From positions 1 to 46,788 of the forward strand of contig JAGHUJ010000174.1 in assembly GCA_018064905.1 (NCBI GenBank): 46,788 bases of DNA, written 5' to 3'. The notes under the pieces are model-generated. The model saw only the letters and a list, made by a program, of their open reading frames with translations. It did not search any database and had not been told where the DNA came from. The position numbers were made by a program, and so were the translations under genes. Positions 1 to 46,788 of this stretch are shown here, one piece after another (within the stretch, counting starts at the first letter, position 1; each line of letters begins with the position of its first letter). This DNA comes from Candidatus Treponema equifaecale (GTDB taxonomy: Bacteria; Spirochaetota; Spirochaetia; Treponematales; Treponemataceae).

Positions 1-405
1 AAATTCATGTGGCTTCCTGTGAAGATTGGTGAAGACAGACTTGGATTTGAAGCAGGAGCAAAACTTTATGATGCTTCTGATAAAAATGAATTCTATGACC
101 TTGAATTTGATATAACGGAAGTTAAATTTAATTTAGTATATAGAAAAAACTTGGCCGGAAATTGGCTTCATGGATGTATGAAGTTTGGAGCTGCGTTTAT
201 GGCTCTTGAAAAAACAAACCGCCATAATGACATGGCTGATACTGAAAGCTTTGGTTATGTTTCAGCTCAGGCTGGAGCAAGCCTTATGATTACACCGTTC
301 AAAAATGTGGCGGCTGAACTGGGCTGTGAATTTTCATATTACCCGATTCCAGATATGCCGACTTTAATCGCCTGTCCTTATGTATGCCTGGGATTTAGAC
401 TATAG
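1..405 (+). CDS. C-terminal end of a probable outer-membrane beta-barrel protein (5' truncated)
   Basis: The reading frame is open to the left edge of the window, so the true start lies upstream; 135 codons and the stop are visible. The sequence alternates polar and hydrophobic/aromatic residues in short strands separated by turns and ends in a glycine-leucine-phenylalanine strand (C-terminal LGFRL), the pattern of a transmembrane beta-barrel porin-like protein. No named family is recognisable from this fragment. It is followed after 6 nt by a lipoprotein gene on the same strand, so co-transcription is plausible. Outer-membrane location is inference from strand pattern only. Confidence 0.55.
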   Translation, partial: KFMWLPVKIGEDRLGFEAGAKLYDASDKNEFYDLEFDITEVKFNLVYRKNLAGNWLHGCMKFGAAFMALEKTNRHNDMADTESFGYVSAQAGASLMITPFKNVAAELGCEFSYYPIPDMPTLIACPYVCLGFRL

Positions 406-411
406 ATTTAT

Positions 412-1869
412 ATGATGTTTAGACGAGTGATGCAGTCAGTTAAAGTTCTTCTCACCCAAAACGCGCTTTTATGGCGTGGCGGGATGACTTTGCTTCTGCT
501 GAATCTTGTTCTGTGCTTTGCTTCCTGTGACGGTGAAATGAACATGTTTGGTGACTTGAAGGAATCTGTATTTGAAGACACAAGCAGTTCAATTTCTTTT
601 TTTGCAGATTCAAATCTTTCCACAAAACTGATGGAAAAAAAGTACAAGCTGGGAACTGTAATTACATCTTCAGTTTTAACAGGTGATTGTCTGGAGACAA
701 TTCAAAAATACAAGCCAGGTTATGCGGTAAAAAGCTGGAAACATTCTGAATTTCCTAAGGAAAGTGGTTTCACTACAAAAGCGCTCAAAGAAAAAGGATA
801 CCTGGTTTTGGATGAATCGGAAAATATATCTTACATTAAATTGAGCATGGCTGGTGGAATTGTATATATTTCTGAATTTGAAGCCCGAAAAGACACTCCC
901 TATAGTCTTTATTCCTATTTTGAAAATGCTGCTGATGATGAATTTACACGAGATGAGGACAGCAAGACACTCTTTACTGGAACCACTGGTGAACTGACTG
1001 ATGTTTCTCCGGATCAGCTTCCAACTCGCGAAGGTTTTGAAAAACCAGCTTCCATTGAGCAAAAAACAATTGAAGGAGATGGTTCAACGGAAATTTACGC
1101 ATATTACAAACGTAATCGGGTTGCTGTAAAATATAAGTACATAAATTCTGACGGTTCTGAGGATACAAGGGAACTTAAAGGAAAGTATGGCGCAATCCTT
1201 TCTCTTGAATACAACGAGCTTTTGGGTAAAAAATTTGACAGCTGGGGAATTCAGACCGGGGATGACGTTTATCCAATTGCTGAACCAAAAACATTCCCTG
1301 CAGAGAATGCAATCTATGTTCCGCTTTATGCACTCCTGTCGTATAAAATCAGCTATGAGCTCAACGGCGGAACAGTTAATGAAAAAAATCCATCCAGCTT
1401 TACTGTTGTAGACAATGTTGATTTGAATTCACCTGTTCGAAATGGCTGGACTTTTGAAGGATGGTATGAAAACGCTGACTTTAGCGGAAACAAAGTTGAT
1501 GGCTGGAAGGCAGGTGAAAGATACGCAGAAACTGTACTTTATGCAAAGTGGAAATTTGATGCAATTGATGTTCCAGGTGTTGATATCACTCTTCCAACTG
1601 AAACGGATCAGAATATTTCCGTTTCTGCAGCGCTGAATTCAGAAAAAACACAAATTTCAGCCTTTGTTAAGGGAAATGACGGAAAAGTTGATTCTTCATA
1701 CAGCTCTTATGTATGGATTTTCAATGGGAAACTTTTGAATGCATCTTCAGCGGAAGTGACTGTTGATGTGAATGATATTGGCGCTGGTGTGTATGAGCTT
1801 TTGGTTGTTGTTACTACAAGCGAAGGCAAACAATATGCCGGAATAGAATCGATTGAAATTAAGAAATAG
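412..1869 (+). CDS. Lipoprotein with InlB/Listeria-Bacteroides repeat domain
   Basis: A 485-residue protein. The N-terminus has basic residues, then a hydrophobic stretch ending in the lipobox-like LCFASC, so export and lipidation at that Cys are expected. An InlB B-repeat (Flg_new-type) lies at about residues 311-380 with the hallmark ELNGG, GWTFEGWYENADF and LYAKW motifs; an earlier AYYKRN segment near residue 225 looks like a degenerate copy. The C-terminal ~90 residues resemble an Ig/PKD-like beta-sandwich (YVWIFNGK near residue 430) shared with the next genes. The ATG at 412 has no clear Shine-Dalgarno; ATG at 415, 430 or 484 are possible alternatives. First of four similar lipoproteins in a row; function unknown, probably surface adhesion or binding. 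Confidence 0.8.
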   Translation: MMFRRVMQSVKVLLTQNALLWRGGMTLLLLNLVLCFASCDGEMNMFGDLKESVFEDTSSSISFFADSNLSTKLMEKKYKLGTVITSSVLTGDCLETIQKYKPGYAVKSWKHSEFPKESGFTTKALKEKGYLVLDESENISYIKLSMAGGIVYISEFEARKDTPYSLYSYFENAADDEFTRDEDSKTLFTGTTGELTDVSPDQLPTREGFEKPASIEQKTIEGDGSTEIYAYYKRNRVAVKYKYINSDGSEDTRELKGKYGAILSLEYNELLGKKFDSWGIQTGDDVYPIAEPKTFPAENAIYVPLYALLSYKISYELNGGTVNEKNPSSFTVVDNVDLNSPVRNGWTFEGWYENADFSGNKVDGWKAGERYAETVLYAKWKFDAIDVPGVDITLPTETDQNISVSAALNSEKTQISAFVKGNDGKVDSSYSSYVWIFNGKLLNASSAEVTVDVNDIGAGVYELLVVVTTSEGKQYAGIESIEIKK

Positions 1870-1877
1870 GTGAAAAC

Positions 1878-3194
1878 ATGAATAGAAAGATGTTTTTTTC
1901 AAAATTGATGTTTTGTTTTCTTGTTTTAATGATGGGACTGACTTCCTGCAACTCTGACTTGTTTTCTGCAAATTCAGAATCAACAGAAGCTTCAGGTCTT
2001 GTAAAAATCAATTTCTCTATTTCTGAATACGATTTAGGCGAAGGAAGGGCTGTTTTCGCACCAAAAAACATTTCTGCTTCAGATATTTCCAAAATCACTT
2101 TGAACGGAAGCCTGCAAAATCCGGACAACGAGCTGGAAGAAAAATATATTAAGATTTCATTTGAGGTTGCTTCCTACGAGGATTTCAAAAAACAATCTTT
2201 TTCAGTTGCTCCTGGAAAATGGAATTTTGAGGTTTCTGCATTCAAAAAAACTGATGCTGATTTTGCCGAAATTGCCTCTGTAAAAAAACAGGTGGAGCTG
2301 GATTCAACTGTCTCTTCAATAAAATTTGATTTGGAAGAACCTGTTTCTGGAAATGGCGATGTTTCAATGAATATTGATGAACTTCCTCAAAAGGTTGCCA
2401 GAATAAGGGTGGAATTTTATTCAAGTGAAGATCTAAAGACAAAAAAACTTGAAAAAATTGAAAGAATAGAAGACTACCAATTCAGTTGTTCTCATGAGCT
2501 TTCAAAAGGCTACTATCTTGCAAAAATCTTGTTTTATTCTGAACAGGAGGATTCTTCGTATTTCTGCACAAAATCAGTTTATTTCAGGATAAGTCCAAAC
2601 CGTACCACAGAAATTAATTTGTCATACAACGAAGAAGATCTGAACACGCCTTATACAATCAACTATGTTCTTAAAGGAACTGGTTATACAGGTGTTTTTG
2701 CCGATTCATCCAATGTTGTTTCTGAGTTCAACAAATCTTCTTATGTTGTTCTTCCAACCAAGGATGATTTCACAACAAAAGCCTATAAATTTGAAGGCTG
2801 GTACGAGAATGCTGAATATACAGGAGATCCGATTTTTGGCTGGAATCCGGGAAAAATAACAAGGGATGTGACACTCTACGCAAAGTGGAGTTTCTCTACG
2901 ATAACCCCTGGCATTGTTCTGGAGTTTCCTACTTCAAGTGAAAAACCAGTTACAATTACCCATTCTGTTTCTGCTGCTCCTGAATTTATTCTTTCTGCAT
3001 CAATACCAGCAAGTCCAAACGGTGACTATGAATTGGTTGTATGGCATTTTGACGGCGGTAATTGTGGAAGCAATATGAGCATTTCTTACGGTTTGTCTGA
3101 TTATTCTGATGGAACCCATGAACTTACGGTAATTGCCTGTGATTCATCTGGTGTCCTGTGGTATGGAACTGCGGATATAGAACTAAAAAAATAG
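1878..3194 (+). CDS. Lipoprotein with N-terminal beta-sandwich, InlB repeat and C-terminal Ig-like domain
   Basis: A 438-residue protein beginning MNRKMFF, with a hydrophobic signal and lipobox GLTSC at residues 20-24. Residues ~40-130 form a beta-rich domain that includes a PGKW motif also present in the two downstream genes. The InlB repeat spans about residues 258-338 (YKFEGWYENAEYTG, then LYAKW). The last ~85 residues carry the same motif set as the neighbours: a Trp-Phe strand, then a strand ending in lysines (ADIELKK). The gap to the preceding stop is 8 nt and to the next gene 15 nt, indicating one operon. Role unknown; a duplicated surface lipoprotein is the likely interpretation. Confidence 0.8.
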   Translation: MNRKMFFSKLMFCFLVLMMGLTSCNSDLFSANSESTEASGLVKINFSISEYDLGEGRAVFAPKNISASDISKITLNGSLQNPDNELEEKYIKISFEVASYEDFKKQSFSVAPGKWNFEVSAFKKTDADFAEIASVKKQVELDSTVSSIKFDLEEPVSGNGDVSMNIDELPQKVARIRVEFYSSEDLKTKKLEKIERIEDYQFSCSHELSKGYYLAKILFYSEQEDSSYFCTKSVYFRISPNRTTEINLSYNEEDLNTPYTINYVLKGTGYTGVFADSSNVVSEFNKSSYVVLPTKDDFTTKAYKFEGWYENAEYTGDPIFGWNPGKITRDVTLYAKWSFSTITPGIVLEFPTSSEKPVTITHSVSAAPEFILSASIPASPNGDYELVVWHFDGGNCGSNMSISYGLSDYSDGTHELTVIACDSSGVLWYGTADIELKK

Positions 3195-3209
3195 GAATTG
3201 GAAGTAAAG

Positions 3210-4622
3210 TTGAAGAAAAACAATCATTCGATTAAAAATACAATTTTCTCTATTTTGGTGCTTTTGTCTGCACTTTTCGGGGCTTCTTCATGCTCGTCAT
3301 TTATTGATGCTGAAGGAAAACAGAATTCAGGTGCGGATGGAATCAGATGTGTTTCAGTTCATTTTACTGCAAACAATGAATTCAGCAGGAATTCACGGGC
3401 TATTTCCAATTATTATCATACCGCTGAAGACTTGAACGGAGACTACTTTGACAGAATCATTTTTACAGGAACTCTTTTGAATGCGCCTTCTGAAATTCCT
3501 GCAGCCAACAAATCTTTTAAATTTGAAGAAGATGAAAAAGACGGAAAAAGTCCTTCACGAATTCTGGATGATACGGAATTTGATCTTTGTCCTGGAAAAT
3601 GGAAATTGAATTTTGAAGGTTATAAAGACATTTCAAAAAATTATGCTGAAGACATTTTGCAGCAGATGAATCTGTCTTCTACAACAGTGCTGCTTGCCAG
3701 CTGCGAAGATGAAATTGAAATTTCTGAAGATTCAAGTGTTGTTCAGCTTTTTCTGCGTGAGAACGATGAACTGGAGGGTGGTGTAGCTCTGAAGTTAATA
3801 TTCCCGACTTCCGGATATGCAAAAATTACCACAGAAACCGTAAAAATTTCTGATATAATTACTCCTGGAACTGAAACCGAAATATCTGCTGATGAAATTC
3901 AGTCTGGTCAGGCAAATCTTAAAGGTGCTTTTGATTCTGGTAACTGGCTTTTAAGGCTCCGATTCTATTCAGATGATGAAAGAACAATTCTTCAGAGCGT
4001 TAAGACAGCTTTTTTTGGAAGCAGACCTGGCCGAGTGCTTGATGCTGAATATGATTTCAGCAAAGAAAATATAAATTCAACTTACAAAATAGAATATAAC
4101 CTGAATGGCGGTAATATCTCTGGCACTTATAAAAAATTCTATAATCTTAGTGAAAATGTGACTTTGCCGGATGAAACTTCTGTTCGTAAAGATGGCTTTG
4201 AATTTGGGGGCTGGTATCTTTCAGAAGATTTTGCTGGAGAGCCTGTATCAGGATGGGCTGCCGGAGACAAATCTGGAAATGTGGTTTTGTATGCTAAATG
4301 GAATTTCATTTTACCTCCACTTCCAGGACTGGATTTTGAACTTCCAGAGGAAGCAAACAATCCTGTTGATGTGACAGCCATTAGTGTGCCATCTGATGGT
4401 GTTACAACAAAAATTGAAATTGCCACAAATACTGGTTATGAAAGCTACATCTGGATTCTGGAAGGAAAAGTTATTAAGCAGACTGGAAAATCTGAAAACT
4501 ATGTTGAAGTTGATGTGTCTGGTTCTGAATACAAGGCAGGTCTGTATAACATTCTTGTAATCTGTACGGATTCAGACGGAGTCCAGCATGCAGGAAGTGC
4601 AACTGTTGTGATAAGAAAATAG
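3210..4622 (+). CDS. Lipoprotein with InlB repeat, third member of the cluster
   Basis: A 470-residue protein from a TTG start at 3210, chosen because GGAAG at 3200-3204 gives a usual ribosome spacing and the product MKKNNHSIKNTIFSILVL makes a normal signal peptide; an in-frame TTG at 3198 would add four residues. Lipobox FGASSC follows. A beta-rich N-terminal domain with PGKW near residue 130 precedes the InlB repeat at about residues 292-364 (ELGGWYLSEDF-like region, then LYAKW), and the Ig-like C-terminal domain has YIWILEGK and a final lysine-rich strand. Domain order matches the preceding gene, so these are probably tandem duplicates that diverged. Surface or periplasm-facing lipoprotein of unknown ligand. 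Confidence 0.78.
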   Translation: MKKNNHSIKNTIFSILVLLSALFGASSCSSFIDAEGKQNSGADGIRCVSVHFTANNEFSRNSRAISNYYHTAEDLNGDYFDRIIFTGTLLNAPSEIPAANKSFKFEEDEKDGKSPSRILDDTEFDLCPGKWKLNFEGYKDISKNYAEDILQQMNLSSTTVLLASCEDEIEISEDSSVVQLFLRENDELEGGVALKLIFPTSGYAKITTETVKISDIITPGTETEISADEIQSGQANLKGAFDSGNWLLRLRFYSDDERTILQSVKTAFFGSRPGRVLDAEYDFSKENINSTYKIEYNLNGGNISGTYKKFYNLSENVTLPDETSVRKDGFEFGGWYLSEDFAGEPVSGWAAGDKSGNVVLYAKWNFILPPLPGLDFELPEEANNPVDVTAISVPSDGVTTKIEIATNTGYESYIWILEGKVIKQTGKSENYVEVDVSGSEYKAGLYNILVICTDSDGVQHAGSATVVIRK

Positions 4623-4629
4623 GAAAACT

Positions 4630-7600
4630 ATGAGAAATATTACAGATTCAAATAAAAATTCAATTTTCTCCTTTTGCAGAAGATTTTTAGTCCTGATTTT
4701 GTTCCCACTGCTGATGACTTTTTCAGGCTGCAACTTCTTTAATGCAGATCCCAAAAGTTCTGGTGATTCAGAATGCACCCTTGTTTCAGTAAGATTTTCC
4801 GTTCCTGAATATGAAACAAAAGTCTCTCAAAGCGGAAGATCGGTCTATGCACCTTCAGCTCTCTCAAATACGGATATAACACAAATTGAATTGAATGGTT
4901 CCTTTAATGGTGATTTGTCTGAAATCCCAGACAAATATAAAAACTATGCAACAATCAAAGAATCTTTTTCAAGCTATGATGAATTCAAATCCTGCAATAT
5001 TCAGGTTATTCCTGGCATCTGGAAGCTTGAACTTTCTGTTTATGTGAACTCAGAAATTGTGGCAACATCTTTAAAAGAAGAAAAAATTTTAGAAAATTCT
5101 TCTTCCATTACATTTACGCTGGTGGAAAATGCAGAGGGAAAGGGCAATTTTGATATAACAGTAGAAGTAAAGGATTCAAAAATAAAGGGCATCGTTGGCG
5201 AAATCTATTCAAGCACAGATTTTACGGATTTCATTGGGGCAAAACAACAGGCAGTAACCACAACAACCCCTTTTAACGAGCTTCAGCACGGTTTTAAGGC
5301 AGGTTTCTACCTCTACAAGATAAAGTTTTTTGACCATGAAACAAATGTTGACAACTGCTACTGCACAAAATCAATTTATATCAGAGTTAAACCAGGTCAG
5401 ACAACCAAAATAGAACTTTCATATGATGCAGAAGAATTGAACACACCTTTTTCAATCATTTACGAAACCAATGGTGGAGAATTTAAAAATTCAGATTACA
5501 TCAGGGAATTCAACAAATATCAGAGTGTAACTTTGCCAACAGGTGATGATATTTCATATTCTGGATATACCTTCAAAGGCTGGTATAAGACTGAAAATTT
5601 TGAAGATGATCCAATCGCAGGCTGGGATTTTGAAGCAGAATCAGCTGATGTCAAACTGTACGCAAAATGGATGTTGAATTTTAATCCGGGGGATGGAGTT
5701 TTTGTTGATTCAACTGTTTCTGAAACTGGTGACGGTTCTCTTGAAAAACCATTTAAAACATTAAAAGAAGCAATCAACAGCTTTACAGATAAAAAAGCAA
5801 CAGAAGACGATGGTTCAATCAAGAATACAATTTATCTGCTTTCTGACTACTTAACTACAAATGCACTGCTGGACGGAGTTACAGGTTCTGACAAGGAGCT
5901 TTATGTAAAAATTCAAGGTTTGAAGGGTGGAAATGCTGAAAAAGTAACTTTTACCTGCGATATTGAACAGAAGGGAACTGATAATAATACTGTCAGCGCA
6001 TTGTGGCTTTCCGGTGACTTTAGACAGAGATTCCATTTTAAGAACATTGATTTTACCTCAACTACCAAAACTTCTTCTTATGGCCTGATGGGAGTTGGAA
6101 AAACATCAGAACTTACTTTGGAAGACTGTTCATTTAAAAACATAAAGACTTCAAGAAATGTAAGTGCGCTTTACAGTGAAGGCCAGTTGATTCTTAAAAA
6201 TGTTGAAATTACAGGAAATGTTGCAGAAGCTGAGGCAACTGATGTTGAAAAATGGACTTCTGCCGTTGTTGCAAAGGATGGAAGCCTGGAAATTGATGGT
6301 GCCGTAAAAATTTATGAAAATACTTGTTCAACTGAAGGCGGAAAAAACGGAAATCTGTATCTTGGCAGATGGGATGAAGAACAGAATAAGCATATTTTGG
6401 TTCCAATAAAAATTTCTGGAAAAATTTCTGGTTCAAAAATCCACTTTACGCCTGTGGAATATTCTGTTTCTGTTACGGATGGCTATTCAACAAGCTTCAA
6501 TATGGATGCCCCTGCAAACTATTTAATTTGTGAAGATGGCTGGGAAGTTACATTAAAAGATGGCGAAGCCTATGTAAGTGACGGAATTGAAGTAGCCTAT
6601 GTTTCATCTTCTGGAAGCGACACAACTGGAACAGGTTCTCAGACAAAACCATTTGCCACAATAAATCACGCAGTAGAAAAAATTACGGGGCAGAGCAACT
6701 TCGATTCTCAAAAATTGTATGAAATCAAGTTGATGAGTGATTTGGTGGCAAACTTGCAGACGGATTTTGTAAGACCAGAAGGTCAAGATGAATATTCCTT
6801 TGCTTACATTGCTGCTGATAATTTGAAACTGAGCATTGAACCTGCCACAGCGAATTCAAATGTCGTTATCTCTGGTAAATCTGGACTCAATGGAAGAATT
6901 GTCTATGTTGAAGGAAGTAATGTAGAACTTACTTTAATAAACCTTTCCATAGTTGGTGGGTACAGCACATTAGCTGATGGTGCAGGAATTTATTCAAAGG
7001 CCCAGAAACTTACTCTGAAAAATTGTTGTTTATACGACAACTACACAACTGGCGATGGCGGTGCCCTTTATCTTGGTAGTGGAACTGCTAGTATCAATAA
7101 TTGTATTTTTGAAAAAACTTTTGATGGTACTGAAAACAGTAATGAAGCTTCAAAGGGTGGAGCTATATATGTTGAAAATAGCTGCCAGTCACTTATATTA
7201 AGTGGAAAAAACTACATCTGGGGAAATAAAAGTGGTTCAACAGACGGAAACATCTATCTTCCAGGTGGAAAAACAATTTCAATTGACGGCGACATTTCAG
7301 GTTCAAAAATTGGAATTACTGTAAGTCAGGCTCCTCAACAGAATTCCCCTGTACCTTTTGTCAGAAATGATTCAGGAAGCGTTGCAGCCTATGCAGACTG
7401 TTTTGTAAGCGATAATGAGGATTATTATGTCACTGTAGATGAAAATGGAGATGAAAAGGTTTTAAAGCTTGCATTCATACCGTTTGATGTTCTTACTTCA
7501 AGTGGAGACTTTAAGAAATTTTCTGCACTTACAGCCACAGATGAAGCAGTTGGAATCCGTTTCTATCAAAAAAACACTTTCCCAGCTGGAGAAACGCAAC

Positions 7601-8988
7601 AAAAACTTAGTTCTTTCATTCTAGCCTCGTCAGATGCAAATATTCAAAAAATTGATTCCATTGTAATCGGCTTGAATCATTCTGATGGATTGAAATGGCA
7701 GACTTCTGCAAATGAAGGCGTTGGCGGATGCATAAGGTTCGCGGACCTTGAAGGTGCTGCAAATTCTGCAGGAACAGGTCTCGACAGTTGGAAAATCATT
7801 TGTGAAGTAGCCAACAGTTCATTTACTGCTGATCCAGAAGCAAATTTCCCAGCCTTTGCTTACATTTTGAATTATAGAAATACTGAAGCCAAGTATGAAA
7901 ACGGCTGGTACATGCCGTCAGCAAATGAATTGACTTTGATTTATGAAAACAAAAACTTGATAAATCTTTGTCTGCAAAAGGTTGGTGGCAGCCAATTGTC
8001 AGATTCAATCTATTGGACAAGCACTACAAGAAACGATGATTCTCAGACATTCGATTCCCTTGCCCTTGATTTCAATAACGGTTTATGGACTTCAGAGATG
8101 AACAGGTATCTGAACAGTCACAATGTCATTCCAATTCTCGCACTGGATTCAGATGGAAATGTGATAGGAAGTCCTGATACTCCTTCAAATTCGTTAAATC
8201 CTGTGGTCGGAGAAAACAATGTCAAGGCTGATGAATTGCTGGAATTTATTGGATTGATTGCAACTAGTGGTGCAGATGGAGATTACATACTGAAGGTTGA
8301 TGATTCAGATTTTACCGTAGATTCACTTTCTAGTCAGGATGATGCAACAGCATATTTAATGAATAGTGCTGGTGGATATCAATTAAAAACTGCACTAAAG
8401 GCTCTTGACGGAACTTCAAAATTCATAACTCTTGATTTTTCTGGCTGTACAAAACTAAAAACTATTCCAGCAAATGCTTTTGGCTTGAATGGAACGACAA
8501 ATGTTGCAGAAAATGTTGTAGGTTGCATCTTGCCAGATACGATTAATAAAATTGGAAACTGTGCATTTGCATATACAAACTTAAAATCTATAGAATTACC
8601 AGCCTCTATTTTTGATGATAGTAATAACGGTTTCGGTGGCTCTGAATTTGTCAATTGTCTTGCACTGGAAACTGTTGTTATAAAAAGCCCTGTTGCACCA
8701 AATTTTGCAGGTTGCACAGCGTTAAAGAATCTCACGCTTGAAGAAGGTGTTGTAACAATAAGGAAAAGTGCTTTTGATGGTTGTACAAGTCTTGAGTCAG
8801 TTACGATTCCATCAACTGTAAAAACAATTAAGCAATATGCATTCCGTTATACCAGCCTCGCAACAGCGGATTTTGAAGATAAGGAAGGGTGGGTTTCAAA
8901 TTCTAACTCACTGACTTTAACTTCTTCTTCAACGAATGCAAATTGGTTGAAAACAACCTATGTTGATTACGATTGGACAAAAAAGTAA
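4630..8988 (+). CDS. Very large mosaic lipoprotein: InlB repeat, beta-helix, Lcl/DUF1566-like and BspA-type LRR
   Basis: A 1452-residue protein with signal and lipobox TFSGC. Order of parts: beta-rich N-domain with PGIW (about 40-150); InlB repeat (about 273-347, TFKGWYKTENF and LYAKW); two right-handed beta-helix blocks, each opening with a DUF1565-like motif (GDGSLEKPFKTLKEAI near 370, TGSQTKPFATINHAV near 675) and rich in short Gly/Asn turns; an Lcl/DUF1566-like block about 955-1170 (GWYMPSANELTLIY, then IYWTSTT); and BspA/TpLRR-type leucine-rich repeats about 1190-1443 (IPANAF, GNCAFAYTNLKSIELP, RKSAFDGCTSLESVTIP). Such modules are known from Treponema and gut-bacterial surface proteins. 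It is last in the operon. Adhesion, or binding of host or plant polymer, is inference; no catalytic site is recognisable. Confidence 0.82.
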   Translation: MRNITDSNKNSIFSFCRRFLVLILFPLLMTFSGCNFFNADPKSSGDSECTLVSVRFSVPEYETKVSQSGRSVYAPSALSNTDITQIELNGSFNGDLSEIPDKYKNYATIKESFSSYDEFKSCNIQVIPGIWKLELSVYVNSEIVATSLKEEKILENSSSITFTLVENAEGKGNFDITVEVKDSKIKGIVGEIYSSTDFTDFIGAKQQAVTTTTPFNELQHGFKAGFYLYKIKFFDHETNVDNCYCTKSIYIRVKPGQTTKIELSYDAEELNTPFSIIYETNGGEFKNSDYIREFNKYQSVTLPTGDDISYSGYTFKGWYKTENFEDDPIAGWDFEAESADVKLYAKWMLNFNPGDGVFVDSTVSETGDGSLEKPFKTLKEAINSFTDKKATEDDGSIKNTIYLLSDYLTTNALLDGVTGSDKELYVKIQGLKGGNAEKVTFTCDIEQKGTDNNTVSALWLSGDFRQRFHFKNIDFTSTTKTSSYGLMGVGKTSELTLEDCSFKNIKTSRNVSALYSEGQLILKNVEITGNVAEAEATDVEKWTSAVVAKDGSLEIDGAVKIYENTCSTEGGKNGNLYLGRWDEEQNKHILVPIKISGKISGSKIHFTPVEYSVSVTDGYSTSFNMDAPANYLICEDGWEVTLKDGEAYVSDGIEVAYVSSSGSDTTGTGSQTKPFATINHAVEKITGQSNFDSQKLYEIKLMSDLVANLQTDFVRPEGQDEYSFAYIAADNLKLSIEPATANSNVVISGKSGLNGRIVYVEGSNVELTLINLSIVGGYSTLADGAGIYSKAQKLTLKNCCLYDNYTTGDGGALYLGSGTASINNCIFEKTFDGTENSNEASKGGAIYVENSCQSLILSGKNYIWGNKSGSTDGNIYLPGGKTISIDGDISGSKIGITVSQAPQQNSPVPFVRNDSGSVAAYADCFVSDNEDYYVTVDENGDEKVLKLAFIPFDVLTSSGDFKKFSALTATDEAVGIRFYQKNTFPAGETQQKLSSFILASSDANIQKIDSIVIGLNHSDGLKWQTSANEGVGGCIRFADLEGAANSAGTGLDSWKIICEVANSSFTADPEANFPAFAYILNYRNTEAKYENGWYMPSANELTLIYENKNLINLCLQKVGGSQLSDSIYWTSTTRNDDSQTFDSLALDFNNGLWTSEMNRYLNSHNVIPILALDSDGNVIGSPDTPSNSLNPVVGENNVKADELLEFIGLIATSGADGDYILKVDDSDFTVDSLSSQDDATAYLMNSAGGYQLKTALKALDGTSKFITLDFSGCTKLKTIPANAFGLNGTTNVAENVVGCILPDTINKIGNCAFAYTNLKSIELPASIFDDSNNGFGGSEFVNCLALETVVIKSPVAPNFAGCTALKNLTLEEGVVTIRKSAFDGCTSLESVTIPSTVKTIKQYAFRYTSLATADFEDKEGWVSNSNSLTLTSSSTNANWLKTTYVDYDWTKK

Positions 8989-9033
8989 CTTACAGATTCT
9001 AACAAAGTTGTAATATTTTTTAAGGAGCACCCA

Positions 9034-9594
9034 ATGCATTCAATCATTGGAAACGAAAAAGTCTGGGAATTTCGTGATGGGATTTTTGCACTTAGGACAA
9101 GACGTTTTGGAACAGTTGCAGAAATAATGATAAAAAAACTATATCATTTTGCAGAATCTGGCTCACTTGCTTTTGACAAAAAAGATATTAAAACTAATGA
9201 GCGCATTGAAGTAAAGTTTTCTACCGTAATGAAAGAAAATGATGACAAAATCAGGGACGACAATGTCATAGAACAGTGTTTAAAAGCGACAATCGCAAAC
9301 AGGGCAATGAATTCAGATGATGACTGTTATTTTGACTGCAATATTCAGCAGGTAAAACGAAAGGAATTTGATGTCCTGTATTACGGTTTGTTTTTTGCAG
9401 ATGTTGTGGAAATTTTTAAAATGAAAAGCAGTGAAATACTTTCCTGCCCTGGCTATTCAGACAAACAGCATCGAGGAAATGAAGGTGAGGGACAGTTTCA
9501 CTTGAATCAGGACAACATTGCCTACCACAGAAAAAATCATCAGGTTCTGGTTCTTTCCTATCAGGAATTGTACGATTTGTTAAAAAGCAAGTAA
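9034..9594 (+). CDS. Putative type II restriction endonuclease (PD-(D/E)XK fold)
   Basis: A 186-residue protein with a good Shine-Dalgarno (AAGGAG, then ATG at 9034). The motif RIEVKFS with Glu59 and Lys61, preceded by acidic residues, resembles the PD-(D/E)XK nuclease core, and a C-terminal HRGNEGEGQFHL motif is followed by a helix with YQELYDLL; I associate that ending with small type II restriction enzymes, from memory. It faces a DNA methyltransferase gene whose stop is 12 nt away, the context expected for a restriction-modification pair. The recognition sequence cannot be deduced. It could instead be an uncharacterised nuclease with a different partner. Confidence 0.62.
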   Translation: MHSIIGNEKVWEFRDGIFALRTRRFGTVAEIMIKKLYHFAESGSLAFDKKDIKTNERIEVKFSTVMKENDDKIRDDNVIEQCLKATIANRAMNSDDDCYFDCNIQQVKRKEFDVLYYGLFFADVVEIFKMKSSEILSCPGYSDKQHRGNEGEGQFHLNQDNIAYHRKNHQVLVLSYQELYDLLKSK

Positions 9595-9606
9595 GTCTTT
9601 TTTTTT

Positions 9607-11610
9607 TCAATAAAGAAATTTGTTTTCACAGTCAACTGCATTTTTTATTATGTCTTGTTCTTCCGAAGTCAAACAGAATAGTCTGCAGATTTTTTCGTCA
9701 AGCTTGTCATAAAGCAAGTCAATGGAAGCGCTTGCGTTTTCAGAAACAAGCAGATTTACTGACTTAATTATTTCTTCCTGAATTTCTGACGAAACAACTG
9801 GAATCGGAATGCTTTCAATGTGTGCCCTAAGAACTTTTATGGAATTGAATTCTTTCTTGAACAAAAACTGTGCAACCCTTGAATTTAAAATTGCCATGAT
9901 ATACTTGATGTTCATTCCATCGATTTTTGGAATCAGAATGTTACAGCTGTTGAGGGAAAGTGTTTGCTTGTCGTCATAGGCAAAAACCAGCTGACTGCTT
10001 ATGAATCTGTATAAAAGTTTTTCCCGTGCCCGATAAAGTTTTGTTGGAGCCACCTGTTGGAATTTTTCTGGTTCAAAGTTTATGAAATTGCTTGAAGGCT
10101 TTGCACGGTATTTTAATATGTCTGAGCCTTTTAAAATCATTTCATTGTGCTCTGCTTTTTCTGGTTCAATATATTTTTTGTTGTTGCCTGTAACGATTCC
10201 AAGTGCAAAATCTGCGTTTCCTGAAAGAAAATTACGTTCTTTGACGTTTTTAATTTTTTCCAGAATTTTATATTCGTTGTCATTTGCGAGAAAACTGAAG
10301 TAATCTGAAGTGAGTTTTCTTTCTTCCTTTACTTCAAACCGCCTGTTCTTGTCTTCGATAATCATTCCTACCGTAGAATGTGTGTTACAGTTTTTTTCAA
10401 GTCGCAGTATTATGCTGGGACATTGAACTCCGTCAAAGGCATTTCCCAGATATTTTATTTCCTTGATGACTGCTTCATTTAAAATGATTTGTCTGATAAT
10501 TGAATGAGATTTTACATTAAGTATGGCTTCTGGCAAGACAAATGAAAGCTGTCCGTTTTCTTTCAGAAGTTTAAGTGATTGTTCAATGAAAACATCGTAT
10601 GATTCGATTGAAGAATTGGCGGCTGATTTGTATTCTCTTTTTAGTTCCAGAGCTTGTTCTTCTGAAAAATCATAGCCCCAAGGTGGATTTCCGATGATTG
10701 CAGAAAAATCTGATTTTGAAAAGTCAGTCAAATAATCGATTTCTGAAATATGTGATGTGATGAGATTAACCGAAATTTCCGGATATCTTAAGGCCATGTT
10801 TATTCTGGTTATTTTTACGCTTGTTGAGTCTGTATCATTTCCGTATATGTTTTCAAATGGAATTTTTTTTGGTAATTGAAGCAGAAAGTTTCCTGTTCCA
10901 CAGCAAGGATCCAAAATTTTTGAATTTTCATTCAGTGATAATGCTGAAATCAAACGGTTTACAATTTTTGTTGGCGTATAGTATGAACCTGTTGCCTTTC
11001 GTTTTCCAAGGTTTTTGCACGAAATGTAGATAAGTCCAAGGACATCTTCTTTTTCTTCATATTTATAGTCAAAGTTAAACAGGTCAGAATGTAAATTGTA
11101 GAAGCTGAGGGCTGATTCCTTGTCTGAAATCAATGCATCTATAAGTTCATTTTCCCTTAAACTCAAATTCCCAGAAAGATAATCAAGAAATTTTGAATCG
11201 CCTGTTTTACAGTTTTCGTTTCGAGAAAGCATGAAATGAACTGCACAGTCTGCCAGAATGTACCCGATTGTTTCATCTGTAAGCTCTATGTTTTGATTTT
11301 CGATTTTTTTTAAAAGCTGTTGAACTGTCTGAAGGTTTTTACATTCAATTGATACATAGGAATTGTACAGATTGTTCCCTGTCACGAATTTCTTGTTTCT
11401 TCTGCTTTTTAGTGCTTCATTTGTACCTGTTTTTAAATCGTTTTTGATTGAATTTACATAGCTTCTTTCAAAAAAAGGTTTCTGGCTATAATCATATTTT
11501 GGTGTGATTTTACCAAGCTTTATCCAATTTCTTCCTGTTGCAACGGAGATGGAAAGAATGTTGCATAATTCACTTAAATTTACAGAGGATTTTGTGGAAA
11601 AAGTTTGCAT
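9607..11610 (-). CDS. N6-adenine DNA methyltransferase (Eco57I/TaqI-like) with N-terminal HTH
   Basis: A 667-residue protein. Methyltransferase motif I is DPCCGTGNF (Asp234 onward), motif IV is NPPW (308-311, target-adenine pocket), and GSYYTP (208-213) is the usual motif preceding the SAM domain. Residues 12-40 look like a MerR/excisionase-type helix-turn-helix (LCNILSISVATGRNWIKLGK). The C-terminal third, with ILKGSDILKYR and a final SIPIPVVSSEIQ region, matches TaqI-type target-recognition domains. Shine-Dalgarno AAGGAAA lies 7 nt before the ATG. It is convergent with the putative restriction enzyme, so modification of a shared site is the likely role. A type IIG enzyme is less likely because no nuclease motif is seen in its N-terminus. 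Confidence 0.85.
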   Translation of the reverse strand: MQTFSTKSSVNLSELCNILSISVATGRNWIKLGKITPKYDYSQKPFFERSYVNSIKNDLKTGTNEALKSRRNKKFVTGNNLYNSYVSIECKNLQTVQQLLKKIENQNIELTDETIGYILADCAVHFMLSRNENCKTGDSKFLDYLSGNLSLRENELIDALISDKESALSFYNLHSDLFNFDYKYEEKEDVLGLIYISCKNLGKRKATGSYYTPTKIVNRLISALSLNENSKILDPCCGTGNFLLQLPKKIPFENIYGNDTDSTSVKITRINMALRYPEISVNLITSHISEIDYLTDFSKSDFSAIIGNPPWGYDFSEEQALELKREYKSAANSSIESYDVFIEQSLKLLKENGQLSFVLPEAILNVKSHSIIRQIILNEAVIKEIKYLGNAFDGVQCPSIILRLEKNCNTHSTVGMIIEDKNRRFEVKEERKLTSDYFSFLANDNEYKILEKIKNVKERNFLSGNADFALGIVTGNNKKYIEPEKAEHNEMILKGSDILKYRAKPSSNFINFEPEKFQQVAPTKLYRAREKLLYRFISSQLVFAYDDKQTLSLNSCNILIPKIDGMNIKYIMAILNSRVAQFLFKKEFNSIKVLRAHIESIPIPVVSSEIQEEIIKSVNLLVSENASASIDLLYDKLDEKICRLFCLTSEEQDIIKNAVDCENKFLY

Positions 11611-11761
11611 GGGGAATTTTCCTTGTATGTAGGATGTAAAAAATCACTAAATATAGATAACTAAAATATTAATTGTATAATTTAATGAAGTCAATAAACC
11701 CCTGAATCTTGGTCAAAACAATAAAAACCTTACATTCTTGTTATAAATTCACCTTAAATTT

Positions 11762-11790
11762 TTGACAGATAAAAAAATTGGGATTAAAAT
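11762..11790 (+). promoter_or_regulatory. Sigma-70-type promoter of tpiA
   Basis: TTGACA at 11762-11767 and TAAAAT at 11785-11790 are separated by 17 nt. The predicted start is about 30 nt before the tpiA ATG, leaving room for the AAGGAAAG ribosome site at 11817. The rest of 11611-11761 is AT-rich with no gene or clear hairpin. Confidence 0.75.
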
Positions 11791-11828
11791 ATAAGAACAA
11801 ACAAAAGAAATAGCATAAGGAAAGAAAT

Positions 11829-12587
11829 ATGAGATCTAAATATGTAGCTGGAAACTGGAAAATGAACATGGACAAGGCTGGTGCTGTTGCTCTTGCAAAG
11901 GACCTTGTTGAAGCCCTTAAAGATTTTGACGGAAAGTTCATGATTGCACCACCTTATGTTTATCTGGATGCAGTTGCCCAGATTTTGAAAGGCTCAAACA
12001 TCCTTCTTGGTGCTCAGGATATGGCAGCCACAGACAATGGCGCTCACACAGGTGCTGTTTCTGCAAAAATGCTTAAGGATATTGGTGTTCAGACTGTAAT
12101 TCTCGGTCATTCAGAGCGCCGTTACGAATTCTACGAAAGCAATCGTCTCATCAACCGCAAGGTCCTTCAGGCTCTGGAAAACGGTCTTGAAGTTGTGCTT
12201 TGTATTGGTGAACTTTTCTCACAGCGCATTGTTGGCGTTACAGAAGATGTTTGTGAACTTCAGATTCGTGATGGTCTGGCTGGTGTCTCAAATGATCAGC
12301 TTTCTAAAATCACAATCGCTTATGAACCAATCTGGGCTATTGGTACTGGTAAGACGGCAACTCCGGAAGAAGCAGAAAAAGTTCAGGCTTCTGTTCGCGA
12401 AGTAATCGGAAGAATTTTTGGAAAAGAAGCTGCTGGAGAAATCAAGATTCTCTATGGCGGTTCAATGAATGCTTCCAACGCAGACGAACTTCTTGCACAG
12501 CCTGATATTGACGGCGGCTTGATTGGTGGTGCTTCGTTGAAGGCTGAAACTTTCGTGCCTATCTGTAAGAGTTCATTGACAAAATAA
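11829..12587 (+). CDS. tpiA: Triosephosphate isomerase
   Basis: Interconverts glyceraldehyde-3-phosphate and dihydroxyacetone phosphate in glycolysis, in the cytoplasm. The 252-residue length is normal. All catalytic landmarks are present: GNWKMN with Asn9 and Lys11, the electrophilic His94 in LGHSERR, the base Glu166 in YEPIWAIGTG with the following flexible loop, and the phosphate-binding LYGGS near the C-terminus. The start has AAGGAAAG 4 nt upstream and follows a strong promoter. secG lies 62 nt downstream on the same strand and probably shares the transcript. Confidence 0.97.
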   Translation: MRSKYVAGNWKMNMDKAGAVALAKDLVEALKDFDGKFMIAPPYVYLDAVAQILKGSNILLGAQDMAATDNGAHTGAVSAKMLKDIGVQTVILGHSERRYEFYESNRLINRKVLQALENGLEVVLCIGELFSQRIVGVTEDVCELQIRDGLAGVSNDQLSKITIAYEPIWAIGTGKTATPEEAEKVQASVREVIGRIFGKEAAGEIKILYGGSMNASNADELLAQPDIDGGLIGGASLKAETFVPICKSSLTK

Positions 12588-12649
12588 GTTCTCTTCTATA
12601 TCATCAATATACTAATTTTAAATACGTATTTTTTTAGTGGAGAAGAAAA

Positions 12650-13033
12650 ATGAACTCAGTAATTATGGGTGTTCTTTTGGTTGTTTTTGTTATCGTTGCA
12701 GTGCTTCTTGTACTCCTCGTTCTTGTTCAGGATCAGGAAAGCAGCGGAATGGGTGGCTTGCTTGGTGGTGGAAACTCACAGGCTTTCGGTTCACACTCAG
12801 CTTCCGTGTTAACTAAGGCAACTGTTGTTTTTGTTGTTTTGTTCTTTGTTTTGACTTTCGTAATTGCAAAAGCATACACTGTAAAAGGTGATGATACAGC
12901 AAAGGCATTGAATGATCTTGCTGCAGAACAGCAGACAACTGAAACAACTGCTGATGAAGCAACTTCAGAAAAAACTGAGGAATCAGGCAAGTGGTGGAAG
13001 AAGGCTGAAGAAGCTGCTCCTGCTGCTGAGTAA
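12650..13033 (+). CDS. secG: Protein translocase subunit SecG
   Basis: Auxiliary membrane subunit of the SecYEG translocon. Two hydrophobic helices (residues ~4-26 and ~57-78) flank the conserved loop QDQESSGMGGLLGGG containing the GGLGGG-like signature and the AFGS segment. At 127 residues it is longer than a minimal SecG because of a hydrophilic Ala/Glu/Thr-rich C-terminal tail from about residue 85 with two tryptophans (KWWKKAEE). Shine-Dalgarno GGAGAAG precedes the ATG. A hairpin terminator follows. Confidence 0.93.
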   Translation: MNSVIMGVLLVVFVIVAVLLVLLVLVQDQESSGMGGLLGGGNSQAFGSHSASVLTKATVVFVVLFFVLTFVIAKAYTVKGDDTAKALNDLAAEQQTTETTADEATSEKTEESGKWWKKAEEAAPAAE

Positions 13034-13043
13034 TCAAAAAAAT

Positions 13044-13078
13044 GGTGGTTGAGCTAGTCTGAACCACCTTTAATTTTT
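13044..13078 (+). terminator. Rho-independent terminator after secG
   Basis: Arms GGTGGTT (13044-13050) and AACCACC (13062-13068) enclose an 11-nt loop and are followed by TTTAATTTTT. The same stem occurs, inverted, near 43.4 kb. Confidence 0.8.
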
Positions 13079-13101
13079 ATATCAGACATAAGAGGCGTAC
13101 C

Positions 13102-13569
13102 GTGTTGTTGAATGAGATTTTTCCAAAGGAAACTATCGTTGTTGAGCTTGAAAGCACGGAAAAGGACGAGCTTTTTGAAGAGCTTGTTGAAGTAATTCAC
13201 TCTTATTGTCCTCAAATGGATAGAAGCCAGGCTTTGGCTATTTTAAACGAGCGTGAGTCCAAGATGACTACAGGCATTATGCATAATGTAGGAATCCCTC
13301 ACGCTCTTATTCCTTCTATGAACAAAACTGTCGGTGCAATTGGTATTTCAAAAGACGGCATCGACTACGATTCTTTGGACAAGGCTCCGGTTCACGTTGT
13401 TTTCATGCTTGTGGGTTCAGACTCAGACACAGAGCATCATATTCAGATTTTAAAAAGCCTTGCAACTGTTCTTCAAATTCCAAATTTTGTAGAAAATGTG
13501 TTAAAATGTAATTCAGCTTCAGAAGTCTATAAATTCATTCAGACTTCCGAAGAATCACTTGAAAACTAA
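13102..13569 (+). CDS. PTS EIIA component of fructose/nitrogen type (PtsN-like)
   Basis: A 155-residue single-domain EIIA of the fructose/mannitol (type 2) family. The phosphorylatable His is His67 in NVGIPHAL, preceded by the family motif of a Glu-Arg-Glu helix (LNERESKMTTGI). GTG is the start, with AGAGG 7-11 nt upstream. No PTS permease is near, so a regulatory PtsN-like role is more likely than sugar uptake; that is inference. It lies 14 nt before the V-ATPase genes and is likely in their transcript, which would place a phosphorelay protein at the head of an ATPase operon. Confidence 0.85.
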   Translation: MLLNEIFPKETIVVELESTEKDELFEELVEVIHSYCPQMDRSQALAILNERESKMTTGIMHNVGIPHALIPSMNKTVGAIGISKDGIDYDSLDKAPVHVVFMLVGSDSDTEHHIQILKSLATVLQIPNFVENVLKCNSASEVYKFIQTSEESLEN

Positions 13570-13583
13570 AATCGAGGTAGGCT

Positions 13584-13889
13584 ATGGCTGAACAGGAAGT
13601 TAATACAATCAATCATCTGCTGGAAGTTGAACAGAATGCACAGGCCATGATTCAGTCGGCACAGATTGATGCTGATAAAAAAATCTCTGTGGCAAAGGCT
13701 CAGGCTGATTCAGAATTCAAAGCGCAGTTTGAAAAAATCGTTGCAGAAAACGAAAAATCTTTTGAAGAAAAATCTGCAGCCGCAACTGCTGCCGGTGAAG
13801 CTCAGATAAAAGAATATAAAGAAAAAATTTCTTCAGCAAATCTGGATTTTTCCGCATTCAATCAGTTGTTGGATAAAATCTTGGCATAG
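13584..13889 (+). CDS. V-type ATPase subunit G/H-like coiled-coil protein
   Basis: A 101-residue protein made almost wholly of charged, Ala/Glu/Lys/Gln-rich helix with no membrane segment. Its size, the N-terminal half reading like the peripheral-stalk G (AtpH) subunit (INHLLEVEQNAQAMIQSA), and its position as first gene of the ATPase operon support a stalk subunit pairing with subunit E. GAGG precedes the ATG. Assignment is by composition and context rather than a catalytic motif, so other short coiled-coil proteins cannot be excluded. Confidence 0.7.
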   Translation: MAEQEVNTINHLLEVEQNAQAMIQSAQIDADKKISVAKAQADSEFKAQFEKIVAENEKSFEEKSAAATAAGEAQIKEYKEKISSANLDFSAFNQLLDKILA

Positions 13890-13901
13890 CAGGAGCTGCG
13901 T

Positions 13902-14765
13902 ATGATGGACTCTTCTGCTGCTTCAGCTTTTGTTTATGCAAAGGCAAGTGGGCTCCTAAAAAAATCCTTTACTGGTGCAAATGCCAATAAACTTTTCTCA
14001 GCAAAATCTCTAAAAGAACTTTATACTCTGCTTTTTGAAGGTGATGTTCCGGCTATTCCAGAAAACCTTCTGGCCAAGGAAATTGAAGTTAAGGCTGCCG
14101 AAAATTTTGATCAGCAGTACAATTCTCTTCTTTCATATTTTGTAAATCCAGAGCCGATTCTTTCAGAAATCATCAAATTTTATGAGTACGAAAATTCTGG
14201 AATCAGTGATCCGGAACAGGACAGGATCCATGTTATGAATTTGTGGACTGCTGCAGAAAAACTTCCGGGCGATGACAGAAAAAATCTTGAAAAACTTTTT
14301 AAGACTGAGATTTCATTCAAAAATATTCTTTGGGCTCTTCGTCTTAAGGTTTATTATCAGATGACTGAGGATGAAATTAAAGAGCATCTGGTTTATTCTC
14401 AGAAATTTCATTCAAAGTCAGATATTCTTGCTAAAGAGGCTATGGAAATTCTGGGCAAGGACATAGGTTCCTATGATGACTGGAAAAGCTGGAAATACGC
14501 TCAATTCCTTAATCCTCACGAAGAAGGCGTTATTTGGGAAATTGATCCATGCTGGATTGAACGCGCCGTAAAAAATTATCTGAACAAATTTTATCAGCAT
14601 TCATTCCATAAGGATCCAATGAGTGTGACAAGCTTTGTTTCTTGGTTTAAAATAAAGCAATACGAGCTGGACTGCATCAGAACGGCGGCGGAAGGTCTTC
14701 GTCTTGATGTGGATTCTGAAAAAGTTAAGGAAGCTGCAGGGTTTTCTGAGGCTTCTTCAAAGTAA
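13902..14765 (+). CDS. V-type ATPase subunit C (AC39/d family)
   Basis: A 287-residue protein that forms the socket coupling the central stalk to the K-ring. The early segment AKASGLLKKSFTGANANKL followed by KSLKELYTLLF is typical of the AC39/NtpC family. No transmembrane helices are seen. AGGAG lies about 8 nt before the first of two adjacent ATGs (13902, 13905). The gene falls between the G-like and I subunits with short gaps, as expected for a single operon. It is shorter than many family members (about 330-350 residues), which may reflect a compact spirochaetal form. Confidence 0.8.
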   Translation: MMDSSAASAFVYAKASGLLKKSFTGANANKLFSAKSLKELYTLLFEGDVPAIPENLLAKEIEVKAAENFDQQYNSLLSYFVNPEPILSEIIKFYEYENSGISDPEQDRIHVMNLWTAAEKLPGDDRKNLEKLFKTEISFKNILWALRLKVYYQMTEDEIKEHLVYSQKFHSKSDILAKEAMEILGKDIGSYDDWKSWKYAQFLNPHEEGVIWEIDPCWIERAVKNYLNKFYQHSFHKDPMSVTSFVSWFKIKQYELDCIRTAAEGLRLDVDSEKVKEAAGFSEASSK

Positions 14766-14778
14766 AGGACGGTAAAAT

Positions 14779-16767
14779 ATGGCTAGAACAACTCCAATGC
14801 GTTTAGTTGAATTGATGGTGTTGAAGCAGGATATTGCTTCTGTCCTTGAATTCTTGGGAAAGAAGGGCAACTTTCAGTTCCAGGATAAAAAATCTTCATC
14901 ATCTTCAGACAAAGAAAAAAAAGAGCAGCCACAGAATATTGACGGCGACATTTTTGACAATCTTCAGTCGGCAAAAAATTTCTTAGGTGCTCAGGACATA
15001 ACAACAGAAAATCTCTCCGCAGCTTCTCGTCCAACAGAACAGGACAGAGAAACCGCAAATAAATTCCTTGGTGATGTTACGGAGCTTACTCAGCGCGAAA
15101 ACAGGGCCGTTCAGGAATTGAACCGTGTAAAGGATGCTTTTGAGGAAGCCAAGTCTTTTGCAAATCTTAAGGTTGCCTTCTCTGAATTGGATCATCTTTC
15201 ATTCCTTTCTCTAAAAATTGGAAAAATCGATCCAAAGGTTTTTGATGAACTTAAATTTGCTGTTGGAGAACGAGCTGTAATCATTGCTTTGGGTGAAGAC
15301 AAGAGCAGAGTCCTTGCGGCAAGTTCTAAAAAAGCCCGCTTCTCACTTGATACAGAGCTTAAGAACTATGGTTTTGTGCCAATGGAAATTCCACAGGACT
15401 TTAAGGGAATTCCGGATGATGTTCTTGAAAGCCTGGGCAAGCAGCTGGAAGAAGCTGAAAAAGCATACAAGCTCATCGATGAAGAAAAGCACAATATGGC
15501 TGTGACTCATCAGGACTTGCTCACAAATCTTCTGGCATCTTTTGCAATCGGCAAGCAGATCACTGAAGTTCAGAATAAGCTGGAAGCTACAAGCCTTGTC
15601 TACAGAATTACAGGCTGGATTCCAGAAAGCTATACTCACGACATGATGAAGGATCTGGACAAGCTTACTGCCGGACGTACTGCCATCAGAATTTACCAGC
15701 CTAGGGAAGTTCCAGCAGTAATCAACGGTACTGAACAGGTTCCGGTTCGCCTTAAGCATGGAAAACTTGTTGGTGCTTTTGAAAGAATGATTTTCAGCTA
15801 TGGTTCGCCTGTTTACGGTGCCATTGATCCAACTCCGTTCGTAGCTTTGTTCTTCACTTTGCTCTTTGGAATTATGTTCGGTGATGCAGGACAGGGCTTG
15901 GTTTTCCTTCTGATGGGAATTCTCATGGCTGCAAAGATTGTAAAAGTCGGCGGCTGGAACAAATTTGCTCCAATTTTTATGGCAATCGGTTGTTCCAGCA
16001 TGATAATGGGTCTTTTGAACGGTGAATTCTTTGGAAATGAAACACTTCTTGAACCATTCTCGCGATTTGTAACTGGACTTTTCGGTGAACCAAGAAATCA
16101 GATTCTTCACCTTATGCCAAATGAAGGAATGGCTTCCATTGTAAGAATGTTCATCTTCTTTGGTGTTACTGTTGGTGTTGGTTTCTTCATCAACTCTATC
16201 GGTCTTATCATCAACATTGCAAACAACTTCATTCTTGGTAAGCCTGGTAAAGCTGTATTTGGAAAGAACGGAATTTCTGGTTCCATTTTCTTCTGGTATG
16301 TGATCGTAATGGCAATCAGAATTGCAGCTTTTGGTCATTCAATAAATGCTTTTGACGGTGTGTTTATTGTTGTAACTCTTCTTGCCACAGCTTTTGCAGA
16401 ACCTTTGATCCGGCTTACAGAAGGACACAGACCTGTGTTTGAAAACGGACTTTTTGTTGGCGTGATTGAAGGCATAGTTGAAGTGCTTGAAACTGTAATC
16501 AGCTATATGTCAAATACAATCAGCTTTGTTCGTGTTGGTGCCTTCGGTTTGGCACACGCAGTCCTTGGCTTCATCATTATGACCATGACAGAAATGGCAG
16601 GTCCTGCTGGAATCGTGGTTATGATTGTTGGAAACGGAATCGTAGTTGTTCTTGAAGGAATGATCGTTGCAATTCAGGTTATCCGATTGCAGTATTACGA
16701 ATTCTTCTCTAAATTCTTCAACGAGACAGGCCGTGAGTTCGCTCCGTTCTGTTTTGAAATAAAGTAA
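14779..16767 (+). CDS. V-type ATPase subunit I (a-subunit)
   Basis: Membrane stator subunit providing the ion half-channels. The 662-residue protein has a soluble, coiled-coil-rich N-terminal half (to about residue 330) and a C-terminal half with about seven hydrophobic helices. The conserved motifs ATPFVALFFTLLFG-like (seen as DPTPFVALFFTLLFG), MFGDAGQG and SFVRVGAFGLAHA are present; the last contains the channel Arg facing the K-ring carboxylate. GGAC and AAAGG-like bases precede the ATG. It is followed by the K subunit gene. Confidence 0.93.
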   Translation: MARTTPMRLVELMVLKQDIASVLEFLGKKGNFQFQDKKSSSSSDKEKKEQPQNIDGDIFDNLQSAKNFLGAQDITTENLSAASRPTEQDRETANKFLGDVTELTQRENRAVQELNRVKDAFEEAKSFANLKVAFSELDHLSFLSLKIGKIDPKVFDELKFAVGERAVIIALGEDKSRVLAASSKKARFSLDTELKNYGFVPMEIPQDFKGIPDDVLESLGKQLEEAEKAYKLIDEEKHNMAVTHQDLLTNLLASFAIGKQITEVQNKLEATSLVYRITGWIPESYTHDMMKDLDKLTAGRTAIRIYQPREVPAVINGTEQVPVRLKHGKLVGAFERMIFSYGSPVYGAIDPTPFVALFFTLLFGIMFGDAGQGLVFLLMGILMAAKIVKVGGWNKFAPIFMAIGCSSMIMGLLNGEFFGNETLLEPFSRFVTGLFGEPRNQILHLMPNEGMASIVRMFIFFGVTVGVGFFINSIGLIINIANNFILGKPGKAVFGKNGISGSIFFWYVIVMAIRIAAFGHSINAFDGVFIVVTLLATAFAEPLIRLTEGHRPVFENGLFVGVIEGIVEVLETVISYMSNTISFVRVGAFGLAHAVLGFIIMTMTEMAGPAGIVVMIVGNGIVVVLEGMIVAIQVIRLQYYEFFSKFFNETGREFAPFCFEIK

Positions 16768-16813
16768 ATTAATGGAAACTGAGTTTCAGTTCCTTATAAA
16801 AAGAGGTTTTATT

Positions 16814-17170
16814 ATGAGCAAAAAATTCATGGTAATCGCTGCATTGCTTACAGGCTTTGCAATTTTTGGTGCAGTTGCACAGGAAGCAGCTGCTGAACCA
16901 CAGGCTGTTGCAACAGAAGCAACTGTAGAAGAAGCTGCTCCAGCTGAAACAGCATCATCTTCTGCAGGCTTTAAGTATATTGCTGCTGGTCTTGCTGTAG
17001 GTCTTGCTTGTATCGCAGGTGGTATCGCCGTAGGTAAAATCGGTGCCGCAGCTATGGGTGCAATGAGTGAAAATGCTGAACTTTCAGGTAAGGCACTTCC
17101 ATTCGTAGGTCTTGCTGAAGGTATCTGTCTCTGGGGCTTCCTGGTAGCTCTTTTGATCATCATTTTGTAA
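16814..17170 (+). CDS. V-type ATPase subunit K (proteolipid ring subunit) with N-terminal signal peptide
   Basis: Rotor ring subunit carrying the coupling ion. The start at 16814 is preferred to ATG 16772 because AAAGAGG lies 7-8 nt upstream and the product then begins with a classical signal peptide (MSKKFMVIAALLTGFAIFG, predicted cleavage after AVAQ). A ~30-residue Ala/Glu/Pro-rich segment follows, then two transmembrane helices: a Gly-rich one (AAGLAVGLACIAGGIAVGKIG) and one with the essential Glu in FVGLAEGICLWGF. The 118-residue protein is thus a single-hairpin c-subunit, not the four-helix NtpK type. Ion specificity (Na+ or H+) cannot be decided here. Confidence 0.9.
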   Translation: MSKKFMVIAALLTGFAIFGAVAQEAAAEPQAVATEATVEEAAPAETASSSAGFKYIAAGLAVGLACIAGGIAVGKIGAAAMGAMSENAELSGKALPFVGLAEGICLWGFLVALLIIIL

Positions 17171-17188
17171 TAAGAAGGCGCAAATTAA

Positions 17189-17521
17189 ATGGAATATTAT
17201 GTAATTGCAGAAAGAGAGCTGATTCTCGGTTTTAAGCTTGCAGGTGTTGACGGCAGCATTGCCTTGAACAGAACTGAAGCCCTTGCTGCATTCAACCGTG
17301 TTACCGGACGTGGTGGTACGGAATCAGTTCCAGTTGATGAGCGCCCAAAAATTTTGATTCTGACTGAAGAAGTTTCTGCCATGCTGGAGGATGAAGTTCT
17401 GGCCTGGCAGAAGGGCAGTCAGTACCCGTTGATTGTAGAAATTCCTGGAATTCACGGACATTTGGAAGGAAAAAAATCTTTGACAGATGCAATTCGTGAA
17501 GCTGTCGGAATTTCGGTTTAA
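17189..17521 (+). CDS. V-type ATPase subunit F
   Basis: A small central-stalk subunit regulating rotation. The 110-residue protein shows the family pattern: an N-terminal strand with GFKLAGV, a central strand KILILTEEVSAML, a PLIVEIPG strand, and a C-terminal GKKSLTDAIREAVGI helix. The gene follows K by 18 nt with an AAGAAGG ribosome site, and precedes E by 12 nt. Confidence 0.9.
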   Translation: MEYYVIAERELILGFKLAGVDGSIALNRTEALAAFNRVTGRGGTESVPVDERPKILILTEEVSAMLEDEVLAWQKGSQYPLIVEIPGIHGHLEGKKSLTDAIREAVGISV

Positions 17522-17533
17522 GTTGGAAATTGT

Positions 17534-18172
17534 ATGGAAGAATTAAGAACTACCGAAATACTTGATAAAGAAATTGAAGCTGATGCCCGCAAAAAGGCAG
17601 AAAAAATTCTCGCAAAAGCTGAAGAAGAATGTGCTCGTGTGCTTGCAGAAGTTTCTGACCGTGTGAATGAAGCATCAAGACAGAAAGAAGAGTATTACAA
17701 AGAAAAATTGGCTCATTTTGAGAAGAATGTTGAGGCAGCTCTTCCACTTGAAAAAGAACGTTTCCTTATTTCGTTCTATGCAGATTCTGTTTCAAAGGCT
17801 TTCAACGCCTATCTTAAGGAACTTGGTGAAGAAAAGCGCCTTGGTCTGATTTCTAAACGAATTGAAAAAATCTCTCAGGTTCTGCTTGAGAAAAAAATAA
17901 ATGCATCTGTATTTGGCTTTGAAAAGTCAGCAGCTGAAAAAATGCTTAAATCATCAGCTGTAAAAAATCTTGCTTCAGTGGCAGATACTTCCTTTGAAAA
18001 ATCTGGAGAAGAAGCCTGCGACGGTAATGATTTTCATGAGGGAATCATTCTTGAAGCCGAGGACAAGTCCTTCCGCGTAAGACTTACTGTGGATCAGCTT
18101 GTGCGCGAAATCAAAGACCAGTACAGCAATGAACTTGCAACAACTCTGTTTGGCGGGAGGTTGCCGGAATGA
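17534..18172 (+). CDS. V-type ATPase subunit E
   Basis: Peripheral-stalk subunit. The first ~90 of 212 residues are a charged helix rich in Lys/Glu/Ala ([20 protein letters not shown]), suited to coiled-coil pairing with the G-like subunit; the rest is a mixed domain ending with the usual [14 protein letters not shown] and a terminal GRLPE. Its stop codon overlaps the start of the A subunit (ATGA at 18169-18172), indicating translational coupling. Confidence 0.85.
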
Positions 18173-19935
18173 GCGTAATCAAAGGTAAAATCACCAGAAT
18201 TTCTGGACCAATCGTATATGCAGAAGGTCTTGAAGGCTGTGGTCTTTACGATGTAGTTGACGTTGGTGAAAAGAAAATCATCGGTGAAATCATCCGTCAG
18301 AATGAAGGTAAGGCCACAATTCAGGTTTACGAAGATGATACTGGTATGAAGATTGGTGAAGATGTTGTCTGCAATGGCCGTCCTCTTTCTCTGCGACTTG
18401 GACCAGGTCTTGTTGGCACAATTTACGACGGTATTCAGCGACCACTTAAGGAAATGTATGAGAATTCAGGTGCCTTCCTTAAGCCTGGTGAAAGAACTGA
18501 ACCAATCGACATTGCAAAAAAATGGAAGATGACTGTAGCAGAAGGCGTTTCTGAAGGAATGGCTATTTCTGCTGGCCTTGTACTGGGATATGTTCAGGAA
18601 ACAGCTTCCATCAATCATAAAATTATGGTTCCACCAACTGTAAAAGGAAAAATCCTCAAGACTTTTAAAGGCGAGGGTGAGTACACAGTTGATGAAGTAA
18701 TTGGAACTACAGATTTGGATGAAGAAATCAAATTGAGCCACTACTGGCCATTGCGTGTTCCTCGTCCATACACTCAGAAACTGGAAGTAAGCCAGCCTTT
18801 GATTACAGGCCAGCGTGTAATTGACGTTTTCTTCCCGCTTTCTAAGGGTGGAACTGCCGCAATTCCAGGTGGATTCGGTACTGGTAAGACAATGACTCAG
18901 CATGCCATTGCAAAATGGTGTGATGCAGACTTAATCGTATACATTGGTTGTGGTGAGCGCGGAAACGAAATGACTGACGTTCTCACCGAATTCCCAACAT
19001 TGATTGACCCAAGAACTGGCCGTTCATTGATGGAACGAACAATTCTTATTGCAAATACTTCCAACATGCCTGTTGCAGCCCGTGAAGTTTCCCTTTATTC
19101 AGGAATTACGCTGGCTGAATATTACCGTGACATGGGTATGCATGTTGCAATCATGGCAGACTCTACTTCCCGCTGGGCTGAAGCTTTACGTGAACTTTCT
19201 GGACGCATGGAAGAAATGCCTGCAGAAGAAGGTTTCCCAGCATATTTGCCAACTCGTCTTGCTGAATTCTATGAACGTGCAGGTCGTGTAAATGCACTTT
19301 GCGGTCAGGAAGGTTCTGTTTCTGTAATTGGAGCTGTTTCGCCACCAGGTGGTGACTTTTCTGAACCAGTTACACAGCATACAAAACGATTCATCCGCTG
19401 TTTCTGGGCTTTGGACAGAGAACTTGCAAATGCAAGACATTATCCTGCCATCGGTTGGATTGAGTCTTATTCTGAATATGCCGGAGAAATCCGCGAATGG
19501 TGGGACAAGCTGGATCCACGCTGGGCTGAAGTTCGCCTGAATGCTCTGGAACTTCTTAAGGAAGAGCAGAGACTTCAGCAGATTGTACGCCTTATTGGAC
19601 CTGATGCTCTGCCAGATGAAAAGCGAATCATTCTTACTGTTGCTGATATGATCAAAAACGGATTTTTGCAGCAGAGCGCTTTTGACGACATTGATGTTTA
19701 CTCTGTTCCAGAAAAGCAGATTGCAATTCTTCTGCTCATGATGAATTTCTACAGCCGCGGTATTGCCGTGATTAAAGCCGGCGCTCCTTTAACAAGAGTA
19801 ATTTCTCTTGAAGTAAAGGACGAAATCGTGCGCCTTAAATCCAGTGTTCCAAACGACAAACTGGAAATGATTCACGAAGTTGAAGGCCACCTGGAAGAGC
19901 AGATGAGCGAAATTGAAAGAATGTATCGCAAATAG
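18169..19935 (+). CDS. atpA: V-type ATPase catalytic subunit A
   Basis: Catalytic nucleotide-hydrolysing subunit of the V1 head. The 588-residue length is typical. The P-loop reads GGFGTGKT with Lys240; the family usually has GPFGSGKT, so Pro and Ser positions differ. Other hallmarks are the A-subunit-specific insertion (about residues 110-190), [13 protein letters not shown] with the catalytic Glu, [17 protein letters not shown], and [12 protein letters not shown]. The start overlaps the E gene by 4 nt and is followed by a 164-nt structured spacer before subunit B. Activity is expected despite the P-loop changes because the Gly, Lys and Thr ligands are kept. Confidence 0.96.
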
Positions 19936-20099
19936 AAAGGGGCGTTGCGGGGATTACCCCGCAGAGAGGGTAGCGACCAACAAAGTGGGCGTGCAGGGGT
20001 AGGGAGCGTTAAGCAAACTCACGAGGTGAGTTTGTAGCGAGTCTCCCAGTAAGCTATGCTTACAGGGGGCTTTTCCCCTCCCTTATGATGGAGAATTAA
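19936..20099 (+). repeat. Structured intergenic repeat between V-ATPase A and B genes
   Basis: This GC-rich spacer contains four successive hairpins: TGCGGGG/CCCCGCA (19946-19963), CAAACTCAC/GTGAGTTTG (20014-20034), GTAAGC/GCTTAC (20049-20063) and AGGGG/CCCCT (20064-20079). Base composition is unlike the flanking genes. It ends before GGAG at 20090-20093, the ribosome site of subunit B. It has no T-tract, so it is not a classical terminator; a REP-like dispersed element or an mRNA-processing and stability element is likely. Confidence 0.7.
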
Positions 20100-21473
20100 A
20101 TGAAAGGTATAGAATATACAGGCGTAAAATCAGTTGACGGACCAATCATCGTTGTAAAGCGTTCGGAAGATATTTTTTACAATGAAATTGTTTATGTTCG
20201 TGACAGAAACGGTGAGAAAAAAACAGGCCGCGTAATCGACTTGAACGAAGATACTGCCGTTGTACAGATTTTCGGCTCAACAACTGGTCTGGATTTGAAC
20301 GAAACTTCAATTGAGTTCCTGGAAAAACCAATGGAGCTTGCCGTTGGTGAAGGCCTTATGGGACGCATTTTTAACGGACTTGGTGAACCAATCGACGGAC
20401 TGCCACCAATTATTTCCAGCAAGAAGGTTGACGTAAACGGAATGCCGATCAACCCTTTTGCCCGTGTATATCCAAGAGACTTTATTCAGACTGGTATTTC
20501 TTCAATTGACGGTATGAACACTTTGATTCGTGGTCAGAAACTTCCAATTTTCTCTGGAAACGGTCTTCCACACAATCACTTGGCAGCTCAGATTATTCGT
20601 CAGGCAAAAATCCGCAATTCGGATGAACAGTTCGTGATGGTTTTTGCAGGAATGGGTATTAAGTACGACCAGGCACAGTTCTTCATCAACTCTTTTGAGG
20701 AATCTGGTGTACTTTCAAAGGTTGTAATGTTCCAGTCTCTGGCTGATGCTCCTTCTATTGAACGAATCATCACTCCTCGCTGTGCATTGACTGCAGCTGA
20801 ATACCTGGCTTACGAAAAGAACATGCACGTTCTGGTTGTAATGACTGATATGACAAACTATTGCGAGGCCTTGCGTGAAATTTCCACAACTCGTGGTGAA
20901 GTTCCTGGCCGTAAAGGTTATCCTGGATATCTGTATTCTGACCTTGCAGAACTTTATGAACGCGCCGGAAAAATCAAAGGTTCAACAGGTTCAATCACTC
21001 AGATTCCTATTCTTACAATGCCAAACGATGATATCTCACATCCAATTCCTGACCTTACTGGTTATATCACAGAAGGCCAGATCGTACTTGATCGTGAGCT
21101 CAGTCAGAAAGGCGTTTATCCACCAGTTTCTGGACTTCCAAGTCTTAGCCGTTTGATGAAGGACGGTATTGGTGAAGGCATGACCCGCGATGACCATTCT
21201 GCTGTTTCTTCACAGCTTTTTGCGGCTTATTCAAAGGTTAAGTCGATCAGAAACCTTGCTGCCATCATCGGTGAAGAAGAATTAGGCGAAGTTGACCGAA
21301 TGTATCTTAAATTTGGTGAAGCTCTTGAAGGAAAATTCTTCACTCAGGGCGAGTATGAAAACCGCAGCATTGAGGAAACTCTTGATTTGGGCTGGGAACT
21401 TCTGAAAATTCTTCCAAGAAACGAACTGTACCGAATCAAGCCGGAACTTATCGAAAAATACATGAAAGACTAA
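20100..21473 (+). CDS. atpB: V-type ATPase non-catalytic subunit B
   Basis: Regulatory nucleotide-binding subunit of the V1 head, alternating with A. The 457-residue protein carries the B-type motifs [16 protein letters not shown] in place of a P-loop, [17 protein letters not shown], and [12 protein letters not shown] and [26 protein letters not shown] sits 6 nt before the ATG. The last residues (ELIEKYM) match the family. The 53-nt gap to subunit D carries a short tandem repeat. Confidence 0.96.
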
Positions 21474-21492
21474 GGAAATTACAGAAAATTGT

Positions 21493-21519
21493 GCATTGCG
21501 AATTGCGCATTGCGAATTG
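21493..21519 (+). repeat. Short tandem repeat before subunit D
   Basis: GCATTGCGAATTG occurs at 21493-21505 and again at 21507-21519 (14-nt period), immediately upstream of the subunit D start. No Shine-Dalgarno is visible between the repeat and ATG 21527. Confidence 0.75.
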
Positions 21520-21526
21520 AAAAATT

Positions 21527-22147
21527 ATGGCAAAACTGAATATTGCTCCTACAAAATCAAATCTTCTCGCAATAAAGGAACAGCTGAATGTTGCTGTGGA
21601 CGGTTATGACCTGCTTGAACAGAAGCGTGAGATTCTTGTAATGGAACTTATGCGAATGGTTGAAAAGGTTAAGATGCTGGAGCGCGAAATAGACAAGGCT
21701 GTGAATCAGGCTTATCCAGCTTTGCGAAACATGCTTATGACTGTTGGTGGTGACCGTGTTGAGCGAATTGCAAAGGGCGTTCACTACGATTTTGACATTC
21801 GTGAAAAGGATGTTACTGCTGGTGGAATGAGCTTTAAATCCGTTGAGGTTCAGCTTCCAAAGCAGCAGCTTTTCTATTCATTTATGGGAACCTTTGCGGA
21901 CTCAGACAAGGTGATGGTGGAATTCTTTAAGCTGCTGAACCTTCTTACAGAAATGGCAAGCATCAGAACGATTGCATGGAGACTTGCCACAGAAGTAAAG
22001 AAAACTCAGCGCCGTGTAAATGCCTTGGACAAAATGATAATTCCACAGGATAAGGAAACTAAAACCTACATAGAAAGTGTCCTGGAAGAACGAGAGCGTG
22101 AAAACACCTTTGTTCTGAAGAGTTTGAAGAACAGGAAGAATAAATGA
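21527..22147 (+). CDS. V-type ATPase subunit D
   Basis: Central-stalk rotor shaft. The 206-residue protein begins with the family motif APTKSNLLAIKEQL and ends in a long helix with RRVNALDKMIIP near residues 161-172, the most conserved D signature, followed by a charged C-terminal tail. Both terminal helices can form the antiparallel coiled coil of the rotor. Its last codons overlap the start of the universal-stress gene (ATGA 22144-22147). Confidence 0.93.
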   Translation: MAKLNIAPTKSNLLAIKEQLNVAVDGYDLLEQKREILVMELMRMVEKVKMLEREIDKAVNQAYPALRNMLMTVGGDRVERIAKGVHYDFDIREKDVTAGGMSFKSVEVQLPKQQLFYSFMGTFADSDKVMVEFFKLLNLLTEMASIRTIAWRLATEVKKTQRRVNALDKMIIPQDKETKTYIESVLEERERENTFVLKSLKNRKNK

Positions 22148-22650
22148 TTAAGCCTTTAATTCAAAAAGTTGTAGTTGCCGTTAACGGTTCCGAGCAGTCT
22201 ATTCATGCCGCAATGTATGGAATTATGCTGGCAAAGCAGTATAAATTCGAGCTTAAGGCAGTTTATGTTGTGGATTCTGCTACTCTCAAACAGCTGGAAC
22301 TGAGCAAATTCTTTCTTGCAGAAGAAGCCGAACGTTATGCAAAAAATCTGAATTCAGACGGTGAGCGCTATCTTAAATATGTGGCAGAGCTGGCAAAGCA
22401 GAAGGATGTAAAGATTGAGACTGAACTCAGAAGCGGTGCAATCTGGTCAGAACTTATAAAATCTGCAGAGGACTACAAGGCGGATCTTATTCTTCTTGGC
22501 GGAAAGGAACATGGATCAAATGCTTCAATGAACAGCGTGCTGCGACATGACAAAATCAGTGCCACAAACAGTGAAATTATCGGAAGTTCAAACTGCAATG
22601 TGCTGGTAGTACGCAAACCAGAAATCGAAAAATTGTTTAAACTTGCATAA
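22144..22650 (+). CDS. Universal stress protein (UspA-like)
   Basis: A 168-residue single USP domain. It starts with the family strand KVVVAVNGSEQS, has the LKAVYVVDS strand, the ADLILLGGKEHG segment matching the G-2x-G nucleotide-loop region, and a SNCNVLVVRKPE final strand. Four-base overlap with subunit D suggests translational coupling to the ATPase. The canonical ATP-binding G-2x-G-9x-G-(S/T) is imperfect, so ATP binding is uncertain. Coupling of a stress/nucleotide sensor to ATPase abundance is inference. Confidence 0.85.
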   Translation: MIKPLIQKVVVAVNGSEQSIHAAMYGIMLAKQYKFELKAVYVVDSATLKQLELSKFFLAEEAERYAKNLNSDGERYLKYVAELAKQKDVKIETELRSGAIWSELIKSAEDYKADLILLGGKEHGSNASMNSVLRHDKISATNSEIIGSSNCNVLVVRKPEIEKLFKLA

Positions 22651-22693
22651 AAATATTGTAGAATCATTCATCCATTAAAAAAAGGAAAATATT

Positions 22694-24019
22694 ATGATCG
22701 TTATGAAATTTGGCGGCTCCAGTGTCGCAAATGCAGAAAGAATCAAGCACGTAGCTTCAATTATTCAGGCTTATGCAGAAAAAAGACCAGCCGTAGTTTT
22801 GAGTGCTATGGGCGATACAACTGACCACCTTCTTGATGCTGCTGATATGGCAGTTCGTGGAACAGTTGACATTGAAAAAGTAGAAAAACTTCACCTTGAT
22901 ACAGCAAAGGAACTTGGAGTTGATGTTCCAGCAATAAAGGAACTTCTTGAAGAACTTAAATTCCTTCTTACAGGTATTTCAATGCTTCACGAACTTACAA
23001 AACGCACCCGCGACTATCTCGTAAGTTTTGGTGAAAGAATGTCTGTACGAATGATGGCAGCTTACCTTGCTCAGCAGGGAACTCCTGCAAAATTCTACGA
23101 CGCATGGGATATCGGAATGGTTTCTGACTCAAACTACATGAGCGCAGAACTTCTTGATGAAGTTTGGGAAAATATTCCAAAAGCCCTCAACTCATACAAA
23201 AATGGCGAACAGAAAGAAATTCCAATCGTAACAGGCTTCATTGCAAAGGACAAAAACGGAATCATCACAACACTTGGTCGCGGTGGTTCAGATCTTTCTG
23301 CCACAATGATTGGTGCAGCCATGGATGCAGAAGAAATCCAGACCTGGAAAGACGTTGACGGAATCCTTACAACAGACCCAAGAATCGTAAAGGAAGCACG
23401 CCCGGTTCCAGAAGTAACTTACGAAGAAGCTCAGGAACTTGCAATGTTCGGCTCACAGGTTCTTCATCCACGCTCAATGATTCCATGCCGCAAGACTGGA
23501 ACCCCTGTTCGCGTAAAGAACTCATACAACATCAAGAGCGAAGGTTCTGTAATCGTAGAAAAGCACACAGGAGCCACACCTCGCGTAACTGCAATCACTT
23601 CTGTAAAGAACGTAACTTTGATCGATATTCAGTCATCAGGTATGTTCGGTGCTGCAGGATTTTTGGCACACATCTTCAACCAGTTCCTCAAATGGAATAT
23701 TTCTATCGATGTAATTGCAACTTCAGAGGTTTCCGTTTCTCTTACAGTAAACACAAAGGCAAATCTTGAAGGCCTTATTGAAGATTTGGAACGTGTTGCA
23801 GAAGTTAACGTAAAGGCATGCAAGTCAATCGTAACTTTGATTTGTGACGCAAGCCACTCAAGTTCAATTCTTGCAGATGCATTTGCAGCACTTAATAAAG
23901 AAAACATCAATGTTCAGATGATTTCACAGGGTGCAAGCAAGGTGAACATCTCAATGCTGGTTGATTCAGACCAGACAAATCAGGTTGTTCAGATTCTTCA
24001 CACAGCACTTTTTGATTAA
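22694..24019 (+). CDS. lysC: Aspartate kinase
   Basis: Phosphorylates aspartate, the first step to lysine, diaminopimelate, threonine and methionine. The 441-residue protein starts with the family signature MKFGGSSV (Lys5), has GFIAKDKNGIITTLGRGGSD and the nucleotide-binding KDVDGILTTDPR, and ends in two ACT-like regulatory domains (about 300-441), as in single-function aspartokinases; feedback inhibition by an end product is therefore expected. No homoserine dehydrogenase is fused. Shine-Dalgarno AAAGGAAA precedes the ATG. Together with dapB 109 nt downstream it forms a lysine/peptidoglycan-precursor pair; the symbol could also be thrA-type, so treat it as a family name. Confidence 0.93.
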   Translation: MIVMKFGGSSVANAERIKHVASIIQAYAEKRPAVVLSAMGDTTDHLLDAADMAVRGTVDIEKVEKLHLDTAKELGVDVPAIKELLEELKFLLTGISMLHELTKRTRDYLVSFGERMSVRMMAAYLAQQGTPAKFYDAWDIGMVSDSNYMSAELLDEVWENIPKALNSYKNGEQKEIPIVTGFIAKDKNGIITTLGRGGSDLSATMIGAAMDAEEIQTWKDVDGILTTDPRIVKEARPVPEVTYEEAQELAMFGSQVLHPRSMIPCRKTGTPVRVKNSYNIKSEGSVIVEKHTGATPRVTAITSVKNVTLIDIQSSGMFGAAGFLAHIFNQFLKWNISIDVIATSEVSVSLTVNTKANLEGLIEDLERVAEVNVKACKSIVTLICDASHSSSILADAFAALNKENINVQMISQGASKVNISMLVDSDQTNQVVQILHTALFD

Positions 24020-24022
24020 TAT

Positions 24023-24112
24023 GGCGTGCCGGCTGTAAACAGCCGTCGGCAGTTCCGGGGTTCGCTAACGCTCATCTAAAGACGCTGTCGCGCCCCTCCA
24101 TTGCCTCACGCA
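24023..24112 (+). repeat. Dispersed palindromic repeat (GGCGTGCCGG family), copy 1
   Basis: Begins GGCGTGCCGG (24023-24032), has the hairpin GGCTGT/ACAGCC (24031-24044), and ends with a 30-nt block at 24083-24112 that differs at only three positions from the block at 45853-45882. A third, inverted relative lies at 42369-42484. It occupies most of the gap between lysC and dapB. Confidence 0.8.
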
Positions 24113-24128
24113 TTCAGGAGACACAAAA

Positions 24129-24908
24129 ATGAAAATTGCACTTGTCGGATATGGAAAAATGGGCCACATGATTGAAGCTTGCGCTAAAGCTGCAGGCCAT
24201 GATGTTGTTGCCACAGTTGATGTTGTTGCAAAGGATGCTACAAATCTTGTTGCTGCAGGAGATTATGCCGCTGTTGCTGATGCAGTAAAAAAAAGTGGTG
24301 CAGAGGGCGTTATTGAATTCTCTCACCCAACAGCTGTAATGGGCAACTTGAATGCCCTCATTCCTCTTGGAATTCCTGTTGTAGTTGGAACTACAGGCTG
24401 GGGCGACAAAGAAGCTGAAATCGAAGCACTTTGTGCAAAATCAAATGGAACTGCAATGCGCTCTTCAAACTTTTCAATCGGCGTGAATATGTTCTATAAA
24501 ATTGTAGAAGAAGCTGCAAAAATCATGGCTGAATATTCTGACTACGATGTTGCAGTTTGGGAAGCTCACCACAACCAGAAGGCTGATTCTCCATCTGGTA
24601 CAGCTCTTGAAGTTGCACGCCGTGTTATGGCTGGAAACAAAACAAAGACAGAAATGGTTTTTGATGCTTTCCACGAGCGTCCAAAAGCAAATCAGCTCCA
24701 CGTATCTTCAACACGCGTTGGATTTGTTCCAGGAACTCACACTGTTTTCTTTGATTCTCCAGCAGACGAAATCGAAGTCACACACCGCGCAAGAAGTCGC
24801 GAAGGTTTTGCAAAAGGCAGTGTAGTAGCTCTGGAAAAACTTTCTGCAAAGCTGAAGAGCGGTGAACTTAAATCAGGTGCCCTCTACGGAATGTCAGATT
24901 TGTTCTAA
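24129..24908 (+). CDS. dapB: 4-hydroxy-tetrahydrodipicolinate reductase
   Basis: Reduces 4-hydroxy-tetrahydrodipicolinate with NAD(P)H in the diaminopimelate/lysine pathway. The 259-residue protein has the dinucleotide-binding GYGKMG (7-12) and the catalytic signature EAHHNQKADSPSGTA with His147, His148 and Lys151. AGGAG lies 7-8 nt before the ATG. Aspartate kinase is directly upstream; dapA is not in the window. A bidirectional hairpin separates it from rubrerythrin. Confidence 0.95.
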   Translation: MKIALVGYGKMGHMIEACAKAAGHDVVATVDVVAKDATNLVAAGDYAAVADAVKKSGAEGVIEFSHPTAVMGNLNALIPLGIPVVVGTTGWGDKEAEIEALCAKSNGTAMRSSNFSIGVNMFYKIVEEAAKIMAEYSDYDVAVWEAHHNQKADSPSGTALEVARRVMAGNKTKTEMVFDAFHERPKANQLHVSSTRVGFVPGTHTVFFDSPADEIEVTHRARSREGFAKGSVVALEKLSAKLKSGELKSGALYGMSDLF

Positions 24909-24910
24909 CC

Positions 24911-24943
24911 AAAAAAAAGATCCCCGTGTCGTTGCACGGGGAT
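24911..24943 (-). terminator. Terminator between dapB and rubrerythrin
   Basis: Arms ATCCCCGTG (24920-24928) and CACGGGGAT (24935-24943) with a 6-nt loop. On the minus strand the stem is followed by a run of eight T (24911-24918), so it best serves rubrerythrin; dapB transcripts may also stop here. Confidence 0.85.
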
Positions 24944-24953
24944 GACAGATAAA

Positions 24954-25496
24954 TTAGAAATTATTTTTCTTAACTTCAAAGAAGCTCTGTGGGTGAAGAC
25001 AAACAGGACAAGCTCCCGGAGCCTTCTTTCCAACAACGATGTGACCACAGTTAGAGCACTGCCAGATTGTGTCCTCGTCCCTGCTGAATACAATACCATC
25101 CTGAACATTTTTCAAAAGCTTAAGATATCGGGCTTCATGTTCCTTTTCGATTGCACCAACCATTTCAAAAAGCTTTGCAATTCTTGGAAATCCTTCTTCT
25201 TCAGCAGTCTTTGCAAAACCTGCATACATGTCAGTCCATTCAAAATTTTCGCCCTCAGCAGCAGCCTTGAGGTTTTCTTCTGTTGATGGAACTTCACCAC
25301 CGTGCAAAAGTTTGAACCAGATCTTTGCGTGTTCCTTTTCATTCTTTGCAGTTTCTTCAAAAAGGTCTGCAATCTGTTCATAGCCATCTTTGCGTGCCTT
25401 TGAAGCAAAATAAGTGTACTTGTTGCGGGCCTGAGATTCACCAGCAAAAGCCGCTTCAAGATTTTTTTCTGTCTGTGTTCCCTTGATGTTTTCCAT
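24954..25496 (-). CDS. rbr: Rubrerythrin
   Basis: Cytoplasmic peroxide-reducing diiron protein of anaerobes. The 180-residue protein has an N-terminal ferritin-like four-helix domain (Glu in [24 protein letters not shown], and a second E-x-x-H pair in IEKEHEARY) and a C-terminal rubredoxin-like site with CSNCGHI and CPVC. The start at 25496 is chosen over the TTG five codons upstream because AGAGG lies 7 nt before it and homologues begin near MENIKGT. A promoter lies just upstream. It fits an anaerobe exposed to oxygen. Confidence 0.96.
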
Positions 25497-25522
25497 CTTT
25501 CTACCTCTCAAAAAATTTTGTT

Positions 25523-25550
25523 ATTATAAATTTAATCAAAGAATTCTCAA
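25523..25550 (-). promoter_or_regulatory. Promoter of rubrerythrin
   Basis: On the minus strand TTGAGA (25545-25550) and TATAAT (25523-25528) are 16 nt apart. The transcript would start about 20 nt before the AGAGG and ATG. Confidence 0.65.
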
Positions 25551-25599
25551 TCGTCAAATAATTTTTTTTTATAAAGGGCTTGCCACCAGCTTATTTCCA

Positions 25600-25628
25600 T
25601 TGAGTTAAAACTTAAAATCCTCTATAAT
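25600..25628 (+). promoter_or_regulatory. Promoter of the oadGAB-like operon
   Basis: TTGAGT (25600-25605) and a perfect TATAAT (25623-25628) are separated by 17 nt, about 45 nt before the OadG start. Confidence 0.75.
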
Positions 25629-25673
25629 TTTTAGCAAATTCTAAATTTTGTGATCAAATCCGTTGGAGGACTT

Positions 25674-25910
25674 ATGACAATTGGAGAAATGCTGGGACAG
25701 AGTGGTATTCTTACTGTCCTTGGTATGTGCGTTGTTTTTACATTCCTCATCATCTTGATTGGTTGTATGAATCTGCTTCGCATTGCAGTTCACGCATTCA
25801 AGCTTGATAAAGAGGAACCAAAGGCAGAAGCTAGCGCACCTGTAGCTAGTGCTGTAGACCAGAAGGCAATCGTTGCTGCTATTGCAACTGCATTGCACGA
25901 AAAGAACTAA
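25674..25910 (+). CDS. oadG: Na+-transporting decarboxylase gamma subunit (OadG family)
   Basis: Small membrane subunit that assembles the biotin-dependent, Na+-exporting decarboxylase. The 78-residue protein has one transmembrane helix near residues 12-35 (ILTVLGMCVVFTFLIILIG), then a charged, Ala-rich cytoplasmic tail, the usual OadG layout. ATG 25674 is preferred to GTG 25650 because GGAGG lies at 25665-25669. It stands 14 nt before the alpha subunit. Confidence 0.88.
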   Translation: MTIGEMLGQSGILTVLGMCVVFTFLIILIGCMNLLRIAVHAFKLDKEEPKAEASAPVASAVDQKAIVAAIATALHEKN

Positions 25911-25924
25911 TAGGGGAAAGAAAA

Positions 25925-27967
25925 ATGGCTAAGAAAATCGGAATTTCTGAACTTGCAATTCGTGACGCACACCAGTCGCTTCACGCAACTCGTATGACTA
26001 CTGCAGATATGCTTCCTATCTGTGACAAATTGGATAAAGTAGGCTATTCATATATCGAAGGATGGGGTGGAGCAACTTATGACTCTTGTATCCGCTTCCT
26101 TAACGAAGATCCATGGGAGCGCCTCCGCAAATTGCACGCTGCTTTGCCAAACACAAAGATCATGATGCTTCTTCGTGCTCAGAACCTTCTTGGTTACAAG
26201 CACTATGCTGATGATGTTGTAGACAAGTTCGTTGCTACAGCTGCTAAGAACGGTATCGGTTGTTTCCGTATCTTTGATGCTTGTAACGACCCACGCAACA
26301 TGGAACGTGCTACAAAGGCTGCAAAAGCTTCTGGCGTTGATGTACAGATGGCTATTTCTTACGCTGTAACACCATTCCACACAGCAGACAAATATGCTGA
26401 ACTTGCAAAGACTTATGCAGACTTCGGTGCAGATTCAATCTGTATCAAAGATATGTCTGGTCTTCTCAAACCTTATGACGCTGAAGAACTCGTAAAGAAG
26501 ATCAAGTCAAAGGTTGATATCCCTGTTGAAATTCACTCACATGCTACAACAGGTCTTTCTGTAGCTTCACTTCTCAAATCAATCGAAGCTGGTGCAGATA
26601 TCGTAGACACAGCAATTTCTTCTATGTCTATGGGTACATCTCACTCACCAACAGAAACAATCGCAGAAATGCTCAAGGGAACACAGTACGACACTGGCCT
26701 TGATACAAAACTCTTGCTCGAAATCGCTGCTTACTTCCGTGAAGTTCGCAAGCACTACTCATCACTTGAATCTGCATTCTTGGGTGCTGATACTCGTATC
26801 CTTCTTTCACAGGTTCCAGGTGGTATGCTTTCTAACCTCGAATCACAGCTCAAACAGCAGGGTGCTGGAGACAAGATGGACGCTGTTCTTGCTGAACTTC
26901 CAAATGTTCACAAGGATGCAGGTTATGTTCCACTTGTAACACCAACATCACAAATCGTTGGTACACAGGCTGTATTCAACGTACTCTTCGGTCGCTATGA
27001 AAAGATGACTGCAGACTTCGCTAACCTCCTTACAGGTAAATTCGGTGCTCTTCCAACTGCTGCTAACGCTGATGTTGTTAAGCAGGCTCTTGCTCAGAAC
27101 GAGATGGACGAAGTTATGACTTGCCGTCCAGCTGACAAGATTGAACCAGAGTGGGACAAAATGGTTGAAGAAGCTAAGAAGGCTGGTGGAAACGGTTCTG
27201 ACGAAGACGTTCTCACATACGCAATGTTCCCACAGGTTGCAACAAAGTTCTTCTCTACACGTGCAAACGGTCCAGTTGACGCTGCATCTACATTCGCTAA
27301 GAAAGAAGCTCCAAAGGCTTCTGCTAACGGCTCATACACAGTTACAGTTAACGGCCAGGCTTACCAGGTAACTTCTAACAACGGTACAGTTACTGTTGAC
27401 GGAACTCCATATACAGTAGCATTCGGTGCTGCAGGCGCAGCTCCAGCAGCAGCTGCTGCTCCAGTAGCAGTTGGTGGCGAAGATGTTAAGGCTCCAGTAG
27501 CTGGTACATTGCTCAAATATGCTGTAGCAGACGGTTCAAAAGTAACAAAGGGACAGACTGTAATCATCGTTGAATCTATGAAGATGGAACTTGAAGTTAA
27601 GTCACCAGCTGACGGTACAATCAAGTTTACAGTTCCAACAGGAACACAGATTACTGCTGGTCAGTCAATCGCTTCTATCGGTGGTGTTGTTCAGGCTGCT
27701 CCTGCACCAGTTGCTGCAGCTCCAGCAGCAGCACCAGTTGCAGCTGCTCCAGCAGGTGGAAAAGCTGTTCCAGCACCAGTTGCAGGTACACTTCTTCGCT
27801 ATGCAGTAGCTGAAGGTGCTGCTGTACAGGCTGACACAACTGTAATCATCGTAGAATCAATGAAGATGGAACTTGAAATCAAGGCCGGCGCTGCTGGTAA
27901 AGTTCACTTCACAGTACCAACTGGCACACAGGTAACTGCAGGCCAGGCTGTTGCTACTATCCAGTAA
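25925..27967 (+). CDS. oadA: Oxaloacetate decarboxylase / pyruvate carboxylase-B-like alpha subunit with two biotinyl domains
   Basis: Carboxyltransferase of the Na+ pump, acting on oxaloacetate or a related acid. The 680-residue protein has an HMGL-like TIM barrel with metal and catalytic residues Asp14 (IRDAHQSLHATRM), Lys175 (CIKDMSG), His204 and His206 (EIHSHATTG), then the conserved PYC/OADA domain. Two biotin-attachment domains follow, each with VESMKMELE, the biotinylated lysines being Lys553 and Lys647, joined by an Ala/Pro-rich linker. Family members normally carry one such domain. The codon use is biased (GCT, GGT, AAC), consistent with high expression. Confidence 0.94.
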   Translation: MAKKIGISELAIRDAHQSLHATRMTTADMLPICDKLDKVGYSYIEGWGGATYDSCIRFLNEDPWERLRKLHAALPNTKIMMLLRAQNLLGYKHYADDVVDKFVATAAKNGIGCFRIFDACNDPRNMERATKAAKASGVDVQMAISYAVTPFHTADKYAELAKTYADFGADSICIKDMSGLLKPYDAEELVKKIKSKVDIPVEIHSHATTGLSVASLLKSIEAGADIVDTAISSMSMGTSHSPTETIAEMLKGTQYDTGLDTKLLLEIAAYFREVRKHYSSLESAFLGADTRILLSQVPGGMLSNLESQLKQQGAGDKMDAVLAELPNVHKDAGYVPLVTPTSQIVGTQAVFNVLFGRYEKMTADFANLLTGKFGALPTAANADVVKQALAQNEMDEVMTCRPADKIEPEWDKMVEEAKKAGGNGSDEDVLTYAMFPQVATKFFSTRANGPVDAASTFAKKEAPKASANGSYTVTVNGQAYQVTSNNGTVTVDGTPYTVAFGAAGAAPAAAAAPVAVGGEDVKAPVAGTLLKYAVADGSKVTKGQTVIIVESMKMELEVKSPADGTIKFTVPTGTQITAGQSIASIGGVVQAAPAPVAAAPAAAPVAAAPAGGKAVPAPVAGTLLRYAVAEGAAVQADTTVIIVESMKMELEIKAGAAGKVHFTVPTGTQVTAGQAVATIQ

Positions 27968-27973
27968 GGATTC

Positions 27974-28048
27974 TGTCATTTCGACTGGAGCGTTGCGGAA
28001 TGGAGAAATCAGATTTCTCGACTTCACTTCGTTTCGCTCGAAATGACA
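27974..28048 (+). repeat. Inverted repeat between oadA and oadB
   Basis: Outer arms TGTCATTTCGA (27974-27984) and TCGAAATGACA (28038-28048) and an inner hairpin GAGAAATC/GATTTCTC (28003-28019). A partial relative of its right half lies at about 42308-42335. No T-tract follows, so it is a dispersed repeat rather than a terminator. Confidence 0.82.
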
Positions 28049-28069
28049 AATAGTTTAAGGGAAATTTAA

Positions 28070-29557
28070 ATGATCGACTTGAATAAAGATTTTAGAAAAA
28101 GAGTTCTTGGTGTAAGCCTTGCAATCATGGCAATTGCCTTTGTTGTAAGCACAGGAGCAAATGTATTTGCTCAGACTGCTGAAGCAACTGCTGTGGAAAC
28201 ATCTGCTGAAGACGCTTACCTCAGTGGAACTGAAGATGCTGTTTCAACAGGAACAGGTCTTAATAGAGTTATCAAAGGAACTGAAAACTGGGGTGATTCA
28301 AAGAACATCGATCCAGTTAAGTTCTTGAGCAATATTGGTAAGTCAACAGGCTTCTACAAAATGTTCGTTCAGTCTAAGGCTGATGCTGATGCAGAAGCTG
28401 CAAGAAAGGCTGCTGAAGAAGAAGCTGTAGAAGAAGGAAATGCTAAGTCTTGGGGAACAGCTCCAGGCTGGCAGTCATTCCTTATGATGGCTATCGGCTT
28501 CCTTATCGTATACCTTGGTGCTGGCCGTGGATTTGAACCACTTCTTTTGATTCCAATCGGATTTGGTACAATTCTTGTTAACGCTGTTGGTGCTGGAATG
28601 GGTAATCTCCCAGACGGTATGCTTGCTATCATCTACAAAGCTGGTGTTGGTAACGAATTCTTCCCAATGCTCATCTTCATGGGTATTGGTGCTATGACTG
28701 ACTTCGGTCCACTTATCGCTAATCCAAAAACAGCTCTCCTTGGTGGTGCTGCTCAGTTTGGTGTATTCTTCACACTCTTTGGTGTTGCTGTTTTGAACAT
28801 CTTCGGTCTTGACTACAACATCATGCAGGCTGGTGCTATCGCTATCATCGGTGGTGCTGACGGTCCAACTTCAATCTACGTTTCTGGTAAACTTGCTCCA
28901 GAACTTATGGCTGTAATCGCTGTAGCTGCTTACTCTTACATGGCTTTGGTTCCAATGATCCAGCCACCTATCATGAAAGCACTTACAACTAAAAAACAGC
29001 GCTGCATCCACATGGAAAACCCACGTGCTGTACCAAAAGTAGAAAAAATCTTGTTCCCAATGATGCTTCTTCTTTTGACAATCCTTCTTTTGCCACCTGC
29101 AGCTCCACTTATTGGTATGCTGGCATTCGGTAACTTCGTAAAAGAAGCTGGTGTAGCTCAGCGCCTTTCTAAGACAATGGAAAATGAATTGATGAACATC
29201 GTTTCTATCCTCCTTTCTCTTGGTGTAGGTTCTCAGATGACTCCAGAAAAGATCATCCGTGGTGAATCACTTGGTATCATCGTTCTTGGTTTGGTTGCAT
29301 TTGGTGTTGCTACTGCCGGCGGTATCTGTATGGCTCATGTGATGAACCTCTTCATGCCAAAGGGCAAAAAGCTCAACCCACTCATCGGTTCTGCTGGTGT
29401 ATCAGCTGTTCCAATGGCTGCTCGTGTTGCTCACAAAGTTGCACAGAGCGAAGATGCTACAAACTTCATCCTTATGAATGCAATGGGTCCAAACGTTTCT
29501 GGCGTTATTGGTACTGCAATTGCTGCGGGAGTATTTATCGCAACTTATGGAAACTAA
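28070..29557 (+). CDS. oadB: Na+-transporting decarboxylase beta subunit (OadB/GcdB family) with N-terminal extension
   Basis: Membrane subunit that couples decarboxylation of carboxybiotin to Na+ export. From about residue 135 the protein follows the family: [38 protein letters not shown], the Asp-containing [14 protein letters not shown] and [12 protein letters not shown] near the C-terminus, within about nine to ten hydrophobic helices. The first ~130 residues are extra: a signal-like helix ([24 protein letters not shown]) then an acidic Ala/Glu-rich segment. At 495 residues it is longer than the usual 375-435. It is the last pump gene; its stop lies inside a 71-bp duplicated unit. Confidence 0.93.
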
Positions 29558-29691
29558 CAGTTTCCATAAGTTGCTTAACAAGAATCTGCTATGCAGATTC
29601 TTGATCGCTTCGATATAAGGGAAACTAACGGTTTCCATATGTTGCTTAACAAGAGTCTGCTTCGCAGATTCTTGATCGCTTCTTTATAAGG
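29549..29691 (+). repeat. 71-bp tandem duplication covering the oadB stop codon
   Basis: Copy 1 is 29549-29620, beginning with the last codons and stop of oadB (GGAAACTAAC); copy 2 is 29620-29691. Each contains the hairpins GGAAACT/AGTTTCC-like and AATCTGC/GCAGATT, and ends TATAAGG. The copies differ at only a few bases. Confidence 0.85.
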
Positions 29692-29714
29692 CCTCCTTTG
29701 GGAGGCTTTTTTTT
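29691..29714 (+). terminator. Terminator of the oadGAB-like operon
   Basis: GCCTCC (29691-29696), a TTTG loop, GGAGGC (29701-29706), then eight T. Confidence 0.92.
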
Positions 29715-29737
29715 ATGACTTTATTTAAATTTCCGTG

Positions 29738-29743
29738 TAAAAT
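29738..29743 (+). promoter_or_regulatory. -10 box of the periplasmic-sensor gene
   Basis: TAAAAT ends 7 nt before the ATG at 29751, so transcription may start at or next to the start codon. No convincing -35 is visible and there is no Shine-Dalgarno. Confidence 0.4.
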
Positions 29744-29750
29744 AGTTGTC

Positions 29751-31352
29751 ATGTATAAAATGTTTCGGAAATTTTCTTTTTTTGTTTTCTTCAGCTTCTT
29801 TTTATTTTCTGCAAGTGCACGCGTTGTAAAAGTCGGTTATATTTCGGACAGCGGTAAATTTATGTCCGGCAGTTCCTCAAAAGACGCAAAAAGAGGATAT
29901 GCCTATGAGTATCTTCAAAAAATTTCATCTTATTCAGGGTGGACTTATGAATATGTGTATGGATCCTGGGCTGAACTTTACAGAATGCTCTTGAATGGTG
30001 ACATTGACCTTCTTCCAGATGTTTCTTACACAAAAGACCGCGAATCAGAACTGTTCTTTCCACGATTTCCAATGGGACGTGAAAACTATTATCTTTACGA
30101 GAATAACAGGGAATTTTCCTACGGTGGTGATGTAGTTTCTTATCTTGATGGAAAAAGTTTATGCGTGAGCGAAGGAACCCATCAGTTTGAGCTGATTAAA
30201 CGATGGATTGCTGACAATAAGGTTAATTTAAATATTTCTGTGTACCCATCGTATAGCGATGATAGTTTAAAAGAAAGATTCAATTCCGGAAATTTGGATT
30301 TGTATCTTTCAATCGATTCTGTTGCACTTTCAAACTGGGAGCCTGTGGCAAAAATTGGTGAATCTGATATCTATTTGACAGTATCAAAAAGCAGCCCTGA
30401 GATTCTTGCTGAACTTAACAAGGCTATGGATGAGCTTTACTTCACTTATCCTTACTACAATGAACAGCTTTGGCTTTCGTATTTCGGAAAAAATCTTTCT
30501 TCCAAACGCATTTCAGAAGAGACTGCAGAATGGTTGAAGGAAAAAAACACAATAAAAATTGGATGCAGGAAGGATGAATTTCCATTTTCTATGTACAATC
30601 CACGGTCAGAAAAAGTGGAAGGCCTTCTTGTGATGCTGATGAATCAACTTACTCTGAATTTTAATCTTCACAATTTGAACATTGAGTATGTTATGTTTGA
30701 TTCATCTTCTGAAATGAGGTCGGCGCTTTCTTATGGACAAATTGATGCAGCTTTTCCTGTTTATGACAGCTACAACGAACTGGAAAAAGATAATCTTTTG
30801 ATTACTACGCCATTTACGGATGTTGATCTGGTGTACGTGAACAAGGACTACTCAAACTATACTGTGATGCAGAATGTTGCAGTTGAAGATTCTGATTATA
30901 TCTATTCTTTTATTCAGCAAAAATATCCTGAAACAGTAATGGGATTTTTTCAGAGCAGTGAGGATTGTCTGACGGCTGTTACAAAGGGACTTGCTGACGG
31001 TGCTGTTATGCCTTACCATAAATTCGATTCAATTTCGTATCATGATAAAAAATACAAGCGCCTGAATTGCATGGAAATTCCTGTAAAATGCGGAGTTTCC
31101 TTTGCCGTGAACAAAAAGAACATTCAGTTTCTTGCGGTTTTGAACCGTTTGCAGTCATCTTTGAGTGATTCTGAAATAAATACAATGCTCACCCGATATA
31201 CGATGGAAGCAAGAAAATATGATTTCAGGCACTTTATTTCCGAAAATGCAGCTCTTCTTATTTTGCTTCTGATTTTCTTTGTCTGCATTCTGATTCTTTT
31301 GATGCGTTCTTTAAGCAGAATCAAAAAATACATAAATTATGATGTTCTCTGA
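29751..31352 (+). CDS. Tandem SBP_bac_3-type periplasmic sensor with membrane helix, cut off before its GGDEF domain
   Basis: A 533-residue protein. A signal peptide (MYKMFRKFSFFVFF to SASA) precedes two periplasmic solute-binding (SBP family 3) domains, about residues 25-250 (VVKVGYISDSGKF, GDIDLLPDVSYTKDR) and 260-480 (TIKIGCRKDEFPFSMYNP, GQIDAAFPVYDS), then one transmembrane helix near 500-522 and KKYINYDVL, which in intact homologues continues as TGL-x-NR into a diguanylate cyclase. Here a TGA follows DVL directly, while the expected NRKRMDAC sequence continues in another frame. The start 29751 is preferred over ATG 29715, which abuts the terminator. Ligand unknown. Confidence 0.8.
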   Translation: MYKMFRKFSFFVFFSFFLFSASARVVKVGYISDSGKFMSGSSSKDAKRGYAYEYLQKISSYSGWTYEYVYGSWAELYRMLLNGDIDLLPDVSYTKDRESELFFPRFPMGRENYYLYENNREFSYGGDVVSYLDGKSLCVSEGTHQFELIKRWIADNKVNLNISVYPSYSDDSLKERFNSGNLDLYLSIDSVALSNWEPVAKIGESDIYLTVSKSSPEILAELNKAMDELYFTYPYYNEQLWLSYFGKNLSSKRISEETAEWLKEKNTIKIGCRKDEFPFSMYNPRSEKVEGLLVMLMNQLTLNFNLHNLNIEYVMFDSSSEMRSALSYGQIDAAFPVYDSYNELEKDNLLITTPFTDVDLVYVNKDYSNYTVMQNVAVEDSDYIYSFIQQKYPETVMGFFQSSEDCLTAVTKGLADGAVMPYHKFDSISYHDKKYKRLNCMEIPVKCGVSFAVNKKNIQFLAVLNRLQSSLSDSEINTMLTRYTMEARKYDFRHFISENAALLILLLIFFVCILILLMRSLSRIKKYINYDVL

Positions 31353-31363
31353 ACAGAAAAAGA

Positions 31364-31801
31364 ATGGACGCATGCATGGAGCTGGCATTAAAACGAGCCC
31401 AGGATAAGAATGAAACTTTCTCACTATTGCTTTTTGATCTGGATGATTTTAAGAAAGTGAATGACACTTATGGACATGAATGTGGTGATCTGATTTTGAA
31501 AATGGCAGCATCAACGATTTCTCGTGGTGTTAAGGCTTCTGATTATGTTTTCAGATGGGGCGGTGAAGAAATTCTGGTTCTGCTTAAGGGCAACAAGACT
31601 ACTGCAGTACGTGCTGCTGAGCGAATCCGATTTGACATTGAACGGCAGGTTGTGGAATACAAGGGCCAGATGATAAAAATCACTTCTACTGTTGGAGTTG
31701 CTTCCTATGATGATAAAAAAACAGCCAGAGATTTATTTGCTCTGGCTGATGAAAACTTATACATCGGAAAAAACAGCGGCAAGAACTGCGTTATTTCTTA
31801 A
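31364..31801 (+). CDS. Diguanylate cyclase (GGDEF) domain, probably severed 3' part of the preceding gene
   Basis: A 145-residue GGDEF domain that would make cyclic di-GMP. It retains LFDLDDFKKVNDTYGHECGD, the active-site loop RWGGEE (GGEEI in place of GGDEF/GGEEF, active-type), and the final ADENLYIGKNSGKN motif. The upstream frame lacks only the short DxLTGLxN start of the domain, with about 10 nt apparently missing at 31349-31351. The ATG at 31364 has no Shine-Dalgarno, so it would depend on reinitiation after the upstream TGA or a frameshift. It may be a pseudogene fragment, a phase-variable gene, or a sequence error. It overlaps the convergent FliM-like gene by 11 nt. Confidence 0.75.
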   Translation: MDACMELALKRAQDKNETFSLLLFDLDDFKKVNDTYGHECGDLILKMAASTISRGVKASDYVFRWGGEEILVLLKGNKTTAVRAAERIRFDIERQVVEYKGQMIKITSTVGVASYDDKKTARDLFALADENLYIGKNSGKNCVIS

Positions 31802-32423
31802 GTGCCTGAAAGAATTCTTTTGAAATAAAAATCTTTTCAACTCCAAAAGAGAGCAGGTTTTCGTTCCAATTTATTGTAAGCCCAATTCCGCATTCATTGT
31901 TTGCATAAGGTTTTGTATCTTTTTGGAACAGAGACTCAACTTGAACCTTTCCTTCCTGACGCTTTTCCACAGTTTCTGCCATGATAGCCACAACAAAATG
32001 CCTGATTACTTCGCTCTGGAACAGGTTGATTTTGTGGCGTGGATCCAGTCTAAGCCCTGAAAGTGCCCCAAAAAGGAAACTGTCCAGCTTTAAGAAGACA
32101 TTTGCACCATTTAGTGAAACTTTGTACAAAAAATCATTGCCGGAAACTGTATCAAAGAATTCTTCAGTACAGATTTGGTCAACGGCAGTCAAAGTGAGTT
32201 TTCTGATTGTTGGTTCACCAAATTTTGCTTTGAGAGCATCCAGAAAAGTTGTGTTGAAGCCTGCAAAATCCTTGCGCATGAAATCCAGTTCAGTTTCTGA
32301 GAAAATTTTCTCGCAATTATAGTTTTTTTCAACTTTGTTTTGGTTTGAATCATCAGGATGTGATATAATTCCTAAGAGTTTGTCTACTTCATCCTGTGAA
32401 AGACTTACATTGTTATTTTCCAT
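31791..32423 (-). CDS. FliM-like flagellar-switch relative, lacking the SpoA domain
   Basis: A 210-residue protein. Residues 8-17 read LSQDEVDKLL, nearly the CheY-P-binding motif of FliM. The middle (about 40-150) aligns by eye with the FliM middle domain: FSETELDFMRKDF, LTLTAVDQICTEEFFDTV, VFLKLDSFLFGALSGL. FliM normally has ~330-350 residues with a C-terminal SpoA domain, which is absent here, and the GGxG motif of the middle domain is not clear. It may be a decoy for CheY-P, a cousin of CheC/FliY, or a decayed paralogue. It lies apart from any flagellar cluster. Start at 32423 fits a -10 box 6 nt upstream. Confidence 0.65.
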   Translation of the reverse strand: MENNNVSLSQDEVDKLLGIISHPDDSNQNKVEKNYNCEKIFSETELDFMRKDFAGFNTTFLDALKAKFGEPTIRKLTLTAVDQICTEEFFDTVSGNDFLYKVSLNGANVFLKLDSFLFGALSGLRLDPRHKINLFQSEVIRHFVVAIMAETVEKRQEGKVQVESLFQKDTKPYANNECGIGLTINWNENLLSFGVEKIFISKEFFQALKK

Positions 32424-32429
32424 AAGACT

Positions 32430-32458
32430 ATTTTACATCTATATTGAATAAATTTAAA
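32430..32458 (-). promoter_or_regulatory. Promoter of the FliM-like gene (leaderless spacing)
   Basis: On the minus strand TTTAAA (32453-32458) and TAAAAT (32430-32435) are 17 nt apart; the ATG begins 6 nt after the -10 box. No Shine-Dalgarno is present. Confidence 0.5.
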
Positions 32459-32489
32459 ACAAATTCAATTATTTGTGGGAGATTTTATT

Positions 32490-33182
32490 ATGAATAAGAA
32501 AAGTGAAACAAACAGCGAAAAAAACAAGGCTCCATCAAAGCCTGTAAAATCGGAAAAAACAGAGAAAAAAGCAAAATCTTCCAGGGAAGGTGTGATTTCA
32601 AGGAGCATAAACAAGATTCTGTTCAAGATTGCATTCATTCTTGTGCTTGTTTGTGGTCTTGCTGCCGGCGGATATTTTGGTTTTCAGAAGCTTTCAGAAA
32701 TAAAGACAGAAAAGAAAACACTTTTGGCAATGGCACAGCTGGAAAAATGCGGAGAGCTTGTCACAATAAAAAATACTTACAGCGACGTGGTTACCGTAAA
32801 GAAAACCAGAATTGCAGGCCTGGCTAAATCCTTTTCTATCGTTCGCTACACTGGAATTTTGAGGGCAGGAATCAAAGATATTTCACTTGCCGAAGTTAAA
32901 GTTTCAAATAATGGAAAGAAAATTGAGGTGGTGCTTCCTGAATGTGAGGTTCTTGGAAACGATATTTCTGGAATTGAAGTTTTTGATGAAGCCAGAAGCA
33001 TTTTTGTTGCAGTCACATTGAAGGAAATCGTTGATGAAATAAATTTGAGCCGGGAAGTAACTCAGGATAAACTGGTTGAAAGCGGAATTTTGGAAGAGGC
33101 TAAGACTCATTCAGTCCTGCTTATAAAAAATATTCTGGCGGCTGCGGGATTTTCTGATATTTCTGTATCATGGAAGCTCTAA
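32490..33182 (+). CDS. DUF4230-family membrane-anchored protein
   Basis: A 230-residue protein with a highly charged N-terminus (Lys/Ser/Glu to residue ~40), one hydrophobic helix (IAFILVLVCGLAAGGYF) and a DUF4230-like domain outside the membrane: the AQLEKCGELVTIKNTYSDV start, then GILRAGIKDISLAEV, IEVVLPECEVL and a C-terminal helix with ILEEAKTHSVLLIKNILAAAGF. ATG 32490 with GGGAG at 32477-32481 is preferred to GTG 32475. Function unknown. MarR follows by 33 nt. Confidence 0.72.
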   Translation: MNKKSETNSEKNKAPSKPVKSEKTEKKAKSSREGVISRSINKILFKIAFILVLVCGLAAGGYFGFQKLSEIKTEKKTLLAMAQLEKCGELVTIKNTYSDVVTVKKTRIAGLAKSFSIVRYTGILRAGIKDISLAEVKVSNNGKKIEVVLPECEVLGNDISGIEVFDEARSIFVAVTLKEIVDEINLSREVTQDKLVESGILEEAKTHSVLLIKNILAAAGFSDISVSWKL

Positions 33183-33215
33183 AATAAGCCGTGTTGCAAT
33201 CGGATTTTATTAAAA

Positions 33216-33644
33216 ATGGACTATTCAGTTTCTTCAATATTATCACTGGTTTCTCGTGTTCATTCTCTGGCGGCGGATTTTCTTCAAAAAAAGCTTTCAG
33301 ATAAAGGACTTCCTGAACTGACTTCTTCCCACGGTTTTATTTTGTTCTGTCTTGCAAAAAATCAGATGACCATGGGAGAACTTTCTTCAAAAATCAACAG
33401 GGACAAATCCACTACAACTTTTCTTGTGCGAAAGCTTGAAAGCCTGGGTTTTGTTCAGATAAGAAAGTCTGATGAAGATTCTCGAAAAAAAATACTGAGC
33501 CTTACAGAAAAGGGAAGTGAATACAATGCCATCACTGAAGAAATCTCGACTCAACTTTTGGAAGGTGCATATAAAAATTTTGAAGAAGCAGAAAAGCAAA
33601 AATTGCTGGAGCTGCTGGTAAAAATGTCTGAAAATCTGGAATGA
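33216..33644 (+). CDS. MarR-family transcriptional regulator
   Basis: A 142-residue winged helix regulator. The recognition core is QMTMGELSSKINRDKSTTTF, followed by the wing with KSDEDSRKKILSLTEKG, both typical of MarR. Flanking helices provide the dimer interface. There is no ribosome site close to the ATG, so the start is not well fixed. It could control the iron-type ABC transporter that follows after 150 nt; this is inference from adjacency only. Confidence 0.88.
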   Translation: MDYSVSSILSLVSRVHSLAADFLQKKLSDKGLPELTSSHGFILFCLAKNQMTMGELSSKINRDKSTTTFLVRKLESLGFVQIRKSDEDSRKKILSLTEKGSEYNAITEEISTQLLEGAYKNFEEAEKQKLLELLVKMSENLE

Positions 33645-33721
33645 TCCATCACTTTGGCAGGAAATTTCTTTTTTTTTCTGATTGAATTGGCATTCAAACT
33701 TAAACTTTTAATTAAATTCGT

Positions 33722-33750
33722 TTGCTTTCTGAAAAATTGTGACCTATACT
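33722..33750 (+). promoter_or_regulatory. Promoter of the ABC-transporter operon
   Basis: TTGCTT (33722-33727) and TATACT (33745-33750), 17-nt spacer, about 45 nt before the binding-protein gene. No strong inverted repeat for an operator was found nearby. Confidence 0.55.
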
Positions 33751-33795
33751 TTTAGTAAGAGACCTGATTGAATTTTCGGGCTTTTGGAGGTCATG

Positions 33796-34839
33796 ATGAA
33801 AAAAATACTTGCTGCTGCTTGTGGCGTTCTTGCCGCACTTTCATTTTTCTCTTGCAATAAGAAGACTGTAAATGCAGGAGAATTGGTTGTTTATGGTTCT
33901 TGTGAAGAGGAATATCTTGCTGCCGTTTGTGCAAAGTTTGAAGAGACTTCTGGCGTAAAGACAACTTATCAGCGCCTTTCAACTGGTGAAGTTCTCACAA
34001 AAATCGGTGAAGAAAACGGAAATCCATCTGCTGACGTTTGGTTCGGTGGTACAACTGATCCTTACAACGAAGCTGCAATGAAGGGACTTCTTCTTCCTTA
34101 TGCTGCTAAAAATGCAAGCCACCTTGTTGGCCCACAGTTCAAAGATTCAAACAACAACTGGTACGGTATTTACCGTGGTATCCTGGGCTTCTTCTGGAAC
34201 ACAGATGAAATGAACCGCCTTGGACTTCAGCCACCAAAGGACTGGGATGACCTTGCAAAACCTGAATACAAAGGTCTTGTTTCTTTCGCAAACCCAAATA
34301 CAGCCGGAACTGGTAAGCTTATTGTAAACACAATGGTTCAGCTCAAAGGCGAAAAAGAAGCTATGGAATACTTTGCCGCATTGGACAAGAACATCTGTCA
34401 GTATACAAAATCTGGTTCAGGTCCTTCAAAACTGGTTCCAACTGGTGAAGTTGTAATTGGTGTTGGATTCCTCCATGATGTTGTTTACCAGATTGTAGAC
34501 AATGGCTACACAAATATCGGAATGACAGCTCCAGCTTCTGGAACTTCTTATGAAATCGGTGCTACTGCAATCTTCAACGGTGCAAAGAATATTGACAATG
34601 CAAAGAAATTCATTGAATTTGCTCTTTCTCCAGATTGTGTAAACATCGCTCAGGAAAATGGTTCATATCAGTTCCTGGTTATCGACAATGCTAAGCCTGT
34701 TGAAGCTGCTGTAAAAGCTGGTTTGGACAAAATTTCTACAATGAACTACGACTTCAGCGATGCAAAGGTTAACGGACCAAAATACTACGGAGAATTCTTC
34801 GAAGTTATCGCAGCTGATGACCGTGTAAAGACAAAATAA
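33796..34839 (+). CDS. Extracytoplasmic substrate-binding lipoprotein of an iron-type ABC importer
   Basis: A 347-residue protein. Signal MKKILAAACGVLAALSFFSC ends at the lipid-acceptor Cys20. Mature sequence has the FbpA/AfuA-like start LVVYGSCEEEYLAAVCAKFEE, PSADVWFGGTTDPYNEA, and LLLPYAAKNA, pointing to the ferric-iron or related small-anion clade. The usual iron-binding paired tyrosines cannot be confirmed. GGAGG at 33786-33790 supports ATG 33796 (or 33793) over the TTG upstream. It is followed by an attenuator-like hairpin and then the permease. Confidence 0.85.
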   Translation: MKKILAAACGVLAALSFFSCNKKTVNAGELVVYGSCEEEYLAAVCAKFEETSGVKTTYQRLSTGEVLTKIGEENGNPSADVWFGGTTDPYNEAAMKGLLLPYAAKNASHLVGPQFKDSNNNWYGIYRGILGFFWNTDEMNRLGLQPPKDWDDLAKPEYKGLVSFANPNTAGTGKLIVNTMVQLKGEKEAMEYFAALDKNICQYTKSGSGPSKLVPTGEVVIGVGFLHDVVYQIVDNGYTNIGMTAPASGTSYEIGATAIFNGAKNIDNAKKFIEFALSPDCVNIAQENGSYQFLVIDNAKPVEAAVKAGLDKISTMNYDFSDAKVNGPKYYGEFFEVIAADDRVKTK

Positions 34840-34870
34840 GCCGGAAACTAACAATTTCTTAAGTGCGGGG

Positions 34871-34924
34871 GGCTGTCCAATAGGTTTCTGAATGTCACCA
34901 CAATTTGGGCAGCCTCTTAATTTT
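34871..34924 (+). terminator. Attenuator-like hairpin between binding protein and permease
   Basis: GGCTGTCCAA (34871-34880) pairs with TTGGGCAGCC (34905-34914) with one G-U pair, followed by TCTTAATTTT. Weak T-tract suggests partial read-through into the permease gene. Confidence 0.65.
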
Positions 34925-34941
34925 AAATTTCAGGAGTGCGT

Positions 34942-36666
34942 ATGGCTGAACTTCATGGTAAATCTCTTGACAGAAAAAAGCTTCTGGCGGATCCGATTCT
35001 TGTTGCGGCAATTATCGGAATCTTTGTGTTTTTGATGCTTTTTATTTTATATCCACTGGCAATTCTGCTTACAGATTCTGCAGTTGTTGAGACAGGAATT
35101 GGTGCAGATGCTGCCAAATCTCTGGGCTTTGGAAACTTTATCCGAATATTCAAGATGACAACTTTCCGCAAAGCTATTACCAATACGCTATGGCTGGGAA
35201 TGGTTTCTGGTCTTGGTGCGACTGTAATCGGATTTTTGTTCGCCTATGTTGATTCTTATGTAGACACAGGTTCCAAAGTTGTGCGCAAGCTTTTTAATGT
35301 GGTTTCCATTCTGCCTGTTGTTTCGCCTCCATTCGTACTTTCACTTTCTGCAATTCTTCTTTTTGGCCGAACAGGTGTAATTACCCGTGGCGTATTCAAT
35401 CTGAACAACACTCAGCTCTATGGCTGGCGTGGTATTGCTTTGGTTCAGATACTTACATTTTTCCCTGTATGCTACATGATGCTGAAGGGACTTCTTAAAA
35501 ATATTGATCCGTCTTTGGAAGAGGCCGCCCGAAACATGGGTGCCAGTCGTTTTGGCGTGTTCAAAACTGTTACACTTCCTTTGCTTTTGCCAGGTCTTGG
35601 AAATGCTTTCCTGGTTTCCTTTATTGAATCTGTTGCCGATTTTGCAAATCCAATGATCATCGGCGGAAACTTTGATACTCTGGCAACTTCTATTTATCTT
35701 CAGCTGACTGGCGCCTATGACAAATCTGGTGCCACTGCCATGGCTGTTGTTCTTCTTGCGATTTCTATGGGGCTTTTTGTCCTTGAAAAATACTGGCTGG
35801 AGCGTAAGTCCGTTGCAACCCTTACAGGTAAAGCTAGCCGAGGCCGTCAGCTTATGACAGACAAATCTGTACGATATCCGCTGGTTACAATCTGTACAGT
35901 GATTACAGTTTTTGTTCTTGTAATGTATATTCTGGTTCCGTTTGGATCTCTGTTCAAGCTTTGGGGCAGGGACTACAGTCTTTCCCTCAAATGGTATGAA
36001 TTCATATTTAAAAACAAAGGCTACAGGGTTTTCACGGATTCCATGCTGCTTTCACTTGTGGCTTCTCCAATTACAGCCCTGCTTTCCATGATGATTGCTT
36101 ATCTTGTTGTAAAGCGAAAATTCCTTGGAAAAGGCATGATGGAATTTGTTGCGATGCTGGCTATGGCTGTTCCTGGTACTGTACTTGGTGTTGGTTTTAT
36201 CCGCGGATTCAATTCTGGTCTCTTTCACACTGGAATTCTTTCAAGCCTTTACGGAACCGGTGCAATTCTTGTGATTGTATTCATCGTGCGTTCTCTGCCA
36301 ATCGGTACCCGTTCTGGTATTGCGGCTTTAAGACAGATTGATAAGTCTATTGAGGAAGCTGCCTACGATATGGGTGCAGACAGCGCCAAGGTTTTTGCTA
36401 CAGTAACATTGCCTTTGATCAAAGAATCTTTTATCTCTGGTCTTGTAACAACTTTTGTACGCTCAATCACTGCTATTTCTGCAATCATTCTTCTTGTAAC
36501 TCCAAGATATCTTTTGATTACTGTAAGAATCAATGAGCATGCGGAAAAGGGAAACTACGGTATCGCCTGTGCCTATGCCACAATTCTTATCATCATCACT
36601 TACGCGGCAATTTCTGTAATGAATCTGCTGCTGGCAAAATTCGGAACATCTAAGAAAGGAGCTTAA
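34942..36666 (+). CDS. ABC importer permease, two fused permease modules
   Basis: A 574-residue protein with about 12 hydrophobic helices in two homologous halves. Each half has an EAA-type loop that contacts the ATPase: EEAARNMGASRFGVFKTVTL (first) and EEAAYDMGADSAKVFATVTL (second). This fused layout is typical of FbpB/AfuB-type iron permeases, also of thiamine and phosphonate ones. ATG 34942 is chosen over GTG 34936 because CAGGAG at 34931 gives proper spacing. It is the middle gene of the transporter operon. Confidence 0.88.
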   Translation: MAELHGKSLDRKKLLADPILVAAIIGIFVFLMLFILYPLAILLTDSAVVETGIGADAAKSLGFGNFIRIFKMTTFRKAITNTLWLGMVSGLGATVIGFLFAYVDSYVDTGSKVVRKLFNVVSILPVVSPPFVLSLSAILLFGRTGVITRGVFNLNNTQLYGWRGIALVQILTFFPVCYMMLKGLLKNIDPSLEEAARNMGASRFGVFKTVTLPLLLPGLGNAFLVSFIESVADFANPMIIGGNFDTLATSIYLQLTGAYDKSGATAMAVVLLAISMGLFVLEKYWLERKSVATLTGKASRGRQLMTDKSVRYPLVTICTVITVFVLVMYILVPFGSLFKLWGRDYSLSLKWYEFIFKNKGYRVFTDSMLLSLVASPITALLSMMIAYLVVKRKFLGKGMMEFVAMLAMAVPGTVLGVGFIRGFNSGLFHTGILSSLYGTGAILVIVFIVRSLPIGTRSGIAALRQIDKSIEEAAYDMGADSAKVFATVTLPLIKESFISGLVTTFVRSITAISAIILLVTPRYLLITVRINEHAEKGNYGIACAYATILIIITYAAISVMNLLLAKFGTSKKGA

Positions 36667-36671
36667 ATATT

Positions 36672-37751
36672 ATGGAAAATAAATCACCAAAGGGCGTTCG
36701 CCTTGTAAATATCACTAAAATTTATCAGGATCCAAAAACAAAAAAGGATTTTGCTGCTGTAGACAATGTTTCTCTGGATATTGCTCCTGGAAGCTTTGTA
36801 ACTTTGCTGGGACCATCCGGCTGTGGAAAGACCACAACTCTCCGTATGATTGCTGGTTTTGAAAGCCCTGATGACGGCCAGATTTTTCTTGGAGACGATG
36901 CAATCAACGAACTTACTCCAAACAAGCGTGATACAGCAATGGTCTTCCAGAGCTATGCGCTTTTGCCTCACTACAATGTATTTGACAATATTGCTTATGG
37001 TCTTAAGCTTCGTAAACTTCCAAAAGATGAAATCAAAAAGAAGGTTATGGATATGCTGGAACTGGTTGAACTGAGCGGAATGGAAGAGCGAATGACAAAT
37101 CAGCTTTCAGGTGGTCAGCAGCAGCGTGTTGCTTTGGCCCGTGCTCTGGTAATGCAGCCAGGTGTTCTGCTTTTTGATGAACCTCTTTCAAATCTTGATG
37201 CAAAGCTCCGTGTTACAATGCGCACTGAAATCCGTAAAATTCAGCAGAAGCTTGGAATTACTGCGATTTATGTAACACACGATCAGGCTGAGGCCATGAG
37301 TATTTCTGATGAAATTATTCTGATGAACAAAGGCAAAATCGCCCAGAAAGGTACTCCCCAGGAAATCTATTACAAACCTAAGTCTGAATTTGTTGCGGAC
37401 TTCATTGGCGAGGTAAACTTCCTTGAAGGCACTGTAAAGAGCAGTGAAGGGGAGAACTGCGTAGTTGATGTGAACGGAACTGAAATTAAAGCAGAAAGCT
37501 ATGGTGATTTGAAGAATGGGGATAAATGCAAGATAGTCATTCGTCCAGAAAGCGTAGAATTGGCTGATACAGGTGCAATCGGTGGTGAAATCCTGATTTC
37601 AACATTCATGGGTGCATATCAGTATTACCAGCTTAAATGCGGTGACACAGTTCTAAAAATCCACGATTACAATCCAAGAGGTCACAAAATCTATCAGGCC
37701 GGTGAAAAAGCCTACCTGAGCTTTGAAAACTCAACATTGCATATTCTGTAA
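36672..37751 (+). CDS. ABC importer ATP-binding protein (FbpC/PotA-like) with TOBE domain
   Basis: A 359-residue ATPase that powers the preceding permease. It contains Walker A GPSGCGKTTT (Lys53), the Q-loop FQSYALLPH, signature LSGGQQQRVALARAL, Walker B VLLFDEPLSNLD, and the switch His in YVTHDQAEA. A C-terminal TOBE-like regulatory domain (about 240-359) is present. AAGGAG in the last codons of the permease is the ribosome site, giving a 5-nt gap and likely coupling. The gene ends at a bidirectional hairpin. Confidence 0.93.
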   Translation: MENKSPKGVRLVNITKIYQDPKTKKDFAAVDNVSLDIAPGSFVTLLGPSGCGKTTTLRMIAGFESPDDGQIFLGDDAINELTPNKRDTAMVFQSYALLPHYNVFDNIAYGLKLRKLPKDEIKKKVMDMLELVELSGMEERMTNQLSGGQQQRVALARALVMQPGVLLFDEPLSNLDAKLRVTMRTEIRKIQQKLGITAIYVTHDQAEAMSISDEIILMNKGKIAQKGTPQEIYYKPKSEFVADFIGEVNFLEGTVKSSEGENCVVDVNGTEIKAESYGDLKNGDKCKIVIRPESVELADTGAIGGEILISTFMGAYQYYQLKCGDTVLKIHDYNPRGHKIYQAGEKAYLSFENSTLHIL

Positions 37752-37752
37752 A

Positions 37753-37810
37753 ATAAAAAAAATGCTGCATTCCTTGAAGTGAACTTCATCTCGAATGCAG
37801 CATTTTTTTT
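37753..37810. terminator. Bidirectional terminator
   Basis: Stem ATGCTGCATTC (37762-37772) with GAATGCAGCAT (37793-37803), flanked by A-rich sequence on the left and a T-run on the right, between the transporter and the convergent ankyrin gene. Confidence 0.88.
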
Positions 37811-37815
37811 AGTGT

Positions 37816-40626
37816 TTATTTTGCGTTGTCTGATACTCTCAGCAAGTCTGCGATTGCAGCTCTGCCCCAGCGTTCAGCCATCTTGTATGGTGTTTCACCA
37901 GTGATGTTCTTGGCTGTCTTATCAAGATTAGGTTTTGCAGCCAGTTCTTTAACAATGCTTTCATCAGCTGTTCGTGCAGCATAATGAAGGATTCCGTCAC
38001 CCTGTCTGTCTGCCTTCTTGTCGTTGTATTTTACGATTGCATCAAGAATTGTTCTGTTTTTTGTCTTGAATACAGAAGTAAGTGCATTTTCACCAGTTGG
38101 AGTTGCAAGATAAGGATCTGCACCGTATTCCAGAAGACCAAGTGCAAGGTTTACATTGTTCTTTTCAACTGCCATGTTCAAAGCTGTCATACCTTTTCCG
38201 TTTCGCTGGCTGGCAGGATAGCCCATGTTCAGAAGCTGTGTAAGAAGTGTTTTTGAAGCATTTCTTTCAACTGCAATGTGAACCGGTGTGTTTCCGTCAG
38301 AGTCAACGATGGTTGTGTTGTTACCAAGAACAGCCTGAATTACGTGGATGTCAGCCTTCAAAACAAGTGAGAATGGAGAGTCTCCTGCGCTGTCTCTTGC
38401 AAGAGGATTTCCGCCTGCATTTCTGATCTGCTTGATGATTCCAATGTTGCCTGTGAGAGCCGCATCGTGGTATGCGTTTCTTCCATACATTTCCTGAATC
38501 TGAACATTAGCACCATAGCTCAGAAGAAGCTTTACCATCTGTTCGTTCATGCTGGAAATTGCGTCCATAAGAACTGTACGACCTGTTGCGTCTGTGGCAT
38601 TTATGTCTGCTCCGTTCTGAATAAGGAGAATTGACATTTCTTTTTTAGCTGAACGGCAAGAGTCGCAGAGAGCTGTTTTTCCGCTGAGGTTCTGTGCATT
38701 TACATCAACACCAAGGGAAATCAAAGTCTTTGCTGCTTTAAGTGCGTTCCATTTAACTGCTGCGTGAAGAGGTGTGTTTCCAAGATTGTCGCGGGCGTGG
38801 TTGTCGCGGGAATCTGTTGCAACTCCTTTTTCAACAAGAATGTTGATTGTGCTTGGATTGTCACCTTTTACAGCTGAGAAGAGTGCGCTTTCACCGTTTG
38901 CATTTTCTGCTGTTACGTTGGCACCTTTCTGAATAAGTGAGTTGATTGCATCATTGAGCTGCCATTCTGCTGCATAGTGGAGAGGTGTGTTTCCGCTTCC
39001 GTCAGTTGTGTTCAAAGTTTTTGAAGTGATGAGCCAGTCCTGCAAATCGCCGCCTTTTGTGAGAGCTACGCGAAGTGGAGAATTGTTCTGTGTATTTGTG
39101 GCAAAAATATCAGCACCGTTGTCAAGGAGAAGGTCACCAACATCCCGTCTGTTTTTCTGAACTGTGATGAAGAGAACTGAGTCACCGTTCTTGTTGCGGG
39201 CATTTACATCAGCCTTTGCTTCAATAAGATATTTGATGTATTCAATTGGAGCGTCCCGTTTGATTGCAATATGAAGGGCTGTGTTTCCGCTGGAATCCTT
39301 TGAAGTGATGTTCTTTTCAGAAACCAGCATTTCAAGCATTTCCGGAGTAGGGCAGTCCAAAGCTTTTGAAAGAGGTGAATTTCCATCCATATCTTCTGCA
39401 TAAATATCAGCACCGTTGGCAGCGTAGAATGCAACCTGTTCCTTAAGCTGATGTTCAATAGCAATTTCGATTGGTGTCACCCCCTGCTTGTTGCGTTCAT
39501 TTACTGCAGCACCAGAATTTACCAGAAGCTGAAGTGCATTTACTGGTGAACCGGACATTGTGGCAACATGAAGAATTGTGTCACCATACATATCCTTCTG
39601 ATTTACATTTGCCTTGTACTGAAGAAGTGTTGCATAGAGAGTGTACTGGGCTTCAACTGGCATGATAAGCATGATTGGTGTCTTTCCGATTGAATCCAAT
39701 GCATCAACCTGTGCACCTGCAGCAAGAAGAAGACGGGCAATATCTACTTTTCCATAGCGGACAGCTTCATGAAGTGGTGTTGCACCGCTGATGTCCTGAG
39801 CTGCCAAAATATCTGAAAGTCTGAGAGAAGTTTTCTGATTGAGAATGTAGTCAACGATACCAGTGTGGCCCATAATTGTAGCCAGGTGGAGTGGTGTCTG
39901 ACCGTCGTGGAAGCGCAGAATCATGTTGTGGGTTTTAACCGCATCTTCAAAATATGCAAAGTCGCCGCGAACAAGCTGTGCGTTACCAAGAATAAGCTGG
40001 GCTGCGATTCTGATGGAAGTTGAATTGTCTGCACTTTCAAAAGCCAGTGAAAGTGGTGTCTTGCCCTTGTTGTCTTTTATAGAAAGTGGAACACCAATCT
40101 GAATGCAGCGTTTGATTGCCTTTTCGTCCCGTGTTTTGACAAAGTAATGAACGATGCTCTGACCGTCCACATCCCGAACTTCACCTGTCTGCTGGGTGAT
40201 CATAGCATCATACCACTGGTCACCCTTTGCCAAAGCGAGTTCCAGAGCCATGTTGCCGTTTCCATCCTTTGCAAAAATGTCACCGTGTACAATGGCAAGA
40301 ACCTTTGAAGCGTCGATACAGTCGTTTTTAATTGCAAGGTGAAGTGCTGTGTCGTCATTATTGTTTCTGATTTCAGTGTCTGCACCCTTGATGATGAGGA
40401 AGCTTACCAAATCTGCTTCGTTCACCTTTGCTGCAAGATGAAGGGCAGTGTTTCCGTCCTGATCCTGTGCGTTGATGTCGGATTTGGATTTGAATCTGTC
40501 CTTTGCTTCTTCATAACGGCCCTGCATAATCAATTCGTGAATTGATTCTTCTTTAGGTGTAGAAGCACAGCCTGCAATCAAAATCATTGCTGATAAAATT
40601 GCAGAAATTTTTGTGATTTTTTTCAT
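37816..40626 (-). CDS. Ankyrin-repeat lipoprotein
   Basis: A 936-residue protein from ATG 40626 (six codons after the longest possible start), supported by GGGAG 7 nt upstream. Signal MKKITKISAILSAMILIAGC ends in a lipobox Cys. About 25 ankyrin repeats of ~33 residues fill the rest, with repeated G-x-TPLH-x-A or GNTALHLA motifs and GAD/GAN turns. Ankyrin arrays bind protein partners; the lipid anchor would place it at the outer or inner membrane facing the periplasm, a less usual place for ankyrins. Partner unknown; no toxin or enzymatic domain seen. Confidence 0.93.
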   Translation of the reverse strand: MKKITKISAILSAMILIAGCASTPKEESIHELIMQGRYEEAKDRFKSKSDINAQDQDGNTALHLAAKVNEADLVSFLIIKGADTEIRNNNDDTALHLAIKNDCIDASKVLAIVHGDIFAKDGNGNMALELALAKGDQWYDAMITQQTGEVRDVDGQSIVHYFVKTRDEKAIKRCIQIGVPLSIKDNKGKTPLSLAFESADNSTSIRIAAQLILGNAQLVRGDFAYFEDAVKTHNMILRFHDGQTPLHLATIMGHTGIVDYILNQKTSLRLSDILAAQDISGATPLHEAVRYGKVDIARLLLAAGAQVDALDSIGKTPIMLIMPVEAQYTLYATLLQYKANVNQKDMYGDTILHVATMSGSPVNALQLLVNSGAAVNERNKQGVTPIEIAIEHQLKEQVAFYAANGADIYAEDMDGNSPLSKALDCPTPEMLEMLVSEKNITSKDSSGNTALHIAIKRDAPIEYIKYLIEAKADVNARNKNGDSVLFITVQKNRRDVGDLLLDNGADIFATNTQNNSPLRVALTKGGDLQDWLITSKTLNTTDGSGNTPLHYAAEWQLNDAINSLIQKGANVTAENANGESALFSAVKGDNPSTINILVEKGVATDSRDNHARDNLGNTPLHAAVKWNALKAAKTLISLGVDVNAQNLSGKTALCDSCRSAKKEMSILLIQNGADINATDATGRTVLMDAISSMNEQMVKLLLSYGANVQIQEMYGRNAYHDAALTGNIGIIKQIRNAGGNPLARDSAGDSPFSLVLKADIHVIQAVLGNNTTIVDSDGNTPVHIAVERNASKTLLTQLLNMGYPASQRNGKGMTALNMAVEKNNVNLALGLLEYGADPYLATPTGENALTSVFKTKNRTILDAIVKYNDKKADRQGDGILHYAARTADESIVKELAAKPNLDKTAKNITGETPYKMAERWGRAAIADLLRVSDNAK

Positions 40627-40696
40627 TGTCTTCTCCCAAAACAATAAATTTAAATTTTTATTCTTTTCAAATATCGGAAAAAAACTTGCCTCAATT

Positions 40697-40718
40697 AAGA
40701 TAAAACTAAGATAAAACT
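40697..40718 (+). repeat. Tandem 11-mer AAGATAAAACT before the BI-1-like gene
   Basis: Two perfect copies (40697-40707, 40708-40718) abut the -35 region; possible operator. Confidence 0.5.
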
Positions 40719-40746
40719 TGCCACCAATGAAAAATAACTGTATCTT
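40718..40746 (+). promoter_or_regulatory. Promoter of the BI-1-like gene
   Basis: TTGCCA (40718-40723) and TATCTT (40741-40746) with 17-nt spacing, just before the GGAGG ribosome site. Confidence 0.55.
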
Positions 40747-40763
40747 TTAAATCGGAGGAAAAA

Positions 40764-41501
40764 ATGGAAAATACTCTTAGTCTTACAAAATCAGAACAGT
40801 CTGCCTTTGTTACAAGAACCTATGGCTGGATGGCTGTGGCTCTTCTTATCAGTGCTATTGCTGCATATTGGACCAGCATGAATATTTTCACAGTAGAAGA
40901 AAACAGATTGGGTTTTACTGCATTTGGTGCATTTCTTTTTGCAGGTGCTAAAATTGGATTCTGGATGCTGGTGATTGCAGAATTCATTCTGGTTTTTGTT
41001 CTTTCAGCAAAAATCAGAACAATGTCCGTAATGGGTGCGACACTTGGGTTCCTTGCATATTCTGTTATCAACGGAATTACACTTTCTTCTATATTTATTG
41101 TTTATCAGATAGCTTCAATTGCCGGTGCTTTTTTTGGATGTGCTGCAATGTTCGGTTTGATGAGCTTCTACGGACTTACCACAAAGAAGAATCTGAACAG
41201 CCTTGGTCATTACATGATGATGGGGCTGATTGGAATCATTATTTCCAGTGCTGTTCAGTTTGTGCTTAAGCTGATCACTCCTGCTGACTTTACAATGCTC
41301 AACTATTTGATTTCATTTGTGACTGTTGTTGTCTTTACTGGTCTTACAGCTTATGACAGCCAGAAAATCATTAAGACAGCACAGCACGCAAAGAACAATG
41401 AGGATTACAAGAAAGTTTCAATTCTCGCAGCTTTGGAACTTTATCTGGATTTTATCAATCTGTTCCTTGCGCTGCTCAGATTGTTCGGAAAGAGAAAATA
41501 A
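40764..41501 (+). CDS. BAX inhibitor-1/YccA-family membrane protein
   Basis: A 245-residue protein with about seven hydrophobic helices and a short hydrophilic N-terminus (TKSEQSAFVTRTYGWMA), typical of bacterial BI-1 (YbhL/YccA) proteins. The C-terminal conserved block FTGLTAYDSQKIIK then ALELYLDFINLFLALLRLFG matches the family, which includes pH-gated calcium-leak channels; the two conserved Asp residues of that motif are present. GGAGG lies 8-9 nt before the ATG. Its own function is unproven. Confidence 0.9.
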   Translation: MENTLSLTKSEQSAFVTRTYGWMAVALLISAIAAYWTSMNIFTVEENRLGFTAFGAFLFAGAKIGFWMLVIAEFILVFVLSAKIRTMSVMGATLGFLAYSVINGITLSSIFIVYQIASIAGAFFGCAAMFGLMSFYGLTTKKNLNSLGHYMMMGLIGIIISSAVQFVLKLITPADFTMLNYLISFVTVVVFTGLTAYDSQKIIKTAQHAKNNEDYKKVSILAALELYLDFINLFLALLRLFGKRK

Positions 41502-41516
41502 TTGACTCAGAATTAG

Positions 41517-42248
41517 TTATTTATAAATGAGGAAAATGGCCGGGATCTTGTTGATTTCCGGCTTTTTTGTTTTTTTCCATTCTGCAACAGTTTTTGTTAC
41601 GGCAAATTCCTGAGAAGTTGTAAGGCCGGCGGCAATACAGAGCCTTGTTTCTGCCCGAAGAGTTTTGAGGAGAGCTTCCAGCATTTTGTCATTGCGGTAT
41701 GGTGCTTCTATAAAAAGCTGGGTCTGATTTTCCTTGTAAACCTTGTTTTCCAGCTGCTTGATTTTTCCTTCCCGCTCTCCATTTTTTACCGGCAAATATC
41801 CGTTGAAGGCGAAGTTCTGTCCATTGAAGCCGGAGCACATCAGAGCCATTATCATTGAATTTGGACCAACCAGCGGAACAACCCTAAGATTTTTTTTCTG
41901 TGCAATTTCTACAGCTCTTGCACCCGGGTCACCAATGCAGGGACATCCGGCGTCGGAAATGATTCCCATTGGCTGCCTGTTTTTTTCAAGCGGTGTGAGA
42001 ATTTTGCTCAAATCCTGCTTTGCGTCTGTATGTTCACTGAGCTCTGTAAAGGTGCAGTCATCAATGGGAAAATCCTTGTCCACAGAAATCAAAAAACGCA
42101 CGGCGGACTTTCTGCTTTCCACAATGAAGTGGCGGATTCCTTTTACTACCTGTGAGTTATAGTCCGGAAGCACCTGGTTGTTGGGTGTTTCGCCCATTGT
42201 GCATGGAATGAGATAAAGTGCAGATTGGATATTTGTTTCGTTGGTCAT
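41517..42248 (-). CDS. RsmI-like SAM-dependent methyltransferase (short form)
   Basis: A 243-residue tetrapyrrole-methylase-fold protein. Motifs LYLIPCTMGET at the N-terminus, FIVESRKSAVRFL, and the RsmI-type SDAGCPCIGDPGA are seen, with LVGPNSMIMALMCSGFNGQ the SAM site. It resembles the short RsmI group that in other bacteria may methylate 16S rRNA C1402; the exact target here is inferred. The start at ATG 42248 is preferred: upstream in-frame codons run through a dispersed repeat. A -10 box lies 7 nt before it. It has no Shine-Dalgarno. Confidence 0.82.
   Translation of the reverse strand: MTNETNIQSALYLIPCTMGETPNNQVLPDYNSQVVKGIRHFIVESRKSAVRFLISVDKDFPIDDCTFTELSEHTDAKQDLSKILTPLEKNRQPMGIISDAGCPCIGDPGARAVEIAQKKNLRVVPLVGPNSMIMALMCSGFNGQNFAFNGYLPVKNGEREGKIKQLENKVYKENQTQLFIEAPYRNDKMLEALLKTLRAETRLCIAAGLTTSQEFAVTKTVAEWKKTKKPEINKIPAIFLIYK
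41539..41577 (+). terminator. Terminator of the BI-1-like gene, inside the 3' end of the opposing methyltransferase gene
   Basis: GCCGG (41539-41543) and CCGGC (41558-41562), extendable by a G-U and A-U pair, followed by TTTTTTGTTTTTTT. These bases also encode the C-terminal part of the minus-strand methyltransferase. Confidence 0.82.
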
Positions 42249-42255
42249 AAATGTG

Positions 42256-42284
42256 ATTATAATGAAAAATTTTGTAATTGAAAA
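42256..42284 (-). promoter_or_regulatory. Promoter of the RsmI-like gene (leaderless spacing)
   Basis: On the minus strand TTTTCA (42279-42284) and a perfect TATAAT (42256-42261) are 17 nt apart; the ATG starts 7 nt later. Confidence 0.65.
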
Positions 42285-42307
42285 TTGCGTGAAGAGTGAA
42301 GTGCGGG

Positions 42308-42335
42308 AGACTTCTCGACTGCGCTCGAAGTGACA
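42308..42335. repeat. Partial TGTCA-TTCGA repeat
   Basis: The stretch GAGACTTCTCGACTGCGCTC then GAAGTGACAG resembles the right half of the repeat at 28003-28048. It directly adjoins the larger inverted repeat copy at 42369. Confidence 0.6.
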
Positions 42336-42368
42336 GTTCTGAAATTTGCTTACGCGCATCGCCTTCCC

Positions 42369-42484
42369 TGCGTGAAGGATTGGAAGCCCGCCGGAGGCGT
42401 TCTTGCGGAGCGAGAATGGAGCGCTTGACGCGGAAGGCTGGAAAGCCTGGCCCGACTGACCTTTGGGAAGGAGGGACACGCCCT
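42369..42484 (-). repeat. Dispersed palindromic repeat (GGCGTG family), inverted copy
   Basis: On the minus strand it runs from AGGGCGTGTCCCTCC to CCAATCCTTCACGCA, matching the start and the end of the plus-strand copies at 24023 and 45772; the middle is divergent with its own GCC-rich hairpins. It fills the gap between two divergent genes. Confidence 0.75.
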
Positions 42485-42513
42485 AAAAAAATTCTACATA
42501 AATTGTATTTCTG

Positions 42514-42522
42514 TGATAAAAT
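42514..42522 (+). promoter_or_regulatory. Extended -10 of the TIM-barrel gene
   Basis: TGATAAAAT forms a TGn-TAAAAT extended -10; the -35 is weak. The ATG has GGGAG at 42542-42546. Confidence 0.4.
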
Positions 42523-42553
42523 AAAATAAATTTGTTTTTTTGGGAGATTCGCG

Positions 42554-43393
42554 ATGAAAATTTTGATTCGTCCACATGATATTGGAAAGGGAAGTGCTGA
42601 CTGGTTGGGTCAGAATGCACATGAATGGGGTTTTGATGGAGTTCAGCTGGCAATTGCTAAGGCTGTAGAAGGTCAGAATGGAAATCCTGGAACCCTCACA
42701 CCTGAAGTTGTAAAAGAAATTCGTGACGGTTTTAATAATCACGGTGTAGAAATCCCACTTTTGGGTGCTTACTTTAATCCTGTTCACTCAAATAAGGACA
42801 AGGTGAAATCTGGTGCTGATAAATATGCAGATCATCTTCGACATGCTGCTGAATTTGGTGCAAAGTTTGTTGCTTCTGAGACCGGCTCTTACAATGATGA
42901 CAAATGGACATACAATCCAAAGAATCAGACTGAGGAAGCTTTTCAGGAAGTGAAGTCGATTTTTGCTCCAATGCCTCAGATTGCAAAGGAAGCTGGTGTT
43001 TGCATGGCTTTGGAAGGTGCCTGGGGACATTGTATGTACAAGCCGGAAATGCTGAAGCGTCTTGCTGATGAAATTGATCCGGGACAGGAAAATTTCCGTT
43101 TTATTGTGGATATCTACAATTATTTGTACATTGGAAATCATGAGCAGCGGGCAGAGATTTTTGACAAGTGTCTGGAACTGTTCAAGGGAAAAATCCTTGG
43201 CTTCCACATGAAGGATTATGTTGTGAACCCGGAGACTAACGAGCTTGAAATTGCGCCATTGGGACAGGGACTTATGCTCTGGAAGGAATGGCTTCCAAGA
43301 ATCAAAAAGGAGTGTCCGGATGCGCTGTTGATTTTTGAAGGCGTAAAGGATGTTCCGGCATCTCTGAAATTTGTCCGTGAGATTGTTGGATAA
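42554..43393 (+). CDS. TIM-barrel protein of the sugar-phosphate isomerase/epimerase family
   Basis: A 279-residue (xylose-isomerase-like/AP-endonuclease-2) barrel. Metal-ligand candidates are ASETGSYN (Glu after the third strand), ALEGAWGH (second Glu), FIVDIYNYL (Asp) and LGFHMKDY with His and Asp, then IFEGVKD as the final Glu, a complete-looking metal site. The substrate cannot be deduced; sugar or inositol catabolic epimerases are typical relatives. No transporter or kinase adjoins it. A terminator hairpin follows. Confidence 0.85.
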   Translation: MKILIRPHDIGKGSADWLGQNAHEWGFDGVQLAIAKAVEGQNGNPGTLTPEVVKEIRDGFNNHGVEIPLLGAYFNPVHSNKDKVKSGADKYADHLRHAAEFGAKFVASETGSYNDDKWTYNPKNQTEEAFQEVKSIFAPMPQIAKEAGVCMALEGAWGHCMYKPEMLKRLADEIDPGQENFRFIVDIYNYLYIGNHEQRAEIFDKCLELFKGKILGFHMKDYVVNPETNELEIAPLGQGLMLWKEWLPRIKKECPDALLIFEGVKDVPASLKFVREIVG

Positions 43394-43412
43394 AATTTAG
43401 GAATAATTAAAG

Positions 43413-43441
43413 GGTGGTTTCGAGAGCCTCAACCACCGTTT
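43413..43441. terminator. Terminator between TIM-barrel and DUF763 genes
   Basis: GGTGGTT (43413-43419) and AACCACC (43431-43437) with an 11-nt loop; T-rich on both outer sides, so it can serve both convergent genes. Identical stem to the secG terminator. Confidence 0.75.
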
Positions 43442-43445
43442 TACT

Positions 43446-44744
43446 TTAATCTGAACAGGTTCGCCCGCCCCATTCCTTGGAGTGGGCTTTTTCGTATTCA
43501 AGGGCCTTGTCAAAATCTGCCATTGGTTCGCAGTTTGCTTCAATCTGGCGGGCAGTTGTGTCCAGACGACGGAGGCATTCGCTTTTGTCATTGTATCCCA
43601 GCTTTGATTTTTCAATTGCATCACCCAGAACACGGATGGATTCGTCATAAATTTTTAGTGGAACAGGGAAGGGGTGACCGTCCTTACCACCGTGTGCAAA
43701 ACTGAATCTGGCAGGGTCTGTAAAACGTGCTGGAGTTCCGTAGATTATTTCGCTAACTAGGGTAAGACTTTGTAAAGTTCGTGGGCCAAGTCCGGGAGTG
43801 AGCAGAAGGGATTCAAAATCCTTGTTGTTCGCCGTGTAGGCAGTTGCAAGGACAGAACCAAGCCGCTTTAAGTCAACGTCTTCTGCCCGTACTTCATGGT
43901 GGGCTGGCATTACAAGATTTCTGTCGTTTCTGAGGGAGACTTCAAATTCGTTAGGTGCAGTTAAAAGCTGTGAAGGAGCCAGTGCGTTTTTTTCATTTTC
44001 CTCAGAAAAATCAAATTCCAGCTGCCGTGCAAAATCCTGTCCTGAAATTTTTGCGATTTCCTTCATCATTTTGTCTGGATTTTCATTGCTAATGGTGAGA
44101 ATCGTTCCGCGGGTTTCCTTTGCATTGGAGTCTGTCAGGTTTAGAATTCTTCCCTGATTTTCGCCAGTTACCCCAGTATGTGGAGCATCTACAAAGGAAC
44201 GGAGATTTTCTGAAGACCAATGGTAGCGGCGGGCGGTTTTTGCAAGAGGATTCATGCCTTGCTGAACTACAACCCAGTCCCCTTCGCTGCTGATGACAAA
44301 GTTGTGCATGTAAAGCTGAAATCCGTCCTGAACTGCAGTACCGTCAACCTTTGCAGTCAGTTTTGAAGCCTTTACCAGTGCATTTCCGTCCAGTCCAGCA
44401 TCATCCGCAAGGGAAAGCAGTTCGTCTGGAGTCTGTCTTGAATATTTACCGCGGCCACCGCAAACATAAAGTCCAAAATCTCCAGCCCTTTCATTAATTC
44501 CCCGTTTGAGGGCATTCATTACGCTGGTAGTAATTCCAGAAGAATGCCAGTCCATTCCCAAAACGGCCCCAAGACTCTGAAACCACAGCGGGTCGGAAAG
44601 TCGGGTGAGGAATTCTTTTTTCCCATAATTTATGATCAAAGCTTCGGCAATTTCTGTTCCAAGCAGCTTCATTCTGTCTGCAAGCCATCGTGGAACAATT
44701 CCAGTGTGAAGAGGAAGGTCTGCGTGTCCAGAGCGTTTAATCAT
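43446..44744 (-). CDS. DUF763-family protein
   Basis: A 432-residue protein of the DUF763 family, whose function is unknown to me. Family signatures are the start KRSGHADLPLHTG, MDWHSSGITTSVMNALKRG, CGGRGKYSRQTPDEL, and a late RTLQSLTLVSEIIYGTP block that includes a helix-hairpin-helix-like TPGLGPRTL, suggesting nucleic-acid contact. The C-terminus has a TARQIEANCEPM region. There is no Shine-Dalgarno; a TATAAT box ends 6 nt before the ATG at 44744. It is divergent from the aldo/keto reductase. Confidence 0.82.
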   Translation of the reverse strand: MIKRSGHADLPLHTGIVPRWLADRMKLLGTEIAEALIINYGKKEFLTRLSDPLWFQSLGAVLGMDWHSSGITTSVMNALKRGINERAGDFGLYVCGGRGKYSRQTPDELLSLADDAGLDGNALVKASKLTAKVDGTAVQDGFQLYMHNFVISSEGDWVVVQQGMNPLAKTARRYHWSSENLRSFVDAPHTGVTGENQGRILNLTDSNAKETRGTILTISNENPDKMMKEIAKISGQDFARQLEFDFSEENEKNALAPSQLLTAPNEFEVSLRNDRNLVMPAHHEVRAEDVDLKRLGSVLATAYTANNKDFESLLLTPGLGPRTLQSLTLVSEIIYGTPARFTDPARFSFAHGGKDGHPFPVPLKIYDESIRVLGDAIEKSKLGYNDKSECLRRLDTTARQIEANCEPMADFDKALEYEKAHSKEWGGRTCSD

Positions 44745-44750
44745 GAGGTA

Positions 44751-44756
44751 ATTATA
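44751..44756 (-). promoter_or_regulatory. -10 box of the DUF763 gene (leaderless spacing)
   Basis: TATAAT on the minus strand, 6 nt before ATG 44744; the -35 region (about 44773-44779) is poor. Confidence 0.55.
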
Positions 44757-44838
44757 ATAGAAAAATGAAAAGTTGGAAGTTGAATCTCCTAAATTCTTGT
44801 TATATCCATCACATTTTTCTAACTGTTCCTTCTTTCCG

Positions 44839-44847
44839 TGGTATAAT
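44839..44847 (+). promoter_or_regulatory. Extended -10 promoter of the aldo/keto reductase gene
   Basis: TGGTATAAT, a TGn extended -10, lies 36 nt before the ATG at 44884; no good -35 is seen, which is usual for extended -10 promoters. Confidence 0.65.
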
Positions 44848-44883
44848 TGCTTTATTATTTGTCACGAAAATTTGGAGGCCACT

Positions 44884-45759
44884 ATGACACAATTCACATC
44901 CCTCACTTCAACTTACAAACTTTCCAACGGCGTAGAAATTCCTTGCATTGGTTTTGGAACATGGCAGAGTGCCGACGGTGAAGAAGCCTATAATGCTGTA
45001 TTTGCCGCACTTAAATCCGGATATCGACACATTGATACAGCAACCGCTTATGGAAACGAAGAGAGTGTAGGACGGGCCATAAATGACTTCTTAAAAGAAT
45101 CAGGAGTTCCTCGAAGCGAACTTTTCATCACTACAAAACTCTGGAATCCTGACCACGGCTACGAAAGCTGTCAGAAGGCCATTGATCTTTCACTTCAGAA
45201 ACTTGGTCTGGACTATCTTGACCTTTACCTCATTCACTGGCCAAATCCGCTTAAATTCCGTTCTGAATGGCAGCTTAAAAATGCAGAAAGCTGGAAGGCA
45301 ATGGAAGAAGCTTATGAAGCAGGCAAACTCCGGTCAATAGGTGTTTCAAATTTCTGCGAGCGTCATCTTGAAGAACTGATGAAAACAGCAAAAATTGCAC
45401 CAATGGTAAATCAAATCAAGGTTTGTCCAGGTCAGCCCCAGCAGGCCCTTGCAGATTACAGCCGAAAAATGAACATGGTGGTTGAAGCCTACAGTCCTCT
45501 TGGTACCGGCGGAATTTTCACCAGCTCAGAAATGCAGGCTCTTGCAGCTAAATATAATAGAACAATTGCGCAGATTTGTGTTCGATGGAGTCTTCAGATG
45601 GGCTGTCTCCCGTTGCCAAAATCAGTTAAAGCAGAAAGAATCACAGAAAATGCACAGGTTTTCGACTTTGAACTGGATGCAGCAGACTGCCAGAAAATTG
45701 CAGAGCTCACAGGCCTTGATATAAAACCTGCACGAAATCCAGACGAAGCTCCGTTCTAG
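44884..45759 (+). CDS. Aldo/keto reductase
   Basis: NAD(P)H-dependent carbonyl reductase, 291 residues. The catalytic tetrad is complete: Asp51 (HIDTATAYGNE), Tyr56, Lys85 (TTKLW) and His118 (YLIHWP). VNQIKVCPGQPQ replaces the more usual NQIE-x-HP. The C-terminal LPLPKSVKAERITEN motif binds the nicotinamide cofactor phosphate, suggesting NADPH. GGAGG precedes ATG 44884; the longer frame from 44773 runs across the promoter and is rejected. Physiological substrate unknown. Confidence 0.92.
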   Translation: MTQFTSLTSTYKLSNGVEIPCIGFGTWQSADGEEAYNAVFAALKSGYRHIDTATAYGNEESVGRAINDFLKESGVPRSELFITTKLWNPDHGYESCQKAIDLSLQKLGLDYLDLYLIHWPNPLKFRSEWQLKNAESWKAMEEAYEAGKLRSIGVSNFCERHLEELMKTAKIAPMVNQIKVCPGQPQQALADYSRKMNMVVEAYSPLGTGGIFTSSEMQALAAKYNRTIAQICVRWSLQMGCLPLPKSVKAERITENAQVFDFELDAADCQKIAELTGLDIKPARNPDEAPF

Positions 45760-45771
45760 TTTTGTCATAAG

Positions 45772-45882
45772 GGCGTGCCGGAGCCTGCCCATTCGGGACA
45801 GACTCCGTCGGGCTTTGCGTGGTTTCAGTACCGGCAGCTGCGCTGCCGGCACCGCTGTCGCGCCACTCCAATCCCTCACGCA
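45772..45882 (+). repeat. Dispersed palindromic repeat (GGCGTGCCGG family), copy 2
   Basis: GGCGTGCCGG at 45772-45781, hairpin CCGGCAGC/GCTGCCGG (45831-45849), and the end block 45853-45882 matching copy 1 with three differences. Confidence 0.82.
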
Positions 45883-45916
45883 ACCACCCATCACATCAAT
45901 CCAGCCACTAAGTCAC

Positions 45917-46130
45917 AAAATTTACGGAGAAAAAACGCAAATCCTAAAAAATCCCCGTAAAAACTGCTGTTTCATCACGTAAATTCAATCTGCAGGATAC
46001 AAAATTTACGGAGAAAAATTGCAGATTCCAAAAAATCTCCGTAAAATCAGCTGTTTCATCACGTAAATTCAATCTGCAGGACAAAGAATTTACGGAGAAA
46101 AGTCGTAAATCCTAAAAAATCTCCGTAAAA
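45917..46130 (+). repeat. 84-nt-period tandem array of hairpins
   Basis: Three units: TTTACGGAGA at 45921, 46005 and 46089 each pair with TC(T/C)CCGTAAA at 45952, 46036 and 46120, always with a 21-nt loop and a near-identical 43-nt spacer between units. Unit 1 has one mismatch in the stem (C for T). This fills most of the 428-nt gene-free gap 45760-46187; the remainder is repeat copy 2 and AT-rich sequence. Confidence 0.85.
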
Positions 46131-46151
46131 TATTTCAATTTATCGCATCAA

Positions 46152-46180
46152 TTCTCAATTCTTAATTTTTCCTGTATACT
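46152..46180 (+). promoter_or_regulatory. Promoter of the phosphatase gene (leaderless spacing)
   Basis: TTCTCA (46152-46157) and TATACT (46175-46180), 17-nt spacer; ATG 46188 begins 7 nt after the -10 box and lacks a Shine-Dalgarno. Confidence 0.6.
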
Positions 46181-46187
46181 TTCCTAC

Positions 46188-46640
46188 ATGCATAAGATAC
46201 TTTTCATTTGTCACGGAAACATCTGCCGTTCTCCAATGGCTGAGATGGTTATGAAGCACTTTGTTCGTCAGGCAGGACTGGAATCTCAGTTCTACATTGA
46301 TTCAGCGGCAACGGACTATGATGAAATCGGAAACGGAATGCACAGGGGAACCAGAATGATTCTGCGGGATAACGGAATTCCTTTTACAGACCATAGGGCC
46401 CGCCTTGTGACTCCGGATGACTACAATGACTTTGACCTTCTCATAATCATGGACAGTGAGAACCAGCGCCATTTAAAGCAGCGGGTAGGTGAGGACACGC
46501 AGGGCAAGGTTCACTATCTGCTGGAATACATTGGTCTGAACCGTGATGTTGCAGATCCATGGTACACCGGTAATTTTGAAGAAACCTATAGTGATGTGAC
46601 TGCAGGATGCAAGGCGCTTTTGGAAAGCCTCTGCAATTGA
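46188..46640 (+). CDS. Low-molecular-weight protein-tyrosine phosphatase
   Basis: A 150-residue cytoplasmic phosphatase. The P-loop is CHGNICRS at residues 8-15 (nucleophile Cys8, Arg14), and the general-acid loop is DPWYTG near residue 122, both intact. It likely dephosphorylates a protein tyrosine residue; a tyrosine kinase is not in this window. Start as ATG 46188, with a -10 box 7 nt upstream. tRNA-Lys follows. Confidence 0.93.
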   Translation: MHKILFICHGNICRSPMAEMVMKHFVRQAGLESQFYIDSAATDYDEIGNGMHRGTRMILRDNGIPFTDHRARLVTPDDYNDFDLLIIMDSENQRHLKQRVGEDTQGKVHYLLEYIGLNRDVADPWYTGNFEETYSDVTAGCKALLESLCN

Positions 46641-46689
46641 CCTGATATTTATGCTTTGAAATCTTTTTCAGAAAAAGCTGTGCTTTTAC

Positions 46690-46716
46690 TTGACATAAAA
46701 CTTCAAAGCGTATAAT
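46690..46716 (+). promoter_or_regulatory. Promoter of tRNA-Lys
   Basis: TTGACA (46690-46695) and TATAAT (46711-46716) with a short 15-nt spacer, or a shifted TAATAT (46713-46718) at 17 nt. GCTTTGAA (46652) and TTCAAAGC (46702) form an inverted repeat around it. Confidence 0.6.
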
Positions 46717-46743
46717 ATACTTTACATTCAGCAATGAACAAAT

Positions 46744-46788
46744 GGGCTACTAGCTCAGGTGGTAGAGCACCGCCCTTTTAAGGCGGCT
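46744..46788 (+). tRNA. tRNA-Lys(UUU), 5' part, cut by the window edge
   Basis: Acceptor strand GGGCTAC, D-arm GCTC/GAGC, and anticodon arm CCGCC-CTTTTAA-GGCGG with anticodon TTT are visible. The rest lies beyond 46788. Confidence 0.92.

Follow-up and report, generated by a model that had tools for sequence, protein, structure and literature searches.

The window (the whole 46,788-nucleotide stretch of DNA that was analyzed) contains, at 45917-46130, three 84-bp units, each of the type TTTACGGAGA-N21-TCTCCGTAAA, which are best explained, at a probability of roughly two in three, as a phased docking array for an oligomeric DNA-binding protein, an array that would grow by tandem duplication. 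Geometry supports the DNA-array reading well; the protein, its oligomeric state, and the purpose of the arrays are inferred. The arrays discussed below come from the genome of the window, Candidatus Treponema equifaecale (G000), from a horse-faecal Treponema MAG (G139), and from the Lachnospiraceae MAG RUI574 (G215), all of which are draft, metagenome-type assemblies. The window locus comprises the following features.

44884..45759, plus strand: aldo/keto reductase gene (PF00248), upstream of the array, from its domain
45760..45912, no strand assigned: GC-rich segment (GGGCGTGCCGG...CAATCCCTCACGCAACC), gained with the array between the two genes
45921..45961, no strand assigned: dyad unit 1, TTTACGGAGA-N21-TCCCCGTAAA, right arm with one mismatch, from sequence
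45962..46004, no strand assigned: 43-bp spacer 1, 88% identical to spacer 2 and unrelated to the spacers of the other arrays
45974..45983, minus strand: degenerate extra half-site ATCACGTAAA, +22 from the unit 1 right arm and -31 from the unit 2 left arm, from sequence and fold
46005..46045, no strand assigned: dyad unit 2, TTTACGGAGA-N21-TCTCCGTAAA, from sequence
46046..46088, no strand assigned: 43-bp spacer 2
46058..46067, minus strand: second copy of the degenerate half-site, in the same phase, from sequence and fold
46089..46129, no strand assigned: dyad unit 3, TTTACGGAGA-N21-TCTCCGTAAA, from sequence
46152..46180, plus strand: promoter-like TTCTCA-17-TATACT between the array and the phosphatase gene, a weak consensus match
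46188..46640, plus strand: low-molecular-weight tyrosine phosphatase gene (PF01451), downstream of the array, from its domain

Window units have 10-bp arms, a 21-nt loop, and 43-nt spacers, repeated with an 84-nt period; this tandem geometry had been described in the initial annotation and is confirmed by TRF (period 84, 2.6 copies, 86% matches, score 343) and by the sequence itself. The three 10-bp stems claimed there hold for units 2 and 3, the only ones with perfect arms, but not for unit 1, whose right arm (TCCCCGTAAA) carries one uncompensated mismatch. Overall, the units are ∼80% identical to each other. The spacer stretch CGTAAATT lies 22 bp past a right arm and 31 bp ahead of the next left arm, and because of this placement it resembles a weak extra half-site. 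Elsewhere in the window (29549-29690) are two 71-bp tandem copies, 90% identical, with 25-nt and 16-nt inverted repeats; their sequence is unrelated to that of the array.

The simplest reading of the window array is that it was acquired later, in what had been an operon junction. In two relatives (G203 and G020), the reductase stop and phosphatase start overlap (TAATG), which argues that the array lies in DNA gained within such a junction. The gap between the two genes is ∼62 bp in G102 and 428 bp in T. equifaecale, where it consists of the GC-rich segment, the array, and the promoter-like stretch; partial copies (30 to 76 nt) of the GC-rich segment are found elsewhere in this genome, at C174, C93, and C105:24083. 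A different, repeat-like insert of ∼139 bp occupies the reductase-phosphatase junction in G067 (L108/L224), so this junction appears to collect inserts. The genes beside array loci are unrelated from locus to locus; thus, the arrays do not appear to be the operator of one pathway.

Across the three genomes (51 units), the half-site core TACGGAG (positions 3 to 9) is nearly invariant in both arms, and the arms are 31 bp apart in 41 units, 30 bp in nine, and 29 bp in one; GTAG is present in some right arms only (TCTCCGTAGG). Two further arrays in T. equifaecale, on contig 7 (five dyads) and contig 55 (four dyads), have the same half-site and arm spacing, and their dyads repeat at exactly 84 bp over four and three intervals, respectively. 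Their spacers are unlike those of the window (23 to 32% identity versus ∼26% in shuffles), the loops and spacers of different loci mostly have no relation to each other, and homology outside the half-sites is not clear among the three arrays of this genome. Within the contig 55 array, three of 20 half-site columns vary, compared to 54 of 64 other columns (Fisher p 2e-8), and no net insertion or deletion has shifted any half-site. Duplications inside the arrays comprise whole units of 84 bp (window) and unit pairs of 168 bp (contig 7). Single TTTACGGAGA half-sites in T. equifaecale are near the control count (9 versus 6).

Dyads, whose detection made no use of inter-dyad distance, are spaced by whole helical turns. 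Centre-to-centre spacings are 84 bp in T. equifaecale; 81.5 to 84, 93 to 94, and 73 bp in the horse-faecal Treponema; and 51.5 to 53, 61.5 to 63, and 73 to 75 bp in RUI574. These values of 51.5 to 94 bp correspond to 5, 6, 7, 8, and 9 turns at about 10.4 bp per turn, with a scatter of up to about 2 bp around whole turns in the latter two genomes. A phase test on 17 values (a single value for every junction that we considered non-homologous; which values count as independent was our choice) gave a Rayleigh R of 0.89 at 10.4 bp with a mean phase of 0.01 turn, to be read in light of the test having been devised after seeing the data and of spacings in one genome not being independent, as the arrays share ancestry and are partly related. 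No set among 200,000 uniform ones scored as high, nor did any of 20,000 in which the period could vary from 9.5 to 11.5. On contig 9 of the horse-faecal Treponema, spacing alternates between 93 and 73 bp, one turn either side of 83, which suggests that the middle dyads have been displaced by one full turn with 166 bp retained. Spacing by whole helical turns puts the sites on a single DNA face and points towards a protein that recognizes the duplex from that side. Among the explanations offered in the initial annotation, the protein-binding array is supported by conserved half-sites, arms 31 bp apart, and units at whole turns.

The distribution of the arrays is multi-locus yet patchy, covering two Treponema species and one Lachnospiraceae MAG of another phylum. 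A pattern search of 200 genus genomes found one further array-bearing species, the horse-faecal Treponema (five array loci), and a scan of a species-level genome collection added RUI574 (12 to 13 exact dyads; about seven array loci), which had no matching relative among the other 47 genomes drawn from its genus or the others of the 397 drawn from its family. With a broader core pattern, 274 Treponema-family genomes gave 11 matches in T. equifaecale, 13 in the horse-faecal Treponema, and no more than two elsewhere, similar to the reversed-pattern control. When one mismatch was allowed in the core dyad, we counted 12, 17, and 17 dyads in T. equifaecale, the horse-faecal Treponema, and RUI574, respectively, none in the reversed control, and one in total across seven close relatives. 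In the literature on repeats we found no Treponema array, and matches to the half-site string, among those listed, looked like unrelated primers or sequences.

Two loci of the horse-faecal Treponema (L182 3537-3950 and L181 5044-5500) carry the variant half-sites TTTACGGATC / GCTCCGTAAT, with spacings of 93 to 94 or alternating 93/73 bp, and form sub-families of the site. Single hairpins of the TTTACGGAGATTTGGAATTATAGGTAGAAATCTCCGTAAA type, with an arm distance of 30, occur in several uncultured Spirochaetales MAGs (L052, L053, L056, L059, L061, and L064); they are a separate repeat, whose loop is largely conserved. Many short viral contigs (L160, L162, L163, L167, L170-L173, L176, L177, and L180) contain an isolated TTACGGAGA-N20-CTCCGTAA with an arm distance of 29 and similar flanks. 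Single hairpins with arm distances of 27 to 36 bp also occur in isolation in other lineages; we treated them as terminators or unrelated repeats.

We propose that each 41-bp unit is a dyad, in which two inverted TACGGAG-core half-sites are three helical turns apart, with successive dyads a whole number of turns apart (eight in the window array), so that all half-sites fall on one face of the helix. A putative protein, the product of a gene elsewhere, would bind each dyad in duplex DNA as a dimer or larger oligomer and join adjacent dyads into one complex, yielding a looped, wrapped, or clustered intergenic segment; since the protein would oligomerize, the dyads would have to share one face. 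Whole-unit and unit-pair duplication, by which phase would be kept, may let the arrays expand and contract; the arrays probably sit in intergenic DNA added after the species diverged. Their purpose could be architectural or centromere-like clustering, or local transcriptional control, and the protein could be a chromosome-organizing factor, a regulator, or a mobile-element enzyme. A more specific proposal, which we put forward tentatively as a possibility, is that a trans-acting protein and its own phased dyad arrays form a dedicated system that has spread horizontally and become established at several sites on the chromosome in individual species from unrelated phyla, with a centromere-like, silencing, or chromosome-architecture role and no described counterpart.

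No regulator was found beside the arrays: an all-against-all comparison of flanking proteins returned only common paralogous or housekeeping families. In RUI574, a predicted AAA-ATPase/PDDEXK_9 gene (PF09820, PF08011; L055 1075-2658) has arrays on both sides, and the end of a similar gene lies just ahead of another array (L054). We rejected this PDDEXK/AAA-ATPase gene as the cognate factor, since it adjoins two Lachnospiraceae arrays and is not near the others.

The alternative that survives best, although we judge it unlikely, is that the arrays are a small mobile or satellite repeat (BIME-, REPIN-, or MITE-like), in which half-sites are kept for recognition by a transposase or recombinase and the arrays are spread debris without a cellular role; on this view, the protein that binds them would be an enzyme of the mobile element. 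The arrays are indeed interspersed, intergenic, and patchy between species, their duplications are tandem and higher-order, and the DNA that holds the window array was gained at an operon junction. In RUI574, an element of ∼234 bp with four dyads is present at several loci, and the similarity of two copies stops at the outermost half-sites. However, the T. equifaecale arrays have little in common beyond their half-sites, unlike transposed copies, and no target-site duplication was seen. The Y1 transposase domain PF01797 is absent from the horse-faecal Treponema, occurs as one contig-edge fragment in T. equifaecale, and occurs four times in RUI574, with no array near any Y1 gene. Moreover, drifting debris would not be expected to phase at whole turns over five spacing classes. 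The young satellite suggested in the initial annotation is supported in part, by the 84- and 168-bp duplications inside arrays. We rejected a phage or plasmid origin, as we found no phage match and only short, weak plasmid matches; pattern matches in viral contigs were solitary, lay outside any array, and almost always had another arm distance.

A much less probable alternative is an RNA element, in which tandem hairpins with two alternative folds would form a small-RNA cluster, an attenuator, or a processed transcript. The genes on both sides are co-directional, so the array could be transcribed, and both the hairpins and the whole array are predicted to fold stably: the 231-nt window region has a predicted energy of -46.5 kcal/mol, compared to a mean of -27.5 for dinucleotide shuffles (z -4.6; 0 of 200 as stable), arguing that its inverted symmetry is well beyond chance, and the predicted energies of units 1, 2, and 3 are -5.7, -11.5, and -10.5 kcal/mol. 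The two mutually exclusive folds noted earlier stand insofar as a competing stem is predicted in the window sequence (45974-46018 at -7.0 kcal/mol and 46058-46102 at -9.0 kcal/mol), which arises because each window spacer bears the partial half-site ATCACGTAAA; this stem is peculiar to the window locus, as it was not seen in the contig 7 and contig 55 arrays. We found no stem covariation over 39 distinct 41-mer units (score 0.063 versus a shuffled mean of 0.073). Most arm changes in the 51 units lack compensation (48 unpaired cells, 16 one-sided G-T, and eight two-sided), also at G-C core positions, and the two-sided changes are mainly at the outermost A/T position. On contig 18 of the horse-faecal Treponema, each of the five units combines a GGATC-type left arm with a CTCC-type right arm that does not match it. 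Together, these observations suggest that each half-site is kept for itself, counter to the earlier view that RNA structure is what is conserved. Neither a covarying stem nor an Rfam family match was found for the array, so we rejected an RNA family or conserved stem, and no terminator-like site was found; helical phasing, furthermore, would be meaningless for RNA. The RNA reading therefore fails two of the checks proposed for it, a search of relatives, in which the unit is absent, and covariation, as stem changes are uncompensated. The least probable alternative, ordinary and functionless local tandem duplication around a chance inverted repeat, would fit the overall identity among window units and the relatives without the array but is already contradicted, since both the half-site and the arm spacing recur in other genomes, another phylum included, and at further loci whose spacers are unrelated.

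Should the arrays serve to dock a single dedicated protein, they would represent an interspersed bacterial repeat constrained in DNA geometry rather than in sequence or RNA fold, and one common to single species of two phyla. They would also offer a defined bait with which to isolate a DNA-binding protein, and a way to test directly how interspersed phased sites affect a bacterial chromosome. The case shows how an RNA-like hairpin array can be distinguished from a DNA-protein array.

Among known systems, a CRISPR-like repeat-spacer array does not fit: the repeats alternate in orientation, the window spacers are 88% identical, and the plasmid and phage searches gave only the weak plasmid matches described above. 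The arrays resemble BIME/REP sequences, which are likewise interspersed, extragenic, regularly spaced inverted pairs of alternating orientation, patchy between species (PMC2817692, PMC3733652). REPs, however, are 20- to 40-bp palindromes with a GTAG or CGTC tag, usually number >100 in a genome, and are associated with RAYT transposases (PMC2817692, PMC3733652), whereas here the unit is a 10-bp non-palindromic half-site in tens of copies, with no RAYT link found, and spacing rather than linker sequence is kept. We therefore rejected the REP/BIME/REPIN class: the dyad interior is variable and GTAG is restricted to some right arms, a genome holds 12 to 17 exact or near-exact dyads (core pattern) rather than >100 dispersed copies, and a cognate RAYT is unlikely because the horse-faecal Treponema lacks Y1 and no array is near a Y1 gene. 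BOX elements of Streptococcus pneumoniae are likewise small, composite, and intergenic, and are built of tandem internal modules that vary in number (PMC3049150). There, sequence models recognize the modules over their length, and one genome has 125 elements (PMC3049150), whereas our arrays conserve only half-sites and geometry and lack boxA/boxC-like ends. Copies of the ∼234-bp RUI574 element are homologous over their entire length; the three T. equifaecale arrays are not clearly so beyond their half-sites.

The F-plasmid centromere parS/sopC consists of twelve 43-bp tandem repeats with a 16-bp inverted-repeat site, on which a dedicated protein builds one large complex (PMC6238139). Tandem repeats with inverted-repeat sites are common to both systems, with a protein complex known for sopC and conjectural here; unlike single-locus parS/sopC, the arrays are found at several places on the chromosome, each with three to seven dyads whose arms are 31 bp apart, and no par genes were seen near them. 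Operators of the Lrp/AsnC type (e.g., BarR) contain several sites two or three helical turns apart, with DNA wrapped around an octamer; each such site is a 15-bp semipalindrome, degenerate in sequence, and belongs to a target-gene control region (PMC10201364). Helical alignment is common to both, with wrapping seen for the Lrp type and conjectural here; unlike Lrp/AsnC sites, the array half-site is asymmetric, strongly conserved, and located between unrelated genes. To the interspersed repeats known from bacteria, the arrays add a rare variant that is patchy in its distribution and unusual in the constraint on its helical spacing.
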